DNA of 64,000 nucleotides, taken from NCBI RefSeq assembly GCF_005377625.1, contig NZ_CP040098.1, positions 3,213,279-3,277,278 on the forward strand. The letters are read 5' to 3'. Positions 1 through 64,000 of the stretch are shown here, one piece after another. Within the stretch, counting starts at the first letter, position 1. Every line of letters begins with the position of its first letter. The position numbers and the translations under genes were made by a program. The notes under the pieces were generated by a model. That model ran no database searches. It saw only the letters and a program-made list of their open reading frames with translations, and had not been told where the DNA came from. The stretch is from Desulfoglaeba alkanexedens ALDC. GTDB lineage: Bacteria > Desulfobacterota > Syntrophobacteria > Syntrophobacterales > DSM-9756.

Positions 1-2
1 CT

Positions 3-1748
3 TCACGCCTGCAGGGAAACCATGGAGAAGCTCGCAACATCCACCAGGCCTCGGTCGGTGAGTTTCAGTTCCGGGATGACCGGGAGTGCCAGGAACGAGA
101 GGGCCATGAAGGGATTCCGGAGGGCACACCCGAAGGTTCGGGCCAGCCGGCGGAGCGCCGCCAGTCGATCCACCACCGCATCCAGGGGTTCCAGGCTCAT
201 GAGTCCGGCGATGGGCAGAGGCAGGAGTTCCAGGGTCCCCGATGCGTCGCCGACCCCCAAGCCGCCTCCAACCCTCCGCACGGCTTCGCACACGGCGGCC
301 ATGGCCGCATCGGAGGCGCCCACAGCGATGAGGTTGTGGGAATCGTGGGCGATGGTGGAGGCGAGGGCTCCCCGGGTGAGCCCGAATCCTTTCACGAAGC
401 CGATTCCCCGGCGGGGCTGCCCCGTCCGGGGGCCGTATCGGTTGAAAACCGCAAGTTTCAAGATATCCCGGCCGGTATCCGCGACCAGCCGTCCCCCATC
501 GGTCTTGGGAACTGCGTGAACGCAGCGGGTGAGCAGGCTTCCTTCCACCACTTCGATCACCTTCACCTCCCGGTCCGGCGCCCCCGAGAGGGCGAACAGG
601 TCCGAGCTCATGGGACCCAGCTCCATGGGGCTGGGAGGCGGCGCCGGCGAAGGCCCGTTTTCCAGATCCACCAGCACCTTCCCGTCTCTTACCACTTCGA
701 CGCCGTTCTTGTAGACACTCACCGGTTTCCAGGGGTGCAGCGACGCACTGAGGGAAAAGTCGGCTCGAGCCCCCGGGACCAAGGCACCCCTTCGTTTCAG
801 CCCGAACGTTTCGGCGGGCGTCCGCGATGCCATGGCAATGGCCCGCACCGGATCCAGACCCAGGTCGACGGCGCGGTTCACCAGAGCGTCCATGTGCCCG
901 TCGTGGAGGAGATCGTCCGGATGCCGGTCGTCGGTAACCAGGAGACAACTGGGCCAGGTGGCATCGGAGACGGCTGGAAGAAGCGCCGCCATGTCCCTGG
1001 ACTGGCTGCCTTCTCGGATCATGAGCCTGAGCCCGCGGGCGAGTTTTTCACGGGCTTCTTCGAGCTGCGTGGATTCGTGGTCGGTGGCGATACCCGCCAG
1101 CACATAGGCGTTCAATGCATTTCCGGTCAACAAGGGCGCGTGGCCGTCCATGTGAAGATCCTGAAAAAGCACCAGCTTTTCAAGGACGTCCGGAACCGCC
1201 GCGATAACGCCCGGGAAGTTCATCATTTCACCGAGCCCCACGATGCGCGGGTGAGGCAGCAAAGAGGCGAGGTCCGCCGCGCTCAGTGCGGCTCCCGACG
1301 TTTCCAGCGGGGAAGCCGGAACGCAACTGGGTAGGGTCAGGTAGACGTCGAGCGGGAGACGCTCGGTGGCCTGCAGGAAGTACCGGATTCCTTCCACGCC
1401 GAAAACGTTGGCGATTTCGTGAGGGTCGCACACCACCGCCGTGGTGCCCCGCGGCAGTACCGCAGCGGCGAACCCCGACGGGTGCAGCAGACTGCTTTCG
1501 ATGTGGATGTGGCCGTCGATGAAGCCGGGGGCGATGTACAGGCCGGACGCATCCACCACGCGGCGGGCTTCGTAGCGGCCGATTCCCACGATACAGCCGT
1601 CGTGCACGGCCAAGTCGGCTCGTTCCACCGCCCCGGTATGAACGTTTACGATGGAACCCCCTCGAAGGCAGCATTCGGCGGGGACTTCCCCGGCGGCGAC
1701 CCGAAGGAGCCGTTCCAGCGATCGGCGGTCCCGTTTCATCGCGGGCAA
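3..1748 (-). CDS. ade: adenine deaminase
   Basis: Adenine deaminase of the amidohydrolase superfamily, converting adenine to hypoxanthine plus ammonia in purine salvage. The predicted protein is 581 residues, about the usual length of bacterial Ade. The metal-binding HIHIESS motif lies near residue 80, after an N-terminal beta-sandwich segment. GLGEMMN and the late VTDDRHPDDL stretch are also typical of the family. The stop TGA is complete at 3-5, so the gene is whole. The longest frame starts at a TTG (1748), but an in-frame ATG at 1739 is equally possible and would remove three residues. It follows the DUF151 gene by only a few bases on the same strand, so the two are probably cotranscribed. 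The annotation rests on residue patterns and length. Confidence 0.93.
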   Translation of the reverse strand: MPAMKRDRRSLERLLRVAAGEVPAECCLRGGSIVNVHTGAVERADLAVHDGCIVGIGRYEARRVVDASGLYIAPGFIDGHIHIESSLLHPSGFAAAVLPRGTTAVVCDPHEIANVFGVEGIRYFLQATERLPLDVYLTLPSCVPASPLETSGAALSAADLASLLPHPRIVGLGEMMNFPGVIAAVPDVLEKLVLFQDLHMDGHAPLLTGNALNAYVLAGIATDHESTQLEEAREKLARGLRLMIREGSQSRDMAALLPAVSDATWPSCLLVTDDRHPDDLLHDGHMDALVNRAVDLGLDPVRAIAMASRTPAETFGLKRRGALVPGARADFSLSASLHPWKPVSVYKNGVEVVRDGKVLVDLENGPSPAPPPSPMELGPMSSDLFALSGAPDREVKVIEVVEGSLLTRCVHAVPKTDGGRLVADTGRDILKLAVFNRYGPRTGQPRRGIGFVKGFGLTRGALASTIAHDSHNLIAVGASDAAMAAVCEAVRRVGGGLGVGDASGTLELLPLPIAGLMSLEPLDAVVDRLAALRRLARTFGCALRNPFMALSFLALPVIPELKLTDRGLVDVASFSMVSLQA

Positions 1749-1751
1749 GCC

Positions 1752-2252
1752 CTACATCTTGTATTTTCCGAAGTCTTCAGGATCCAGCTTGTCCAGGATC
1801 TCTTCCCACTGTTCCTTGTCCTCGGAACGGAACATCGTCTTATCTTCCTGGGAAACCGATTTCTGCGATTTCTGCAGCACCTCTTCCCGGACGAAGATGG
1901 GCGCGTTGGTGCGGAGCGCTATGGCGATGGCGTCGGAGGGTCGGGAATCGATGGAACTCAACTTATCGTCGACTCGAAGATGAATCAAGGCGTAATAGGT
2001 GTTGTCCCGGAGGTCGCAAACTTCGATGCGTTCCACCGTCACGTTGAGGTGCTCCAGCACGTTTTTCAACAGATCGTGGGTCATGGGACGGGGAAAACGG
2101 ATCTTTTCGAGTTCCGTGGCGATGGATGTGGCTTCCAGGAGCCCGATCCAAATGGGAAGATGTGTTTCCGTTACCGGATCCTTGAGGATCACCACCGGGG
2201 TATTAGTCTGCTGATCCATGACCAGCGAGGAAACCGTCATTTGCCTGTACAT
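1752..2252 (-). CDS. bifunctional nuclease family protein (DUF151)
   Basis: Small DUF151/bifunctional nuclease domain protein of 166 residues. The family includes a plant DNase/RNase, but most bacterial members are functionally undefined. Family-like segments include the ILKDP and LPIWIGLLEA region and the later SRPSDAIAIALR helix. The frame is open further upstream, but ATG 2252 is preferred because GGAAAGGAG lies at the right distance in front of it. The acidic C-terminal tail after about residue 140 looks lineage-specific. The stop is almost adjacent to the adenine deaminase start, suggesting a bicistronic unit. Nothing ties it to adenine metabolism. Confidence 0.88.
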   Translation of the reverse strand: MYRQMTVSSLVMDQQTNTPVVILKDPVTETHLPIWIGLLEATSIATELEKIRFPRPMTHDLLKNVLEHLNVTVERIEVCDLRDNTYYALIHLRVDDKLSSIDSRPSDAIAIALRTNAPIFVREEVLQKSQKSVSQEDKTMFRSEDKEQWEEILDKLDPEDFGKYKM

Positions 2253-2378
2253 GGCATCTCCTTTCCGGACTGCCGCCGTTATCAAATGCTGCAACCGCTG
2301 CCCGTGACCGCCTGTCGCGCGAGCGAAAAACGGCACGGCATCGGTTGATTTCCAGGTTTGTGCGGGGAGGACCGAAGA

Positions 2379-3764
2379 TCAGTCGACAGCCCCGCCGTTC
2401 AATTCACCCCGAAGCGAATGGCTGAACGCGTCTGTGATGCGCACCTTGACGCAACGGCCCACCAGCGTCTCGTCGCCCTGAAAATTCACGATTCGGTTCT
2501 GTTGCGTCCTCCCCGTGAATTGACCGCCCCCCGCCCTGCTGGGTCCTTCCACCAGGACTTCCCGAATCCCGCCGATCTCGAGCCGGTTCTTTTCCAGGGT
2601 GATTTCCGCCTGCAGCCCCTGAAGGATCGCCAGGCGGCGGCTCTTCACGTCCTCCGGGACCTTGCCGGAAAAACCCGACGACCTGGCGAAAGGTCGGTCC
2701 GAATATCGGAACGAAAAGAGCGTGTCGAAGCGGATGCGTTCCATCAGCTCCAGAGTCTTTTCGAAATCTTCGTCGCTTTCTCCCGGAAAGCCGACCATGA
2801 CGTCGGCGGAAAGGCCGATCTCGGGGCAGGCGTCTCTGAGGCGCCGGACCTTGTCTTCATAGTCGGCCGCCGTGTAGCGCCGGTTCATCCGCCGGAGCAC
2901 CAGGTCCGAGCCGGCCTGGAAGGGAAGGTGGATGTGTTTGCAAAGAACCGGGATTTCGGTGAAGCAACGGATAAGAGATTCCGTAAGGTCCTTGGGGTGC
3001 GACGTGGTGAACCGGATTCTCGATAGGTTTGTCTCACCGGCGATCTTCCGTATCAGTTCCGAAAAGTCGATGCGCTCGGAAAGACCCCGGCCGTAAGAAT
3101 TAACGTTCTGGCCGAGCAGCAGAACTTCGCGCGCGCCCCCGTCTTCCAGAGCCTTGATCTCCCGGAGCACGTCGCCGCTCGGCCGGCTCCGTTCCCGGCC
3201 CCGCACATAGGGCACAATGCAGTACGTGCAGAAGTTGTCGCACCCCTGCATGATGGTCACCGGCGCGACGACGCCCGACCGAAGCGGCCTGCCGCCGGCC
3301 GGCGGGTAGTGCCGGTTAGTTTCGCCTTCATCGTCCGGAAGGTACGCCGTGCGGTTCCCGTCCTGCCACAGGCGGTCGAGCAAGTCAGGCACGGCTCCCA
3401 CACCTCGCGTGCCCACGACCAGGTCCAGGTGAGGGAACCTCTCGAGGAGTTTTTCTCCCAGCTGCTGAGCGACGCATCCGGCCACGATGATCTTCAGATC
3501 CGGATTGCGGTGTTTGAGCTTTCGCAGCCGACCCACCAACGAGTAGACCTTCTGCTCGGCCTTTTCCCGTACGGAACAGGTATTCAAAAAGATGACGTCC
3601 GCACGGTCCGGGTCATCCACGCGGCGATAGCCCCGGTTCTCGAGGAGCCACGCCACGCGCATGGAATCGTATTCGTTCATCTGACAGCCGAAGGTCTGGA
3701 CATAGAGGGCCCGCGGACAGGCCCCAACGGCCGCCTCAGCTGATTTTTCGTGCATGCCGCTCAA
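2379..3764 (-). CDS. miaB: tRNA-2-methylthio-N6-dimethylallyladenosine synthase
   Basis: Radical-SAM methylthiotransferase that converts i6A37 to ms2i6A37 in tRNA. Domains in order are the UPF0004 N-terminal cluster domain (TFGCQMN, then NTCSVREKA and VAGCVAQ carrying its three cysteines), the radical-SAM core with the CTYCIVPYVRG motif (CxxxCxxC) near residue 180, and a C-terminal TRAM domain. At 461 residues the length is normal. The longest frame begins at TTG 3764, with GGGAGAGG upstream; ATG 3755 is the alternative. The SVREKA and GRERSRP signatures favour MiaB over RimO or MtaB. The next gene upstream on this strand is the cNMP-domain protein, about 36 bases away. Confidence 0.96.
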   Translation of the reverse strand: MSGMHEKSAEAAVGACPRALYVQTFGCQMNEYDSMRVAWLLENRGYRRVDDPDRADVIFLNTCSVREKAEQKVYSLVGRLRKLKHRNPDLKIIVAGCVAQQLGEKLLERFPHLDLVVGTRGVGAVPDLLDRLWQDGNRTAYLPDDEGETNRHYPPAGGRPLRSGVVAPVTIMQGCDNFCTYCIVPYVRGRERSRPSGDVLREIKALEDGGAREVLLLGQNVNSYGRGLSERIDFSELIRKIAGETNLSRIRFTTSHPKDLTESLIRCFTEIPVLCKHIHLPFQAGSDLVLRRMNRRYTAADYEDKVRRLRDACPEIGLSADVMVGFPGESDEDFEKTLELMERIRFDTLFSFRYSDRPFARSSGFSGKVPEDVKSRRLAILQGLQAEITLEKNRLEIGGIREVLVEGPSRAGGGQFTGRTQQNRIVNFQGDETLVGRCVKVRITDAFSHSLRGELNGGAVD

Positions 3765-3800
3765 CGCCCGAGCATCCTCTCCCCCGTCCGGGGCTGTCCG

Positions 3801-4595
3801 TCACAGAAGGTCGTCCCATTCGTTTTCGGGATGACCCTTCGCGATCAGGTTGCGATTCATTTCCACAAGCCGGCTGGAAAGCCGCTGGATCAGGTCCACA
3901 GCAAGGTCCGGGAATTCCCGGGCAAACGACAGCAGCCTGTCGGCCGGAAAGACCTGGACCGTGCTTTCGCCCACGCTGGTCACCGAAGCCTTCCAGGGGA
4001 GCCGGAGCAGGCAGGCCATGGCGCCGAAGAAGGTGCCCGGCCGCTCGATGCGGCCCACTTCCAAGCCGCCTCGTGTGACCCGAAGACCGCCGTCGGCGGA
4101 AACCAGCCTGAAAAACTCCCTCCCTTGGGAACCTTCATGCACCACGCGCTCTCCGTCTCCGAAAAAACGGATTTCCACGTCCTGAGGCAGTTGAACCTCC
4201 CGGTCCTCAAAAACAACCTCTCCCGTGTCTACAAGCTGCTTCACCACCGAAAGCAGGATGGTTCGCGCCATCCGGGGTGTCCTGGCGATGAAGTAATCCA
4301 CTGCCTCCACGTCGTAGATGGCGATGCGGGCGGCTGTCACGGCCTGCACGGTATAAGGAAAGTGGGGTTCCACCAGGCATTCCATGCCGAAGACGTCCTG
4401 CTCGCCGAGAACCCGGATCTTGCGGCCGTCGCGGGTGACTTTTACACTGCCGTCCAAGATCACGTAGAAGTTGGACACTTCCTGACCCGCGCAAAGTACG
4501 ATGTCGCCTTCGTCATAGGTTCGCACGTCGAACCGGTAGTCGGGTCGCTCCTCCTCCGGTGCACTCAGGTGGCGGTTTCTCTTCGAAGTCGTCAT
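3801..4595 (-). CDS. tandem cyclic-nucleotide-binding domain protein
   Basis: Protein of 264 residues with two CRP/cNMP-binding beta-barrel domains. The first spans about residues 22-120 (GDIVLCAGQEVSNFYVILDG, then DVFGMECLV). The second spans about residues 140-230 (GERVVHEGSQGREFFRL, then PGTFFGAMACL). There is no helix-turn-helix C-terminus, transmembrane segment or kinase domain, so it is not a CRP-type transcription factor. It more likely acts as a cytoplasmic sensor or adaptor. The PRAARTAL-type phosphate-binding cassette of true cAMP binders is not evident, so the ligand is unknown. ATG 4595 is preceded by GGACAGGACG. It probably shares a transcript with miaB. Confidence 0.8.
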   Translation of the reverse strand: MTTSKRNRHLSAPEEERPDYRFDVRTYDEGDIVLCAGQEVSNFYVILDGSVKVTRDGRKIRVLGEQDVFGMECLVEPHFPYTVQAVTAARIAIYDVEAVDYFIARTPRMARTILLSVVKQLVDTGEVVFEDREVQLPQDVEIRFFGDGERVVHEGSQGREFFRLVSADGGLRVTRGGLEVGRIERPGTFFGAMACLLRLPWKASVTSVGESTVQVFPADRLLSFAREFPDLAVDLIQRLSSRLVEMNRNLIAKGHPENEWDDLL

Positions 4596-4626
4596 CGCAC
4601 GTCCTGTCCAGGGACTTCAATAAAAG

Positions 4627-4664
4627 TTTGTCCAACAACAAGCTCATGAAAGTCGGGCCCTAAA
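4627..4664 (-). repeat. dispersed repeat R3, copy 1
   Basis: Reverse-oriented copy of a roughly 36-base repeat. The core on the minus strand reads GACTTTCATGAGCTTGTT and is followed by a TTGGACAA-like segment. Near-identical copies lie at 10731-10766 and 32000-32035, both on the plus strand. Confidence 0.75.
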
Positions 4665-4677
4665 GTTCCTTGTTCCT

Positions 4678-4800
4678 GTAGGAGCGGGCTTGCCCGCGAC
4701 CCGTAAAACCGGCGATGCCGCGTTGATGCTGATCGCCGGCAAGCCGGCTCCTACTGGGCATGCATCACCTGGTAGGGGCGCAGCGCTGCTGCGCCCCTAC
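4678..4800. repeat. REP-like inverted pair plus a third palindrome
   Basis: The element at 4678-4700 (GTAGGAGCGGGCTTGCCCGC) is itself a hairpin, and a diverged inverted partner lies at 4731-4754, ending GGCTCCTAC. The pair can fold together in BIME fashion. A third perfect palindrome, GTAGGGGCGCAGC / GCTGCGCCCCTAC, follows at 4772-4800. The first element closely resembles REP sequences known from Pseudomonas. No RAYT transposase is present in the window. Confidence 0.8.
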
Positions 4801-4828
4801 TCGAAAACACGGACACTCCATCCCCGGA

Positions 4829-4860
4829 AGGGTGAAGAGTATTCTCAGATAGCCTCTAAG
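4829..4860 (+). repeat. dispersed repeat R4, copy 1
   Basis: Short repeat with the core GGGTGAAGAGTATTCTCAGA followed by TAGCCTCT. Matching copies are at 5437-5467 (same strand) and 10309-10338 (opposite strand). Confidence 0.7.
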
Positions 4861-5077
4861 CTTCCGCAAGCATGGAAGGTCCGGGGTCAGTCACGCCTTA
4901 GGGCCTTCATTCTTAGACTATACCCGAGTTCGTTTCAAGGGGCCTGTCCCGAGTCCCGGGCGGTGGGGCCCGGCACGCCGCACGGAAGAGGGAGCAGGAA
5001 AGAAGAGCGCCCGGCCAAGGGCCGCCGCGTAGCAGGGTCGGCCTCCCAGCGGGACGCCCGCTGTGGGTCCCTCCGGA

Positions 5078-5296
5078 TCAGGCCGGTTCAGCGGGAACCC
5101 ACCCGGTGAACTTCGACTCCGCGCCGATGATCGCCAGCACATCGTCCTCACAGTCCGGAGCGGCATGGATCCGCACCAGTCCCAGATCGGAATCCACTGT
5201 GGTGACCACGGCCACACCTTCGTAGGCTTCCAGGGTGGAGGAAAGAAAATGGATGGTCCGGGGATCTACAAATCCAAGAAACACCGTGCCCTGCAT
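5078..5296 (-). CDS. DUF4911 domain protein
   Basis: Small protein of 72 residues matching the DUF4911 pattern. The core runs from IHFLSSTLEAYEG through VAVVTTVDSDLGLVRIHAAP to the EDDVLAII helix. These short proteins are widespread in anaerobic Desulfobacterota and Firmicutes and have no assigned function. The open frame extends about 34 codons upstream, but ATG 5296 is chosen because GGCGGAGGG precedes it closely and the family core begins just after it. It stands alone between repeat-filled regions. Confidence 0.75.
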   Translation of the reverse strand: MQGTVFLGFVDPRTIHFLSSTLEAYEGVAVVTTVDSDLGLVRIHAAPDCEDDVLAIIGAESKFTGWVPAEPA

Positions 5297-5538
5297 GGAT
5301 CCCTCCGCCGTGGAACCGTTCGTTTTTCCGCTTTTGTTCACCCGATGCCTATGATAGCAATAGCTCTCCCGCGAGGGAAGCTGGAGCTTCGATTTCATCG
5401 GGGCGGGGGCGCCGCTCCCACAATGGGCCGCCTGGGTGGGTGAAGGGTATTCTCGGACACTCTCTTACATCACCTGCGGAGCAAAACCGATCGCACCGGA
5501 CGCGTTGTGGGGCTTTCAACCACCAGACGGAGTCTATC
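5297..5538. other. intergenic region between divergent genes
   Basis: About 240 bases between the DUF4911 gene and the secreted FlgT_N-like gene. It contains a partial copy of the GCTGGAGCTTCGATT repeat near 5385 and copy 2 of repeat R4 at 5437-5467. No strong promoter was recognised on either strand. Confidence 0.5.
5437..5467 (+). repeat. dispersed repeat R4, copy 2
   Basis: Copy with the core GGGTGAAGGGTATTCTCGGA followed by CACTCTCTTA. It is slightly diverged from the copies at 4829-4860 and 10309-10338. Confidence 0.65.
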
Positions 5539-6849
5539 ATGGGTCGACGCGTGAGACGAAAGTTTATCGCTGCGGTTCTCATCGTTTTCACCGGTTTTTG
5601 CGCCCGGATCGCCTGGTCTCAGTCGGGGACGTCAACTTTCTTCGCCCAGGGGATAGCCGTCTACGACGAACGGGACCAGGCGAGGAGCCGCGAGGAGGCG
5701 CTGAACGACCTCATGATCCAGGGCGTTACCCAGGGGATCGGGGTGTTTTTGAAGCCTTCCGAACTGGTGCGTCAGAACGCGCTGCTGAAGAAGGAAATTC
5801 TTTCCAAGCCGCAGCGCTACGTACAGAGTTACCGGATTCTTTCGGAGCAGCCGTCGGGTGGATCCTACCGGATACAGGGCCAGGTGACGGTGGCCATGGA
5901 AACGCTACGAGCCGACCTGGAGGCTCTGAGTCTTTCGGTGGAGGGAACCGCGAAACCCGTACCCGTTCCTTCTCCCGCGGCCGCTTCCGCACCGGCTTCG
6001 GAAGGGAACCGCCAAAGCCTGCCCGAAGGACTGCCGCACGCCCGGGATCTGCTCTGGGTCGTTTCGGAAAACTGGGACGGGACCTGGGTGGTTCCCACAA
6101 GCGATACCCCGTCGCGCACACCCTTTCACGAAAGCCTCCTCATGGACGCGGAAGACTACCTCTGGACGCTGGACGTCCCTTCACAAGGAGACGTCGTGGC
6201 TGACGCCTCGGGAAACGTTCCCCTCTACGACGCGCTGCAGACGGCCCGCGAAAGGGGAAAGCCGATCCTGGTGATGGGCCGAGTCTTCTCGCAGACAACG
6301 GACGCCGGCATCCGGACCGTCCAGGTCAACCTTCAGATTGTTGATGTGGCTTCGGAAAGCGTTTTGGGAAGCCTTGATCATTCCTGGCCTCTCGCGGGAG
6401 ATCTGAACGAAGGGATCGTCTACATGGCGAGCCTGGTGGTTCCGCGGATCGATGCTCTGCTCGCCGCCGCCGGGGAAAGAGGCCGTTCTTACACCGTGGG
6501 ACAAGTCAGCGCGGTGCCGGATGAGTGGGGTGCGCAGCGACAGTGGAATGTAGTACTTCGGTCGGATCACGCCTACAGCCAGTGGGAGATGCTGGAGGAA
6601 CTGCTCAGGCGCCAGTCGTCGGAAGTCAGAGTGGAGGGGCTTGAATTGAAGGGCGGCGAGATCCGAGCGTTTGTTTCAGGCGTGTCGTACCGGGAGATCG
6701 AAAGCCTTTCCGGGGTGAAGCTCCGGGACGGCAAAGCGCTGCATGTCAGGGGAGTGGAACGCGAAACCCGTTCGCTCCTTCTGGAATGCGTTCCGGCCCC
6801 CGAGGAACCGGCGGTTCCGTTCGATGAGCCGGCGCCGGAGTCCCGGTGA
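5539..6849 (+). CDS. secreted protein with FlgT_N-like domain
   Basis: Protein of 436 residues from ATG 5539, chosen because ACGGAG lies six bases upstream and a classical signal peptide follows (basic MGRRVRRKF, hydrophobic core, then an Ala-Trp-Ser-Gln region near residue 27). The mature N-terminus (roughly residues 30-120, starting FFAQGIAVYDERDQARSREE) resembles the N-terminal domain of the flagellar assembly protein FlgT. The next 60 residues are Pro/Ala-rich. The C-terminal half alternates strand and helix and may be a second FlgT-like or penicillin-binding-protein-activator LpoB-like domain. No flagellar genes are nearby. Its stop shares a base with the start of the downstream phosphatidyltransferase, indicating cotranscription. 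Confidence 0.7.
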   Translation: MGRRVRRKFIAAVLIVFTGFCARIAWSQSGTSTFFAQGIAVYDERDQARSREEALNDLMIQGVTQGIGVFLKPSELVRQNALLKKEILSKPQRYVQSYRILSEQPSGGSYRIQGQVTVAMETLRADLEALSLSVEGTAKPVPVPSPAAASAPASEGNRQSLPEGLPHARDLLWVVSENWDGTWVVPTSDTPSRTPFHESLLMDAEDYLWTLDVPSQGDVVADASGNVPLYDALQTARERGKPILVMGRVFSQTTDAGIRTVQVNLQIVDVASESVLGSLDHSWPLAGDLNEGIVYMASLVVPRIDALLAAAGERGRSYTVGQVSAVPDEWGAQRQWNVVLRSDHAYSQWEMLEELLRRQSSEVRVEGLELKGGEIRAFVSGVSYREIESLSGVKLRDGKALHVRGVERETRSLLLECVPAPEEPAVPFDEPAPESR

Positions 6850-7403
6850 TGACGATTCCGAACCTTATCACCCTGATACGGATCCTGCTCACCCCTGTGC
6901 TGATTTGGCTTCTGCTGGACGCACGACTGGGAGAGGCTCTGGCGGTCTTCTTCGTAGCCGGGGTCACCGACGGGCTGGACGGATTCATCGCCCGCGTGTT
7001 CCACCAAAAAAGCCGACTGGGGGCCTACCTGGATCCCCTGGCGGACAAGCTCCTCCTGGTCAGTTCCTTCATCCTCCTCGGCCACCTGGACCTGCTTCCC
7101 GACTGGCTCGTGATCATCACCGTGAGCCGGGACGCCCTCATCGTGATCGGCGTCCTCACGCTCATGTTTCACCAGGTTCCCGTGGCCATTCACCCGTCGC
7201 TCTTGAGCAAGCTCACCACGCTGGTGCAGATCCTGACGGTCATGGCGATTCTCGCCGCCCCCTATTTTTCGCCTCTCCTTTGGGTGACGCAGGGCCTCAT
7301 TTCCGCTACGGCCGCGTTTTCGGTGGCGAGCGGCCTCCACTACATCGTGTACGGTCTGCGACTCTGGGACGCGGCCCGTAACGGCGACAAGGAGCAGGCT
7401 TGA
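6849..7403 (+). CDS. pgsA: CDP-alcohol phosphatidyltransferase (PgsA-like)
   Basis: Integral membrane phospholipid synthase of 184 residues. It carries the full CDP-alcohol phosphatidyltransferase signature, DG-x2-AR-x8-G-x3-D-x3-D, in the stretch beginning DGLDGFIAR near residue 40 and ending YLDPLADK. Five or six hydrophobic segments follow the family layout. The most likely reaction is CDP-diacylglycerol plus glycerol-3-phosphate to phosphatidylglycerophosphate; other members of the superfamily cannot be excluded. ATG 6849 overlaps the upstream stop as TGATG, which supports it over the GTG at 6846. Confidence 0.88.
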   Translation: MTIPNLITLIRILLTPVLIWLLLDARLGEALAVFFVAGVTDGLDGFIARVFHQKSRLGAYLDPLADKLLLVSSFILLGHLDLLPDWLVIITVSRDALIVIGVLTLMFHQVPVAIHPSLLSKLTTLVQILTVMAILAAPYFSPLLWVTQGLISATAAFSVASGLHYIVYGLRLWDAARNGDKEQA

Positions 7404-7425
7404 AGCTCGGCGAGGTTCATTTTGC

Positions 7426-7455
7426 TTGACACCTCGAGAACGAATCCGATATACG
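7426..7455 (+). promoter_or_regulatory. sigma-70-type promoter of tRNA-Val
   Basis: TTGACA at 7426-7431 and TATACG at 7450-7455 are separated by 18 bases. The predicted start is near 7462, about 10 bases before the tRNA. Confidence 0.75.
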
Positions 7456-7472
7456 GGAGCGAACCTGCGCGT

Positions 7473-7547
7473 AGGCACGTAGCTCAGCGGGAGAGCGCTA
7501 CCTTGACGCGGTAGAAGTCGGCGGTTCGATCCCGCCCGTGCCTACCA
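7473..7547 (+). tRNA. tRNA-Val (GAC)
   Basis: Complete cloverleaf with encoded CCA. Acceptor AGGCACG/CGTGCCT, D stem GCTC/GAGC, anticodon stem CTACC/GGTAG with loop TTGACGC (anticodon GAC), and T stem GGCGG/CCGCC around TTCGATC. Discriminator base is A. Confidence 0.97.
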
Positions 7548-7686
7548 TGTTTTTCAGCAATCCAGGATGAAAGCGCTCCGGTCCTGACACATCCAAAATA
7601 CTGACGGTTCGCGGGCTCGCGGGTGGATCAACGGATCATCAGGGAGTCGACCCCGATCAATAGTGCACCGACACCGTGAATGAACA

Positions 7687-7723
7687 GGCATCTCCCGCCG
7701 GTGACCAGGGGGGTGCCTTTTTT
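7687..7723 (+). terminator. intrinsic terminator or attenuator before thrS
   Basis: A ten-pair stem GGCATCTCCC / GGGGGGTGCC (two G-U pairs), with an 11-base loop, is followed directly by six T residues. It sits 140 bases after tRNA-Val and just before thrS. It could end the tRNA transcript or attenuate thrS. No T-box consensus was found. Confidence 0.75.
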
Positions 7724-7785
7724 GTTACATGAAAGACCTTCGACGCGGCGGCCCGGCGGCCCTCGGGCGACAGAGGTTTCAGGCC

Positions 7786-9744
7786 ATGACCACACAACCG
7801 GTTGAATCTTTGGAAACAGTTAAGATCGAGTTTCCCGGCGGCGAACGGCGTGATTTTCCCAAGGGTACCACCGTCAAGGAGGTGCTCGCGGCCGCGGGCG
7901 GAAAGCCGGACGGCTGGGTGGCCGCCAAGGTGAACGGCCGCCTGGTGGACCTCGCCGCGCCCATAACCGAAGGCGCCATGGTGGAAGCGGTGCGGATCGA
8001 TTCGCCGGAAGGGCTTGAAATCCTGCGGCACAGCGCGTCTCATGTCATGGCCCAGGCCGTCAAGAAGCTCTTTCCCGAGGCGAAGGTCGCCATCGGGCCG
8101 GCGATAGAAAACGGTTTCTACTACGACTTCCAAGTGGACCGGCCCTTCACCACGGAAGATCTGGAAAAGATCGAAGCGGCCATGAAGGAAATCATCCAGG
8201 CGCGGATTCCCTTCCGGCGCCGGGAACTTCCCCGGGAAGAGGCGATCCGGCTGTTCGAGCAGCGAAAGGAAACGTACAAGGTGGAGTTGCTGCAGGAACT
8301 GGAAGCCCCCACGGTTTCCATCTACGAGCAGGGCGATTTCGTGGATCTTTGCCGGGGACCCCACGTTCCGGACACGGGTTTCATCAAGGCGTACAAGCTC
8401 ATCTCCGTCGCCGGAGCCTACTGGCGCGGCGACGAACGCAACGTCATGCTCCAGCGCATCTATGGCACGGCGTTTCCGGACGGAAAGGCCCTCAAGAAGT
8501 ACCTCAACTTCCTCGAGGAAGCCCAGCGGCGCGATCACCGACGCTTGGGACGCGAACTGGACCTGTTCAGCTTCTCCGACGAAGTCGGGGCCGGCATGGT
8601 CATCTACCATCCCAAGGGGGCGCTGCTCCGTCACATTCTGGAAGCCTTCGAAAAGCGGGAACACCTGAAGCGGGGCTATCAGATGGTGATCGGCCCCACG
8701 CTCCTCAAGACGGAACTCTGGAAGCGTTCCGGCCATTTCGACAATTACCGGGAAAACATGTATTTCACGGAAATCGACAACCAGTCCTACGGCATCAAGC
8801 CCATGAACTGCCTGGCTCACATGCTCATTTACAAGTCGAAGGTGAGGAGTTATCGGGATCTGCCGATTCGTTACTTCGAGCTGGGCACGGTGCATCGCCA
8901 CGAAAAGTCCGGGGTGCTCCACGGTCTGCTTCGCGTCCGTCAGTTCACCCAGGACGATGCCCACATTCTGTGCATGCCGGAACAGCTGAACGCGGAAATT
9001 CAAGCGATCATCGATTTCGTTATCGAGGTGATGGACCTTTTCGGCTTTTCATACGAAATGGAAGTGAGCACACGGCCCGAGAAGTCTATTGGAACGGAAG
9101 AGGACTGGGAGCGGGCCACCAGGGCCCTCATCGGAGCGCTGGAAGGGAAGGGGCTTCCCTACACGATCTGCCACGGTGAAGGGGCGTTCTACGGGCCCAA
9201 GATCGACGTGAAACTCAAAGACGCCCTGGAACGGCGATGGCAGTGCGCGACCATCCAGTGCGACTTCACGCTTCCCGAACGCTTCGATCTCACATATGTG
9301 GGCGCCGACGGGGAACGGCACCGGCCCGTGATGCTGCACCGGGTGATCCTGGGGGCGCTGGAACGGTTCATCGGTGTTCTCATCGAGCACTACGCGGGAG
9401 CCTTTCCGTCTTGGCTGGCTCCAGTCCAAGCGGTGGTGGTGACGGTCACGGACCGCCAGCTGGAATTTGCCCGGAACGTCCACGCGGAACTTCGCGCGCT
9501 GGGCGTCCGCGTGGAACTGGACGAACGAAACGAAAAGCTGGGCTTCAAAATTCGCGAAGCCCAGATGCAGAAGATCCCCTACATGCTCGTCGTCGGCGAC
9601 CAGGAAGTGGAGGCCGGCGGCGTGCGGCCGCGGCGCCGCGATGGGAAGAGCCTGGACATCACGACTCCGCGGGAGTTTGCCGAACTCCTGGAACAGGAAT
9701 GCCGTGAGGCGACGGGCGGGCGGGTCGGTCTGGGGATGATCTGA
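7786..9744 (+). CDS. thrS: threonine--tRNA ligase
   Basis: Class II aminoacyl-tRNA synthetase charging tRNA-Thr. ATG 7786 gives 652 residues, close to the usual 640. The frame is open to an ATG at 7729, but that start has no Shine-Dalgarno sequence and lies right after a terminator. Domains in order are a TGS domain (about 10-75, [19 protein letters not shown]), the editing/tRNA-SAD region with HSASH near residue 84, the class II catalytic core with the zinc-ligand cysteine in PMNCLAHM, motif 2 around [15 protein letters not shown], motif 3 around [12 protein letters not shown], and the C-terminal anticodon-binding domain. It heads the thrS-infC-rpmI-rplT-pheS-pheT order seen in many bacteria. 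Confidence 0.96.
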
Positions 9745-9793
9745 AGCGGCATGGACCTGAAACGGTGACACTCGATACGAGGAGGATGGGACT

Positions 9794-10306
9794 CTGAGCA
9801 AGCAGCAGGAAAACGTGAATGAGAAGATCCGGGCGCTCCAGGTCCGAGTGATCGGTTCGGACGGGAGCCAGCTGGGCATCTTGCCGATCAAGCAGGCCTT
9901 GGAAATCGCCCGCGAGGAAGGGCTGGATCTCGTGGAAGTCGCCCCTAACGCGGAGCCCCCGGTCTGCAAGGTCATGGACTATGGCAAATACAAGTACCAG
10001 CAGAGCAAACGAAGCCAGGAAGCCAAGAAGAAGCAGACTGTCATCCAGGTGAAGGAAGTCAAGCTCCGCCCGAAGACCGACGAGCACGACGTGCAGGTCA
10101 AGCTTAGCTACATCCGGCGTTTCCTGGCGCAAAAGGACAAGGCCAAGGTCACCGTGCTCTTCCGCGGGCGCGAGATCGCCTACATCGATCGGGGAAGGAT
10201 GGTGCTCGACCGCATACTCCAGGAGCTTCAGGATGAAGTGGTAGTGGAACTTCCTCCCAAGATGGAAGGGCGGAACCTGGTGATGATCCTGGCGCCGAAG
10301 GGCTGA
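9794..10306 (+). CDS. infC: translation initiation factor IF-3
   Basis: IF-3 binds the 30S subunit and proofreads the start codon and initiator tRNA. The N-domain carries the conserved NAEPPVCKVMDYGKYKYQQS stretch; the C-domain starts near KEVKLRPKTDEHD and ends in MEGRNLVMILAPKG. The start assigned here is a CTG at 9794, eight bases after a strong GGAGG, giving the N-terminus SKQQENVNEKIRA. A GTG at 9815 is the first conventional start, but it corresponds to the V/I of the family's V/INEQIRA motif and would clip the conserved N-terminus. Rare start codons on infC are the basis of IF-3 autoregulation in other bacteria. Length from CTG is 170 residues. Confidence 0.93.
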   Translation: MSKQQENVNEKIRALQVRVIGSDGSQLGILPIKQALEIAREEGLDLVEVAPNAEPPVCKVMDYGKYKYQQSKRSQEAKKKQTVIQVKEVKLRPKTDEHDVQVKLSYIRRFLAQKDKAKVTVLFRGREIAYIDRGRMVLDRILQELQDEVVVELPPKMEGRNLVMILAPKG

Positions 10307-10308
10307 GA

Positions 10309-10338
10309 GGCTGTCTGAGAATATTTTTCACCCTTGTG
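10309..10338 (-). repeat. dispersed repeat R4, copy 3
   Basis: Reverse-strand copy. The plus-strand text is GAGAGGCTGTCTGAGAATA followed by TTTTTCACCCTT, matching the copies near 4.8 and 5.4 kb. It begins three bases after the infC stop. Confidence 0.7.
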
Positions 10339-10730
10339 CAGAACCTCCAGCTTCGATTCCCATGAGGCCGTTCTCAAGCAAGAAATTGGGAACGAGGGTA
10401 AAAGTTAACGAGGGTGAAAAGTCCCCCTCTCCCTTGATGGGAGAGGGTTGGGGTGAGGGTGAGAAAATTAACGTACGTCAATCAGTTACATCCCCCTCCC
10501 CTTAATCCCCTCCCACAAGGGGAGGGGAAATAGAATTTCCACCTTGTTCCCAAGCTCCAGCCGGGACCTGCGCTGGCGCAACCGCGTGCTTGGCTTTGGG
10601 GAAATAGAATTTCCACCTTGTTCCCAAGCTCCAGCTTGGGAACACAACTGTGCAGAAGCTCCAGCTTCGATTCCCATGAGGCCGTTCTCAAGCAAGAGAT
10701 TGGGAACGAGTGGAAGGAACCTCATCAAGA

Positions 10731-10766
10731 CCGACTTTCATGAGCTTGTTTTGGGACAGGCCCTAA
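10731..10766 (+). repeat. dispersed repeat R3, copy 2
   Basis: CCGACTTTCATGAGCTTG followed by TTTTGGGACAGGCCCTAA. The match to the copy at 32000-32035 extends leftward through an AACCTCATCA segment. Confidence 0.75.
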
Positions 10767-10966
10767 GGCCCCGCCTGGAAAAAAGCTTGACACCACCCGG
10801 GAACCCCAATAAATTGGCGGCTTCGACCGCGCCCGCACCACGGGACCGTCGCTGAAGTTCCCGTGATTTTCGGCTCAGCCCGCAGACCTCGGGTCGAGGG
10901 ATGGGCCCGTTCGTGTTCCCGGCGAATGCCGGGATAACTGGAGCCTGGAAGGATTTGGAGGATTCG

Positions 10967-11164
10967 ATGCCCAAACTCAAGACCAATCGCGGAGCGGCCA
11001 AGCGGTTTCGCGTGACCGGCAGCGGGAAGTTCGCCCGCGCGCGGGCCAACAAGAGTCACATCCTGACGAAGAAGACCCGCCAACGCAAACGCCGGTTGCG
11101 CCGGTCCACGCTGGTCGATGCGGCGAACGTGACGGCCGTCCGCCGGATGCTGCCGTACCTGTAA
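10967..11164 (+). CDS. rpmI: 50S ribosomal protein L35
   Basis: Very basic 65-residue protein starting [14 protein letters not shown], with the family's [18 protein letters not shown]-type middle and a short LRRSTLVD tail. ATG 10967 is preceded by TTTGGAGG at ideal spacing; the longer open frame upstream is repeat DNA. The distance from infC (about 660 bases) is unusual. The neighbour rplT follows after 45 bases. Confidence 0.97.
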
Positions 11165-11193
11165 AACGAATCGGGGCGGGAAGCAGCCCCTGA

Positions 11194-12576
<1,383 letters not shown>

Positions 12577-12632
12577 GCCGCCCGGGGAACCTCGCGGAGC
12601 GGCTGCCATCACTTCATTCAGCCATTGAAGAG

Positions 12633-12678
12633 GCGCAAAGGACGTGGATGCTTGGGTCGTTGTCCACGGCCTTTGCGT
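12633..12678 (+). promoter_or_regulatory. long intercistronic hairpin between pheS and pheT
   Basis: GCGCAAAGGACGTGGA (12633-12648) pairs with TCCACGGCCTTTGCGT (12663-12678), with one G-U pair and one mismatch, around a 14-base loop. There is no T-tract, so it is more likely a processing or stability element than a terminator. Confidence 0.6.
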
Positions 12679-12715
12679 CTCATCGGTTAAGGGCCATGCG
12701 GAAAGGAAGCTCCCG

Positions 12716-15121
12716 ATGATTGTCAGCTTGAATTGGCTTCGCGACTATGTGGACTGTCCGCTGTCCGCCGGCGAACTGGCGACGGCGCTGACCATGGCGG
12801 GCCTGGAAGTGGAAGGCATTCACCGGCGTTACGAAACCCTGAAGTACGTGGTCACGGCTCGCATCGCACGGATCGAAAGGCATCCCCGGGCCGATCGGCT
12901 GCTGCTCTGCCAGGTCTCGGACGGTTCGAGGGAGTACCGGGTGGTCTGCGGCGCCCCCAATCTATCCGAAGGCGCCGTGGTGCCGTTGGCCCTTCCTGGG
13001 GCGGAACTTCCTTCAGGCGTCAGCATTCGGGAAGCCGAAATCCGCGGCGTCCGCTCCCAGGGCATGCTTTGTTCCCAAAAAGAACTGGCGCTGGGAGAAG
13101 ACGCCGCAGGAATCTGGCTGCTTCCCGCCTACATTCCACTGGGCGTTCCTTTGGCCGAAGCCCTGGGCCTTGAGGACGAACTGCTCGACGTTTCCATCAC
13201 CCCGAACCGGGGAGACTGCCTGTCCATAGTGGGTATCGCTCGGGAAGTGGCGGCGGTGTGCGGGACTCGGGTCCGGTATCCGGACATCGAGCTCACCGAA
13301 GACGGCTCCGATGTCCACCAACGGGCGGCGGTCACCGTGGAAGACCCTGAAGGCTGCCCCCGCTACTCGGCGCGACTCGTCGAAGGCGTCCACATCGGAC
13401 CTTCTCCCCAATGGCTCCGCGAACGGCTGGAGTCCGCAGGGCTCCGCTCCATCAACAACATTGTGGACGTCACCAACTACGTCCTGCTGGAATTAGGGCA
13501 GCCGCTCCATGCCTTCGATTTCGACCGCTTGGAAGAATCCCGCATCGTGGTCCGCCGCGCCGCTGCAGGAGAGCGCTTCGTGACGCTGGACGGCGTGGAA
13601 CGAACCCTTTTCGACGACACCCTGCTCATCTGTGATGGAAGGCGTCCGGTGGCCGTTGCCGGGATCATGGGAGGGCTCGATTCCGAAATCAAACCGGAAA
13701 CGACGCGGGTCCTCATCGAAAGCGCTTTCTTTCAGCCTTCGTGCATCCGGCGAAGCAGCCGCAAGCTGGGACTCAGGACGGAATCCAGCTACCGTTTCGA
13801 ACGGGGCGTGGATCCCGAAGGGGTCATCCGGGCTCTGGACCGGGCGGCTCAACTCATGGCGGAGTTGGGCGGCGGTCGTTTGGCCCGCGGCCGGATCGAC
13901 GTGTACCCGAACCGCCAGGAACGTCCCAAGATCACGCTGAGAGTGGACCGGATGAATCGTTTCCTGGGGCTGGAGTTGAGTACCGATGAGGTAGCCGAGG
14001 TCTTGGGGCGGCTCGAGATGGAGGTGGCCCCGGCGGGCGACCGCCGGCTGGTGGTGCGCCCGCCGTCTTTCCGCCTGGACGTCGACCGGGAAGTGGACCT
14101 GGCGGAAGAAGTGGCGCGGCTGGTGGGTTACAACCGGGTGCCAGTGACGCTTCCGTCGGCGTCCCTGGGGTGCGAACCGCCGAGCCCGCATCTGCGATTG
14201 CGCCAGGCCCTCAAGGAACGCCTCGCCGGCGCAGGTTTCTTTGAAGTCCTCAATTATTCGTTCGTTTCAGAAAAGTCTTTGGAAAACCTGGGGACGGCGC
14301 CCGAGTTCGCGGAAATCCGGCCCATCCGACTGCTCAACCCCCTCAGCGAAGAACAGGCCGTGATGCGGACGAGCCTCCTCCCGGGACTGCTCCAGACAGC
14401 AAGATACAATTTCGACCGGGCGAATATTCACTTGAGGCTCTTTGAGCTGAGCCGGGTGTTCATTCCCGTGGCCGGTGAAAGCCTGCCGCGGGAAGAATTC
14501 CACTGTGCGGGGGTTCTGGCGGGGCGGCGTGACCCGCGGCCTCTTTACGGAGACGAAGCGGCGGTGGATTTCAGCGACGTGAAGGGCACCGTGGAAGATA
14601 TCCTGGATCTTTTCCACCTGGAAAAGGTGGAATGGAAGGCGAGCGATCTTCCGCCCTACTGCAGCGCGGCCGCCGGAGCCGTCGTGTTCAGCGGCGATGT
14701 GTTGATCGGCAGCCTGGGGAAAATATCTCTCAAGGTTCAGGAAACGTTCGACTTGAAGTGGCCGGTCTTTTATTTTGAATTGAACTTCGACCGCCTTTTT
14801 GCTCTCAGGTGCGAACGGCCGATGTTTCAGCCTCTGCCCCGGTTTCCTTTTGTGGTCCGCGATATGGCCGTGGTGGTGGACGAGGATCTGCCGGCCGCCG
14901 AACCGCTTCGCTTCATCGAAGGGCAACCGGAGCCGCTGCTGGAGCGTATCGAGATCTTCGACTGCTACCGAGACCCGCAGTTGGGAACGGGAAAGAAGAG
15001 CGTGGGTTACCGGCTCGTTTATCGAGCGCCGGATCGCAACTTAACGGACGAAGAAGTAAACGAGGTCCACGAGCGGCTCGTGCGAAAGGTGCTCGCGACG
15101 TTCGGAGCCACGCTGCGCTGA
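12716..15121 (+). CDS. pheT: phenylalanine--tRNA ligase beta subunit
   Basis: Beta subunit of PheRS, 801 residues, the normal size. The N-terminus MIVSLNWLRDYVDCPLSAGE is typical, with AGGAAG upstream of ATG 12716. Domains in order are the EMAP/OB-fold tRNA-binding domain (about 38-150, ARIERHPRADRL, then VCGAPN), B3/4 editing domain (TPNRGDCLSIVGIAREVAA, then NNIVDVTNYVLLELGQPLHAFD), B5, the catalytic-like core, and the C-terminal ferredoxin-fold anticodon-binding domain (FPFVVRDMAVVVDEDLPA). An upstream open stretch from 12644 belongs to the hairpin region and is not coding. Confidence 0.97.
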   Translation: MIVSLNWLRDYVDCPLSAGELATALTMAGLEVEGIHRRYETLKYVVTARIARIERHPRADRLLLCQVSDGSREYRVVCGAPNLSEGAVVPLALPGAELPSGVSIREAEIRGVRSQGMLCSQKELALGEDAAGIWLLPAYIPLGVPLAEALGLEDELLDVSITPNRGDCLSIVGIAREVAAVCGTRVRYPDIELTEDGSDVHQRAAVTVEDPEGCPRYSARLVEGVHIGPSPQWLRERLESAGLRSINNIVDVTNYVLLELGQPLHAFDFDRLEESRIVVRRAAAGERFVTLDGVERTLFDDTLLICDGRRPVAVAGIMGGLDSEIKPETTRVLIESAFFQPSCIRRSSRKLGLRTESSYRFERGVDPEGVIRALDRAAQLMAELGGGRLARGRIDVYPNRQERPKITLRVDRMNRFLGLELSTDEVAEVLGRLEMEVAPAGDRRLVVRPPSFRLDVDREVDLAEEVARLVGYNRVPVTLPSASLGCEPPSPHLRLRQALKERLAGAGFFEVLNYSFVSEKSLENLGTAPEFAEIRPIRLLNPLSEEQAVMRTSLLPGLLQTARYNFDRANIHLRLFELSRVFIPVAGESLPREEFHCAGVLAGRRDPRPLYGDEAAVDFSDVKGTVEDILDLFHLEKVEWKASDLPPYCSAAAGAVVFSGDVLIGSLGKISLKVQETFDLKWPVFYFELNFDRLFALRCERPMFQPLPRFPFVVRDMAVVVDEDLPAAEPLRFIEGQPEPLLERIEIFDCYRDPQLGTGKKSVGYRLVYRAPDRNLTDEEVNEVHERLVRKVLATFGATLR

Positions 15122-15137
15122 TCCTGGAGCCTTTCCG

Positions 15138-15521
15138 GTGACGGTAGAGAAGAACAGACAAGAGGGCGACACACCATCAGGAAAGCCCGCCCCATGCGAG
15201 GTCACGTTCACTTACGAAGGACAGACCCGGAAAGGGCACACCACGCATTTCAGCGAGACCGGCATGATGATCTTTTGCCGCGAACCCGCTCCGCTCAACA
15301 CCAAGCTCACACTCACCATCAGGATCCCGGGAGTGGAAAAGCCCGTAAAGCTTTCGGCCGAAGTGGTCTGGACCAACATCTTCGGTTCGGAAGACGCCAT
15401 TACGCCGCGCGGGATGGCGGTGAAATTTCTGGGACTGGATGCCGGGCTTGCCCGCATGCTTTTTGAAGTATCGGCCAAGTACCAGGTCTACGGCGACCCG
15501 TACGCCGCCTACTATTCATGA
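15138..15521 (+). CDS. PilZ domain protein
   Basis: Protein of 127 residues with one PilZ-like beta-barrel. Family features are THFSETGMMIFC, corresponding to the D/NxSxxG segment of c-di-GMP binders, and LSAEVVWTN in the second half. The N-terminal arginine motif (RxxxR) of high-affinity PilZ domains is weak, with only TRKGH, so c-di-GMP binding is uncertain. GTG 15138 has TGGAG upstream. It follows pheT by 16 bases. Confidence 0.8.
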   Translation: MTVEKNRQEGDTPSGKPAPCEVTFTYEGQTRKGHTTHFSETGMMIFCREPAPLNTKLTLTIRIPGVEKPVKLSAEVVWTNIFGSEDAITPRGMAVKFLGLDAGLARMLFEVSAKYQVYGDPYAAYYS

Positions 15522-15620
15522 TAGAGGACGATCCGGGAGCGCCGCGGTGGAACGTAACGCCGGCAAGGAACCGGGCACACGCACCCTTCATGATTTCGAA
15601 CGCCGGTTGCCTGTCCGGCG

Positions 15621-16187
15621 ATGCGGGGGGCACCGCCGGTGAATGGGTTGGAGATCGCTTTCGTCGCTGTGGCCCTTGGCTGCGACGCCTTCGCCGTGGG
15701 GCTCGGCGTTGGCACCCGGTTCTGCGCTCCGCGCCAGGTCTTTCGGCTTTCCTTCCACTTCGGCCTTTTTCAGTTCCTCATGCCCCTGCTCGGATGGGCG
15801 CTCAGTCGCAACCTGGTGAGCGTGGTGCAGCAGTGGGGACCCTGGGTCGCGTTCGGCCTCCTGTCTTTCATCGGCGGTAAAATGACCGTCGACGGCTTGA
15901 AAAAGGATGATCGCCCGCCGGAAGAATGCATCGACCCCACCCGCGGCCTCAACCTGGTACTGCTATCGCTGGCGACCAGCATGGACGCTCTGGGCGTCGG
16001 GCTGAGCCTGGGGATCATGGACCGCGATCTGCTTCGGGACGCCGTGGTGATCGGGGTGGTTGCGGGAGCCATGACGTGGTGCGCCATGAAGGTGGGCAAC
16101 CGACTGTCCTCTAGGTGGGGGGAATGGATGGAAGTCGCCGGCGGGATCATCCTCATCGGTATCGCCTTCAATCTGCTCTTGGCCTAG
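15621..16187 (+). CDS. mntP: MntP-type manganese efflux pump
   Basis: Six-helix inner-membrane protein of 188 residues matching the MntP (DUF204) family, which exports Mn2+. Two internally similar halves each carry a conserved Asp in a helix: ALGCDAFAVGLGVG near residue 18 and LATSMDALGVGLSLG near residue 118. The C-terminal GGIILIGIAFNLL is typical. The start is uncertain: ATG 15621 has a weak ribosome site and GTG 15639 is an alternative. No yybP-ykoY-like manganese riboswitch was recognised upstream. Confidence 0.87.
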   Translation: MRGAPPVNGLEIAFVAVALGCDAFAVGLGVGTRFCAPRQVFRLSFHFGLFQFLMPLLGWALSRNLVSVVQQWGPWVAFGLLSFIGGKMTVDGLKKDDRPPEECIDPTRGLNLVLLSLATSMDALGVGLSLGIMDRDLLRDAVVIGVVAGAMTWCAMKVGNRLSSRWGEWMEVAGGIILIGIAFNLLLA

Positions 16188-16207
16188 ACCCGGACACAGG
16201 AAGAATC

Positions 16208-19198
16208 ATGATCGCTCGACTGGAAATCGCGCTCAAGCCCGACCTTTTCGATGCAGAAGGAGCGAGCCTCCGCCGCAAGGTGAAGGACTATTTCGGCTGG
16301 CATGTGGGCGGTGCCCGAGTCGTCAAGATCCTGACGTTCGACGCCCGCCTGAACCGCTACGAACTGGAAGCGGTTCGCAACGAAATCTTCACCAACCCGG
16401 TTTCCCAGGTGTCGAGTTTCCGGCCGCTGGCGGAGGCGTTCGACTGGGCCGTTTGGGTGGGTTTGCGTCCCGGCGTGCGCGACACGGCGGGAAGCGTGGC
16501 ACTTGAAGCCGTTTCCGACTTCCTTCAGCGCCCCATGGCGGACGACGAAGCGGCTTACACGTCGAAGCTGTATCTGCTTTCGGACACAGCCCTCGACCGC
16601 ACCCAGGTCGAAACCGTGGCCCGGGAGCTCCTGGCCAACGACATCATCCAGCATTGGCGGGTTTTTTCACGTTCCGACTGGGACCTCGAGGCGGGGGTGG
16701 GAATGATCGTCCCCAAGGTTATGCCGGCCCACGAACCTCGGGTCGCCGAAATACCGATCCCTTCCGATGAAGCCCTCCGAGCGCTCAGTGAAGAACGAAA
16801 CCTGGCGCTCAACCCGAGGGACATCCCCGTGATCCGCGGCTACTTCCTGCGGGAGAGCGTGCTGCAAGAAAGAAGACGCGTGGGTCTTTCGCTTCCTACG
16901 GACGTGGAGCTGGAAACGATTTCCCAGGCTCGGAGCGATCACTGCAACCACAATACCTTCCGCGGGAAATTCCACTACCGGGATCTGGACACGGAGGAAA
17001 CGGAGGTCATCGACAACCTCTTCAAGACCTGCATCCAGTCGCCGACGCTGCAGATAAAAGAAAAAAAGGACTGGGTGGTGTCGGTGCTCTGGGACAACGC
17101 CGGAGTGGCCCGGCTGGACGACGACCACCTCTACGTCATCACGGGGGAGACCCACAACAGCCCGTCCAACATGGAAGCCTACGGCGGCGCCCTTACCGGG
17201 ATCGTCGGCGTCTATCGCGATCCCATGGGTACCGGAAAAGGATCGCGACTCATCGCCGGCCTCTACGGCTACTGCGTGGGGCCGCGGGACTACGCAGGTC
17301 CCCTCCGGCCGCACCTCCATCCCCGGCGGCTCCTGGACGGCGTGGTGGAAGGCGTCCGAGACGGCGGGAACAAGCACGGCGTGCCCACCGTCATGGGGAA
17401 CCTCCTTTACCATCCATCCTACCTGGGCAAGTGCCTGGTCTTCGTCGCCGCCATCGGCCTCATGCCCCGGTTCGTCAAAGGCGAACCCGCGGAACAGAAG
17501 CGTCCCAACCCAGGCGATCTCATCATCATGTCGGGAGGGCGCGTGGGAAAGGACGGCATCCACGGGGTCACCGCATCCAGCGAAAGCTACAGCGAAAGCA
17601 CGCCGGCGGGCCACGTCCAGATCGGCGACCCTTACACGCAGAAGAAGATGCACGATTTCCTTCTGGAGGCTCGGGACGAAGGGCTTATCACCTTCATCAC
17701 CGACAACGGCGGGGGCGGGCTGTCCTCTTCCGTAGGCGAATCCGCTCATTTCGCCGGCGGAGCCAGGGTCGAACTGGACCGGGTTCCCTTGAAATACGAA
17801 GGGCTCGACGTCTGGGAAATCTGGGTTTCCGAATCCCAGGAACGCATGACCCTTGCGGTGCGGCCCGAACACCTGGACCGGTTCATGGAACTTTCCCGCC
17901 TTCACGAAGTGGAAAGCACCGTCATCGGCCGATACGAAGCAACGGGCAAGCTTCATCTCCTGTATCGAGAAAAGACGTGCGCCTACCTGGACTTGAGTTT
18001 TTTCGCCGAGGATTTTCCCCAGTGGGAATTCGAGGCGCAATGGCGGGGGCCGAAGACGCGGGGGCTTTCGGAACCGGTCTTTTCCGAACCCGAGGACCCG
18101 GCGGGCATCCTGCATCGACTGCTTGCGTCTCCCAATCTCTGTTCCCGGGAATGGATTCAGCGCCAGTACGACCATGAAGTTCAAGGGACCAGCGTGGTGA
18201 AGTTCCTCGTGGGCCGCAACCGGGACGTGCCCAACGACGCCGTGGTCCTCCGTCCCGTTCTCGGAAGTTCCAGGGGCCTGGCGGTCACTCAGACCCTCCA
18301 CCCGCTGTACGGCATCATCGACACCTATGCCATGGTGGCGGCGACCATCGACGAATCGGTCCGCCGATTGCTCGCTGTCGGAGGCCGCCTGGACGAAATC
18401 GGCGGAGTGGACAATTTCTGCTGGCCCAACATCCAGTACGACCCTGAAACCAATCCGGACGGCCGCTACAAGGCGGCTCAACTGGTGCGCGCCAACCGGG
18501 CCCTTCGTGACCTCTGCCTCGCCTACGAAATCCCGCTCCTGTCCGGCAAGGACAGTATGTACGTGGACGGGTACCTGCGCGGGCGTTTCGGTGAACGCCA
18601 CAAGGTTTCGGGCCTTCCGACCTTTCAGTTCACGGCCACCACCACCGTGGAAGACATCCGGCGTTGCCTCACCCTCGAGGCCAAGCACCCCGGCGATCTG
18701 GTCTACCTCCTGGGCGTGACGCGTGACGAACTGGGAGGCTCCGAATACTACGATCTTTTCAGCTACGTGGGGCTCAACGTTCCGAAGGTGGACCCCTCGG
18801 CGGCCCGGGACCTCTACTGGACCCTCGAAGAAGCGGTACGCCGGGAACTGCCGGCTTCCTGCCGAGCCGTCGGCAAGGGAGGGCTTGCGATCCATGCGGC
18901 CATGGTCGCCTTCGCGGGAAACCTGGGGCTGGCCCTTGACCTGGCCGCCGTTCCAGCCGACTGTTCCCACCGAAACGACACGCTGCTCTTCAGTGAATCC
19001 GCCGGCCGCTTCTTGGTCACCGTGCCGCCGGAGCGCCGGATGGATTTCGAAGCGATTTTCCGCGGTCTTCCGTTCGCCTGCGTGGGAAAAGTCATGGAAG
19101 ATCCTCGGCTGACGGTAAGAGGGGTCGAGGGGGCGGTCCTCTTCGAGGAACCGATCTCAAGGCTCAGAGCGTCATGGCAGGGGCTCCGCCAAGGATAG
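16208..19198 (+). CDS. purL: phosphoribosylformylglycinamidine synthase, PurS-PurS-PurL fusion
   Basis: Synthase subunit of FGAM synthetase, 996 residues from ATG 16208 (AGGAAG upstream). Residues 1-150 are two consecutive PurS-like halves: the first begins ARLEIALKPDLFDAEG and the second FDWAVWVGLRPGVRDTAG. The PurL core follows, with ARSDHCNHNTFRGKF, the ATP-binding GETHNSPSNMEAYGGA region and DNGGGGLSSSVGESA. Stand-alone PurL is usually about 740 residues with a separate PurS, whereas the large enterobacterial form also carries the glutaminase. This gene is intermediate: PurS is fused, and the glutaminase is encoded separately as purQ immediately downstream. It is cotranscribed with purQ and purN. 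Confidence 0.92.
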   Translation: MIARLEIALKPDLFDAEGASLRRKVKDYFGWHVGGARVVKILTFDARLNRYELEAVRNEIFTNPVSQVSSFRPLAEAFDWAVWVGLRPGVRDTAGSVALEAVSDFLQRPMADDEAAYTSKLYLLSDTALDRTQVETVARELLANDIIQHWRVFSRSDWDLEAGVGMIVPKVMPAHEPRVAEIPIPSDEALRALSEERNLALNPRDIPVIRGYFLRESVLQERRRVGLSLPTDVELETISQARSDHCNHNTFRGKFHYRDLDTEETEVIDNLFKTCIQSPTLQIKEKKDWVVSVLWDNAGVARLDDDHLYVITGETHNSPSNMEAYGGALTGIVGVYRDPMGTGKGSRLIAGLYGYCVGPRDYAGPLRPHLHPRRLLDGVVEGVRDGGNKHGVPTVMGNLLYHPSYLGKCLVFVAAIGLMPRFVKGEPAEQKRPNPGDLIIMSGGRVGKDGIHGVTASSESYSESTPAGHVQIGDPYTQKKMHDFLLEARDEGLITFITDNGGGGLSSSVGESAHFAGGARVELDRVPLKYEGLDVWEIWVSESQERMTLAVRPEHLDRFMELSRLHEVESTVIGRYEATGKLHLLYREKTCAYLDLSFFAEDFPQWEFEAQWRGPKTRGLSEPVFSEPEDPAGILHRLLASPNLCSREWIQRQYDHEVQGTSVVKFLVGRNRDVPNDAVVLRPVLGSSRGLAVTQTLHPLYGIIDTYAMVAATIDESVRRLLAVGGRLDEIGGVDNFCWPNIQYDPETNPDGRYKAAQLVRANRALRDLCLAYEIPLLSGKDSMYVDGYLRGRFGERHKVSGLPTFQFTATTTVEDIRRCLTLEAKHPGDLVYLLGVTRDELGGSEYYDLFSYVGLNVPKVDPSAARDLYWTLEEAVRRELPASCRAVGKGGLAIHAAMVAFAGNLGLALDLAAVPADCSHRNDTLLFSESAGRFLVTVPPERRMDFEAIFRGLPFACVGKVMEDPRLTVRGVEGAVLFEEPISRLRASWQGLRQG

Positions 19199-19221
19199 GA
19201 CCGTTCGGAAGGAGGACGGCG

Positions 19222-20046
19222 ATGGGGAAGGTCAAGGCCCTGGTTCTCACCGGCTTCGGACTCAACTGCGACTGGGAAACGGCTCACGCCTTGGAGCGGG
19301 TCGGAGCCCACGCCGAAAGGGTCCACCTGAACTCACTGGTGACCGGTGGAAAGACCCTGGCCGTTTACCAGGTGTTCGTAGTGGGCGGCGGCTTTTCCTG
19401 GGCGGACGAACACGGAGCGGGGGTGATCCTCGCCATGCGCCTCAAGCATCGCCTGGGGGACGCCATCCGTGAATTCATCGCCAAAGGGGGCCTCATCCTC
19501 GGCATCTGTAACGGCTTCCAGGTCCTGGTGAACCTGGGCGTACTCCCCGCCTTCGACGGTGTTTCCTTCACACGGGAAGTAGCACTGATTCACAACGACT
19601 GCGGAAACTTTCGGGACCAGTGGGTACACCTGGCCGTCAACGCCGAATCCCCCTGTGTTTTCACGCGCGGGCTCGAACGCCTGGAACTTCCCGTGCGCCA
19701 TGGGGAGGGGAAATTCTACGCCGGAACGAAGGTGATGGAGAAACTGGAAGCCAACGGCCAGGTGGTGCTCCGGTACGCCGGAGCCGACGGCGCACCGGCT
19801 CAGGGTTCCTTCCCGGAAAATCCCAACGGCTCTCTGAATGATATCGCCGGGATCTGCGATCCTTCCGGCCGGATCTTCGGCCTCATGCCGCACCCGGAAG
19901 CCTATCACCACTGGACCCATCACCCCGACTGGACGCTGCAGAAGGAACGGCTCCGGCGGCAAAACGTTCGATTTTCCGAAGAGGGGATCGGCCTGGAGAT
20001 CTTTCGAAACGCCGTCCACTACGCCTCCGAAAGCCATGGAGCCTGA
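19222..20046 (+). CDS. purQ: phosphoribosylformylglycinamidine synthase glutaminase subunit
   Basis: Class I glutamine amidotransferase of 274 residues that supplies ammonia to PurL. The catalytic Cys is in GICNGFQVLVNLG, and His and Glu are in the LMPHPEAYHHW motif near the C-terminus. VVGGGFSWADE marks the oxyanion region. ATG 19222 is chosen over the longer frame because GGAAGGAGG lies six bases upstream. It is longer than the usual 225-residue PurQ and resembles the glutaminase domain of large PurL, which matches the fused PurS-PurL partner. Three bases separate it from purN. Confidence 0.93.
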   Translation: MGKVKALVLTGFGLNCDWETAHALERVGAHAERVHLNSLVTGGKTLAVYQVFVVGGGFSWADEHGAGVILAMRLKHRLGDAIREFIAKGGLILGICNGFQVLVNLGVLPAFDGVSFTREVALIHNDCGNFRDQWVHLAVNAESPCVFTRGLERLELPVRHGEGKFYAGTKVMEKLEANGQVVLRYAGADGAPAQGSFPENPNGSLNDIAGICDPSGRIFGLMPHPEAYHHWTHHPDWTLQKERLRRQNVRFSEEGIGLEIFRNAVHYASESHGA

Positions 20047-20049
20047 ATC

Positions 20050-20904
20050 ATGCCAAACGACGAGCGGTTGCAGACGGGAAAACCTGCAAAGGTCCGGCTG
20101 GCGGTGCTGGTATCGGGGAGCGGCACCAACCTTCAGTCCCTCATAGACCGAAGCCGACAGGGATTCCTCAACGCCGAAGTGGTGGTGGTCGTGAGCGACC
20201 GGCCCGGCGCCTACGGACTGACCCGGGCCCGCGATGCGGGCATCCACGGCCACGTGGTGGATTATCGTTCGTTCATGAGCGGCCCGCTGCCCGCGGAACC
20301 TGAAGAGGAAGTCCTGGACGCCCTGGACCGAAGGCAGCGCATCCTCAAAGAAACCGACCCGAGCCGGCGCCGTTCGAAACTCAAACGACTGGTCGCCGCC
20401 GAATCGGCCATGATCCGGATCCTCAGCGCCTATCGGCCCGACTACATCTGCCTTGCAGGTTTCATGCGGCTGCTCACCCCATATTTTCTCGACCACTGGA
20501 ACAGGGAAGGGGACCTGAGGGTCATCAACATCCACCCGGCGTTGCTTCCCGCCTTCCCCGGGGAACATGCCTATCGCGACACCTTCCAATACGGGTGCAA
20601 GCTGGGAGGAGTAACGGTCCACTTCGTGGACGAAGGCGAGGACACCGGTCCGGTGATCGCCCAGGGCGCCTATCCCATCTGGCCCTACGACGACCTGGAA
20701 AGGGTGGAGCGGCGCGGCCTTCAACTGGAATACGAAATGTACGCTCAGTGCGTGAATTGGCTGGCCGCGGGCGTGTTGGAACTTGAGCCGACAAGTTCGG
20801 GGCGCCGGCGGGTGATCATTCGCGACCCCGACTACCGGCGCATTCTGGGCCGCTGGATCGAAAAGGCCTTCGCTCCACATCCGGACACCTGGCGGCGGGG
20901 CTGA
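20050..20904 (+). CDS. purN: phosphoribosylglycinamide formyltransferase, extended
   Basis: GAR transformylase using 10-formyltetrahydrofolate. The phosphate loop VLVSGSGTNLQSLID is near residue 20. LAGFMRLLTPYF and the catalytic INIHPALLPAFPG follow, then VHFVDEGEDTGPVIAQG with the catalytic Asp. The protein is 284 residues, against about 200-215 usually. The excess is an insertion between about residues 75 and 120 rich in Glu and Arg (EEEVLDALDRRQRILKE), plus a short N-terminal tail. All catalytic motifs are intact, so it should be active. Its stop faces the DegT gene stop with a 12-base gap. Confidence 0.92.
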   Translation: MPNDERLQTGKPAKVRLAVLVSGSGTNLQSLIDRSRQGFLNAEVVVVVSDRPGAYGLTRARDAGIHGHVVDYRSFMSGPLPAEPEEEVLDALDRRQRILKETDPSRRRSKLKRLVAAESAMIRILSAYRPDYICLAGFMRLLTPYFLDHWNREGDLRVINIHPALLPAFPGEHAYRDTFQYGCKLGGVTVHFVDEGEDTGPVIAQGAYPIWPYDDLERVERRGLQLEYEMYAQCVNWLAAGVLELEPTSSGRRRVIIRDPDYRRILGRWIEKAFAPHPDTWRRG

Positions 20905-20916
20905 AGGGGCGCCGCT

Positions 20917-22077
20917 TCAGACGGCCGCCAGGACCTCGGCGATCCTCTGCTGATCTTCCTCGCTCAGGTAGGGATGCATCGGAAGGCTGAAAATCCTCTC
21001 CGCCGTATCCTCCGACACCGGAAACTGCCCCTTGCGGTACTCGAGGAAGGCGAAGGCGGGCTGGAGGTGCAGTGGCACCGGATAGTAGACCGCGGTGGGG
21101 ATTCCCGCGGCGTGGAGCGCTTCGCGGCAGCGGTCGCGATGAGTGCTGTCTTCCGCAAGGACCGAATACTGCGCCCAGGCGGGTGTCACGCCTTCCGGCA
21201 CGACGGGCGTTCGAAGAGGGATCGATCTTTCGCGAAGGACCCGCCCGTAGTTTCGAGCGACGGCGCCGCGGCGCTCGATTTCGTCTGGAAAGATGGTGAA
21301 CTTGGCGAGAAGGACCGCCGCCTGCAAGGTGTCGAGCCGCCCGTTGATCCCGATCCGAAGATGTTCGTACCGATCCTTCCCCTGGCCGTGAACCCGGATG
21401 GATTGCATGCGGCCGGCCAGATCCGCGTCGGCGGTGAAGCACATGCCGCCGTCGCCGCAGCAGCCGAGCGGCTTGGCGGGAAAAAAGGACGTCGCGGCAA
21501 CCGCTCCGAAAGACCCGCAGCGGCGGCCGCGCCGGGCGGCCCCGAAAGACTGGGCCGCATCTTCAACAACGAAAAGGCCGGCGTCTTCTGCAACGGCGGT
21601 GATGCGTTCGTAATCGGCGGGAATCCCGAAAAGGTCGATCGCGATGACCCCCTTGGGCACCGGCGGCCGCCGATCGCCGGCCGACGGGACGGGACCCGGT
21701 TTCCCCGATTGGAGGGCTTGGAGGGTTTCAGCGAGCGCCTCGGGGTCCAGATTGAAGGTTTCGGGCTCGATGTCCACAAACACCGGGGTGGCTCCAAGCA
21801 GCGCGATCACTTCGGCGGTGGCGATGAAGGTGAACGGAGTGGTGAGAACGGCGTCGCCCGGTCCCACGTCGAAGGCCATGAGGGCCAGCAGGAGGGCGTC
21901 GGTTCCGGAGCCGCAGCCCACGGCGTGGGGCGATCCGACATATCGGGCAAGGGTTTCTTCAAGCCGGCCGATTTCGGGCCCCATGATGAATTGCTGGTGG
22001 TCGAGCACCTGCTGGATGCCCTTTTCCATGAGGTCGCGCACGCGAGCCTGCTGCGCCTCCAGATCGATGAATTTCAT
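20917..22077 (-). CDS. DegT/DnrJ/EryC1/StrS family aminotransferase
   Basis: PLP-dependent sugar aminotransferase of 386 residues, the family that makes amino-sugar nucleotides for surface polysaccharides. Features are the N-terminal FIMGPEIGRLEETLARYVG, the VVEDAAQSFGA motif with the PLP-ring Asp, the Schiff-base lysine in SFFPAKPLGCCGDGG, and a C-terminal YYPVPLHLQPAF typical of the WbpE/WlbC-like branch. GGGAGGAACC precedes ATG 22077. It lies last in the minus-strand run after the Hsp70 genes, 73 bases from the nearest. No other sugar-nucleotide genes are adjacent, so the substrate is unknown. Confidence 0.9.
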   Translation of the reverse strand: MKFIDLEAQQARVRDLMEKGIQQVLDHQQFIMGPEIGRLEETLARYVGSPHAVGCGSGTDALLLALMAFDVGPGDAVLTTPFTFIATAEVIALLGATPVFVDIEPETFNLDPEALAETLQALQSGKPGPVPSAGDRRPPVPKGVIAIDLFGIPADYERITAVAEDAGLFVVEDAAQSFGAARRGRRCGSFGAVAATSFFPAKPLGCCGDGGMCFTADADLAGRMQSIRVHGQGKDRYEHLRIGINGRLDTLQAAVLLAKFTIFPDEIERRGAVARNYGRVLRERSIPLRTPVVPEGVTPAWAQYSVLAEDSTHRDRCREALHAAGIPTAVYYPVPLHLQPAFAFLEYRKGQFPVSEDTAERIFSLPMHPYLSEEDQQRIAEVLAAV

Positions 22078-22150
22078 AGCGGGTTCCTCCCGGGACCCAT
22101 GTTAAACCGTTCCACATGCTGTTGTCGACCCGTGCCGTGCCGTTCCGGGA

Positions 22151-25081
22151 TCAGGACGGTTGCTCCCGGCCGGCGGCCTCGGGGACTTTCGCCTCCTGCC
22201 TCCGGTCCTCCGAGCGGATTCTCAACCCCACCGGGAGCGATTCACCGAAGATCCAATTCCATTCGGAGGCGTCGAGGGAGTGTGAGGGATCGTTGAGCAG
22301 GGCCAGTAAGCGGGCACTCCCCGATGGGAGTTTTTCCAGCCGAGCGGCCAGCACGTTTCGATCGTTTTCGGAAACGTCCCGGGCGCGGTCTCCGGTGAGC
22401 CGCACCATGTGGATGAGCGCGTGCGCCGCCTGCTCGTCGGGTTCGGGGTGCGCTTCCAGGAATCGCCGCATCCACGCCGCAGCCTCCCGTGCGGGGACCA
22501 CCCGGTCCAGTGGGCCGTAGACAGGGACTCGGGAACCGATCCGGCTGAGGGTCCAGAGTTCCTGCGGACGCGGCTTTCTGGCCGCGAGCCGCTCAATCAT
22601 GGCACGGCCCAGGACGGTCTTGGCATCCACCGGCAGCCGTTCAAAGCTTGCCAGCATCATCCAGACTTCCAGCTCTTCCTGGGGGCTCACCTTGAGTCCC
22701 GGCTTCCTCCCCGCTCGCCTAGCCTTTCCTTCCGGAGGCAGCACCGACGGAGCCACCTGCTGGTATATGTGCCATTGCTGGCCGGCCGTCAGTCCACCGG
22801 AAACGCGACGCCAGAAAATCCACCATTCGTTCCGGCACTGGAGGTTCCTGTGGAACTTCACGCCTTGGGGATAGAGCTTCCACACCTCTCTCATCCGCCA
22901 TTCGTCCAGCGGGTCGCCGAAACCCGGGCGCAGGCAGTAGCCCAGGATGTTCAGCCAGCGGGCTTCGTGCTGCGGCGTGAGAGCGCGCTGATCGCGGCAT
23001 TCGAGCAGGCTGTCCGCGAGTTTCCGGATGAGGGACGTGGGCCATTTTTCCTTGGGAAGATCGAGAATGGAGACCAGGGTTTTGAGCAGTCCTTCCGGGC
23101 GGGATCCAACGGCTCCCGCCTTTGACGGGCGGAAGGTTTCCAGGACGGCCCTGCGGGCCGCGTCGATGAGGGACACGTCAAGCGTTTCGCCCGGCTGCGG
23201 CTCCACGGAATCGGCCTGCCGGCGCACATCGAACTGGAGCTCCCAGCGGTGAGGGCTCCGCAGCGACTGGCACCATAGTTCCAGGGTTCCGATTTCGTTC
23301 AGCCGCACGCCGATCCGAACGGGAAGGGTCTGAGCCTCACCCTTCCTGCCATATTTGAGAACCGTGCGGATGGGCGGCAGCACGGTGATTTCCTCCTCCG
23401 CCGGTTCCGTTACTTCGCCCTGGCGGTCGCCGAGCCGCGTGCTGGAACTGAAGAGCTGAAAGGCCGCCGGCTGATTGGCGAGGACTTCGAAGACGGGAGA
23501 TTCCAGTTCGCTTTCGTAGCCTTCTTCGGTTCCCCGCGGCACCAGGCACACCGCCTTTCGGTCACCGGCGCCTTCGGATTCGGAAGCCTCAGCCGATGCC
23601 ACAGCCACATAATACGCCCGGGGACTTCCGGCTCCCACTCGGACCCCTTCGCCCAGCCGCACCAGCCCGTAATAGGCGGCCCCCAGGCTCACCGCCAGAT
23701 CCGGATGCGGGTTGGAAAGCTCCTCGGGGAGCCAATCCGCTCCCGCTTCCTTGCGGAACCAGGATCCCACCGTTTCCCGGAGGCGCCGCCGGATCCGGCC
23801 TGGAATCAGAGCACCGCCGTTGAAGAGAACGAAGTCGGGAAAAAGGACGCTTCTGCCCGTCTCCCGCCGCACCAGGTCCAGGTGCTTTCTCCAGAAGGCC
23901 GCCAGATGATGCGTCACCGCCGGATCCTGGACATAAGGAAGCCCCCACTCGGTGATGCCGGTTCGACGACCTCCCTTGGGACGAATGTCCGGCGGGCAGT
24001 AAGGGAAAAAACCCTCGAGGATCCATTCTTCCACTTCCTCGACCGTAAGGGTCCCCTTGAGGGTCCCGGCGATGAGTTTCCCGCCGACTCCCATGACGGT
24101 CACGTCCATGGACTTGGTAGAGGTTTCCGCGGTAATGAGCGTCTCCTTGGCCCTGCGGCACTGGTGACACAGCTGGTGCCACCGCCTGGCATCGAGGGAT
24201 CCGGGTTTTCCCAGAAGGCGCATTTCGAGCCGGCGCGCCACGGTGAGGTCCATGTTGTCGCCGCCGAGCATGAGGTGGTCGCCGACCGCCAGTCGATCGA
24301 AGCGCAGGCCCTTCTCGCCGGAACGTACCGTCACCAAGGTGAAGTCCGTGGTGCCTCCTCCCACGTCGCAGACCAGGATCAACTGGCCCGCCGTCATCTG
24401 CGACCGCCAGGTGCCTTCGTTTCGGGAAAGCCAGTCGTAGAAGGCGGCCAGAGGTTCTTCGAGAAGGATGACCCTTGGCAGGCCGGCTTTCCGAGCCGCC
24501 TCCACGGTGAGTTCCCGGGCCACTTCATCGAAGGAGGCCGGAACGGTGAGGAGCACCAGCTGGTTTTCCAGGAAGGCCTCTTCATCGCCCCCGGCCATGA
24601 CATGGTTCCAGGCTTCCCGGATGTGCTGCAGGTAGCGGCAAGCCGCCTCCACGGGCGACACCCTGGGCACGTCGTCCCCCGCGCCCCAAGGCAGGATGGG
24701 CGCAGTCCGGTCGACGCCCCCGTGGCAGAGCCACGACTTGGCGGAAGAAACCAGGCGGCCGGGAACCAGCGCCCCTTGTTCCCGAGCGAATTCACCCACC
24801 ACGTAATCGCGATCCGGATCCCAGGGGAGTGCGGCGGCGCCTTCCGGCAGATCGTAGGCCCCGGGAAGATACAGGAAGGATGGAAGGATCGTTCGACGCT
24901 TCACCTCGCCGGGATTCACCAGCTGCGGGACTTCAAACACGCGGAGCCTTCGCCTCGCCCCTTCCGTCGCTTCACCTTTCAGCGAGGCGTAGGCTACGGC
25001 CGAATTGGTGGTTCCCAGGTCGATGCCCACCACGTAACGGTGCAGAGGAAAATCACCCCCGTTTCCACCTCTTGTCGTCAT
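22151..25081 (-). CDS. large divergent Hsp70 with C-terminal DUF3731-like region
   Basis: Protein of 976 residues. Residues 15-480 form an Hsp70 ATPase domain with intact nucleotide motifs: GIDLGTTNSAVAYA (phosphate 1), LVCDVGGGTTDFTLV (phosphate 2) and NGGALIPGRIR (adenosine). The following 120 residues replace the usual substrate domain. The last 350 residues are Trp/Arg-rich and helical (LNILGYCLRPGFGDPLDEWR, then WIFWRRVSGGLTAGQQW), matching what is annotated as DUF3731 behind Hsp70 domains. No EEVD-like tail or J-domain is present. It follows the shorter Hsp70 by 16 bases and probably works with it. Confidence 0.85.
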   Translation of the reverse strand: MTTRGGNGGDFPLHRYVVGIDLGTTNSAVAYASLKGEATEGARRRLRVFEVPQLVNPGEVKRRTILPSFLYLPGAYDLPEGAAALPWDPDRDYVVGEFAREQGALVPGRLVSSAKSWLCHGGVDRTAPILPWGAGDDVPRVSPVEAACRYLQHIREAWNHVMAGGDEEAFLENQLVLLTVPASFDEVARELTVEAARKAGLPRVILLEEPLAAFYDWLSRNEGTWRSQMTAGQLILVCDVGGGTTDFTLVTVRSGEKGLRFDRLAVGDHLMLGGDNMDLTVARRLEMRLLGKPGSLDARRWHQLCHQCRRAKETLITAETSTKSMDVTVMGVGGKLIAGTLKGTLTVEEVEEWILEGFFPYCPPDIRPKGGRRTGITEWGLPYVQDPAVTHHLAAFWRKHLDLVRRETGRSVLFPDFVLFNGGALIPGRIRRRLRETVGSWFRKEAGADWLPEELSNPHPDLAVSLGAAYYGLVRLGEGVRVGAGSPRAYYVAVASAEASESEGAGDRKAVCLVPRGTEEGYESELESPVFEVLANQPAAFQLFSSSTRLGDRQGEVTEPAEEEITVLPPIRTVLKYGRKGEAQTLPVRIGVRLNEIGTLELWCQSLRSPHRWELQFDVRRQADSVEPQPGETLDVSLIDAARRAVLETFRPSKAGAVGSRPEGLLKTLVSILDLPKEKWPTSLIRKLADSLLECRDQRALTPQHEARWLNILGYCLRPGFGDPLDEWRMREVWKLYPQGVKFHRNLQCRNEWWIFWRRVSGGLTAGQQWHIYQQVAPSVLPPEGKARRAGRKPGLKVSPQEELEVWMMLASFERLPVDAKTVLGRAMIERLAARKPRPQELWTLSRIGSRVPVYGPLDRVVPAREAAAWMRRFLEAHPEPDEQAAHALIHMVRLTGDRARDVSENDRNVLAARLEKLPSGSARLLALLNDPSHSLDASEWNWIFGESLPVGLRIRSEDRRQEAKVPEAAGREQPS

Positions 25082-25097
25082 GACGCGTTCACCCAGA

Positions 25098-26909
25098 TTA
25101 TGATTCAGATTCCCTCAGGTTGAATTCGAGCTTCCACCGCCGTTCGTCTTCTCGCGAGACGCACCAGATTTCCAGGGTTCCCACCTCGGTGAAGGCGCTT
25201 TCCAGCCAGACCGGGATGACGGTCCCGCCGGCGTCCTCGGACGATATCGGAAGGTGAGTTTCCATGCTCACCACTTCGTCGATTTCTCCGGACCAGTCTT
25301 CCACCACGTCCCCCGGCCGGTCTTCCTTTCGGGAACCGGAAGCGAGCAGCGGAAACACGGCGTCTTCCCCGACCACCAGGCCGAATTCCTTCTCGCGGAT
25401 CACCTCCCGCGTGCCCTCTTCCATGCCGAACGGCACGACGCACAACGCCTTGATGGGGGTCGGGACTCCGGGAACAGTCGGCATGGCGGATTCGATCCCT
25501 ATGTAGAAACTCCGCGGAGCCCCCGCGCGGATTCGAACGCCATGCCCGTGACGGGCCAGCCCGTAAGCGGCGGCGCCCCGGGCCACCGCAAGGTCCAGAT
25601 CGGGAGATTCCAGACGGCGGAGCGGTTCCCCGCCGCGCCACCGGGAAAGGAGGGTCACGACACGTTCCCGAACGATTTCGGGCTTCATCACACCCCCGTT
25701 GAAAAGCACGCCCGTCGGGCACGCCTCCCCGGGTTTTTCTCCGGAACCCTGCCGCGACAGAAACCGGGCCAGGTGCCGGGTCACCGCCGGGTCCGATTCG
25801 TAGGGCAACCCCATTTCGCGGACCCCGACCTTGGGCCGGCTTTGAGGAAAGTCGTCCGGGCCGCAAAGCGGGAAGAAACCTTCCAGAAGGATGCGGGTCG
25901 CTTCCTCACGGGTCAGTTCCGTTCGCAACGTGCCGCCGATCAACGACGAGCCTCGCCCCAGCACCACGATGGGTTCCGTCTCCCGGTTCGGGTCCGTGAG
26001 GAGCCGTTCCTTGGCGGTACGGCAGGCATGCCACAGCCCTCGGAACTGCCAGCCGTCCAGGCGAACGCCTCTTTCGCCCAACTTCGCCTGAAGGGCGTAG
26101 GCCAGGGTGAGGTCCATGTTGTCGCCGCCCAGAAGAATGTGATCGCCCACGGCCACGCGCCGGAGAACCATCTCCCCGTGTTCTTCTTCCACCCGGATCA
26201 GGCTGAAGTCCGTCGTGCCGCCGCCGAGGTCGCAAACCAGCACGCAATCGCCGACTGATACGTTTTTTCGCCAGCGGTCGCCCTGCGATTCGATCCAGGC
26301 ATAAAAAGCGGCCTGGGGTTCTTCCAACAGGGTCAGGCGTTCCAGCCCGGCGGCCTCGGCTGCTTTCACCGTGAGTTCCCGGGCCACCGCATCGAAGCTT
26401 GCGGGAACGGTCAGGAAGATTTCCTGAATTTCCAGGCGGGCCGAGTCGTCTTCCTTCGCATGAGTGTAGTTCCATGCATCGCGGAGGTGCCGCAGGTAGC
26501 AAGCGGTGGCTTCCAACGGAGACACGCGGCGCGCCTCGGCCGGACTGTCCCACGGGAGGATGGGTTTAAGGCGATCCACCCCGCTGTGGCACAACCACGA
26601 CTTGGCGGAAGAAACCAGGCGGTTTGGAATCTCCGCCCCCCGCTTCCGGGCGAAGTCACCGACGGCGTAGTCGATCCCTTTGTTCCAGGGCAGGGCAAGC
26701 CCGCCCTCTGGGACGTCGTGGGGCCCGGGGAGGAACAGGAAGGATGGAAGAAGCGGCTGAGAGGCGACTTCCCCCGGAGCCGTAAGCTGCGGGACGGGAA
26801 AAATGCGGATTTGCGGCTCATCCCACTGGTTTCGAGGAACAGGGGCATAAGCCAGGACGCAATGGGTGGTTCCCAAGTCGACTCCGACCACGTATTTCGG
26901 CTGAATCAC
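25098..26909 (-). CDS. divergent Hsp70 family protein
   Basis: Hsp70-type protein of 603 residues starting at GTG 26909, chosen because TTAGGAG lies five bases upstream and the next residues MIQPKYVVGVDLGTTHC fit the family N-terminus. The nucleotide motifs are intact: DLGTTHCVLAYA, LVCDLGGGTTDFSLIRV and FNGGVMKPEIVRERV. The region after the ATPase domain is only about 130 residues. No substrate-binding lid is recognisable, so it is not a DnaK orthologue. It is clearly paralogous to the adjacent 976-residue protein: both share LVSSAKSWLCH and near-identical spacing. DUF2760 lies upstream. Confidence 0.88.
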   Translation of the reverse strand: MIQPKYVVGVDLGTTHCVLAYAPVPRNQWDEPQIRIFPVPQLTAPGEVASQPLLPSFLFLPGPHDVPEGGLALPWNKGIDYAVGDFARKRGAEIPNRLVSSAKSWLCHSGVDRLKPILPWDSPAEARRVSPLEATACYLRHLRDAWNYTHAKEDDSARLEIQEIFLTVPASFDAVARELTVKAAEAAGLERLTLLEEPQAAFYAWIESQGDRWRKNVSVGDCVLVCDLGGGTTDFSLIRVEEEHGEMVLRRVAVGDHILLGGDNMDLTLAYALQAKLGERGVRLDGWQFRGLWHACRTAKERLLTDPNRETEPIVVLGRGSSLIGGTLRTELTREEATRILLEGFFPLCGPDDFPQSRPKVGVREMGLPYESDPAVTRHLARFLSRQGSGEKPGEACPTGVLFNGGVMKPEIVRERVVTLLSRWRGGEPLRRLESPDLDLAVARGAAAYGLARHGHGVRIRAGAPRSFYIGIESAMPTVPGVPTPIKALCVVPFGMEEGTREVIREKEFGLVVGEDAVFPLLASGSRKEDRPGDVVEDWSGEIDEVVSMETHLPISSEDAGGTVIPVWLESAFTEVGTLEIWCVSREDERRWKLEFNLRESES

Positions 26910-27020
26910 AATGACTCCTAACTTGACCACCGGAGCGCGCCGGGCCGCCCGGAAGCGTTCCCGCCGTCGGCCCATCGCCGCAGCCCCGGAGCGTTCTCCT
27001 TGCGGCTCATACGCGATCCG

Positions 27021-27818
27021 TCAATCGGTCGCCCCAACCTCCACCTCGGCCGGCGCGACGATTCTTTCCTTCTCCACGTGCGCTGTGATCTGGGGCAGCC
27101 GGAGCCGCCTCACCCGCCAGCCCCGGTGCCGGAGAATCCCCTGAAACGGAGGATCCCCCGTCACATTGCCGGTCAGGCGAACAGCCGCCGCATCGAAACC
27201 CTGAGACACGGTCACCGAGGCCCCTTCTTCATCCTTGAAAATGGGCTCCAGTTCCACGGTTTCCCCCAGGGCCGACCGGCACCCTTCGTGGATGCTTCGC
27301 ACGGCGGCGCCGATCTGCGCATCTTCGTAAAGGGAAAGATCTTCGTTCAGGAAATCGATCAGACGCCCCTCACGCTGAAAGACGGACAACATCAGAACGG
27401 CTCCTACGGACTTTGGATCCACATCCGCGGGAAGGGAATCCGCGGCCTTCATTTCCGCAGGTTCCGATTTCTTCAGGGATTTTTCCGGCGCCACGGCGGA
27501 TTCGAGCCCTTTGCCCGCCTGGCGCCGCGCAATCCCCTGGGCGACGATCCAGAGGAGGAACGTGGCTGCACCGCCCACACCGAAAACAGCCGGCGCCAGG
27601 TAACGTTCCAGCAGGGTGGTGTACGCCTTCAGATTCTCGAGCCCGCTTCGCACCTGTTGGGGAAGTTCAGGACCTTCAGCGGAGATCAGCGGTTCCACCC
27701 ACGCGTTGACTGTGGTGAGCACTTCCCGGCCGGCCAGGAAGAAGGCGGCCAGAAGCGCGCCGTTGAAAACCAGGCAGACCAGCACCAATTGAAATGAGAT
27801 CCTCCCCTTGTTTGTCAT
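27021..27818 (-). CDS. DUF2760 membrane protein
   Basis: Protein of 265 residues with two predicted transmembrane helices (about residues 8-28 and 75-97) and a soluble C-terminal domain. That domain has the DUF2760-like core LMLSVFQREGRLIDFLNEDL, followed by YEDAQIGAAVRSIHEGCRSAL. ATG 27818 is preferred because GAGGAG is eight bases upstream; a GTG at 27827 and ATG 27824 are also in frame. It is the first gene of the module with two Hsp70-like genes, 111 bases upstream of the first. It could be a membrane docking site or client adaptor for these chaperones; that role is inference from context. Confidence 0.85.
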   Translation of the reverse strand: MTNKGRISFQLVLVCLVFNGALLAAFFLAGREVLTTVNAWVEPLISAEGPELPQQVRSGLENLKAYTTLLERYLAPAVFGVGGAATFLLWIVAQGIARRQAGKGLESAVAPEKSLKKSEPAEMKAADSLPADVDPKSVGAVLMLSVFQREGRLIDFLNEDLSLYEDAQIGAAVRSIHEGCRSALGETVELEPIFKDEEGASVTVSQGFDAAAVRLTGNVTGDPPFQGILRHRGWRVRRLRLPQITAHVEKERIVAPAEVEVGATD

Positions 27819-28037
27819 TCCCATCACTCCTCAAGCTTCGGTTCATACGCAGAAATCCGTCCGAAAGATCAAGGCCGTAAAGTAATCCAATCTCCCCCGT
27901 CGAACAAGGGACGAGTCTCGACGGGAGCGAGTCAAAGGTCCGGCGCGGCGGCCGCCGCCCGCGTGCTCGCAACCCCCGCGGAACGGCCCGGTCCGCCGGC
28001 GAGGGAGGGGACGGATGCGGGAGGAACTGCCGGGGGG

Positions 28038-29333
28038 TCAGAAAAGAGCCTGCAGCAGGAAAAAATAGGCACACCCGGACGCGAGGAGAATTCCGCAGGG
28101 AGCCACCAGGTGACGGTAAACGTAGCCCAGGGCGGTTTCAAAATACTCGTTGGACAGAAGGAGGCACAGGTGCAGAGGCGAAAGGAGCACCCCGACAAAC
28201 CCGCTGACCAGCCCCAGCATCATGTAGGCCAGCATGTGCTGGCTTTCGCCGAAGGACTGAATGAGCGAAATCAGGATGGGAAAGGTGGTTCCCACGAACC
28301 CGATTGTGATTCCAACCACGCTTCCCACCAGGAACGGCAGAATGACCGTGACGGGCATGAGCGGGATGCCGACCAGGAGCAATTCGTCGCTGATCGCGCC
28401 CACCGCTTCGCTGTCTTCGAGCACGCCCTTGAAAATCATGATGGAGGCCACCATGTAAAACATTTGAAGCAACTGCCTGCGCTTTAGAACGTCCCAGCAC
28501 TGGGAATGCGACAGGCCGTTGGCGCGCCACACCCAGAGGATCCCCGCGACGAGAGCTGCGATGAGGCCCAATTCCTTGTCCACACCGGTGCCGCCGCTTC
28601 CGAGAACCAGGGAAACGGCCGAACCCATCCCCAGTCCTCCGCCGATCACGATGAGGATGGGGGCCAGTTCCTTGAGAAACGGTTTAAGAGACGGCGCTGG
28701 TTCACGAGCATCCGCTTCCGGGGCCGTAGCCCCGTTGTTCAGGGTTCTGAGGGGCAGATAGCCGCTGAACAAGGCCACCAGCGTCAAGGGAAAGAGAAAC
28801 GCTACGAACAGCCAGAGGTGCAGGTCCGCCAGCGCCGTGGTGAGGAGCACTCCGGGGTAAAGGGGCCACCAGTATTCCCAGATGTGGCGGAACCAGTAGT
28901 TGATGTAACTCAGCTGATCGCCGCTGAGGCGCAGGCGCTTCCCCAGGGTCTTCACCATGGGCGCGGAAAAGATGGCTCCGCCCGGCATGGGAAGAAGCCC
29001 GATGAGGGCAGGAAAGACCACCAGGTTGATCCTGGGGCGGTGGATCAACCCTTGAAAACGCGCCAGCAGGCGCTCCATCTGCCCGGCCGCTTCCAGGCTG
29101 TGGCTGAGCACCAAGATGAGACACACCACGCCGCTTAGAGACATCGTTTTGGCTTCGACCAGGGAAGACAGAGTGGAGAGGGCGATCCCCTTGGGGTTCA
29201 TGCCGAACAGGAGCCCCAGCAGAACCGCTCCCGAAATGAAAGCGTTTCCAAGGGAAAACCGCCGGCGGATAGCGATGAGGATCACCACGAAAACCACGAG
29301 GACACGGATGATGGCGGGTACGCTTTCAAGCAC
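28038..29333 (-). CDS. DUF401 family membrane protein
   Basis: Polytopic inner-membrane protein of 431 residues with about ten hydrophobic segments, matching the DUF401 family of putative transporters. Recognisable parts are GLLPMPGGAIFSAPMV near residue 115, WFRHIWEYWWPLYPGVLL near 150, and a C-terminal GFVGVLLSPLHLCLLLSNEY. The architecture resembles CitM/DcuC-like anion transporters, but no substrate can be assigned. GTG 29333 has AGGAG upstream. It lies 62 bases downstream of lpxK on the same strand. Confidence 0.85.
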   Translation of the reverse strand: MLESVPAIIRVLVVFVVILIAIRRRFSLGNAFISGAVLLGLLFGMNPKGIALSTLSSLVEAKTMSLSGVVCLILVLSHSLEAAGQMERLLARFQGLIHRPRINLVVFPALIGLLPMPGGAIFSAPMVKTLGKRLRLSGDQLSYINYWFRHIWEYWWPLYPGVLLTTALADLHLWLFVAFLFPLTLVALFSGYLPLRTLNNGATAPEADAREPAPSLKPFLKELAPILIVIGGGLGMGSAVSLVLGSGGTGVDKELGLIAALVAGILWVWRANGLSHSQCWDVLKRRQLLQMFYMVASIMIFKGVLEDSEAVGAISDELLLVGIPLMPVTVILPFLVGSVVGITIGFVGTTFPILISLIQSFGESQHMLAYMMLGLVSGFVGVLLSPLHLCLLLSNEYFETALGYVYRHLVAPCGILLASGCAYFFLLQALF

Positions 29334-29395
29334 CGGGCCGGCTCCTGGGCGAGAGGGCGATTCCTCCCTTCAACGGGAACGGTCGAGATTTCGGG

Positions 29396-30523
29396 TCACC
29401 TGAAACAAAGCGGACGACCAGGCCGCGACGCCCGAAACTTCGCCGCCATGAATGCCATAAAGCGGTTCTCATCCGGTCCCAGGTCCGTTTCCAGTTCCAC
29501 CGAGATCAAGGCGGGCATCAGAGCCGGGGGGGCTCGGACCAGGTCCTTTTCGGTGGTTATCAGGTACGATGCACCGGATTTGCGCGCCAGAGAGAAGATC
29601 CGCCCCCAATCCCGCGGCCGAAACCGGTGATGGTCCGGAAACACCAGGGTGGCGCAAACCCATATCCCCAGGGATTTCAGTGTATTAAAGAACCGTTCCG
29701 GCCGGGCGATGCCGCAGAAGGCGAGCACCCTTTTCCCCTCCAGGGCGTTCGGCGGGAACCGTGTGCCCATGAAACCCTGGCGAAAGGCACGGACTCGGCG
29801 CCGAAAGCGGAAAATCGGGGCCATCGGAAAGGCAACCGGATCCGCGGGAAAACCGCCGTCATCGTTTCCCGACACCTCACCGCCGCTTCCATCGTCCGAA
29901 AGGACGAAAGCGTCGGCCCGGCCCAGATGCTCGACGGGTTCGCGCAGCGGCCCGACGGGAAGCAGCCGGCCGTTTCCGAAGGGGTTTTTTCCATCGAGAA
30001 GCACCAGGTCCACGTCGCGTTCCAGGCTCAGGTGCTGGAACCCGTCGTCCAGGATGATGACTTCCGCTCCGTCACAACGGATGGCCGCTTCCCCGGTTTT
30101 CCACCGGGCGCTCCCGACCCAAACGGAAACTCCGGGAAGCGCGGCGGCGAGAAGAACCGGTTCATCACCGTAGCGATCGGCGAAGCCCGAGCCTTCCAAC
30201 GACGGCGCAACCCTTGCGACCGCCGACGCCGAACGGCCGTAGCCGCGGCTCAATACGGCGGTCCTGCAGCCGCCGGCACTGAGTCTGCGGGCCAGCCACA
30301 GGCAAAACGGCGTTTTCCCCGTGCCGCCGACCGTTATGTTTCCCACGCTGATCACAAAGGCGTTCAGCCGGTGGCGGGACGCTCTGAGGTGCGCCTGGTG
30401 GCGGCGAAGCATCTCCAGGTAACCGCGCTCCGTCAGGCGAAGGCACGCCTCCGCCGGCTCGGCAAGCCGCCCGTCCTTTCTATACCAGCGCTTCTCGAAC
30501 CATCCGCCAACGATCTTTTTCAT
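29396..30523 (-). CDS. lpxK: tetraacyldisaccharide 4'-kinase
   Basis: Lipid A biosynthetic kinase phosphorylating the 4' position of the tetraacyl disaccharide at the inner membrane. The Walker A motif GNITVGGTGKTP is near residue 58, and DDGFQHLSLERDVDLVLLD with LLPVGPLREP follows. FCGIARPERFF and ITTEKDLVR are also diagnostic. ATG 30523 gives 375 residues, slightly longer than the usual 330. The open frame continues upstream for 140 codons without homology, so it is not used. Its presence implies lipopolysaccharide. Confidence 0.94.
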   Translation of the reverse strand: MKKIVGGWFEKRWYRKDGRLAEPAEACLRLTERGYLEMLRRHQAHLRASRHRLNAFVISVGNITVGGTGKTPFCLWLARRLSAGGCRTAVLSRGYGRSASAVARVAPSLEGSGFADRYGDEPVLLAAALPGVSVWVGSARWKTGEAAIRCDGAEVIILDDGFQHLSLERDVDLVLLDGKNPFGNGRLLPVGPLREPVEHLGRADAFVLSDDGSGGEVSGNDDGGFPADPVAFPMAPIFRFRRRVRAFRQGFMGTRFPPNALEGKRVLAFCGIARPERFFNTLKSLGIWVCATLVFPDHHRFRPRDWGRIFSLARKSGASYLITTEKDLVRAPPALMPALISVELETDLGPDENRFMAFMAAKFRASRPGRPLCFR

Positions 30524-30604
30524 GGCCGCCTTTCTTAACACAAAACGTCCGAGTCCGCCACCGATGAACAAATTTTCGCAAGCTATAAAAAAAACATTGC
30601 AATC

Positions 30605-30734
30605 TTTCGCGACAAGGCATAGGGTCAAGTGAATTATGTAACAGTACAGCGGCACGATAATATGGCAGGGCGCGTGTTTGCACAAATAAGCACAGGGGCG
30701 TTTTTCGGACTGAGCCGAAGAACGCCTTTTTTTT
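30605..30734 (+). ncRNA. candidate small RNA with its own promoter and terminator
   Basis: A -35-like TTGCAA begins near 30597 and a -10-like TAGGGT follows 17 bases later, so the transcript would start near 30629. It would end at the strong terminator at 30697-30734, giving about 105 nucleotides. No open frame of note lies within it, and no known RNA family was recognised. The promoter assignment is weak; the terminator is strong. Confidence 0.35.
30697..30734 (+). terminator. intrinsic terminator
   Basis: GGCGTTTTTCGG pairs with CCGAAGAACGCC around a 6-base loop, followed by eight T residues. No plus-strand gene ends nearby, which suggests a non-coding transcript. Confidence 0.85.
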
Positions 30735-30914
30735 GCCATCGGTGAATGTGCTGCCCGTTGCGCCGCGGGGCGTTTTTTGAACGTGCGTTCATGGCCGAGC
30801 CGCCGAATGCCTCGGGAAGTGTCCGCCGTCTCCACGGGACGGGGGAAGGGCCCGCAGGCCGGATCGGGCGACGCGGTGGACGCGGTGCAATCCATGGAAA
30901 GGAGGAAAGAGGGT

Positions 30915-31115
30915 ATGGCGGAAGGCCGAGTGAAATGGTTCAATGACAAGAAGGGCTACGGTTTCATCGAAACGGAAAACGGGGATGACGTGTTCGTCCA
31001 TTACAGCGCCATCGAAGGAAGCGGATTCCGTTCCCTGACCGAAGGCGAAAAGGTGAGCTTCGAAGTGGAACAGACGTCCAAGGGGCCTCAGGCCGTCAAC
31101 GTGAAACGCTTCTGA
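30915..31115 (+). CDS. cold-shock domain protein
   Basis: CspA-type single-strand nucleic-acid chaperone of 66 residues. RNP1 is KGYGFIE (about residues 12-18) and RNP2 is DVFVHYS (about 27-33), with [15 protein letters not shown] at the C-terminus. ATG 30915 follows AAAGGAGG, a very strong ribosome site. The longer in-frame extension upstream has no family support. It may have a long leader, as cold-shock mRNAs often do. Confidence 0.95.
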
Positions 31116-31420
31116 ATTTTCCCGCTGGAGACCATTGCTCTTCTGTTCATCCCGCTTCATTCCCTGTCCTTCCCTGTAGGAACCGGGGATCCGCATCATT
31201 GTGGGAGGCCCGCCCTCGGGCCGATGGGGCGGGGCATTGGGCTGTGTGCATCAAGCTAAGCGCATGACGCCTCAATCAGGCGGTCAACAACCTCGGAGCG
31301 CGGGCGTCCCGCCCGCAACTCTTAGTACAGGTCGACTTAATAAAGTGCCCGCTATGCAGCAGTCTTCAGTGGGTGAACATAAGCCATGATCTTTGCTACA
31401 GAGAAGGAATGAGCGTTTCC

Positions 31421-31882
31421 CCTCGTTCCCAAGCTCCGGCTTGGGAACGGCCTCATGGGAATCGAAGCTGGAGCTTCTGCACAGTTGTGTTCCCAAGCTG
31501 AAGCTTGGGAACAAAGTGGAAATTCTATTTCCCCTCCCCTTGTGGGAGGGGATTAAGGGGAGGGGGGAGAGGGGGACTTTTTGATCTTCGTTAACTTTTG
31601 CCCTCGTTCGCAAGCTCTGACTTGGGAACGGCCTCATGGGAATCGAAGCTGGAGCTTCTGCACAGTTGTGTTCCCAAGCTGAAGCTTGGGAACAAAGTGG
31701 AAATTCTATTTCCCCTCCCCTTGTGGGAGGGGATTAAGGGGAGGGGGGAGAGGGGGACTTTTTGATCTTCGTTAACTTTTGCCCTCGTTCCCAAGCTCCG
31801 GCTTGGGAACGGCCTCATGGGAATCGAAGCTGGAGCTTCTGCACAGTTGTGTTCCCAAGCTGAAGCTTGGGGACAAAGTGGA
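31421..31882 (-). repeat. 181-base tandem repeat, about 2.5 copies
   Basis: Units begin at 31421, 31602 and 31783, each with a CCTCGTTC start, so the period is exactly 181 bases. The first two units are nearly identical and the third stops after about 100 bases. Each unit holds a GTTCCCAAGCT palindrome, a GAAGCTGGAGCTTC palindrome, a second CCCAAGCTGAAGCTTGGG palindrome and the CCCCTCCC...GGGAGGGG inverted repeat. The same parts in reverse order and strand occur at 10.5 and 46.2 kb. Confidence 0.88.
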
Positions 31883-31999
31883 AAGCGCCCGCGCTCCCAA
31901 GTCCACTGCAGGAGAGACGCCTGTGCTCCCAGGGCCGAACTCTTCGTGGCCGCTACCTTAGCTCGATGCATATGGGGCATTAACGAACCTCATCAGGGT

Positions 32000-32035
32000 C
32001 CGACTTCCATGAGCTTGTTTTTGGACAAGCCCTAA
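32000..32035 (+). repeat. dispersed repeat R3, copy 3
   Basis: CCGACTTCCATGAGCTTG followed by TTTTTGGACAAGCCCTAA. It is preceded by the same AACCTCATCA segment as copy 2. Confidence 0.75.
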
Positions 32036-32132
32036 TGTATTTCAGGGCTTCACCCCCGCAAATGATCGATGCCAGATCCAACGGTCTCGGAGTCGAGGAG
32101 GTTATCGATGTGTTCGTGAAAGGAGGGCGCCG

Positions 32133-32606
32133 ATGTTTTCCTTTGCAGAAGTGCTGGATATGGCCATTCGGCTGGAGAAAAACGGGGAGCGCTATTACCG
32201 CAACGCCGTGGAGCAGCTTCAGAATCCCGAGCTGTGCCATGTGCTGCTCCGGCTCGCGGAAGACGAGGTGGAGCATCGCGACTGGTTCATGGAACTGAAG
32301 CAGGCCCATTTCGAGGCCACGGGCCCTCCCGATCCCTTGGAAATCGAGGCAGGAGAGTTGCTCCAAGGTATCGTGGGCAGCCAGACCTTTTCCCTTGACG
32401 AAGTGGACCCGAGGGAATTCGATACCCCCGAAGGGATCCTTTTGGCGGCCGTGGGATTCGAAAAAGACACCATCCTCTTCTACGAGTTTCTTCAAAGCTT
32501 CGTCACCGACCCCGAAACTCTTGAGAACTTGAGAATGATCATCGAAGAAGAAAACGAGCACGTGAAGATCCTGGAGGAGCAGCTGCAGGAATACGTGGCG
32601 CCGTGA
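32133..32606 (+). CDS. ferritin-like (rubrerythrin-type) diiron protein
   Basis: Protein of 157 residues built as a four-helix bundle. Metal-ligand candidates are Glu near residue 15 (IRLEKNGERYY), EDEVEH near 48-53, Glu in GFEKDTILFYEF near 112, and EEENEH near 138-143. The two ExxH-type motifs spaced as in rubrerythrin point to a diiron site. There is no C-terminal rubredoxin domain. Such proteins reduce peroxide or store iron in anaerobes. AGGAGG precedes ATG 32133. The gene stands between a repeat region and fmdB. Confidence 0.85.
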   Translation: MFSFAEVLDMAIRLEKNGERYYRNAVEQLQNPELCHVLLRLAEDEVEHRDWFMELKQAHFEATGPPDPLEIEAGELLQGIVGSQTFSLDEVDPREFDTPEGILLAAVGFEKDTILFYEFLQSFVTDPETLENLRMIIEEENEHVKILEEQLQEYVAP

Positions 32607-32657
32607 TTAGGCCGCGGAAGCAGGGGAGGGCGGCGGTCCGTAAGAGCGATAAAAATC

Positions 32658-32685
32658 TTGACAGAAGCGACACCCACCTTATAGT
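32658..32685 (+). promoter_or_regulatory. sigma-70-type promoter of fmdB-like gene
   Basis: TTGACA (32658-32663) and TATAGT (32680-32685) with a 16-base spacer. The transcript would start about 55 bases before the FmdB start. Confidence 0.7.
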
Positions 32686-32744
32686 TTTGGTGGATCCCAG
32701 CTCGTCCCCCCAAAGAATCGTGCCGCGCCAAGGAGGATTACGCT

Positions 32745-33017
32745 ATGCCTATTTACGAGTACGAATGCTCAAAGTGTGGAAAGGTTACCGAAGCGATGCA
32801 GCGTTTTTCGGACCCGCCTCTCACCGAATGCAGCCATTGCGGAGGCCCGCTTCGAAGGATGATTTCCATGAGCACTTTCCACCTGAAAGGTTCCGGTTGG
32901 TACGTGACGGATTATTCCGGGAAGAACCAGAGTGTTTGCTCGGCCGGTGGGGAGCAGCAGAAGGGCTCCGAGAAAAAGACCGAGGCATCTTCTTCCGAAT
33001 CCAAAGAATCCAAGTAG
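32745..33017 (+). CDS. FmdB family zinc-ribbon protein
   Basis: Protein of 90 residues whose N-terminus MPIYEYECSKCGK, followed by LTECSHCGGPLRRM, is the FmdB/CxxC_CxxC_SSSS zinc ribbon: two CxxC pairs about 20 residues apart. The FHLKGSGWYVTDY stretch is also typical, and the Lys/Glu/Ser tail is variable. Members are proposed regulators, but the role is unproven. AAGGAGG precedes ATG 32745, a promoter lies at 32658 and a terminator at 33073, so it is a single-gene unit. Confidence 0.9.
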   Translation: MPIYEYECSKCGKVTEAMQRFSDPPLTECSHCGGPLRRMISMSTFHLKGSGWYVTDYSGKNQSVCSAGGEQQKGSEKKTEASSSESKESK

Positions 33018-33072
33018 GCGATTCGCGTAGCATACGCACTTGATGGAACGCCTGGGTTTCGGATACGGAAAG

Positions 33073-33096
33073 GGCGGGAAGGTTTCCCGCCGTTTT
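33073..33096 (+). terminator. intrinsic terminator after fmdB-like gene
   Basis: Stem GGCGGGAA / TTCCCGCC with a 3-base loop, followed by GTTTT. It lies 55 bases after the FmdB stop. Confidence 0.7.
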
Positions 33097-33120
33097 CGTA
33101 GCGAGCGAGGGAACCGCCGC

Positions 33121-33396
33121 TCAGTCGGGCCGCTTCCCCGAATCTTCCGGCCGTATCCGCGGCAGGATTTCGTTCAGAAAGAAGTCTCGGGCGTCCTGGG
33201 GAGAAAGGCCCCGGAACACCCGCTCTCCCACCCGCACCGTAGTACTCAGAAAGCACGGGTCGGAACAGTGCATGCCGGTCAAGGCCACGTTCCCCTCGAG
33301 GCCGTGTTGCCGGATTTCCTGTTCGAAGACCGAAACGATTTCGGCCGACCCCTTTTCATGACAGCTTTGGCCTACGCAGATCGATACCGTCAGCAT
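33121..33396 (-). CDS. small thioredoxin-fold 2Fe-2S ferredoxin
   Basis: Protein of 91 residues resembling the NuoE C-terminal/thioredoxin-like ferredoxin domain. The four likely cluster cysteines are in CVGQSC near residue 7 and in MHCSDPC near residue 44. GGAGGTGGAAGG precedes ATG 33396, which overlaps the end of the formate dehydrogenase gene by seven bases, so translation is coupled. In the operon it is the likely third subunit, carrying electrons between the FdhA cluster chain and the flavoprotein. Confidence 0.82.
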   Translation of the reverse strand: MLTVSICVGQSCHEKGSAEIVSVFEQEIRQHGLEGNVALTGMHCSDPCFLSTTVRVGERVFRGLSPQDARDFFLNEILPRIRPEDSGKRPD

Positions 33397-36233
33397 CCTT
33401 CCACCTCCACGGCCGCTTCTCCAGCGTCCTCCTGCGCTTCGAGCTTCTCGACGCGAACGGCGCAAACCTTGAACTCGGGAATCTTGCTCACGGGATCCAG
33501 CGCGTCATTGGTAAGCAGGTTGATGGGCACCTCGGAAAAATGAAACGTGCCGAAAACCATGCCCGGCGCCGAACGTTCCGTGACACAAACCCTTGCCTTC
33601 ACTTCGCCCCGGCGGGAAATCACCCGCACCCAGTCGCCTTCATGAACGCCCAGGCGTTGCGCGTCCGCTGGGTTCATTTGGATGCGTTCTTCGGGCGCGA
33701 TGAGGCTCAAACCCCGGGACCGCCGGGTCATGGTGCCCGTGTGGTAGTGGTATCGGATGCGGCCGGTGCTGAGATAGAAGGGGTATTCGCGGTCGGGGAG
33801 CTCCGCCGCTTCCCGGTAGTGGATCGCATGGAACTTCCCGCGCCCCCTTGAAAAGCGGTCCTTGTGCAGGAAGGGGGTGCCCGGGTGATGCCGCGTGGGA
33901 CAGGGCCACTGAATCCCTTCGGATTCGAGCCGCCGGTAGGTGAGGCCGCCGTAGATGGGCGTGACTGAAGCGATCTCGTCGAAGATCTCGGAGGGGTCCT
34001 TGTAGTCCCAATAACCGCGGTTGATGAACCGATACACCACGCCTTCCTCGGCGGCCGCCGACGGTACCGGGCCCGAAAGCCTTTCGCTCAACCGCTTGGC
34101 CAGATCACAGAAAATCTTCCAGTCCGCCCGAGCCCGGCCCGGCGGGTCGATGGCCTTGCGCACCCGCTGGACACGTCGTTCCGTGTTGGTGAATGTCCCG
34201 TCCTTTTCCGCAAAGGAAGCCGCCGGGAGGACCACGTCGGCCAGCGCGGCCGTTTCCGTGAAGAAGATGTCCTGAACCACCAGGAAATCCAGCGATTCTA
34301 AGGCCTTCCGCACATGAGCGACATTGGCGTCGCTGAGCGCCGGGTTTTCCCCCACGACGTACATGGCGCGGATGCGACTTTGCAGGGCGGCTGGAAACAT
34401 TTCGGTCACGGTAAGCCCCACCCGGTTCGAAAGCCGCACCCCGGTGGCCCAGGCCTGCTGAAAGCGGGCGAGCGCCTCCTCGTCGATGACGCTCTGGTAG
34501 CCGGGCAACACGTCGGGCAGGGCCCCCATATCACAGGCCCCCTGGACGTTGTTCTGGCCGCGAAGGGGATTCAACCCGGTGCCTTCGCGGCCCACGTTGC
34601 CGCAAATCATGGCCAGGTTGGCGAGCGCTTTCACGTTGTCGGTGCCGTGGGTGTGCTGGGTGATGCCCATGGCATAAAGGATCATGGCCCGGGGCGCTCG
34701 AGCGTACAGCCGCGCCGCCCGCCGGAGTTCTTCGGCCGGGATGCCCGTGATCCGTTCCATGGCTTCCGGCGTATCGCCCCGGACCGCCTCTCTCAGTTCT
34801 TCGAAGCCCTCGGTGCGCTCGTCCACGAAGGTTCGGTCCCAGAGCCCTTCCTCCAGGATAACGTGGATCATACCGTTGATCCAAGCGACGTCCGTTCCCG
34901 GGCGGGGCCGGAGCCAGATGTTGGCGAAGCTCACCATGACCACCTGCCGGGGATCCACGACGATCAGCTTGGCGCGGCGCCGGTCCACGGCGCGCTTGAC
35001 CATGCGGCCGATGATGGGATGCGCTTCCGAGGTGTCGCTTCCGGTGATGAAAATCAGGTCGGTATCTTCGATTTCCGAAATGGAATTGGTCATCGCGCCA
35101 CTTCCGAAGGCTGCGGCCAGACCGGCCACGGTGGAACTGTGTCAGAGGCGGGCGCAGTGGTCGATGTTGTTTGTCCCGAGAACCCCCCGGATGAGTTTCT
35201 GAAACAGGTAATTGTCCTCGTTGGTGGCCCGGGCGGAACTGAGCGCTCCCAGGGCGTCCGGGCCATGGGCGTTTCGGATTTCGGACAGCCGATCGGCCAC
35301 GAGATCCAGCGCCGTATCCCAGCTGACCTCTTCCCAGTAGCCGTTCCGGCGGATCATGGGGTGTTTCAGCCGGTCCGGATGGTTGATGAACTCATAGCCG
35401 AAGCGGCCCTTGGAGCAGAGCGCTCCCCGGTTCACTCCGCCGTCGAAGGGCGTCACGCCGGTCACGCGATCCCCCACCACGTTCAGTTCCAGCTGGCAGC
35501 CGCAACCGCAATACGTGCAGGTCGTGCGGACCTTTCGCGTCTCCCACGCCTTGCCGCGCCGTCTTCCGAACGCTTCCGTCAGAGCGTTCACTGGGCAGAC
35601 CGCCATGCATTCGCCGCAGGAAACGCATTCGGGCTTGACGTTGTAGACCTGTTCCACAGGCGCGATGCGGGCCAAAGCTCCCCGGCCTTTGAAGTTGATG
35701 GCCCCCACTTCGCTGATTTCCACGCACGCCTGAACACAGCGCCCGCACAGGATGCAGCGCCGCCAATGGTAGCGGATGAGGGGCGTTGCATACTCCTCGG
35801 ACTCCTGCTCCACGGGCCGAATGTTGTATGTATGCAAATCGGTGTGATTGATGTCGTATTCGTGGGCGAGATCCTGCAGCTGGCAGTTTCCGTTGATTTC
35901 GCAGGCCGCGCAATTCATGGGATGCTTCAGCAAGATGAGCTTCAGCGTTTCACGGCGCAGCCGCTCGAGCGCCGCCGAACGGGTCCGAACCGACATGCCT
36001 TTCGTCACGCGCGTGGTGCAGGCTGCAACCGGTGTCGGCGTCCCATCCACTTCCACAATGCACATGCGGCAGGATCCCAGCGGTTTCAGCTTGGGATGGT
36101 AGCACAGCGTCGGTATCCGGATGCCGTTTTCCCGAGCCACATCGAGAATGGTTCGACCCTCCTGGGCCATGTAGATCTTGCCATCGATTTCAACGGGCAC
36201 ACGTTTCAATTCGGATTTGGCGTTCAGCGTCAT
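33390..36233 (-). CDS. fdhA: formate dehydrogenase alpha subunit, NuoG-fused selenoprotein
   Basis: Catalytic subunit of a soluble, likely NAD(P)- or ferredoxin-linked formate dehydrogenase, 947 residues when UGA at 35142-35144 is read as selenocysteine (residue 364). The UGA lies in the active-site context NNIDHCARL-U-HSSTVAG, and both flanking frames are in register. Domains in order are an N-terminal 2Fe-2S ferredoxin fold (LCYHPKLKPLGSCRMC), a NuoG His/Cys 4Fe-4S segment (HPMNCAACEINGNCQ), two 4Fe-4S motifs (CILCGRCVQAC and CVSCGECMAVCP), an MGD-binding Fe-S domain (TCTYCGCGCQ) and the Mo/W-bisPGD domains, ending VINLLTNDALDP-like. A SECIS-like hairpin follows the UGA. It is the middle gene of the operon; ATG 36233 is the likely start, TTG 36260 the alternative. 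Confidence 0.93.
35113..35144 (-). promoter_or_regulatory. SECIS-like hairpin of fdhA
   Basis: Starting from the UGA codon, 18 bases lie before the apical loop GGTCT. The six-pair stem is GTGGCC / GGCCGC. The Escherichia coli fdhF SECIS has the same GGUCU apex at the same distance. Confidence 0.85.
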
Positions 36234-36328
36234 GTCCTTCACTCGTTTTCTGGTCCGCAATCACATCAGCAGGTGTCGGAGTTTGAAAGAAGCGCGGGAG
36301 AGGTCGGCGGAGTCTCCTCGCGCGCGGC

Positions 36329-38290
36329 TCACTTTTCCGTCGCAACAAGCAGAATCCGGTAGCAGCGTAGACAGCGATCGGCTTCCATGAGCGCGTCTTC
36401 CGGCGAAAATCCCATTTCCACCTCTTCGAAGTCGTCCACCCGTTCTTCCACGGTGCGTGTCGGGACGGCCACCCGGTGTTCGCCCCGTCCCAGGCGGTCC
36501 ACCACGTCCTCGTCCACGGCCGAAACCGCCCGAAGCACCCGGCTCATCCGTTCCTCTTCCGTGAGCTCCACCCGACCTTCCCTCAAATACTGGTCAATGG
36601 AATGGCTCACGCGAAACCCGGCGGCCATGGCTTCGATGAGGGTCGCCGGCCCCGAAACGCAGTCGCCTCCGGCGAACACCCATTCCACCGAAGTCTGAAG
36701 CGTTTCCGGGTCGGTGGCGATGGTGTTCCAGCGGGTGAGTTTCAGGTCGCAGGGCCCGGTAAGGCAGGAGGTATCCATGCGCTGGCCGATGGCGGGGATC
36801 ACCATGTCGCAGCCGATCACGAATTCGGAACCTTCCACCGGCACGGGACGGCTCCGGCCCGATTTGTCGGGTTCGCCCGGTTCCATGCGAAGGCATTCCA
36901 CACCGACCACCCGGCCGCCCTCCACCAGCAGCCGGATGGGATTGGCCAGGAAATGATAGCGCACCCCCTCCTCTTCGGCTTCATGAATTTCCACCTTGTC
37001 AGCCGGCATCTCTTCGCGGGTCCGCCGGTAAATCAGGTGGACTTCGTCCGCTCCCAGCCGTAGGGACGATCGGGCGCAGTCCATGGCCACGTTGCCGCCG
37101 CCCACCACCACCACCCGGCGCCCCATCTCGATGGGTTCGTTCCGGTTGATGGCTTTCAGGAATTCAATCCCGGGATAATAACCCTTCGGCTCCGCCTCCT
37201 CACCCTGGATTCCCAACTTGGTCCCCAGCTGGCAACCGATGGCTACAAACACGGCTTCGAACCCTCGAGTCTTCAAATCATCCAGAGTAAAATCCCGGCC
37301 GAGCCTTTGGTTGTAATGGATGATCCCACCCATTTCCTGAACGATCTGGGCTTCGGTCCGAAGCACCTGGCGCGGCAGCCGGTAATCCGGAATGCCCACG
37401 GCGGCCATGCCCCCGGGTTCGTCGAGCGCTTCGAAGATTTCCACACGGTAGCCTTTCCGGAGCAGGTGATAGGCGGCCGTGATGCCCGCAGGGCCCGAGC
37501 CGATGATGGCCACCTTTCTGGCATCGGAGGAAACGACGGGGAGCCGGGTTTCCCTCTTTTTCACCGCGGCGTCCATTTCCAGATCGGAAACGAACCGCTT
37601 GAGGTGCTTGATATCGACCGGGTCGTCCAGCTTGCCCCGCCGACACGCGAATTCACAAAACCGGACGCACACCCGCCCGCACACCGACGCCAGCGGGTTC
37701 TTTTCCTGGATGATGGAAAGCGATTCCCTGTACCGGCCCGCCCGAATGAAGTCGATGTAAGCGGGAATGTCCAGCCGTTCCGGGCAGGCCTCGATGCAAG
37801 GGGCCGTCACCTTGGTGTGATAGGTCCAGCGCGGATGACGCCGTCCCGTAGCGATGCTTTCGCGAAACAGGTCCTCGTATTGCTCCAAGGCGTGGAGCAG
37901 CGCGTTCATGGCGGTGTGGCCCAGTTCGCACATGGAACCCTTCCGGACCAGTTCCCCGATTCGGACCAGGGTTTCGAAATCGTCCTCCGAACCCTTGCCT
38001 TCCGCAATCCGAGTCAAGATGTCCGCGGCTACTCGAGTGCCCATGCGGCAGGGAACGCACTTCCCGCACGATTCCCTCTGAACCACTTCCAGGTAGGCCC
38101 GCGTCATGTCGATGATGTCCGCCCGTTCGTCAAACACGAAAAACCCGTCCCAGCCCATGACGGCAAGGATCTTGTTCCCCGGTTCGAACTCCTCGATATC
38201 CTTGAGCGACGCCAGCGCCGGGTTGCTTTCCAGGGGCTCCGCGTCGTGGTGATAAACTTTGTTGTCCCAAACGCCGAAAACCGATGTCAT
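36329..38290 (-). CDS. NuoF-type Fe-S / GltD-type flavoprotein fusion, electron-transfer subunit
   Basis: Protein of 653 residues. Residues 1-150 match the C-terminal part of NuoF, including the N3-type cluster motif SCGKCVPCRMGT, without the NuoF FMN/NADH Rossmann domain. Residues from about 165 form a GltD/NfnB-like module: Cys-rich N-lobe (CIEACPERLDIPAYI, then CGRVCVRFCEFAC), FAD site AIIGSGPAGITAAYHLL, NADPH site VVGGGNVAMDCARSSLRLG with YRRTREEMPA, and FAGGDCVSGPATLIEAM. A CLRCYR tail completes it. All nucleotide motifs look canonical. It is first in the operon with fdhA and the small ferredoxin and probably links formate oxidation to NADP(H). AAGG precedes ATG 38290. Confidence 0.9.
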   Translation of the reverse strand: MTSVFGVWDNKVYHHDAEPLESNPALASLKDIEEFEPGNKILAVMGWDGFFVFDERADIIDMTRAYLEVVQRESCGKCVPCRMGTRVAADILTRIAEGKGSEDDFETLVRIGELVRKGSMCELGHTAMNALLHALEQYEDLFRESIATGRRHPRWTYHTKVTAPCIEACPERLDIPAYIDFIRAGRYRESLSIIQEKNPLASVCGRVCVRFCEFACRRGKLDDPVDIKHLKRFVSDLEMDAAVKKRETRLPVVSSDARKVAIIGSGPAGITAAYHLLRKGYRVEIFEALDEPGGMAAVGIPDYRLPRQVLRTEAQIVQEMGGIIHYNQRLGRDFTLDDLKTRGFEAVFVAIGCQLGTKLGIQGEEAEPKGYYPGIEFLKAINRNEPIEMGRRVVVVGGGNVAMDCARSSLRLGADEVHLIYRRTREEMPADKVEIHEAEEEGVRYHFLANPIRLLVEGGRVVGVECLRMEPGEPDKSGRSRPVPVEGSEFVIGCDMVIPAIGQRMDTSCLTGPCDLKLTRWNTIATDPETLQTSVEWVFAGGDCVSGPATLIEAMAAGFRVSHSIDQYLREGRVELTEEERMSRVLRAVSAVDEDVVDRLGRGEHRVAVPTRTVEERVDDFEEVEMGFSPEDALMEADRCLRCYRILLVATEK

Positions 38291-38573
38291 CAACCTTCTT
38301 CTCCATCAACGATGAACGTTTCGAGCCATGCATTCGAGCGCGCGGCCTTGCGGGTCAACCTCGACGGGCCTAACTGTCACAAAATAGTCGAAGGTGTCAA
38401 TGAAGGAAAAACCCGTCGCCGCCCGAGTCGCAGTGAGCTTGGGTGGACGGTGGGGACCGATTCCTTCAGGGCTGCCTTTCAAACCGGAATCGTTTACTAT
38501 TTAACACGGAAGGAACTTCAAGGGATCGAAACGGTATGCTGGGTTTCCGTGCGATGATAGGAGGTGGTTTTCC

Positions 38574-38726
38574 ATGTCTCGTCGCGGACGATTTGGAAAG
38601 TACGGCGATTTCAAACGCAAACAGCTCATCCGAAAAATGCGGCTTACCCCTGAAGGAAGGCTTCCAGGCACGAGGAAGTCCAAGGGCGAACCTGCCGATG
38701 CTCGCCGGCGGCTCACGAGGGGATGA
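38574..38726 (+). CDS. 50-residue basic protein, function unknown
   Basis: Small open frame of 50 residues, starting MSRRGRFGKYGDFKRKQ and ending RRRLTRG. It is strongly basic, with about 17 Arg/Lys, and has no hydrophobic segment. ATG 38574 has an excellent AGGAGGTG ribosome site, and its stop overlaps the ATGA just before the hydrolase gene, indicating coupling. I do not recognise the family. It could bind nucleic acid, judged only from its charge. Confidence 0.65.
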   Translation: MSRRGRFGKYGDFKRKQLIRKMRLTPEGRLPGTRKSKGEPADARRRLTRG

Positions 38727-38728
38727 CC

Positions 38729-39490
38729 ATGCAGTTCCGGAAGATCTCTTTCAGTAACCCGCGCGGCGAACGACTCGACGCCCGGCTGGACTTTCCAGAT
38801 CCGGACCCGCCCGCGGCCTACGCCGTGTTCGCCCATTGCTTCACCTGTACCAAAGACTACAACGTGGTCTACCATATCTCCAAAGTCCTGGCGGAAAGCG
38901 GGATCGCGGTTCTCCGGTTCGATTTCACGGGCCTTGGTGAAAGCGAAGGCGATTTCGCTCGAACCACCTTTTCCAGCAACGTGGACGACCTGAAGGCCGC
39001 CGCCGATTTCTTGGAAAAGAACCACGACGCCCCGAAGCTCCTGATCGGGCATTCGCTGGGTGGTGCGGCGGCGCTCCTGGCGGCGGCTCGGATTTCCGCC
39101 GTCACCGCCGTCGCCACCATCGCCGCCCCGGCTCAGACCTCCACCATGTTGCGCCTCTTCGAAGGCGTTCGGGAACAGATCCTGCGGGAAGGCGAAGCCG
39201 AGATCAAGGTGGCCGGCCGCCCGTTCCGAATCGGAAAGTCTTTCCTCGAAGACCTGGAAAGGAACGAATTGCCGCAGGCCGTCCGGTCTTTGGGGAAGGC
39301 CCTCATGGTCTTTCATTCGCCCGAAGACCGTGTGGTGCCGTTTCGGAACGCTGAAGAAATCTTCGCCGCGGCCGCACAGCCCAAGAGCTTCGTGAGTGTC
39401 CCAGGGGCCGATCACCTGCTTTCGAACCGCCGAGACGGGACCTACGTGGGCGGGATCCTGGCCGCATGGGCTTCACGGTACGTGAAGTGA
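38729..39490 (+). CDS. alpha/beta hydrolase
   Basis: Serine hydrolase of 253 residues. The nucleophile elbow GHSLGG is near residue 107 and the oxyanion region HCFTCTKDYN near residue 35. The catalytic Asp is probably in HSPEDRVVPF near 202 and the catalytic His in VPGADHLL near 228. The sequence resembles the hydrolase half often found fused or adjacent to OsmC-type peroxidases. ATG 38729 is chosen for its spacing from ACGAGG; ATG 38723 is in frame. Probably in an operon with the 50-residue protein. Confidence 0.88.
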   Translation: MQFRKISFSNPRGERLDARLDFPDPDPPAAYAVFAHCFTCTKDYNVVYHISKVLAESGIAVLRFDFTGLGESEGDFARTTFSSNVDDLKAAADFLEKNHDAPKLLIGHSLGGAAALLAAARISAVTAVATIAAPAQTSTMLRLFEGVREQILREGEAEIKVAGRPFRIGKSFLEDLERNELPQAVRSLGKALMVFHSPEDRVVPFRNAEEIFAAAAQPKSFVSVPGADHLLSNRRDGTYVGGILAAWASRYVK

Positions 39491-39680
39491 CGGGGACTCC
39501 ACCCCGACGCCCCGCCGAATGAACGGATTCGCCGCCTGCTGAACCTGCCACAGCAGGGTCAGAAGGGTTTCCAGTCCGGCCTTTTCCTCACGGATCAGGA
39601 TCTACTCCGATGTGGGGTGGGAAGAGCAACCGGAGACGAACAGACAGTCCGCAGGATGACGAACACGATTCGGCTTTCCC

Positions 39681-39912
39681 CTCGTTCCCAAGCTACGGCT
39701 TGGGAACGGCCTGCCGGGAAGCTCCAGCTTCCCTCCTGCTACAGCTGAAACGCGCAGTCTTACTAGGGAGCCAGCCGGGATATCGAAGTGGTCTTTGTGA
39801 TGGATTTTGCAGCGGGTTCGCATGGGTCACGGCCTCATGTGAATCGAAGCTGGAGCTTCTGCACCGTTGTGTTCCCAAGCTGGAGCTTGGGAACAAGGTG
39901 GATGGTGGGGCT
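39681..39912. repeat. composite GTTCCCAAGCT repeat block
   Basis: Contains GTTCCCAAGCTACGGCTTGG near 39685, a GGAAGCTCCAGCTTCC palindrome near 39717, GAATCGAAGCTGGAGCTTC near 39840 and GTTCCCAAGCTGGAGCTTGG near 39870, with an AACAAGGTGGA end. These are the same parts as at 10.5, 31.5 and 46 kb. Confidence 0.75.
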
Positions 39913-39933
39913 GTACTAGGCCGTCCACCTTGA

Positions 39934-39966
39934 GGCCGGCGCTTGAAACGAGCGCACGGCCTTTTT
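39934..39966 (+). terminator. intrinsic terminator
   Basis: GGCCG-G-GCGCT pairs with AGCGC-A-CGGCC around a TGAAACG loop, followed by five T. It may end readthrough from the hydrolase operon 440 bases upstream. Confidence 0.75.
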
Positions 39967-40011
39967 GGTTTGAGGGCGGTTTGCGAACTTTGGGATCTTC
40001 CCGGGTCCTGC

Positions 40012-40040
40012 TTGACAGCGACCCGGAAAGGATGTATATG
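40012..40040 (+). promoter_or_regulatory. sigma-70-type promoter of tRNA-Ala
   Basis: TTGACA (40012-40017) and TATATG (40035-40040) with an optimal 17-base spacer, ending 14 bases before the tRNA. Confidence 0.82.
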
Positions 40041-40054
40041 TCGCAGGAAAAATC

Positions 40055-40130
40055 GGGGATGTAGCTCAGCTGGGAGAGCGCAGCCTTCGCAAGGCTGAGG
40101 CCACGGGTTCGAATCCCGTCATCTCCACCA
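40055..40130 (+). tRNA. tRNA-Ala (CGC)
   Basis: Complete cloverleaf with encoded CCA. Acceptor GGGGATG/CATCTCC, D stem GCTC/GAGC, anticodon stem CAGCC/GGCTG with loop TTCGCAA (anticodon CGC), and T stem ACGGG/CCCGT. An integrase remnant follows 210 bases downstream. Confidence 0.97.
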
Positions 40131-40340
40131 CAATGATATTCAACCGCGTCTGATGCGGTAGAGAAAGCTGCGAAAATAAAGACGTTTTTGGGGCTTTTTA
40201 GTTTCCTTTCGTCTTGACAAGTCTGTTGATATCCAAGGTATTTGGGGGGTATTTTTGAGCGCATCCAGCGCGGGGTTGAAACCAATGCCCCCATATTCGA
40301 GTCAGCTAACCGAAAACACTGAAAAAACCTGAAGTGCTAC

Positions 40341-40511
40341 ATGGCTTTGAGCGACACCAAAACCCGCAACGCCAGGGCTGGGGCGGCGTCCTATCGCCTG
40401 TTCGACGGCGGCGCCTTGTACCTGGAGGTTAGCCCCGCCGGCGGCAAGCTGTGGCGCTTCAAGTACCGTTTCAACGGTAAGCACAAAACCTCGAAAAGAG
40501 CAACGCCATGA
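40341..40511 (+). pseudogene. truncated tyrosine-recombinase (P4-type integrase) N-terminus
   Basis: Frame of 56 residues beginning MALSDTKTRNARAGAA, followed by LFDGGALYLEVSPAGGKLWR and FKYRFNGKHKTSK. This is the arm-type DNA-binding domain (DUF4102) of P4-family integrases, which normally continues for about 350 more residues. Here it stops at TGA 40509, and the catalytic RHRY domain is absent from the downstream sequence. Location just past a tRNA 3' end, reading away from it, is the classic position of an island integrase. The element is therefore probably a decayed insertion. A matching second attachment site was not found by eye. Confidence 0.8.
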
Positions 40512-40661
40512 GAAGAGTGGTTCAGACCTTTATAATTCTGATTGTCTTCTTACTTGATGGAGTTTCCCCGCTCTATCAACACTGGTCTCGCCCAAGACTC
40601 TTGCCGAAAACTTGACTAGGGTGTAAGAGCGACTTTGAAGCCGCTGAGGGGGTCGCCGGCA

Positions 40662-40976
40662 ATGACTGGTTCAAAAGGGAACACGCGGAAAAGCACACCC
40701 TACGTGATTCGTAAGAAATCGGCGGAAGCCAAACCGCCGGTTCAAAGCAAGCCGGCAGTTGAAAGCAAGCCGGCTGAAAGCAAATCACAGCGTCCGCGAA
40801 ACATCGAACCTGATCAATCGCTTGAAGGGAAGAATATACGCCTGTGGCTGATGCCGTCAGGCAAGGCTGTGGATGGAGTGATGGAAAGGGTTGCTGTCTA
40901 TACGGTGGTCCTACGGCAAGGCACAGGTCCGCAGGTCGTTTATAAACACGCGATAGAACGCATAGAAGAAGCGTGA
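40662..40976 (+). CDS. Hfq-like (Sm-fold) protein with disordered N-terminal tail
   Basis: Protein of 104 residues from ATG 40662 (GAGGGGG upstream; TTG 40635 is an in-frame alternative). Residues 1-50 are Lys/Pro/Ser-rich with a short repeated SKPAVESKPAESK pattern. The last 50 residues align with Hfq: LEGKNIRLWLMPSGKAVDG corresponds to Sm1 and PQVVYKHAIERI to Sm2, whose YKHAI box is the hallmark of Hfq. It differs from canonical Hfq in lacking the N-terminal helix sequence and in carrying the long tail on the wrong side. It lies next to the integrase remnant, so it may be island-borne. Binding of RNA is inferred only from the fold match. Confidence 0.6.
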   Translation: MTGSKGNTRKSTPYVIRKKSAEAKPPVQSKPAVESKPAESKSQRPRNIEPDQSLEGKNIRLWLMPSGKAVDGVMERVAVYTVVLRQGTGPQVVYKHAIERIEEA

Positions 40977-41192
40977 ACGGTCATGTATCGTTTTTTTTCT
41001 TTCAAGCACTTACAGAGGCTTCGGAAATTGCTGCTTTTCAGTCCACTTCATTTGCTTTCAAAAACAGCGCCTTTTCAAGCGGCACAAAGAATTGCTGATA
41101 CGGTTCCGGTTCCGTAACTGGTATATAATTCCTCCCAGATTCCGGACAGCATGTTAAGCTTATTTTGAGGTTTCGAATCAAGTGGATTTTTC

Positions 41193-41336
41193 ATGCAGGA
41201 AGACGAGATCTGCACCCAGCGGCTTAAGACAAGATTTGACAAACCTTCCATCGAGGAAAGGATTAGGAAAATCAGTACAGAAAACAATATTGAACAGTCA
41301 ACAGTTGCTTCTTTGCTGATAGAGTATAAAATTTAG
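41193..41336 (+). CDS. hypothetical 47-residue protein
   Basis: Short frame starting MQEDEICTQRLKTRFDK and ending VASLLIEYKI, highly charged and probably helical. The ribosome site (AGTGGA) is weak. It lies in visibly AT-rich DNA between the Hfq-like gene and the two-helix membrane protein. No family was recognised. Confidence 0.3.
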   Translation: MQEDEICTQRLKTRFDKPSIEERIRKISTENNIEQSTVASLLIEYKI

Positions 41337-41349
41337 TATAAGGCTCAGA

Positions 41350-41697
41350 ATGATGGAATGCATTAATAAGAGTAAAGCAAATCGGTTTGGAACATTGCTC
41401 ATAATCATTGGGGCCTTCATTCCTTCAGTATTATATCCTCTGTCATCTTTATCAAATTCAGCGACCTTAACAAAAGCTGCGTTTGCCATGAAGGGCGTAT
41501 CTTACAACCCAAGCATACGAGATCTTGAAATAGTACTTATGGAAGGAGAGTGGAAAAAGGATAGCATAAATCCTGGTGGGCATTATGAAGGTAGGATTGC
41601 TATTCCATACAGATATACTCTCGCATTTGGAATACTGATTGCCTTTATCGGAGTTGGTATTGTTTTATTTCACGAGGATAAAAAGGAACCTGGTTGA
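41350..41697 (+). CDS. hypothetical two-helix membrane protein
   Basis: Protein of 115 residues with hydrophobic helices at about 13-33 (FGTLLIIIGAFIPSVLYPL) and 88-107 (YTLAFGILIAFIGVGIVLF), joined by a 50-residue polar loop that should be extracytoplasmic. AAGG lies upstream of ATG 41350. Codon use is AT-rich, unlike the flanking core genes, which fits acquired DNA. I do not recognise the family. Confidence 0.55.
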   Translation: MMECINKSKANRFGTLLIIIGAFIPSVLYPLSSLSNSATLTKAAFAMKGVSYNPSIRDLEIVLMEGEWKKDSINPGGHYEGRIAIPYRYTLAFGILIAFIGVGIVLFHEDKKEPG

Positions 41698-42143
41698 TTG
41701 TATAACAACGGTTCGGCACCCAGGGGGGTAGGGGGGGGCGCCAAGTACAAGATGCTTCAACGGTCCGCCGCTGGGCTTCGACCGCCGCAGTAGGTATACC
41801 GCAGTGCGCTTACTTGACCGCCAAGGCAGATTGATTGCGCGCTCAGGTTTAGGCCCAGAGGAAGAAAATTCAGACATTTTCAACCGAGCAGCCAACTCAA
41901 TACGAGTCCACATGAAAGCCCTCATGGAGCTCGAGATCCATGGCGGTTTCCAGTTTTTCATAAATTATGACTAAGGTGACACCAAATTTACACCCATCCG
42001 GGTTAAACATTTCGGCAAACAAAGCGAATACTCGGCGTGAAGAAAGGAGGTGACGGAAGGGAAGCAACGTGAACCCTGTCCCAGGTGTTTCGCCGGCACC
42101 GGCGACGGGATGGACGCAAACCTGACAAAATAAGGAGAACACA
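41698..42143. other. intergenic region with ORF remnant
   Basis: About 446 bases. It has a G-rich tract (41721-41738), a frame open from 41732 to 41974 (see 41804-41974), and then the upstream region of the Spy-like gene. A 27-codon frame (42050-42133) ends in the ribosome site of that gene; it is mentioned only as a possibility. Confidence 0.5.
41804..41974 (+). other. possible small gene or gene remnant
   Basis: Frame open from 41732 to TAA 41972, with GTG 41804 as first plausible start (56 residues). The translation around AVRLLDRQGRLIARSG and EIHGGFQFFINYD looks protein-like rather than random, and it precedes the start, as if the front of a gene were missing. No family was recognised. 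Confidence 0.25.
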
Positions 42144-42635
42144 ATGAAACGGTATGGTTCATGGATTGGCGGTTTCATGGTCACGGCTTTGATGGTGGGC
42201 GCGCTCCTTGCCAGCGACGCTACGGCTTTCGGCCCTCAAGGGCACGGTTACGAGGGCTTTGGGCCCGGCCCGGGGCTCTTCCACGGAATGGAAAAAATCC
42301 TGGAACTGAAACTCACTGTCGAACAGCAGGAAAAGATCTCGAATATCATCACCGCTTACCGGCCGGAATTTCGGCAGGCTTTCAAGGCTTATCGGGAAGC
42401 CCGGAAGGAGATGAAAACCGTCATGGCTCGGGACACCTTTGATGAGGCGGCCGTTCGAGCGGCCCACCAGGCCGTGGCGTCGGCCGCAGAAGAACTGGCG
42501 GTCCTGAGAGCCCGAATGCGCCATGAACTGGCCTCCGTTCTTACCAAGGAACAGCGTGAAAAGATGCAAAGCTGGCACGAGGAAGACGAAGGAGATGAGA
42601 ACGGAAGTGGCCACGAAGGAGACGAAAATTCTTGA
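42144..42635 (+). CDS. Spy/CpxP-like periplasmic protein
   Basis: Protein of 163 residues with a signal peptide (MKRYGSWIGGFMVTALMVG, cleavage likely after the ASDATA stretch near residue 28). Two LTxxQ motifs, LKLTVEQQEKI near residue 57 and LTKEQREKMQ near 135, flank a long helical hairpin, as in Spy/CpxP and zinc-resistance-associated proteins. These act as ATP-independent periplasmic chaperones or metal sensors. The acidic His/Glu/Asp tail (SWHEEDEGDENGSGHEGDE) could bind metal. TAAGGAG precedes ATG 42144. Confidence 0.85.
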   Translation: MKRYGSWIGGFMVTALMVGALLASDATAFGPQGHGYEGFGPGPGLFHGMEKILELKLTVEQQEKISNIITAYRPEFRQAFKAYREARKEMKTVMARDTFDEAAVRAAHQAVASAAEELAVLRARMRHELASVLTKEQREKMQSWHEEDEGDENGSGHEGDENS

Positions 42636-43113
42636 TAGCGTTCTAAATTGGAGACCTTAAGCAAAAAGGTTAACGAAGGTCAAAAAATCCCTCTGTCCCC
42701 CTCCCCTTAATCCCCTCCCACAAGGGGAGGGGAAATAGAATTTAGCATCAAATATTAGGTCTATTATTTTCTACGCTGCCAAATTCTTGATGAGGCGGCC
42801 GTCCGATTGTTCAAAGCCCTGATCCTGCGGGGGAGTGGGCAACAACCGCCCCGCTTGAAGGTCCTGGAACGGTGACGTTGGTGGCTCGAGGCGCGAAAAG
42901 CGCCTCCGCCCCTCCTGCGGGGTTGAAGGGGTGGGTGAACTTCAGTAAGATTGTTTTGAGGCGGTAAGGATCTGCCGGACCGCACGTAGTCGGCCGCTCG
43001 AGGAGTTTTCGGCCTGCTCCGGCCGAAATCGCTCCGGAACGGAAACGATGTGGGGCGCCTCGAATGAGGAGGGGAACCCATGACGATGTGGTTTTACGAC
43101 AAGGAGAACCCTG
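42636..43113. other. repeat-containing intergenic region
   Basis: About 480 bases without a supportable gene. The G/C inverted repeat CCCCTCCC...GGGAGGGG with its AAATAGAATTT end lies at 42696-42743. A small hairpin AGGCGC-GAAAA-GCGCCT is near 42890. The remainder shows nothing recognisable. Confidence 0.65.
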
Positions 43114-43554
43114 ATGGAATGTCAGATCCCGGAAAAGAACGCGGACGACAGCGAAGTGCTGGAAATCCTCAAACAAGCCAGGACCATCGCCGTGGTGGGG
43201 GTTTCACACAAGGAAGATCGGGACAGTCACAACGTCGCGAAATACCTGAAGGAACACGGTTACAAGATGATCCCCGTTAACCCGAAGTACAAGGAAGTGC
43301 TGGGAGAGCCCTGTTATCCCAATCTGGCGGCGGTTCCGGAGCGGATCGACATCGTGGATATTTTCCGGAATATCGAAGCGATTCCCGGGATTGTGGACGA
43401 AGCGATCGCAGCGGGCGCCGGTTGTGTCTGGATGCAGCTGGGGCTGGCTCACAACGAAGCCGCCGACAAGGCCCGGCGGGCGGGGCTCAATGTCGTGATG
43501 AGCAAGTGCGCCAAGGTGGAACACCAACGGTTTAAAAAAGAAGGATGCCTGTGA
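43114..43554 (+). CDS. CoA-binding (YccU-type) protein
   Basis: Protein of 146 residues with a CoA-binding Rossmann domain. Features are IAVVGVSHKEDRDSHNVAKY near residue 25, VNPKYKEVLGEPCYPNLAAVP near 55 and VDIFRNIEAIPGIVDEAI near 81, ending with MSKCAKVEHQRF. Function of the stand-alone family is unknown; the domain is related to succinyl-CoA synthetase alpha. AAGGAG precedes ATG 43114. It overlaps the next gene by 10 bases and heads a four-gene overlapping operon. Confidence 0.92.
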   Translation: MECQIPEKNADDSEVLEILKQARTIAVVGVSHKEDRDSHNVAKYLKEHGYKMIPVNPKYKEVLGEPCYPNLAAVPERIDIVDIFRNIEAIPGIVDEAIAAGAGCVWMQLGLAHNEAADKARRAGLNVVMSKCAKVEHQRFKKEGCL

Positions 43555-44384
43555 AGACGGGCGAGGGACGGGATGGGACGTTGACGGCGCCTGCGGAGTT
43601 CTTCTTCGAGCTGGAAGGGGTCCGGCACGGAGAGCTTCTGGTTGGGCGCGATCCCGTGTGGGACATCCTGAAGTCCTTGGGGCCGTACCTGGAAGATCTT
43701 CTGTCGACTCCGCTGCCACGCTTCTTTCGACCCGGTGAACCCCTGAAACGGACGGTGCTTCTCTGGGACGGTGACCTTTACGAGAACGGGTTCGAAATTC
43801 TCGGCGGCGACGCCACCAAGGGTTCGTTTAAGGTCGTGGTTTCCGGGCGGGAAACGACCGAGGCTACGGTTCTTTTTGCGGGTTGCGTCTTGTGGGACGA
43901 CCGGGTGAAGCTGGGCCGTGGCACGGTGGTCGAACCCGGGGCACTCATCAAAGGACCGACGGTTGTGGGGGACCGCACGGAAATCCGCCAGGGTGCGTAC
44001 GTTCGGGGAAAGTGCCTCATCGGCGACCGCTGCGTGGTGGGCCACACCACGGAGGTCAAGTCGAGCATCCTCCTGGACGGGGCCAAGGCCGGGCATTTCG
44101 CCTACATCGGGGACAGTATCCTGGGGCGCGACGTCAATCTGGGCGCTGGAACCAAGCTCGCCAACCTCAAGATGACGGGGTCCACGGTGCGGGTCCGTAT
44201 CGGAGAAGAACAGATCGATACGGGACTTCGCAAGCTGGGGGCCGTCATCGGGGACCGGACGGAGATCGGGTGCAACGCAGTGACCAATCCCGGGGTGCTG
44301 CTCGGAATGGATTGCCTGGTTTCACCCCTCGTATCCGTTCCCGCCGGCTTTTATTTCGAAAGGAGTTTCCTCGGAAACAGTTGA
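43545..44384 (+). CDS. left-handed beta-helix (hexapeptide) protein
   Basis: Protein of 279 residues. An N-terminal domain (about 15-100) precedes a hexapeptide-repeat beta-helix (about 105-255). Repeats include VLFAGCVLWDDRV, VVEPGALIKGPTVVGDRTEI and AYVRGKCLIGDRCVVGHTTE, and then GAVIGDRTEIGCNAVTNPGV. The layout resembles the C-terminal half of sugar-phosphate nucleotidylyltransferases such as GlmU, but without a pyrophosphorylase domain. It is probably a sugar or metabolite acyltransferase or structural homologue. Start and stop overlap with both neighbours, indicating tight coupling. Confidence 0.82.
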   Translation: MPVKTGEGRDGTLTAPAEFFFELEGVRHGELLVGRDPVWDILKSLGPYLEDLLSTPLPRFFRPGEPLKRTVLLWDGDLYENGFEILGGDATKGSFKVVVSGRETTEATVLFAGCVLWDDRVKLGRGTVVEPGALIKGPTVVGDRTEIRQGAYVRGKCLIGDRCVVGHTTEVKSSILLDGAKAGHFAYIGDSILGRDVNLGAGTKLANLKMTGSTVRVRIGEEQIDTGLRKLGAVIGDRTEIGCNAVTNPGVLLGMDCLVSPLVSVPAGFYFERSFLGNS

Positions 44385-44968
44385 TTTTCTCTGTGGACCG
44401 AAGAACCTCGTTTCACCGGATCGCCGCCCGCTTTGAAAGACGATACCGGTCGCTCCAGGAGACACACGGAGCCCCCTACCGGCTGACCGCGAAGGGCGCG
44501 TGGGCCGCTTCCACCGCGGAAGCCGTCTACTCCTTTTTTGAAGCGCTCCCCCTGGACCGTTACCGGCTTTTCTTGGATGCGGGAAGCGGCGACGGCATCG
44601 TCATCTGCATCGCGGGGCTTTTCACCCGGGCGATCGGCATAGAAATCGACCCCGATCTCTGTCGTACGGCGCAACACCTCGCCGGGGAACTGGATCTTTC
44701 GGGGCGGGTCGATTTTGCCTGCGGTGATTTCTTGCGATTTCCCATCCGAAAAGCCGATTGCCTTTACGTCTACCCGGACAAGCCCCTCGACGCGCTGGCC
44801 GACTGCCTTGAAGGATGGCGGGGAGACCTCCTGGTCTACGGCCCTCACTTCCCGCTTCGAGGCTTCAAGGCGGTGCTTACGCTGTCTCATGAAAAAGAGC
44901 GCCTGACCGTCTATCGCTCCTTGTGCGAAGCCTCTTCATGCCGGGCGCAAGACGGCGGAACATCATGA
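44381..44968 (+). CDS. SAM-dependent methyltransferase
   Basis: Class I methyltransferase-like protein of about 195 residues. Motif I is LFLDAGSGDGIVICIAG near residue 63, followed by GIEIDPDLCRTAQ (motif II Asp) and VDFACGDFLRFPI. TTG 44381 overlaps the upstream stop (TTGA) and is used here, with GTG 44393 as an equal alternative. The long frame upstream of these lies inside the hexapeptide gene and is spurious. The substrate is unknown. It overlaps the radical-SAM gene by four bases (ATGA). Confidence 0.78.
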   Translation: MIFSVDRRTSFHRIAARFERRYRSLQETHGAPYRLTAKGAWAASTAEAVYSFFEALPLDRYRLFLDAGSGDGIVICIAGLFTRAIGIEIDPDLCRTAQHLAGELDLSGRVDFACGDFLRFPIRKADCLYVYPDKPLDALADCLEGWRGDLLVYGPHFPLRGFKAVLTLSHEKERLTVYRSLCEASSCRAQDGGTS

Positions 44969-45873
44969 ATCCAGTCTCCCTGAAATCCTACCGATCCTGC
45001 CGGTTGTGCCCGTGGGAATGCGGAGTGGACCGTGCCGCGGGAGAGCTCGGGCGGTGTGAAGCTCCCGCCACTGTCAAGATCGCGGACTACATGCCTCATT
45101 TCGGCGAAGAAGCCTGCCTCGTGGGCGACACGGGCTCCGGCGCCGTCTTCTTTTCTCACTGCACGCTCCGGTGCCTTTTCTGCCAGACATGGGAGATGAG
45201 CTGGAAGGGGGAAGGGACGGAGGTCGACCTGGAAAGACTATCGGACTGTTTCCTGTGGCTTGAAGCCGAAGGCTGCGTGAACCTCAACCTCATCACGCCG
45301 ACCCATTACCTCCCGCACATTCTCCAGGCCCTGGAACGCGCCCGGAAGGCCGGGTTTTCGCTGCCGGTGGTCTACAATACCAGCAGCTTCGAACGCGTGG
45401 AAATCCTGAAGGCCGTCCAGGGCGTGGTGGACATTTACCTGGCCGACTTCAAATTCTGGGAACCCGAGACGGCGAAGAAGCTCTGCGGCAGCCCGGATTA
45501 CCCGGAAACGGCCCGGCGCGCTCTGGTCGAGATGCACCGGCAGGTGGGAGACCTGCAGACGGACGACCGCGGCCTGGCTCGCAGAGGCGTGCTGCTCCGG
45601 CACCTGGTGCTTCCCGGACACCTCGGCGAAACGTTCGCGATTCTGGATTGGGTGGCCGAAACACTGTCCACCGAAACATATCTCAACATCATGGGACACT
45701 TCCGGCCGTGCCACCTGGCAAGAACCGTCCCGACCCTCGCTCGAACACTCAGCCGTTCGGAATACGAGGCCGCGAAGCGGCACGCGTGGGCAAAGGGCTT
45801 GCACCGCATCGACACCACCCACGAGCGTCTCTACGAAATCCTCTGGAGTCCCGAACCTTCCGGTGAAGGCTAG
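44965..45873 (+). CDS. radical SAM protein, PflX/PflA-like
   Basis: Protein of 302 residues of the PflX/COG1313 group. The radical-SAM cluster motif is HCTLRCLFCQTWE (CxxxCxxC) near residue 70. An N-terminal SCRLCPWECGVDR carries two further cysteines and may hold a second cluster. VVYNTSSFERVEILK and VDIYLADFKFW follow as in the family. Members resemble glycyl-radical-enzyme activases, but none is characterised. ATG 44965 overlaps the methyltransferase stop. It is the last gene of this operon. Confidence 0.88.
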   Translation: MNPVSLKSYRSCRLCPWECGVDRAAGELGRCEAPATVKIADYMPHFGEEACLVGDTGSGAVFFSHCTLRCLFCQTWEMSWKGEGTEVDLERLSDCFLWLEAEGCVNLNLITPTHYLPHILQALERARKAGFSLPVVYNTSSFERVEILKAVQGVVDIYLADFKFWEPETAKKLCGSPDYPETARRALVEMHRQVGDLQTDDRGLARRGVLLRHLVLPGHLGETFAILDWVAETLSTETYLNIMGHFRPCHLARTVPTLARTLSRSEYEAAKRHAWAKGLHRIDTTHERLYEILWSPEPSGEG

Positions 45874-46486
45874 AACGTGCTGCAAGCGTCCCTTTTGTTG
45901 AGGGACGGGGGATTTGAGTTTCCCACCTTGTTCCCAAGCTCCAGCTTGGGAACACAAGTGTACAGAAGCTCCAGCTTCGGTTCCCATGAGGCCGCAACCC
46001 ACATGACGCAGAAGAAGATGGACTGGCTGCTGCATCAACCAACCTATCATATAAGGCCGGGCACAAGAAAGACAGCGCATTTCAGGTGTGGCAGGAGGGA
46101 AGCTGGAGCTTCCTCCCGGGCAGGCCGTTCCCAAGCCAGAGCTTGGGAACGAGGGGAAAAGTCCGCCTCTCCCCCTCCCCTTAATCCCCTCCCACAAGGG
46201 GAGGGGAAATAGAATTTCCACCTTGTTCCCAAGCTCCAGCTTGGGAACACAACTGTGCAGAAGCTCCAGCTTCGGTTCCCATGAGGCCGCAACCCACTTG
46301 TTGAGGGACGGGGGATTTTAGTTTCTGTGGCACTCGGTTAGCACTTGAAGGCGGCGTAGGTTCTGCCTTATTATGGCGGGGATTTAAGCCGGTAAAGCGG
46401 CTTTTCGAGGTATCGGCATGTTCCAGGGGCGTGTGCGCCCGTTTCCGTTTCTCGGTTCGCGCGTGGATCGAAGTGGAGGGCACCCG
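45874..46486. repeat. composite repeat block
   Basis: About 610 bases without a gene. Elements in order are a GTTGAGGGACGGGGGATTT segment (45896, repeated at 46299), an AACAAGGTGGGA-type end joined to GTTCCCAAGCTCCAGCTTGG (near 45931), GAAGCTCCAGCTTCGGTT, a GGAAGCTGGAGCTTCC palindrome (near 46098), GTTCCCAAGCCAGAGCTTGG (near 46128), the CCCCTCCC...GGGAGGGG inverted repeat (46165-46210) and a last GTTCCCAAGCT copy (near 46226). The final 150 bases lead into the aminotransferase. Confidence 0.8.
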
Positions 46487-47680
46487 ATGGCGGTGGCGGT
46501 CAAGATGGCCCAGTTCATGGAGCGGGCTTCGTGGATCCGGAAAATGTTCGAAGAGGGCGCACGGCTCAAGAAGATTCACGGGGCCGAAAACGTCTTCGAT
46601 TTCAGCCTGGGAGATCCCAATGTTCCCCCGCCGCCGGCCGTCCGCGAACGCCTGCTGGACCTGGTCCGCAACGGGCCCGACAACATGCACGCCTATATGC
46701 CGAACGCCGGAATTCCGGAAACCCGGGAAGCGCTGGCTGCGTATCTCGGCCGCGAACACGGGGTTTCCTTCAAGGCCGACCACGTGATCCTCACCTGCGG
46801 AGCCGCCGGGGCCCTCAACGTGGGGCTGAAGGCGCTTCTGGATCCCGGCGACGAAGTGCTGGTACCGGCACCGTATTTCGTGGAATACGGGTTCTATGCC
46901 GACAATCATGGCGGTTTGCTCCAGGTGGTTCCGACCCGGGACGACTTCACGCTGGACCTGGAAGCCCTGGACCGGGCCATCGGCCTCAAGACCAAGGTCG
47001 TGCTCATCAACTCCCCCAATAACCCCACGGGGCAGATTTACTCCAGCGACTCGCTGAACGATCTGGGGGAAATCCTGGATCGGAAGAGCCGGCGCCACGG
47101 CCGGAGCCTCTATCTGATTTCCGATGAGCCGTACCGGAAAATCGTCTATGATGGTTATACTGTGCCTTCCATTTTTCAACATTACCGGAACACTGTGGTG
47201 GTGACGTCGTACTCGAAGGACCTTTCCCTTCCCGGGGAACGGATCGGCTACGCGGCCGTTCATCCCGACGCGGAAGACGGCCCCCGCCTGCTGGGCGCCA
47301 TGGTTCTCGCCAACCGCATCATGGGATTCGTAAACGCTCCGGCTCTCATGCAACGACTCATCGGGGGGCTTCTCGATCAGTGTGTGGACGTCGACATCTA
47401 TCGTCGAAAAAGAGACATCCTGTACCAGGGGCTCCGGGATGCGGGCTACGAGGTCGTGAAACCTCCGGGCGCTTTCTATCTCTTCCCCAGGAGTCCCATC
47501 CCGGACGACGTGGCCTTCGTGCGGTTGCTCCAGGAAGAAAACATCCTGGTGGTACCCGGCAGCGGTTTCGGAGGGCCGGGCCATTTCCGGATCGCCTATT
47601 GCGTGGACGACCGGGTCATTGAGAAGGCAATGCCGGGATTCCGTCGCGCGATTGAAAAGTCGCAGAAAGGAACGACATGA
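46487..47680 (+). CDS. class I/II pyridoxal-phosphate aminotransferase
   Basis: Fold-type I aminotransferase of 397 residues. PLP motifs are INSPNNPTGQIY (substrate and ring Asn), ISDEPYRKIVYDG (ring Asp-x-x-Tyr) and the Schiff-base lysine in SYSKDLSLPGERIGY. These agree with the aspartate/tyrosine-aminotransferase class. The N-terminus FSLGDPNVPPPPAV is typical. ATG 46487 has GGAGG at eight bases; the frame extends upstream without homology. The start of the SPOR gene overlaps the stop (ATGA), so the two are coupled. The specific substrate cannot be read from sequence. Confidence 0.9.
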   Translation: MAVAVKMAQFMERASWIRKMFEEGARLKKIHGAENVFDFSLGDPNVPPPPAVRERLLDLVRNGPDNMHAYMPNAGIPETREALAAYLGREHGVSFKADHVILTCGAAGALNVGLKALLDPGDEVLVPAPYFVEYGFYADNHGGLLQVVPTRDDFTLDLEALDRAIGLKTKVVLINSPNNPTGQIYSSDSLNDLGEILDRKSRRHGRSLYLISDEPYRKIVYDGYTVPSIFQHYRNTVVVTSYSKDLSLPGERIGYAAVHPDAEDGPRLLGAMVLANRIMGFVNAPALMQRLIGGLLDQCVDVDIYRRKRDILYQGLRDAGYEVVKPPGAFYLFPRSPIPDDVAFVRLLQEENILVVPGSGFGGPGHFRIAYCVDDRVIEKAMPGFRRAIEKSQKGTT

Positions 47681-48453
47681 AGCCGTCGACCCCGAGGAAA
47701 AAGATGTTCACGGGAAAGGCTTCGCCAGCCGGGTGGCATTCTTCTCCGGGAAACGGATTGGTCGTCAAAGTGGTCGGGGCACTGTCGGTCTGCGTGATAG
47801 TCGTGATGCTTCTCACATTTCTCTGGAAAAACAAGCCGGAAGAAAACCGTGAAGAGTCGGAATCCGGCCGCAACCGGGTGGTCAAGGAGATTCCCAAGGA
47901 AGAGGCCGCCCCGTTTGAGCCTCGTTTTTTCGGCCCCCAGGGAGATGAACCAACTGCTGAAGCCGACGCTCAACATGGCGGGATCCCAGCTTCTTCCGGG
48001 ATCCAGGCTCCCCCCGGCGGAGCCCCTGCTGAACCTGCCCCTGAAGCCGAGATGCAGCCTCCCGAACGACCGGCCGCTTCCTTGAGCGCCGAGATAGACT
48101 CCGAAGAGACCGCCGCGGTGAAGAGTGAAGAAGCTTCCTTGGAAGCGCCGGGGGCTGAACCGCCGGCGCCTCGGAAGCCTGAAGCACAGACAGAAGCAAA
48201 ACCCGCTGAAGGCCCGCAGTTCATCGTGCAGGTCGGGGCTTTCAAGGACGAAGCCAACGCGCAGAAGCTGTCCAGGCGACTGGAAGAGCGGGGGCTTTCG
48301 GTCCAGGTCAACCCCTACGATCACCCGAAGCTGGGCCCGCTGTTCCTGGTTCGGCTCACCCCCTTCGCCGACGAATCACGAGCCCGGGCCGCCATGGCCG
48401 AGATCGAACAGCGCGAGAAGATCAAGGCGCTGCTGATTCGATCGGGTGATTAG
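47677..48453 (+). CDS. SPOR-domain membrane protein
   Basis: Bitopic protein of 258 residues. One transmembrane helix lies at about 31-50 (VVGALSVCVIVVMLLTFLW). The following 120 residues are low-complexity, Pro/Ala/Glu-rich and probably extended. A C-terminal SPOR domain occupies about 182-258 (FIVQVGAFKDEANAQKLSRR, then FLVRLTPFADESRARAAM). SPOR domains bind denuded peptidoglycan at division sites. Coupled to the aminotransferase upstream; its tail overlaps a convergent minus-strand gene by about 30 bases. Confidence 0.9.
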   Translation: MKPSTPRKKMFTGKASPAGWHSSPGNGLVVKVVGALSVCVIVVMLLTFLWKNKPEENREESESGRNRVVKEIPKEEAAPFEPRFFGPQGDEPTAEADAQHGGIPASSGIQAPPGGAPAEPAPEAEMQPPERPAASLSAEIDSEETAAVKSEEASLEAPGAEPPAPRKPEAQTEAKPAEGPQFIVQVGAFKDEANAQKLSRRLEERGLSVQVNPYDHPKLGPLFLVRLTPFADESRARAAMAEIEQREKIKALLIRSGD

Positions 48454-48655
48454 CTTCCGCGAGGGCGCACCGGCGCTGCTTGATCGTCTTCCGGCACAAC
48501 TCCCAGATGATGCACGACGACCTGTACCGGCAGAAAAGTTCGGGATCCGTGCAGGCGGTGCAGGCTTTCAGGCATTCTTCGCAGTAACCGTATCCAAACT
48601 TCTCACAAGTCACTACGGCTAGGCGTTCCGGATGAAACCGACAGTGGTCCTTCAA
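48422..48655 (-). CDS. small cysteine-rich protein with B-box-like zinc motif
   Basis: Protein of 77 residues starting at TTG 48655, chosen because AAGGAGG lies five bases upstream. Ten cysteines are spread over the protein. The first part reads C-x2-H-x8-C-x7-C-x2-C (HCRFHPERLAVVTC, then CEKFGYGYCEEC), resembling a B-box zinc finger. CTACTDPELFCRYRSSC and WELCRK follow. I know no assigned function. Its 3' end overlaps the SPOR gene tail-to-tail by about 30 bases. Confidence 0.7.
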   Translation of the reverse strand: MKDHCRFHPERLAVVTCEKFGYGYCEECLKACTACTDPELFCRYRSSCIIWELCRKTIKQRRCALAEANHPIESAAP

Positions 48656-48717
48656 TCGTGCCTCCTTAGCCCATTCCGCGGATGCCGTCCCTCGTAAAAG
48701 GGGGCCGGCCCGCGCCT

Positions 48718-50664
48718 TCACCGCCGCGAGGCCGCCCGTTCGTTCAGGAAGGCACGGACGGTAGGGAAAAGCTCCATCTGAGTGTGCGGCAGAAACAGAG
48801 CGGCCACGAATTCGTTCATAAAACCAGGATGTACCGAGAGCTCGAAATACGTCATCTGCTTGGCGATGGCTTCAGCCTTCCTGTAAGCAAAGCTCGAAAC
48901 GAGCGACTGCCGCGCTCCCGCAACCGAGCTGTTGCCGATGAACTGAATCCGCTCCTTGGGAAGATCGGGCAGAAGGCCGATGATGACGGCCTTTTCGATA
49001 TCGAGATGAGCCCCGAAACCCCCGGCCACGTAGACCTTCTGGAGATCATTGAAGGACATCCCCAGGTTTTCTATGAGCACCTTCATGGCGGCCAGAACCG
49101 CTCCCTTGCTTTTGATGAGATTCCCAATGTCGTCCTCGGTGATGACGACGTCCTCACCCGATTCCGATTCCGCAGCGGGAGCGACGATGAACTCTGAAAT
49201 GCCGTCGACCACCCTCACCCCCGGGTGCGCGTTTGTGGCGAACTTACCGGCCTGGTCGATGACGCCCGCGGCCAGGAGCTCGGCCATGAGGTCGATGAGG
49301 CCCGAACCGCAGATGCCGCGGGGACTGGCTCCACCGATGGTTTCGTAGCGGAGCCGGCCGTTGTGAAACCAGGCCTTCTGCACGGCGCCTTTGGTCGCCC
49401 GCATGCCGCACTTGATTCCGCCGCCTTCAAAGGCCGGACCCGCTGACGCGGAACAGCAGACCAGCCATTCATTATTTCCGATGACGATTTCCCCGTTGGT
49501 TCCCACGTCGATGAGCGCGCTCAATTCCGGCCGGTCGTTCATGCCGCAGGCAAGCACGCCGGCAGTGATGTCGCCGCCCACGTAGCTGCTCACGCACGGC
49601 ATGCAGTGGAGGACGGAACGAGGGTGCCCCTGGATGCCGATTTCCCGGGCATAGACCCAGGGGAACCGAGTGGCCGTGGGGATGTAGGGGTCGATTCGGA
49701 TGGTGCAGGGTTCGAGTCCCAGCAGGAGATGGGTCATGGTGGTGTTACCCGCCGCCACAAAGCTCGTGATATCGTCGAAAGCGAGGCCCGAGCCCACGAC
49801 GAGTGAATTGATCAGCGAGTTGATAGTCGTCACCACGGCGTTTTTCAAGGGGTCGAGGCCACCGCGGCTGCAGGCGAAGATCATTCGCGCAATTACGTCT
49901 TCGCCGTAGTGGGCCTGTTGGTTGTGGCTGGCTTCCACGCCGACCACCTTGCCGGCCCGGAGGTCGATCAGCTGAGCCACGATGGTGGTGGTGCCCACAT
50001 CGATGGCTACCCCGAAGTTCAGGCCCGAAGTGTCTCCCGCCTCCAAGGACTGCAGCTGAAAGCACTCCGGTTCCGTGGAATGGACGGTCGCCGTGATCTT
50101 CCAGTTGTTGTCCCGAAGCAGACGCGCCAGCCCCCGGAGGCAGGAAAAATCCGACTGAAGGCGGGTTTCGGGCAGCCTTTTCCGCAGTTTCCGGAAGATA
50201 CGGTCGAGATCGGAAATGTTGTCTTCGAGGGTAGGCGAAGGCAAATTCAGGAAATACTTCTGACTCAACGGCTGGTAGTACGATATCCCGGCGGACGCCG
50301 GTTCCTGATCGGAGGTTTCGGGTTGATCGTAGTGCAGAATGTTGTCGGTCATGAGGATCTGTTCATCCTCCTGGCGGGATTCGGGAGGAACCCAGACCTC
50401 TACGTCCTGATCCTTGATCTTGCTCTGGCAGGCCAGCACGAAGCCGGCATCGATTTCCTTTCGATCCAGAAAACCGAGGCCTTTGCTGGAAGATTCGACG
50501 GATCCGCTCTTTACCTTGAGACGGCACTTGCCGCAGACGCCCTGGCCGCCGCAGAGGCTGTTGATGTAGATGCCCGCCCGGGACGCCACGTCCAAAAGCG
50601 TTTCGCCGGGTTGGGCCTCCACGGTTTTTCCTTCCGGTTCAAAACGGACCTTCACCGATGCCAT
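48718..50664 (-). CDS. corrinoid protein reductive activator (RACo-type ASKHA protein)
   Basis: Protein of 648 residues. An N-terminal 2Fe-2S ferredoxin domain (LCGGQGVCGKCRLKVK, with the last cluster Cys in VLACQSK) is followed by a linker and a large ASKHA ATPase region. DVGTTTIVAQLIDL (near residue 225) and AAGNTTMTHLLLGLEP, then DVGTNGEIVIG and AGGFGAHLDIEKA match RACo/DUF4445. Such proteins reductively reactivate Co(II) corrinoid methyl carriers using ATP. AAGGAGG precedes ATG 50664. No corrinoid protein or methyltransferase gene is in the window, so its partner is elsewhere. Confidence 0.88.
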   Translation of the reverse strand: MASVKVRFEPEGKTVEAQPGETLLDVASRAGIYINSLCGGQGVCGKCRLKVKSGSVESSSKGLGFLDRKEIDAGFVLACQSKIKDQDVEVWVPPESRQEDEQILMTDNILHYDQPETSDQEPASAGISYYQPLSQKYFLNLPSPTLEDNISDLDRIFRKLRKRLPETRLQSDFSCLRGLARLLRDNNWKITATVHSTEPECFQLQSLEAGDTSGLNFGVAIDVGTTTIVAQLIDLRAGKVVGVEASHNQQAHYGEDVIARMIFACSRGGLDPLKNAVVTTINSLINSLVVGSGLAFDDITSFVAAGNTTMTHLLLGLEPCTIRIDPYIPTATRFPWVYAREIGIQGHPRSVLHCMPCVSSYVGGDITAGVLACGMNDRPELSALIDVGTNGEIVIGNNEWLVCCSASAGPAFEGGGIKCGMRATKGAVQKAWFHNGRLRYETIGGASPRGICGSGLIDLMAELLAAGVIDQAGKFATNAHPGVRVVDGISEFIVAPAAESESGEDVVITEDDIGNLIKSKGAVLAAMKVLIENLGMSFNDLQKVYVAGGFGAHLDIEKAVIIGLLPDLPKERIQFIGNSSVAGARQSLVSSFAYRKAEAIAKQMTYFELSVHPGFMNEFVAALFLPHTQMELFPTVRAFLNERAASRR

Positions 50665-50834
50665 CTTTACCTCCTTGTGTGCTTGGAGATTCCAATACCG
50701 CAAAGAAACCGCCGGAGCCGACGCCTATCGCCGTTTGTGACCAGTCGATCGTTGGGCGACGCATTTTTCTTATATACCACCTAAGGTGTCAGAAGACAAC
50801 GAAAGACCATTGTAGGGTAAGCGGACACAGCCAT

Positions 50835-51272
50835 ATGGCGGAAAGAACAGATCCTCCCGCATTTCGATACCCAGTGCAGCAAACCCTGGATCTGCACACG
50901 TTTTCCCCGTCCGAGGCCGCGTCTCTGATCGACGATTATCTCCGGGCGGCCGCCGATAAGGGCTACAGCGAGGTCGTCATCGTTCACGGGAAGGGAACCG
51001 GCAAACTCAGAAGGCGAGTCCACGGCGTGCTTTCGACCCATCCCATGGTGGCCGGATTTCGGGAAGCCGAGCCTTGGCGAGGCGGCTGGGGCGCCACCGT
51101 GGTAGCCATCGCTATGCCGGAAGAAGCGGGGGCGGGAAAAGGGGGCTCCAAGGGTGCTGTCGGGCCGCGTCGGGGCAAACGGCCGCCGTTGCGGATCCGC
51201 TCGGCGCAATGGGCATTGGGGGCGGCGGCGGGAGCCGCTCTCGGGTGGCTCCTGTGGCATGCTTTGGAATGA
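50835..51272 (+). CDS. Smr-domain protein with C-terminal membrane anchor
   Basis: Protein of 145 residues. The Smr domain (about 15-95) shows LDLHTFSPSEAASLIDDYL and the VVIVHGKGTGKLRRRV motif, ending WGATVVAI. The C-terminus (about 122-143) is a hydrophobic helix, AQWALGAAAGAALGWLLW, preceded by a strongly basic stretch (GPRRGKRPPLRIR). That pattern suggests a tail anchor with the Smr domain in the cytoplasm. Smr domains can nick RNA or DNA; substrate is unknown. ATG 50835 has no strong ribosome site. Confidence 0.83.
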   Translation: MAERTDPPAFRYPVQQTLDLHTFSPSEAASLIDDYLRAAADKGYSEVVIVHGKGTGKLRRRVHGVLSTHPMVAGFREAEPWRGGWGATVVAIAMPEEAGAGKGGSKGAVGPRRGKRPPLRIRSAQWALGAAAGAALGWLLWHALE

Positions 51273-51367
51273 TTTCCACCGGGGTGAACTTCAATCTCCG
51301 GACGACGCGAAGCCGCGTGACAGCGCCCGAAAAATCCTTCCCAGCGCTGATGCCTCAAGCCGGCGCG

Positions 51368-52156
51368 TCAAAGCTCCCGCTTCCTCCGCAGTTCCCGGGC
51401 TTCCCGCTTCCACCCGCCCGACCTGGCCCCCTTTTTCGATTTCTTCGGCGTTCCGCTAACGGGCGGTTCGTTCTGCCCGGAAGATCCCGCCAGTCGATCC
51501 GCGGTCACGAAGAAGGAGCCCCCCAGGGCTTCCTCCGAAAGGGCGCGCTGCGCCCGCCTCTCCTTGGGGACCCGAAGCTTGGCGGGCTCCCGTTCCAGGA
51601 ACTCCAAGGACATTTTCGGGAACACCAGGAACCGGACCGGCAGGTTGGCGGCGAGGAACAGGTGTTCACCGGATTTCAGGAAAACGATCCCGCTTTCGTG
51701 GGCTTCGGCGGCTAGAATATCGACGGCTATGGGATCGGGATCTCGGCGCCGGGCGATCCGGAGCGCCAGGTCCTTGTCCACGGCGAGCGGCATGAAGGGG
51801 CGTCCCGAGGCGAGGAGCCCGTTGGCGGCTGCATGAGGGTATTGCTTACGGCGTATGGCGAAGTAAAGCCGCCGCGGCGGAACCGCCGGCCGGTACCGCG
51901 GCACGGGCTCTGCCTCCTTCAGCCGCAGAACCCGGTCCACGAGCCGGAAGGGCATCTCGATCCCGAGGAAATCGATTTCCTGCAGGTGCGCATCGCGCAC
52001 GAAGCGCAGGCCGGGGTCCTCGTGAAGCGCCAGGAGAAAGTCCTTCCAGGGCATGGTACCGTCTTCGTCCCAAAACAGGCCGAATGCGTCGGGCATGTGG
52101 CAGCCGATGGCCGCAAGGGTCTTGGCCAGAGTCTTCGGGGGAATCTTCGCGCTCAT
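51368..52156 (-). CDS. divergent KptA/Tpt1-fold protein
   Basis: Protein of 262 residues whose pattern follows RNA 2'-phosphotransferase. An N-lobe with CHMPDAFGLFWDEDGTMPW resembles LRHxPExxGLxxDxxGW. The C-lobe PPRRLYFAIRR, GLLASGRPFMPLA and SGEHLFLAANLPVRFL resemble PPEFLYHGT, GLxxxxRxxVHLS and NGVWLTxxVP. The catalytic Arg-His is Cys-His, and the HGT and VHLS motifs are not conserved, so NAD-dependent activity is doubtful. The last 60 residues are Lys/Arg/Ser-rich. ATG 52156 is preceded by AAGGG; the tRNA-overlapping upstream frame is rejected. It is divergent from tRNA-Gly. Confidence 0.55.
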   Translation of the reverse strand: MSAKIPPKTLAKTLAAIGCHMPDAFGLFWDEDGTMPWKDFLLALHEDPGLRFVRDAHLQEIDFLGIEMPFRLVDRVLRLKEAEPVPRYRPAVPPRRLYFAIRRKQYPHAAANGLLASGRPFMPLAVDKDLALRIARRRDPDPIAVDILAAEAHESGIVFLKSGEHLFLAANLPVRFLVFPKMSLEFLEREPAKLRVPKERRAQRALSEEALGGSFFVTADRLAGSSGQNEPPVSGTPKKSKKGARSGGWKREARELRRKREL

Positions 52157-52220
52157 GGTGAGCCCTTCTTTAATTCTGTTTACATAATATACATTATCGG
52201 ACGTTGAGATTCTTTTTCTC

Positions 52221-52249
52221 TTGACTCCCCAAGCCGGTTGCGGTACACA
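52221..52249 (+). promoter_or_regulatory. sigma-70-type promoter of tRNA-Gly
   Basis: TTGACT (52221-52226) and TACACA (52244-52249) with a 17-base spacer, ending 14 bases before the tRNA. Confidence 0.65.
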
Positions 52250-52263
52250 GCTTCCCGCACCGA

Positions 52264-52338
52264 GCGGGAATAACTCAGCGGTAGAGTGCGACCTTGCCAA
52301 GGTCGAAGTCGCGGGTTCGAATCCCGTTTCCCGCTCCA
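52264..52338 (+). tRNA. tRNA-Gly (GCC)
   Basis: Complete cloverleaf with encoded CCA. Acceptor GCGGGAA/TTCCCGC, D stem ACTC/GAGT, anticodon stem CGACC/GGTCG with loop TTGCCAA (anticodon GCC), and T stem GCGGG/CCCGT. Discriminator base is T. Confidence 0.97.
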
Positions 52339-52471
52339 TAGCCAATCAAACCCCGGGGCAAGTCGATTGCCCCTTTTTTGTGCCGTACGTTTCCCCGCCG
52401 CTACCGCCTTGCGCGCGTTCGGCCGACAAGCCGTTGTCCAAGGCCTTCCGATGCGATAACGTTGGGATCAG

Positions 52472-53551
52472 ATGAGTCGATTCAACACACGGAACGCTTC
52501 CATGACGAAAACCCGGTCCAAGCCTTACCGTCCCGCTGAACTCAAGCCCATCATCCGGTGGCGCTCCCGAACCGAAGCGCTCAAGGCCCTGCACGGCCTC
52601 TTTAACTACAAGGATCGGGCCCTCATCACCATCGATCCGGACCCTGATTCCATCGCCTCGGCCATGGCCCTCAAACGCCTCCTCTGGCGTCATGTTCAAA
52701 GCACCGCCATCGGCATCATCCGACCCATCAAGCGCCTGAACAACCTTACCATGGTCCGGCTCCTGAAACTCCCCCTGATCCAGCTGAATGAAAAGAACAT
52801 CAAGGATTTCGACAAGTACCTGCTGGTGGACGGGCAACCGTCCCACCACGAGCTGTTCCAGAAAGTCCCCTATACGGCCGTCATCGACCATCATCCCGTA
52901 AAGTCCGAGCCGGACGCTCCCTTCGTCGACATCCGGCCTCACTATGGCGCCGTTTCCACCATGATGACCGAATATCTGCGCGCAGCCGCCATCAAACCGT
53001 CCCAGACGCTGGCCACCGCCCTGATCTACGGGATCAAGACGGATACCCGCAACTTCGAACGCCAGACCCTGGAAGAAGACGTCAAGGCCTTCCTGTACCT
53101 TTTCAGCCGAGCCAATCATAACATACTGAGAAAGATCGAGATCTCCGACCTTTCGCTCCGCGACCTCGCTCTTTTCAAGGAAGCCATCGAAAACAAGACG
53201 GTGTCCCGGGACCGGATCTACTCCCATCTGGAAAAGGTAAATTCCCCGGATATTCTTGTTATCATTGCTGAATTCATGCTGAAGGTCCACGATATCTCAT
53301 GGTCCATCGTCTCCGGCGTCCACGGCGATCAGCTGGTGGTGATCGTCCGAAACGACGGGTACCGCAAGGACGCCGGAAAGGCGGTCACCCGTGCCTTTTC
53401 CGGGCTGGGAAATGCGGGCGGCCACAAGGCCATGGCCCGCGCCGAAATCCCGCTTGCCGCACTGGACCCGCTGCTCCAGCGGAAGACGCCCACGGCCATC
53501 GCCCGTTTCGTCAAGCGCCGTTTCGCCGTCGGCCATCCTGCTTCCAAGTAA
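52472..53551 (+). CDS. DHH-family phosphoesterase (NrnA-like)
   Basis: Protein of 359 residues with DHH and DHHA1 domains. The first metal segment is [13 protein letters not shown] near residue 54, a variant of the usual xHxNPDxDA. The DHH signature is VIDHHPV near 137. [11 protein letters not shown] and the DHHA1 motif [15 protein letters not shown] follow. Members degrade nanoRNA, pAp or cyclic dinucleotides. The Asp in place of His in the first motif is unusual and could affect metal use. ATG 52472 is used; ATG 52502 is an alternative. Confidence 0.87.
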
Positions 53552-53556
53552 CAGCC

Positions 53557-54012
53557 ATGAGCATTCCCAGGAAAACGGTGGAAATTTTCACCGACGGCGC
53601 CTGTTCCGGAAATCCAGGTCCAGGGGGATGGGCGGCGATCCTCCGTTATAAGGGAGTGGAAAAGGAACTTTGCGGGTTCTGCCCCCGAACCACCAGCAAC
53701 CGTATGGAGTTGAAAGCCGTCCTGGAATCCCTAAAAGCACTCAAGGAACCCTGCCACGTGATCCTTTACACCGATTCCCGTTACCTCAAGGACGGCATCA
53801 CCCGCTGGATTCAAAAATGGTTGCGTAACGGCTGGATGACGACTTCAAAGGAGCCGGTGAAAAACAGGGAACTCTGGGAAGAGCTGCACCGGCAAATCCA
53901 GCGTCACCGAATCGACTGGCACTGGGTGCCGGGCCACAGCGGCCACCCGGAAAACGAGCGATGCGACCGCCTGGCCAAAGAAGCCATCCAGCGGGGCCGG
54001 CGGAACGGCTGA
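53557..54012 (+). CDS. rnhA: ribonuclease HI
   Basis: RNase H of 151 residues. The catalytic acidic residues are in [16 protein letters not shown] (Asp), [12 protein letters not shown] (Glu), [12 protein letters not shown] (Asp) and [15 protein letters not shown] (Asp), in the expected order. A WVPGHSGH segment carries the mobile His. ATG 53557 lies five bases after the DHH-gene stop. Convergent to the formate dehydrogenase gene, with a hairpin between. Confidence 0.96.
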
Positions 54013-54027
54013 GACTAAAGCCGCAGG

Positions 54028-54065
54028 CCTGGGGGATCGGCATGCGTCAGCGCCGATCCCCCAGG
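54028..54065. terminator. bidirectional hairpin between rnhA and fdhA-2
   Basis: Perfect 14-pair stem CCTGGGGGATCGGC / GCCGATCCCCCAGG around a 10-base loop, without a T-tract. It sits in the convergent gap. Confidence 0.7.
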
Positions 54066-54102
54066 TCGCAGCGATTCTCCGGCGGCCGCCCCGACGCCGG
54101 CA

Positions 54103-56139
54103 TCAGGCGGCCTGTTCGATTTTCACCGCGCAGACCTTGTATTCCGGGATCTTGCAAACAGGGTCGAGAGCCGCGATGGTGAGCACGTTGGCCGCGCTTT
54201 CGGCGAAATGGAACGGCATGAACACCACGCCCTTCCCGATCCGTTCCGTCAGCGAAATGCGCGTCACGATGCTCCCGCGCCGGCTGCTCACCCTCACCCG
54301 ATCGCCGTCCTGACATCTCAGCGCCGCCGCGTCTTCAGGGTGTATCTCCATGACCGCCTCGGGCATTTCCCGGTGGAGGTGCGGCGAAACGCGGGTCATG
54401 GTTCCGGTGTGATAGTGGGCGTAGGAACGCCCTGTGGTGAACCAGAAGGGATAGCTTTCGTCCGGCATCTCCGCGGGATCGCGGTAGTCGATGGCGTGAA
54501 AGAGTCCCTTGCCTCGAGCGAAGCGGTCCTTGTGGAGGTACGGGGTCCCCGGGTGGTCGGGGGTCGGGCAGGGCCAGCAGAGCCCCTCCTCTTCAAGTCG
54601 CGGGTAGCTCATGCCCGCGTACGACGGCGTGACCTGCGTGATTTCCTTGAACACGTCCTCCGCATCACCGTAGTTCATGGCGTACCCGATCCGGTTGGAA
54701 AGGTCCTGGATGATTGCCCAGTCGACGCGGGCTTCCCCGGGGGGGTTCACCGCCTTGCGCACCCTCTGAACCCGGCGTTCGGAATTGGTGAAGGTTCCGT
54801 CCTTTTCGGCGAAGGAGGAAGCCGGAAACACCACGTGGGCCAGTTCCGTGGTCGGGGTCGGGAAGATGTCGATGACGCAGAGGAATTCCACAGCTTCCAG
54901 GGCATGCTTCACGTGCTGCAAGTCGGGGTCGCTCACCAGGGGGTTTTCCCCGAGGATGACCATGGCCTTCACGCTTCCCTTGAGGATCCCGTCCATCATT
55001 TCCATGACGGTGAGGCCCACCGAAGGCGAAAGCGGCGCATTCCAGGCCTTCGCGAATTTTTCCTGGATTTCCGGAACAGTGACCGCCTGATAACCGGGGT
55101 ATACGTTGGGAAGTCCGCCCATGTCGCAGGCGCCCTGCACGTTGTTCTGTCCCCGCAGCGGGTTGACGCCGGTGGAGGGCCGGCCGATGTGGCCGCACAG
55201 CATGGCCAGGTTCGCCAGCGTCTTGACATTGTCCACGCCGGTCACATGTTGGGTGATCCCCATGCAGTAGACGATGGAACTCGATTCCGCCTTGGCATAG
55301 AGCTCTGCCATCCGGACGATGTCGTCCGCCGGTACTCCGGTGATCCGCTCCGTACGCTCGGGTGTGAACGTTTCGATCACCTCCACCAGCGCGTCGAAGT
55401 TTTCGGTCCGTTCGTCGATGAAGGCCTGATTGTGCCAGCCGTTCTTGTAGATCACGTGCATCATGCCGTTAACGAGCGCCACATCGCTTCCCAGGCGCTG
55501 GCGCACGTACACATCGGCGAAACGCGCCATCTGGATTTCGCGCGGGTCGGCGACGATGAGTTTCGCTCCCTTGGCCTTCGCCCGGTAGATCCGCGTGGCG
55601 ACCAGCGGATGGGCGACCGTGGTGTTGGATCCGATGATGAAAATGCAGTCCGCATCCGCCAATTCGTCGATGGAATTGGTCATGGCTCCGCTTCCGAACG
55701 CTGCGGCAAGACCTGCCACGGTGGAGGAGTGTCAGAGACGGGCACAGTGATCAATGTTGTTGGTTCCGATGGCGGCTCTCGCAAATTTCTGCAGCACATA
55801 ATTGTCTTCGTTGGTGCACTTGGCGGAGGTGAGAAGGGCAATGCTGTCGGGCCCGTGCTCGTCCCGGATACGCTTGAGCTGCGAAGCCGCAAACCCCAGT
55901 GCGTCCTCCCAGGTCGCGTTCCGGAGAGCCCCGTCCTTCCGCATCAGCGGGTTCCTCAGCCGTTTCGGATGCTGGACGAATTCGTGCACATTCCATCCCT
56001 TGATGCAGAGTTTCCCCTCGTTCACCGGGCTGGTCTTGGACGGCAGCGCACTGATGATCTTTCCGTCCAGCACTTCCAGGTTGATCCCGCAACCGCAACC
56101 GCAGTACGTGCACGTGGTGAGAACCGTCTGGTAGTCCAT
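54103..56139 (-). CDS. fdhA: formate dehydrogenase alpha subunit, short selenoprotein
   Basis: Second catalytic formate dehydrogenase subunit, 678 residues with UGA 55732-55734 read as selenocysteine 136. The context NNIDHCARL-U-HSSTVAG matches the first enzyme. This one begins directly at the MGD/Fe-S domain (TTCTYCGCGCGINLEVL), without the NuoG-like front. Later segments such as NPLRGQNNVQGACDMGGLPN and EKDGTFTNSERRVQRVRKAV are typical. It resembles the about 680-residue archaeal-type FdhA. AAGGAG precedes ATG 56139. It is alone on its strand, and the rnf operon starts 312 bases away in the opposite direction. Confidence 0.93.
55703..55734 (-). promoter_or_regulatory. SECIS-like hairpin of fdhA-2
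   Basis: Loop GGTCT lies 18 bases after the UGA, on a six-pair stem GTGGCA / TGCCGC. Compared with the element at 35113-35144 the loop-closing pair changes from C-G to A-T, both by synonymous changes. Confidence 0.85.
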
Positions 56140-56451
56140 TCCGTTACTCCTTAAAGAAGAGAGTCCGCCTTCCCTGTGGAATTTGGGATTTTGCTTATCA
56201 CACCCCGATGTGCAAATCAAGCCGAGTCCATGGGGATCCGGCGGCCCTTTGTGCTATTCCTCTCAAATCTTCTTGACAAGCGCCGCATTGATTCACTATA
56301 ACCCGCCTTGATGTCGATAGGACAGCACCGAAGGGGCCGTCCGTCAGGCAGGAAGGATCTCGGTGGAAGACCGCGTCTTTTCTTCGGCGGCCAATGTTAC
56401 TCATTTCACATACCATCCATCCAACCTTTGTCCCATGTCGTCAGGTGGCGT
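56140..56451. promoter_or_regulatory. divergent intergenic region between fdhA-2 and rnfC
   Basis: About 310 bases between two divergent genes. It contains the plus-strand promoter at 56273-56302. The minus-strand side shows no convincing promoter. Any shared regulation of formate dehydrogenase and Rnf would have to act here. Confidence 0.5.
56273..56302 (+). promoter_or_regulatory. sigma-70-type promoter of the rnf operon
   Basis: TTGACA (56273-56278) and TATAAC (56297-56302) with an 18-base spacer, about 150 bases before the rnfC start. Confidence 0.7.
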
Positions 56452-57783
56452 ATGAAGCTCACCACGATCCGAAGCACCGCCGTTGCCGTGCCCTCCGCCG
56501 ATCCGGCCGTGGTCTCGGCTCCTACCCCCCGGCGCGTGGTTTTGCCTCTCGGGGGACCTTGGGGCAAGGCGACGCCTCTGGTCTCGGACGGGGAGACCGT
56601 CCGGGCCGGCCAGCGGGTCGCCGAAAGGCCCGATTTGCGGCTCCCGGCCGTTTACGCTCCCATCAGCGGCCGTGTTGACGGGATAAGAGACAAGTACCGC
56701 CATACCGGAGAAAAGGGCCCGGCGCTCGTCATTGTCGGTAACGGGTCCCAAGAACCGCCGGCATCGGAAAAGCCGCCCCTGGACGATCCGGTGGCCCTTG
56801 CGCGGTTTCTGGCGTCGGTGGCTCCCCCCGAAGTGGATCCCCATCCCTGGCCTCCTGCAGCCCGCCTGGCGTCGCCGGAAGTGGCGGCGAAGGCGCTGGA
56901 TCTCACGGATCCTCCCTTCGATCGCCCGCTGGAAACCCTTATCCTGAACGCGCTGGACCGCCAGCCGGGTGATCTTCTTCGGCGGACCGTGGCGCGGCGT
57001 TTTTTTCGGGAGCTGGCTGAAGCGGTGCCGCAGCTCCGGGCCCTTTCGGGCGCTCGGCGCATTGTCTTCGCCTGGTACCAGGGAAGCGATCTTCCGAGGG
57101 ATCTTCAGGAAGCGCTCCAGAGGGCCGGCGTGGACATCGTGCGGCTGCCCTGCAAGTATCCCATCGCCCTGGAACCGCTCCTGGTGCAGGCGGTGACCGG
57201 AAAGGAAGTCCCCATGCCGGAAGGCGATACACGTCGGCTCGGATGCGCCGTGCTGGACGTGTGCACCGCAGTGTCTCTGAGCCGGTCCATGGCGACGGGA
57301 ACGGCGCCGCTCACCGCTTTCCTCCAGTTCGCTGTTCCCTCGCGCAAGATGATGACCGTGTACGAGGTTACCACCGGCACGCCGCTGGAGGAACTCACGG
57401 CCCAAACGGAACGACCCCATGGGGCGCCTTCGAAGGTGATCGCAGGCGGGCTCTTTCTGGGCTATGCCCAACACGATCTGTCGGTCCCCCTCACCTCGGA
57501 CGTGGAATCCGTCTTCTTTCTCGGCCCGGGGGAAGCCGCCGGCTACAATTACCGCGCCTGCTTCAACTGCGGCAACTGCGTGGATCGGTGTCCGGTGAAC
57601 CTCATGCCCAACGAACTGGGGAAATACTGTGAATTCGGCCGATTCGAAGAAGCCGAACGCCAGCACCTGTTCCAGTGCATAGAGTGCGGGCTGTGCGCCT
57701 ACGTGTGCCCCGCCAACCGCCCTATGCTTCACCTGCTGCGATACGGAAAGCATGAACTCATCCAGATGAGGAAGGAGTCATGA
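56452..57783 (+). CDS. rnfC: Rnf complex subunit RnfC
   Basis: Peripheral NADH-facing subunit of the Rnf ferredoxin:NAD+ oxidoreductase, 443 residues from ATG 56452 (AGGTGG upstream). The barrel-sandwich N-terminus has VVLPLGGPWGKATPLVSDGE and VYAPISGRV. The C-terminal half carries two 4Fe-4S motifs, ACFNCGNCVDRCP near 375 and QCIECGLCAYVCP near 415. Its stop overlaps the rnfD start (ATGA), and the six genes rnfC-D-G-E-A-B follow without interruption. Confidence 0.96.
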   Translation: MKLTTIRSTAVAVPSADPAVVSAPTPRRVVLPLGGPWGKATPLVSDGETVRAGQRVAERPDLRLPAVYAPISGRVDGIRDKYRHTGEKGPALVIVGNGSQEPPASEKPPLDDPVALARFLASVAPPEVDPHPWPPAARLASPEVAAKALDLTDPPFDRPLETLILNALDRQPGDLLRRTVARRFFRELAEAVPQLRALSGARRIVFAWYQGSDLPRDLQEALQRAGVDIVRLPCKYPIALEPLLVQAVTGKEVPMPEGDTRRLGCAVLDVCTAVSLSRSMATGTAPLTAFLQFAVPSRKMMTVYEVTTGTPLEELTAQTERPHGAPSKVIAGGLFLGYAQHDLSVPLTSDVESVFFLGPGEAAGYNYRACFNCGNCVDRCPVNLMPNELGKYCEFGRFEEAERQHLFQCIECGLCAYVCPANRPMLHLLRYGKHELIQMRKES

Positions 57784-58769
57784 AGCGCCCTGATCTCTTG
57801 GTATCCATGCCGCCGCATGTGCATGCGGGGTATTCGATCCGCCGGATGATGACCGACATGCTCATCGCTCTCCTTCCCTGCATTTTCGCGGGATGGTTCT
57901 TCTTCGGCGTCCGGGCGGTGTGGATCGTGGCCCTTTGTGCCGTCACGGCGCCCGTCACGGAAGCCCTCTGGCTGAAAGCGCTTCGAAGACCGGTCTACGC
58001 CGCCGACGGAAGTGCCGTGGTGACCGGGGTTCTTTTGGGCCTTGTCTTATCGCCCGAAGTTCCCTGGTGGTGCGCGGTCCTGGGAACGGTCACGGCAATC
58101 ATCGTCGGAAAGGAACTTTACGGCGGGGTCGGTAGTCATCCGTTCAGTTCCGTGCTGGTGGGCTGGGCGTTCGTGTTCATTTCGTATGGAGTGCTCCTCG
58201 AATACTTTCCGCCGGCGGAACCTAGGGGCCTGCTGGCGCCCGGCGGCATCCTGGAATACCCGCCGCAGGACACCCTCAAACTTTACCCGGGACCCGAAGG
58301 GCTGGCCATTTTGCAGGACGTTCCGCTCATGGATCTCTTTCTTGGCAACGTTCCCGGTACCGCCGGAACCACCTCCGTCCTGGCCGTGCTCGTGGGCGGG
58401 CTTTACCTACTGGCCCGAAGAGTGATCCGCTGGCACATCCCCGTCTTTTTCGTCCTTTCGACGTATGTGTTCGCCTTCATCAGCTGGAAGCTCGATCCCG
58501 CAGCCTCCGCCCCCCCGCTGGTCCATGTGCTTTCGGGCTGGGTGATGCTGGGAGGGTTTTTTCTCGCCACGGAACGTGGGACCTGCCCCGTAACGGTGCC
58601 GGGAATGATCCTCTACGGCATCGGCTGCGGGTGTCTCACCATGATCATTCGCATCTGGGGCACGTACATGGAAGGGGTTCCGTTCGCGATCCTTCTCATG
58701 AACGGCATGACGCCCATCCTGGATCGGCTGCGCCCCAAGGTCATAGGGAGGGTGAAAGAAGTTGCGTGA
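57780..58769 (+). CDS. rnfD: Rnf complex subunit RnfD
   Basis: Membrane subunit of 329 residues with about nine transmembrane helices. N-terminal PPHVHAGYSIRRMMTDMLIALL and AADGSAVVTGVLLGL are typical. The covalent FMN threonine is likely Thr198 in NVPGTAGTTSVLAV, by comparison with the Escherichia coli RsxD site in GETS. Part of the sodium- or proton-translocating core. It overlaps rnfC at the start and rnfG at the end. Confidence 0.95.
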   Translation: MKRPDLLVSMPPHVHAGYSIRRMMTDMLIALLPCIFAGWFFFGVRAVWIVALCAVTAPVTEALWLKALRRPVYAADGSAVVTGVLLGLVLSPEVPWWCAVLGTVTAIIVGKELYGGVGSHPFSSVLVGWAFVFISYGVLLEYFPPAEPRGLLAPGGILEYPPQDTLKLYPGPEGLAILQDVPLMDLFLGNVPGTAGTTSVLAVLVGGLYLLARRVIRWHIPVFFVLSTYVFAFISWKLDPAASAPPLVHVLSGWVMLGGFFLATERGTCPVTVPGMILYGIGCGCLTMIIRIWGTYMEGVPFAILLMNGMTPILDRLRPKVIGRVKEVA

Positions 58770-59346
58770 CCTCATCCGAATGGTAGTCGTCCTCACGGCG
58801 ATCTCCGGAACCTCCGGGCTGGTCCTTTCCTACGTGAACGAAGCGACCAGAGAGCCGCGGGAATACCAACTGCTCAAATACGTCAAGGGACCGTCGCTCA
58901 ATGCCGTTCTTCCCGAAGGTTACGAAAACGATCCCATCACCGACAAGATCGTGGTGGCGGTTGGGACCGATGACAAGGGAAAGCCGGTCGAAAAGACAGT
59001 GTTTCCCGCCAAGAAGGGAGACGAAATCATCGCGTTAGCCTACGATGCGGAAGCCACCGGGTACCACGGCACCGTATCGGTCATGGTGGGGTTCGCCCCC
59101 GACGGGAGAATCACGGGGATGAGCGTCATGACGCACACCGAAACCCCGGGCCTCGGGGCCCGCATCACCGAAAGCGCCTTCACCGACCAGTTCAAAGGAC
59201 TCGAAGGACCCGACCAGCTGAAACTTTCCTCTGAGGGCGGCGCCATCGACGGGATCAGCGGGGCGACGATTTCCAGCGCGGCGGCGCTGACGGCGGTGAA
59301 GCAGGCCGTGGAACTCTTCCCCAAGGTCAAAAAGGAGGTACTTTAG
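58762..59346 (+). CDS. rnfG: Rnf complex subunit RnfG
   Basis: Single-pass protein of 194 residues with a large extracytoplasmic FMN domain. The N-terminal helix is at about 5-25. The covalent FMN site is the SGATIS motif near residues 166-171, with Thr169 the acceptor. GMSVMTHTETPGLGARI upstream is also typical. The start is TTG 58762, overlapping the rnfD stop. Confidence 0.95.
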   Translation: MRDLIRMVVVLTAISGTSGLVLSYVNEATREPREYQLLKYVKGPSLNAVLPEGYENDPITDKIVVAVGTDDKGKPVEKTVFPAKKGDEIIALAYDAEATGYHGTVSVMVGFAPDGRITGMSVMTHTETPGLGARITESAFTDQFKGLEGPDQLKLSSEGGAIDGISGATISSAAALTAVKQAVELFPKVKKEVL

Positions 59347-59350
59347 AGCC

Positions 59351-59944
59351 ATGAGTGTGGTGAAAGAGTTTACCAAGGGTCTCTGGAAGGAGGTGCCGCC
59401 CTTCCGGCTGGTACTCGGCCTCTGCCCTGTGCTTGCCGTCACCACCGCCGCCAAGAACGGTCTCGGGATGGGCCTTGCCACCACCTTCGTCTTGGTGTGC
59501 TCTAATTTTCTGATCTCGTTGCTGAGAAAGGTCATCCCCAACAAGGTGCGCATCGCCGCTTACATCGTGATCATCGCCTCGTTCGTCGTGATCGTCGAAC
59601 TGGTCATGCAGGCGTTCTTCTACCCGCTGTACAAGGTTCTCGGCATCTTCATTCCCCTCATCGTCGTCAACTGCATCATCCTGGGCCGTGCCGAAGCGTT
59701 CGCCTCGAAAAACACCCTCCTTCCCTCCATCGCCGACGGCCTCGGTATGGGGCTCGGGTTCACATTGTCACTCACGTTTCTAGGAAGCCTTCGGGAACTG
59801 ATCGGAAGCGGCTCGATCTTCGGAGTGCCCATGGGCGGCGAGGCGTTCCTCCCCTTCAGCATCATGCTCAAGCCGCCGGGTGCCTTTTTGTGCCTGGCTT
59901 TGATTCTGGCCGGGATGAACCTCATCAGTGCCAAGAAGGGTTAA
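59351..59944 (+). CDS. rnfE: Rnf complex subunit RnfE
   Basis: Integral membrane subunit of 197 residues with six helices. VLGLCPVLAVTTAAKNGLG (with the conserved Cys near residue 25) and IPLIVVNCIILGRAEAFAS (second Cys) are hallmarks; in Rnf these cysteines with those of RnfA bind a membrane Fe-S cluster. Starts four bases after rnfG. GGAGG lies upstream. Confidence 0.95.
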   Translation: MSVVKEFTKGLWKEVPPFRLVLGLCPVLAVTTAAKNGLGMGLATTFVLVCSNFLISLLRKVIPNKVRIAAYIVIIASFVVIVELVMQAFFYPLYKVLGIFIPLIVVNCIILGRAEAFASKNTLLPSIADGLGMGLGFTLSLTFLGSLRELIGSGSIFGVPMGGEAFLPFSIMLKPPGAFLCLALILAGMNLISAKKG

Positions 59945-60014
59945 CGGGATGGGCTTGTCCCGGTGTTTTGGCTGAACGCTACACGAACCCGATGTAGACA
60001 AGGATGCTTTGACC

Positions 60015-60590
60015 ATGTCCGAATACTGGCTGCTCATCGTCAGCGCGGTTTTTGTCAACAACATCATTCTGGCCCGCTACCTGGGCAACTGCCCGTTCCT
60101 CGGGGTCTCCAACCGCATGGACACCGCCACGGGCATGGCCATGGCGGTGGTTTTCGTCATAACCTTGGCGGCGGGCATAACCTGGCTGGTTTCGAAGTAC
60201 GTTCTCAAACCCTTTGAGTTGGAATACCTCCAGACCATCGCTTTCATCCTGGTGATTGCCGCCCTGGTCCAATTGGTCGAAATGTTCCTACAGAAGTCCA
60301 TTCCCACTCTCTACCGGGCGCTGGGGATTTTTCTCCCGCTCATCACCACCAACTGCGCCGTTCTCGGCGTGGCGGTGATCGGTGTCGAAGAGGACTTCGA
60401 CTTCGTCAAGACTCTGGTTTTCGCCTTTGCATCGGCGGTCGGCTACGGCCTGGCCTTGATCCTGCTCACGGGCATCCGCGAACGCGTGGCGGTGGCCTTC
60501 GTTCCCCGGCATCTCCGGGGCATGCCCATCGGGCTCATCACGGCCGGACTCCTGGCTCTGGCGTTCCTGGGCTTCATCGGCATGGTGTGA
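60015..60590 (+). CDS. rnfA: Rnf complex subunit RnfA
   Basis: Integral membrane subunit of 191 residues, paralogous to RnfE. NNIILARYLGNCPFLGVS (Cys near residue 24) and LPLITTNCAVLGVAV carry the two cluster cysteines. ATG 60015 is used over TTG 60009 because AAGGA lies upstream at the right distance. It follows rnfE by 70 bases. Confidence 0.95.
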   Translation: MSEYWLLIVSAVFVNNIILARYLGNCPFLGVSNRMDTATGMAMAVVFVITLAAGITWLVSKYVLKPFELEYLQTIAFILVIAALVQLVEMFLQKSIPTLYRALGIFLPLITTNCAVLGVAVIGVEEDFDFVKTLVFAFASAVGYGLALILLTGIRERVAVAFVPRHLRGMPIGLITAGLLALAFLGFIGMV

Positions 60591-60702
60591 CGCAGCCGGC
60601 GGCCCACTTGACTTCGCTTGGGGGAACCATTCTACTTTAGCCGTTTGGAGACCCAGGCGCGCGCCGGCGCGCGCCGATTCAGAATCGGTTACGGAGTACA
60701 CC

Positions 60703-62799
60703 ATGCTGTCAGCGGTTTTGGCCATTGGAGGTATCGGCTTCGTCGCAGGGCTCGGATTGGCGGTCGCCTCGAAAGTTTTCTACGTTTTCGTGGACCCCAA
60801 GATCACGGCCGTGGAAGAGGCGCTTCCCGGCGCGAACTGCGGCGGCTGTGGCTTCCCGGGTTGTTCGGCAGCCGCGGAAGCCATTGCAACTGGGAAGGCG
60901 CCCCCGAACATCTGCGTGGCCGGCGGCCCGGCCGTTCACGCGCGCGTCGCGCAGATCCTAGGGGTGGAAGTCAAGGAAGTGGAACCCCAAATCGCCCGCC
61001 CCGGCTGCTACTACGGCCCCGATGCCGCCGATCTCAAGTACATCTACGACGGTGTGAACGACTGCCGCGCAGCGGCCCTTCTTTCCGGGGGATCCAAGGT
61101 ATGCCCCATCGGCTGTTTGGGTCTGGGGACCTGCGTGCGGGCGTGTCCCTTCAACGCGCTTTCCATGGGTCCGGACGGACTCCCCGTGGTGAACACAGCT
61201 CTCTGCACGGGATGCGGCACCTGCGAACGCGTCTGCCCCAAGCACATCATCACGCTGTCTTCCAACTCGCGGCGGATCACTCAAGAATACACCACGCAAG
61301 AATGCACGGCTCCCTGCCAGCGGGCTTGCCCGGCCGGCATCGATATTCCAGCTTATATTTACGCCGTTTCGCAAGGTAACTACTTGGAAGCCGTCCGCGT
61401 GATCAAGGAAAAGAATCCGTTGCCGCTCGTGTGCGGGCGCATCTGTGTTCATCCCTGTGAATTCGAATGCCGCCGGAACCTCGTGGATGAACCGGTGGCC
61501 ATCAACCACATCAAGCGCTTCGCCGCCGATTACGAAATGAAAAGCGGCCGGCGGCTTCCCATCGTCAAGGCGCCTGCCACCGGAAATCGGGTGGCTGTCG
61601 TGGGTGGAGGCGCCGAAGGCCTTACCGCCGCGTATTTTCTCGCGCGTTTGGGACACGAACCCACCGTCTTCGAAGCCATGGACAAACTCGGCGGGCTCCT
61701 GCAGACCATCATTCCCGATTCCCGGCTCCCCAAGGACGTACTGGACTGGGAGATTCAAGGCATTCTGGAAGCCGGAGTGGAAGCGCGGACCCACCACAAG
61801 CTGGGGAGGGACTTCACCATCGCCGAACTGCTGAGGCAGGGATTTTCGGCCGTGTTCGTCGCCACCGGAGGCTGGGATACCCAGGTGGCCTCGGGACTCA
61901 CCCAGGAGCCCATGGAGGTCCTGCCGGGGGTTCGGCTGCTGGTTCCTTTCACTTTAGCTTCTTTTTCCGGAAAGAAGATCGAGGTCGGAAAGAAGGTCAT
62001 GATCGTCGGAGGCGGCAACGCTTCGCTGGACGCCGCCCGCATGTGCCGGGAACTGGGAGCGGAAACGGTCCATGTGGTGTTTAGAGGACGCGCGGAGGAC
62101 CTTCCCTTCGGTCCCGAAGACCTCCAGGCGGCGGAACGCGAAAACATCCACGTGCATTACCGATCGGCCCTGCTTTCAATGATGGGAACCGACTCGCGAC
62201 TCACCCACGTGGAACTCGCTCGATTGGAAGCGGGTTCAGCTACGGACAGCCTGGAAAGACTTCGGGAGACATCGCCTGCTGAGCGGCTGGAAGTGGACAC
62301 CCTGATCACCGGCGCCGGCCGGTTTCCCGAACTGATCTACGCGACCCGCAAGGCCGATGAGGAAACGGGGGTGGAAAGCGCCACCGAGGTCCTCTGGGAA
62401 ACGGTGGTGCCCTATGCGGGGCCGTTCGCCCAAGAAGACGTGGGGATCTTTCGACCGGGAGAGGCGACGACCGATTACAAGGCCGTGGTGGAGGCCATCG
62501 GAGCGGGGAGGCGCGGCGCCATTTCCGTACACAGAAAGCTCATGGGGGAGGCGGTGGAACCGCCCCCGAACATGATCCGCCGCCGGACGTACGTGTTGAC
62601 CGTGGACGCCCTGGAACCTGTGCCGCGTTCACCGCGGGAACCCATGCCGGAATTGCCGCTGGAGGAACGGCTGATGCACCCGGATGCCGAGGTGGAGCTG
62701 GGATACAGCGAAGAACAGGCGCGCAGGGAAGCCGCCCGTTGCCTCCGCTGCGGGCTCATCTGCTATCGTCGCCCGTCGGATGAACGCTCTGCGGCATGA
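60703..62799 (+). CDS. rnfB: RnfB fused to a GltD-type flavoprotein module
   Basis: Fusion of 698 residues. Residues 1-190 are RnfB: an N-terminal helix, the 4Fe-4S motif CGGCGFPGC (46-54) with a fourth Cys near 71, then two 4Fe-4S motifs around CPIGCLGLGTCVRACP and CTGCGTCERVCP. From about 200 to the end is a GltD/NfnB-like module with its Cys-rich lobe (CTAPCQRACPAGIDIPAYI, then CGRICVHPCEFEC). The FAD loop reads GGGAEG instead of GxGPAG, the NADPH Arg pair is missing (VFRGRAEDLP), and the final GGD is FRPGE. It ends with CLRCG. This fusion could add an electron entry point to Rnf. An ordinary RnfB gene is absent from the operon. Confidence 0.93.
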   Translation: MLSAVLAIGGIGFVAGLGLAVASKVFYVFVDPKITAVEEALPGANCGGCGFPGCSAAAEAIATGKAPPNICVAGGPAVHARVAQILGVEVKEVEPQIARPGCYYGPDAADLKYIYDGVNDCRAAALLSGGSKVCPIGCLGLGTCVRACPFNALSMGPDGLPVVNTALCTGCGTCERVCPKHIITLSSNSRRITQEYTTQECTAPCQRACPAGIDIPAYIYAVSQGNYLEAVRVIKEKNPLPLVCGRICVHPCEFECRRNLVDEPVAINHIKRFAADYEMKSGRRLPIVKAPATGNRVAVVGGGAEGLTAAYFLARLGHEPTVFEAMDKLGGLLQTIIPDSRLPKDVLDWEIQGILEAGVEARTHHKLGRDFTIAELLRQGFSAVFVATGGWDTQVASGLTQEPMEVLPGVRLLVPFTLASFSGKKIEVGKKVMIVGGGNASLDAARMCRELGAETVHVVFRGRAEDLPFGPEDLQAAERENIHVHYRSALLSMMGTDSRLTHVELARLEAGSATDSLERLRETSPAERLEVDTLITGAGRFPELIYATRKADEETGVESATEVLWETVVPYAGPFAQEDVGIFRPGEATTDYKAVVEAIGAGRRGAISVHRKLMGEAVEPPPNMIRRRTYVLTVDALEPVPRSPREPMPELPLEERLMHPDAEVELGYSEEQARREAARCLRCGLICYRRPSDERSAA

Positions 62800-63217
62800 T
62801 TCGCGTGATCCGCGGATGGTTCCTTTGGTTGCCTGCCAGTTTCCGATCGGCGGCCTTCACGGCGATGAAGGTGAGGGCCATGCCGCCGGCGGCGCAAAAA
62901 ACGGAAAAAAGAGTGGGGTCCTTTCCCCATCGGGGAGCCGCCCACCAGCCCACAGCGGCTCCGATCACCAGGGCCACCACGGGGATGAAGTAAACCAGAA
63001 GCGAAGCGGTGAGAAATACATCGGTGGGAACGCTCACCTCCACCCGATCGCCCACAGTCGCTTCCAGTTCGTTGATGGCAGGGATCACGAATTCCTTGTT
63101 CGAAAGCATTCCGCAGGCTCCCTTGGACGAACAACGGGAACACGCTTCCGATCGTTGGATCTGTACGAAGGCCTTCCCGGGGCCGACTGTTTTCACGATG
63201 CCTTGTTCCGTTGCCAT
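62756..63217 (-). CDS. rseC: RseC/MucC family membrane protein (SoxR-reducing/sigma-E regulator type)
   Basis: Protein of 153 residues. The N-terminal Cys-rich lobe CSRCSSKGACGM (near residue 28) and DRVEVSVP, followed by two transmembrane helices (about 65-85 and 98-118), match RseC. In Escherichia coli RseC works with the Rsx complex, which is homologous to Rnf. Location next to rnfB fits that link. The gene is convergent with rnfB and overlaps its 3' end by about 44 bases. The C-terminal 30 residues beyond the membrane part are unconserved. Confidence 0.87.
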   Translation of the reverse strand: MATEQGIVKTVGPGKAFVQIQRSEACSRCSSKGACGMLSNKEFVIPAINELEATVGDRVEVSVPTDVFLTASLLVYFIPVVALVIGAAVGWWAAPRWGKDPTLFSVFCAAGGMALTFIAVKAADRKLAGNQRNHPRITRIMPQSVHPTGDDSR

Positions 63218-63313
63218 GCGCTTCTCTCCCGTTTCTCATGCGTTCAGGCGCCTCGGTCAAAAGGGTCTCACGGTTTTGGACGCCTCGTTACCCTAATACA
63301 ATAAGGACACACC

Positions 63314-64000
63314 ATGAAAGATCAAATCGTCGCGTACGCCAAAAAATGGCTCGAGGATGGCCGGGGCGCAGGCTTCCTGGCTCTGAAAAAAGACGGCCGC
63401 CATGTACGCCCTCACCTTTTCACGGATCCCGCCGAACTGGACGCCCTGTCCCTCGGCGACGAACACGGGGTGGGGACGGAACGCTACCCGCTGGTCAAGA
63501 TCCTCATGCGGCTGCACCATCGGCACCCGACCGAGAATTTCGCTGTCATGGTTCGAGGCTGTGAAGAGCGGGCTCTGCAGAAGTTGGCGCAGGCCAGCCA
63601 AATCGCTCTTCACCGCATACAAACCGTCGGCTTTTGCTGCCCGGGGGAACTGGCGGAACGCTGCGGCTGCCTCAAACCCTACCCGGAAGATCCTGTCGCG
63701 GGGACGAAACCGGAAGTGCCACCGAGCTCTAAAGTGGTCACCGCCACACCCCGGAATTTCGTGCGCGACATGGGGTTTTTGAAGGAACAGTTCGAACGGT
63801 GCATCAAGTGCTACGGTTGCCGGAATGTCTGTCCGGTCTGTTTTTGCAAGGAATGCACCTTGGAGGAAGACACCTTCGTGCCGCGGACTGGAACCAGCCT
63901 TCCCCCGCCCAACCCGGAATTCCTGCTCACCCGCGCCGTCCACATGGTGGGCTACTGCGTATACTGCGGGCTGTGCGAAGAAGCGTGCCCGGCGGACATT
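63314..64000 (+). CDS. 4Fe-4S dicluster protein, FdhB/FrhB-like (3' end outside window)
   Basis: Gene running off the window, with 229 codons visible. The start MKDQIVAYAKKWLEDGRGAG is at ATG 63314 with AAGGA upstream. The early part resembles the FrhB/FdhB N-terminal fold, with Cys-containing GFCCPGELAERCGCLK near residue 105. Two 4Fe-4S motifs follow: CIKCYGCRNVCPVCFC near residue 167 and YCVYCGLCEEACPADI at the edge. The first motif is typical of formate dehydrogenase beta and HdrL-type proteins. It could be the partner of fdhA-2, which has no subunit of its own nearby; this is inference. Confidence 0.8.
   Translation, partial: MKDQIVAYAKKWLEDGRGAGFLALKKDGRHVRPHLFTDPAELDALSLGDEHGVGTERYPLVKILMRLHHRHPTENFAVMVRGCEERALQKLAQASQIALHRIQTVGFCCPGELAERCGCLKPYPEDPVAGTKPEVPPSSKVVTATPRNFVRDMGFLKEQFERCIKCYGCRNVCPVCFCKECTLEEDTFVPRTGTSLPPPNPEFLLTRAVHMVGYCVYCGLCEEACPADI

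Follow-up and report, generated by a model that had tools for sequence, protein, structure and literature searches.

DUF2760 and a DUF3731-bearing Hsp70 as core partners of a candidate bacterial Hsp70 machine in Desulfoglaeba alkanexedens ALDC

The DUF2760 protein and the DUF3731-bearing Hsp70 of Desulfoglaeba alkanexedens ALDC are genetically obligate partners. Together with a second Hsp70, they are encoded by three consecutive minus-strand genes (Table 1) of the 64-kb stretch of DNA that was analysed (the window), and the sizes and order originally predicted for these genes were confirmed. The 603-aa Hsp70 is termed here Short, and the 976-aa Hsp70 with DUF3731 is termed Long. DUF2760 and the Hsp70s very probably form one functional system, which is likely to work as a chaperone and not as some other ATPase switch. 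The more specific reading, a dedicated Hsp70 machine apart from DnaK in which DUF2760 is a GrpE-like exchange factor, has about an even chance of being correct.

Table 1. Genes and domains of the DUF2760 locus (positions in the window)
Feature	Positions	Strand	Basis
DUF2760 protein, 268 aa, GTG start	27021..27827	(-)	Pfam PF10816 E 2.3e-49; AF2 mean pLDDT 86
DUF2760 N-terminal membrane hairpin, residues 6-111	27495..27812	(-)	AF2 helices 6-48, 57-111
DUF2760 conserved domain, predicted cytoplasmic, residues 138-268	27024..27416	(-)	Family alignment, AF2, GrpEL1 structural alignment
Short Hsp70, 603 aa from GTG; open frame extends to 26975	25098..26909	(-)	PF00012 E 7e-15
Short linker and substrate-binding beta domain, residues 456-603	25101..25544	(-)	Homology to Long domain; linker consensus
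Long Hsp70, 976 aa	22151..25081	(-)	PF00012 E about 7e-15; PF12531 (DUF3731)
Long substrate-binding beta domain, about residues 477-630	23192..23653	(-)	AF2; Foldseek
Long DUF3731 alpha-solenoid, residues 636-955	22217..23176	(-)	PF12531 E 1.3e-84 at residues 702-954; AF2

Distribution and core of the system

Among 336 genomes sampled from three phyla, DUF2760 was found in 35 and DUF3731 in the identical 35, including genomes in which the genes lie apart. Neither occurs alone in any of the three samples: they share the same 18 of 148 genomes in Desulfobacterota, the same 15 of 148 in Planctomycetota, and the same 2 of 40 in Calditrichota. The probability of such an identical set arising by chance in one large phylum is about 1e-20 or less, kinship being ignored. 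In whole genomes picked from DUF2760 loci, DUF3731 was found in 14 of 15, even when unlinked; the exception is a draft genome with DUF2760 and Short, without DUF3731. DUF2760 lies directly before an Hsp70 gene in 49 of 53 loci. The joint system proposed originally stands, as random association of the genes was tested across genomes and was not seen. The spread is patchy (54 of 395 Desulfobacterota genomes), and the DUF2760/Long system is also found in Pseudomonadota. None of the papers searched names DUF2760 or DUF3731 or assigns a role to the set.

Seven genomes, including the complete Desulfosarcina widdelii chromosome, keep DUF2760 and Long and are devoid of Short. Because Short is missing from these genomes, the Short/Long pair is not the core of the system; the core pair is DUF2760 and Long. 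An Hsp70/Hsp110-like pair had been proposed originally; in this arrangement Long would serve Short as exchange factor or holdase, with DUF2760 as an anchor only. As the core of the system, it was rejected on the genomes devoid of Short. This arrangement would agree with the presence of neighbouring paralogues of unequal length stemming from one ancient duplication, with the three genes being found in order in 23 of 53 loci, and with the armadillo-like fold of DUF3731, as in the HspBP1/Sil1 exchange factors (PMC12987570). It is nonetheless improbable, since the Short-less genomes retain DUF2760 and Long, even if DnaK may be a partner there, and since Long has a complete set of the ATPase and interdomain residues found in Short. 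The likeness to Hsp110/Grp170 is that of a longer Hsp70 paralogue, with a C-terminal extension, adjoining a shorter one; unlike these, Long persists without Short, and its extension is an armadillo-like solenoid.

The Short and Long Hsp70s

Short and Long are paralogues across the whole of Short (46% identity, hhalign E 9e-193), as expected from the original prediction, and Short sequences (n=66) are monophyletic in the tree with a support of 0.925. Both belong to the Hsp70 superfamily by their nucleotide-binding domain (NBD) motifs, catalytic residues, and substrate-binding beta domain, PF00012 (HSP70) covering only part of the NBD (E about 7e-15). They do not fall in the DnaK subfamily, scoring 36-54 bits with the NCBIfam DnaK equivalogs vs cut-offs of 648-1019, and they are not HscA either (TIGR01991, 74-81 bits vs a cut-off of 708). 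No HscC model came up among the NCBIfam matches. Conservation was counted over 38 Short relatives and an alignment of 28 Long relatives. The phosphate and adenosine motifs, already noted as intact, are so in both Hsp70s, and the equivalents of DnaK D8, T11, K70, E171, D194, T199, D201, and K270 are invariant in both families. The equivalents of the interdomain residues P143 and R151 likewise show no variation across the 38 Short and the 28 Long sequences. Judged from these alignments, Short and Long keep the residues of ATPase activity and interdomain coupling.

Other positions have diverged. At the J-domain-docking site, R167 is replaced by T, V, or I, N170 by an invariant E, T173 by Q or L, and Q378 by Y or F; in DnaK, R167 and Q378 are bonded by D35 of the J-domain (PMC8215388). 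Because these residues are replaced, an ordinary DnaJ-type partner is not expected. The cluster is without DnaJ and without a recognisable GrpE gene, as first described. The hydrophobic linker VLLLD of DnaK is replaced in both Hsp70s, GHGVRIRAGAPRSFYIGIE standing in Short in place of DnaK VLLLDVTPLSLGIE. The cleft salt bridges of DnaK (K55-E267 and R56-E264) are not conserved. They are also absent from HscA, where their absence accompanies a fast, GrpE-free release (PMC8215388), which speaks against a GrpE-like exchange factor here. Unlike in NEF-free HscA, where the lobe IIB loop is deleted (PMC8215388), this loop is present in Short and Long, and is conserved in a family-specific form, a point in favour of an exchange factor.

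Both Hsp70s had been described as lacking a normal substrate-binding region, and this description was not confirmed. In the AF2 model of Long residues 474-976, the top Foldseek PDB matches of the beta domain are the substrate-binding domains (SBD) of DnaK and BiP (E 2.6e-4, probability 1.00), and the Short beta domain was recognised through its homology to Long across that domain. What is abnormal is the linker, the end of Short, which stops after the beta domain without an SBD-alpha lid, and the lid site of Long. There, DUF3731 is modelled with helices only (pLDDT mostly >85), as an armadillo/HEAT-like solenoid at the position held by the lid in DnaK. VIA-align comparison with armadillo proteins yields Z up to 13.9; helical repeats may reach such values through their arrangement alone. 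An hmmscan of 28 SBD-DUF3731 members, with E up to 10, returned no GrpE, HEAT, or Arm family. The models of Long place an armadillo-like solenoid behind a predicted client-binding beta domain of the DnaK kind. The HspBP1/Fes1/Sil1 exchange factors, whose armadillo fold binds lobe II of Hsp70, also tie an armadillo-like fold to an Hsp70; unlike them, the DUF3731 solenoid is fused to its Hsp70 and forms a separate sequence family.

The DUF2760 protein

Two hydrophobic segments are found near residues 13-31 and 76-94 of DUF2760 (hydropathy peaks of 2.6 and 1.9), in line with the two-helix membrane protein announced from the sequence, and the charge pattern suggests that both ends of the hairpin are cytoplasmic. 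A membrane anchor fits the window protein and nearly all DUF2760 proteins of Desulfobacterota. Among 18 Planctomycetota members, however, 14 are without any hydrophobic segment and none has two. The membrane helices, as predicted from hydropathy, are lineage-specific, and the idea of a membrane docking site is retained for the window and nearly all Desulfobacterota, not for most of the Planctomycetota proteins. In the AF2 model, the C-terminal domain displays helices 138-154, 156-161, and 171-190, followed by seven short strands. Its motifs are YEDAQIGAAVR, the most conserved stretch, GFD, RHxGW, and a C-terminal APAEVE. DUF2760 is a candidate dedicated co-chaperone, either an exchange factor or a J-substitute.

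Most of the best 50 structural matches of the DUF2760 model span the membrane hairpin only; the three that lie over the C-terminal domain are GrpE/GrpEL1. The VIA-align Z values to 9bls, 9blt, and 9a81 (7.0-7.3) are below the trust level, in a range that the tool calls common; the GrpEL1 alignments cover 122 residues for 9bls_B (Z 7.1, rmsd 7.6) and 117 for 9blt_B (Z 7.0, rmsd 5.6). Profile comparisons with hhalign involved 85-114 DUF2760 and 30-40 GrpE sequences, including divergent Desulfobacterota GrpEs, with shuffle and decoy controls. The best local alignment runs in register along the GrpE wing, pairing GFD with FDP, GW with GY, and IAPAEVEI with LRPAxVxV, and is not significant. The probability is about 1% (E 0.03-0.1), and 115 of 400 column-shuffled profiles reach an equal score. 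The wing loop aligned with GFD contains GrpEL1 D171-P172, which contacts Hsp70 (PMC11685456). None of 61 DUF2760 domains matches PF01025 (GrpE) at E 10 or better in hmmscan, nor HEAT or Arm, and the DUF2760 profile retrieved no relative and no GrpE chain among PDB sequences. GrpE homology could not be established on sequence grounds, as the profile comparisons are not significant.

DUF2760 shares with GrpE/GrpEL1 the order of helices then short strands, the order of the FD, GW, and PAxV motifs, and the site upstream of hsp70: each of the two recognised grpE genes of the genome immediately precedes its hsp70, and DUF2760 is placed likewise. It differs from them by a wing with an additional strand and loop, and by the membrane hairpin or short N-terminal segment that replaces the long dimer helix. 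A GrpE-like nucleotide exchange factor is the most probable role of DUF2760, at about even odds. Alternatively, DUF2760 might replace a J-protein or serve as a membrane receptor, bringing the Hsp70s to their clients and stimulating ATP hydrolysis via its invariant YEDAQIGAAVR helix. With the J-docking residues replaced, some other ATPase stimulator would be needed; the cluster has no J gene, the putative stimulating helix is the best conserved part of DUF2760, and a precedent exists in DjlB/DjlC, the membrane-anchored J-proteins of HscC (PMC8215388). This role is rather unlikely, as no J-domain likeness is seen in sequence or, among the matches listed, in structure, and the matches spanning the domain are GrpE.

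The proposed machine and its place among bacterial Hsp70s

In the exchange-factor reading, Short and Long would go through ATP cycles with clients bound in their beta domains, and the DUF3731 solenoid would either stand in for the missing lid or select clients. DUF2760 would be the machine's own co-chaperone, its C-terminal domain docking on the NBD. It would most likely act in a GrpE-like manner, the wing-like sheet opening the cleft so that ADP and client are released; with an anchored DUF2760, as in this window, release would occur at the inner face of the membrane. Such a partner may be a membrane-tethered exchange factor. For eukaryotic factors, the idea that localised exchange could release clients at a chosen site has been under discussion; in the case of E. 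coli GrpE, it has met with counter-arguments (PMC8215388).

The DnaK-DnaJ-GrpE machine resembles this system in its invariant NBD catalytic residues, in the SBD-beta fold of Long, and in the partner gene directly upstream of hsp70. It differs in the residues that dock J-domains, in its linker and the salt bridges of its cleft, in its SBD-alpha lid, absent from Short and giving way to DUF3731 in Long, and in its GrpE, as which DUF2760 is not recognisable by sequence. HscC (with DjlB/DjlC) and HscA (with HscB) are likewise specialised, sporadic bacterial Hsp70s, and HscC also has partners that tie it to the membrane (PMC8215388). Unlike here, however, their partners are J-proteins, and neither DUF2760 nor DUF3731 is recorded alongside them. 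An assembly or signalling ATPase devoted to one client, and not a general chaperone, would be a scaffold switching one membrane or cofactor process on and off, as HscA is for IscU. This reading would fit the patchy spread, the presence of an ordinary dnaK-grpE in the same genome, and the loss of the cleft salt bridges, as in HscA (PMC8215388). It is improbable, as no conserved neighbour is fit to be the client, and carriage of the trio on a conjugative plasmid would be odd for a single-client factor. A conserved client gene beside the trio was rejected, the recurrent neighbours being lineage-bound and reflecting lineage-level synteny only.

Bacterial Hsp70 biology has been presented as three machines, DnaK, HscA, and HscC (PMC8215388). 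To these, the DUF2760 system adds a set obligately co-inherited in at least three phyla, which would apparently be independent of ordinary J-proteins. It might, tentatively, represent a further class beside them, with a diverged GrpE-like DUF2760, whose membrane anchor belongs to one lineage while the protein is soluble or peripheral elsewhere, a lost J-docking site, and one Hsp70 to which an armadillo-like solenoid is fused where the lid would be.

No CIRCE element, the mark of HrcA/CIRCE heat control, occurs within the window. A reading as a defence system was rejected, the PADLOC match being at chance level only. The trio of DUF2760, Short, and Long is also present on a conjugative plasmid, and one plasmid copy of the DUF2760 system is surrounded by defence genes.

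Gene arrangement and neighbourhood

In the genome of Desulfoglaeba alkanexedens (Desulfobacterota, a single contig of 3.37 Mb), the gene of a DUF2760 protein (PF10816, 268 aa) is followed by those of two Hsp70s, "Short" (603 aa) and "Long" (976 aa, with DUF3731, PF12531). Their coordinates agree with the three consecutive minus-strand genes of the original prediction, and gaps of 111 bases (DUF2760/Short) and 16 bases (Short/Long) make this trio operon-like. The closest loci among those found are from Desulfacinum (DUF2760 identity of 51-53%). The flanking genes, a DUF401 permease upstream and a DegT-type aminotransferase downstream, were left out of the system because the adjacency of DUF401 is repeated in close relatives only.

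Genes of the trio, in window coordinates
Feature	Position	Strand	Order
DUF2760	27827-27021	minus	first of three successive genes
Short Hsp70	26909-25098	minus	second gene
Long Hsp70	25081-22151	minus	third gene

An RNB-domain ribonuclease of ~670 aa lies immediately upstream of DUF2760 in four Desulfobacterota loci (L034, L056, L060, L062), and a relative is found near an unlinked Long in a fifth (L065). Elsewhere in the window, two overlapping minus-strand open frames at 31284-31980 encode a nearly identical peptide (KVNEDQKVPLSPLPLIPSHKGRGNRISTLFPSFSLGTQLCRSSSFDSHEAVPK), indicative of a direct DNA repeat situated within a few kilobases of the trio, and the G+C content drops to 0.48 at 40001-42000, versus ~0.61 elsewhere.

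Co-occurrence, core pair and spread

DUF2760 and DUF3731 occur in identical genome sets in the three phyla sampled: 18 of 148 genomes in an even sample of Desulfobacterota, 15 of 148 Planctomycetota and 2 of 40 Calditrichota, with no sampled genome holding just one of them. By simple counting, which kinship weakens and does not abolish, the chance of identical sets is ~1e-20 or less per large phylum, and 1e-19 for Desulfobacterota counted by genus. The association thus exceeds chance, and the random distribution against which the original prediction was to be checked is not seen. It also extends to unlinked genes: DUF3731 is present, nearby or elsewhere, in 14 of 15 whole genomes reached via DUF2760 loci, many of them entered from loci without Long, the sole exception being a draft (G154). 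Directly downstream of DUF2760, an Hsp70 of the Short/Long family is found in 49 of the 53 loci, as Short then Long (23), Long alone (8) or, in the stretch seen, Short alone (18, several truncated by contig ends).

The core of the system is DUF2760 plus Long. Seven genomes possess both with Short absent genome-wide. Two of the drafts among them reach a completeness of 99%, and Desulfosarcina widdelii is represented by a complete chromosome; incompleteness could explain the missing Short in drafts, and the D. widdelii chromosome is the firm case. Short and Long are paralogous, as first proposed, with 46% identity along the whole of Short. All Short sequences (66/66) fall in one clade (support 0.925), and the duplication is therefore old and predates the spread across phyla; the placement of the root between Short and Long has a low support (0.475).

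The system is also found on secondary replicons and plasmids, one of them conjugative, of Burkholderia, Caballeronia, Comamonadaceae and Bradyrhizobium, Pseudomonadota being sampled via plasmid records only. On plasmid pCC829_3 of Bradyrhizobium barranii (L076), the full trio follows a MarR-type regulator and adjoins conjugative-plasmid trb genes, and the system is therefore able to move between hosts. Plasmid pTs485 of Candidatus Thiodictyon syntrophicum (L078), which has no Long, carries DUF2760 and Short amid genes annotated as anti-phage and toxin-antitoxin.

Bacterial Hsp70 machines have been reviewed as three types (PMC8215388), and a survey of prokaryotic and Myxococcus Hsp70s does not, in the part covered, set a DUF2760/DUF3731 system apart (PMC8265645). 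Neither domain name nor Pfam number was found in 5.39 million open-access papers, subscription journals falling mostly outside this set; the domains are already catalogued, and their joint system is undescribed to the extent searched.

The Hsp70 motor, beta domain and solenoid

Residues were matched to E. coli DnaK by a profile alignment and a second alignment. No variation is seen among 38 Short and 28 Long sequences at the equivalents of catalytic D8, T11, K70, E171, D194, T199, D201 and K270 or of interdomain P143 and R151. In contrast, the DnaK linker VLLLDVTPLSLGIE is replaced by G(V/I)R(I/V)xxGxxRSYYIGIE, the J-domain docking positions are changed (R167 to T/V/I, N170 to invariant E, T173 to Q or L, Q378 to Y/F), and the residues of the cleft salt bridges are missing (R replaces K55, and an invariant R replaces E267). 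The lobe IIB loop, the "GrpE signature" that HscA has lost by deletion (PMC8215388), is retained and strongly conserved in a form of its own, GRGSSLIGGT or MGxGSxLIAGT. In two loci, Long lies within an open frame of 1471 codons (L075:9524-13936) or 1515 codons (L055:3436-7980), which probably results from overlapping open reading in G+C-rich DNA rather than from a fusion.

Structurally, residues 474-976 of Long are predicted (mean pLDDT 81) as a nine-strand beta domain followed by an all-helical domain. A normal substrate-binding region was initially said to be lacking; this was wrong at the fold level, the best PDB matches of the predicted beta domain, undetected by plain Hsp70 sequence profiles, being the substrate-binding domains of DnaK and BiP (Foldseek E 2.6e-4, probability 1.00). 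For the helical part, structural alignment to armadillo proteins gives Z up to 13.9, which may reflect the helical-repeat arrangement only, and it is thus termed an armadillo/HEAT-like solenoid, with no claim of homology. Independently, eight loci that have Short but no Long contain, as third gene, one for a separate HEAT-repeat protein of ~295 aa (assigned by Pfam in four, E 1e-17 to 1e-23), overlapping Short or a few bases away (L019:4747-5658, L020:9187-10071, L025, L034, L037, L041, L048, L060). An alpha-solenoid partner thus seems to recur in this machine. In the most likely mechanism, ATP binding and hydrolysis by the nucleotide-binding domain (NBD), whose residues are present, would open and close the beta domains on a client, which the solenoid of Long would hold or guard in the lid's stead.

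The DUF2760 protein and its comparison with GrpE

The DUF2760 model (mean pLDDT 86) comprises a helical hairpin (6-48/57-111) joined by a disordered link to a conserved domain, in which three helices and seven short strands are predicted. Its description as a membrane protein holds for the window, where the hairpin is membrane-like, as it is in 58 of the 65 Desulfobacterota/Calditrichota proteins, but not for the family as a whole: no hydrophobic segment is found in 14/18 Planctomycetota and 3/4 Pseudomonadota proteins, and the defining feature is therefore the C-terminal domain, not the anchor. Many of the proteins devoid of this segment start with a short helix-like stretch, e.g., MGRLGLAFGTFF, which might bind membrane surfaces.

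DUF2760 may bind the NBD and reset it by nucleotide exchange, a step that has an even chance of being correct and that would take place at the membrane in D. alkanexedens. In a second-look structural alignment, most of the 50 matches listed cover the hairpin; three cover the conserved domain, namely GrpEL1 in complex with mortalin (9bls_B, Z 7.1, 122 residues; 9blt_B, Z 7.0, 117 residues) and GrpE of E. coli (9a81_A, Z 7.3, rmsd 23), Z near 7 being within noise on the tool's own scale. Shared elements are the order last helix, strand, F-D loop, strand, strand, G-(W/Y), strand, and a C-terminal (I/L)-x-P-A-x-V-x-(I/V). Unguided hhalign places them in register, with a score not above shuffled profiles (matched by 115 of 400) and comparable to decoys. 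The GFD of DUF2760 aligns to the D171-P172 loop of GrpEL1, a wing contact with Hsp70 (PMC11685456). Since these sequence and Z tests are within noise, and no DUF2760 member tested matches the GrpE family, DUF2760 was not classed as GrpE, and GrpE-like action is rated as evenly balanced. Gene context helps it somewhat: DUF2760 directly precedes Short, as grpE directly precedes hsp70 in the canonical grpE-dnaK and divergent grpE-hsp70 operons of the same genome. Alternatively, and less probably, DUF2760 would replace the J-protein, stimulating and targeting the NBD, whose J-domain docking positions differ from those of DnaK, instead of exchanging nucleotide.

The same genome harbors a second specialised Hsp70 set (L136, contig 1, 1193000-1203500), an operon-like row of a TPR-like protein, a diverged GrpE (296 aa, Pfam E 7e-18), a third Hsp70 (582 aa) and a SEC-C protein.
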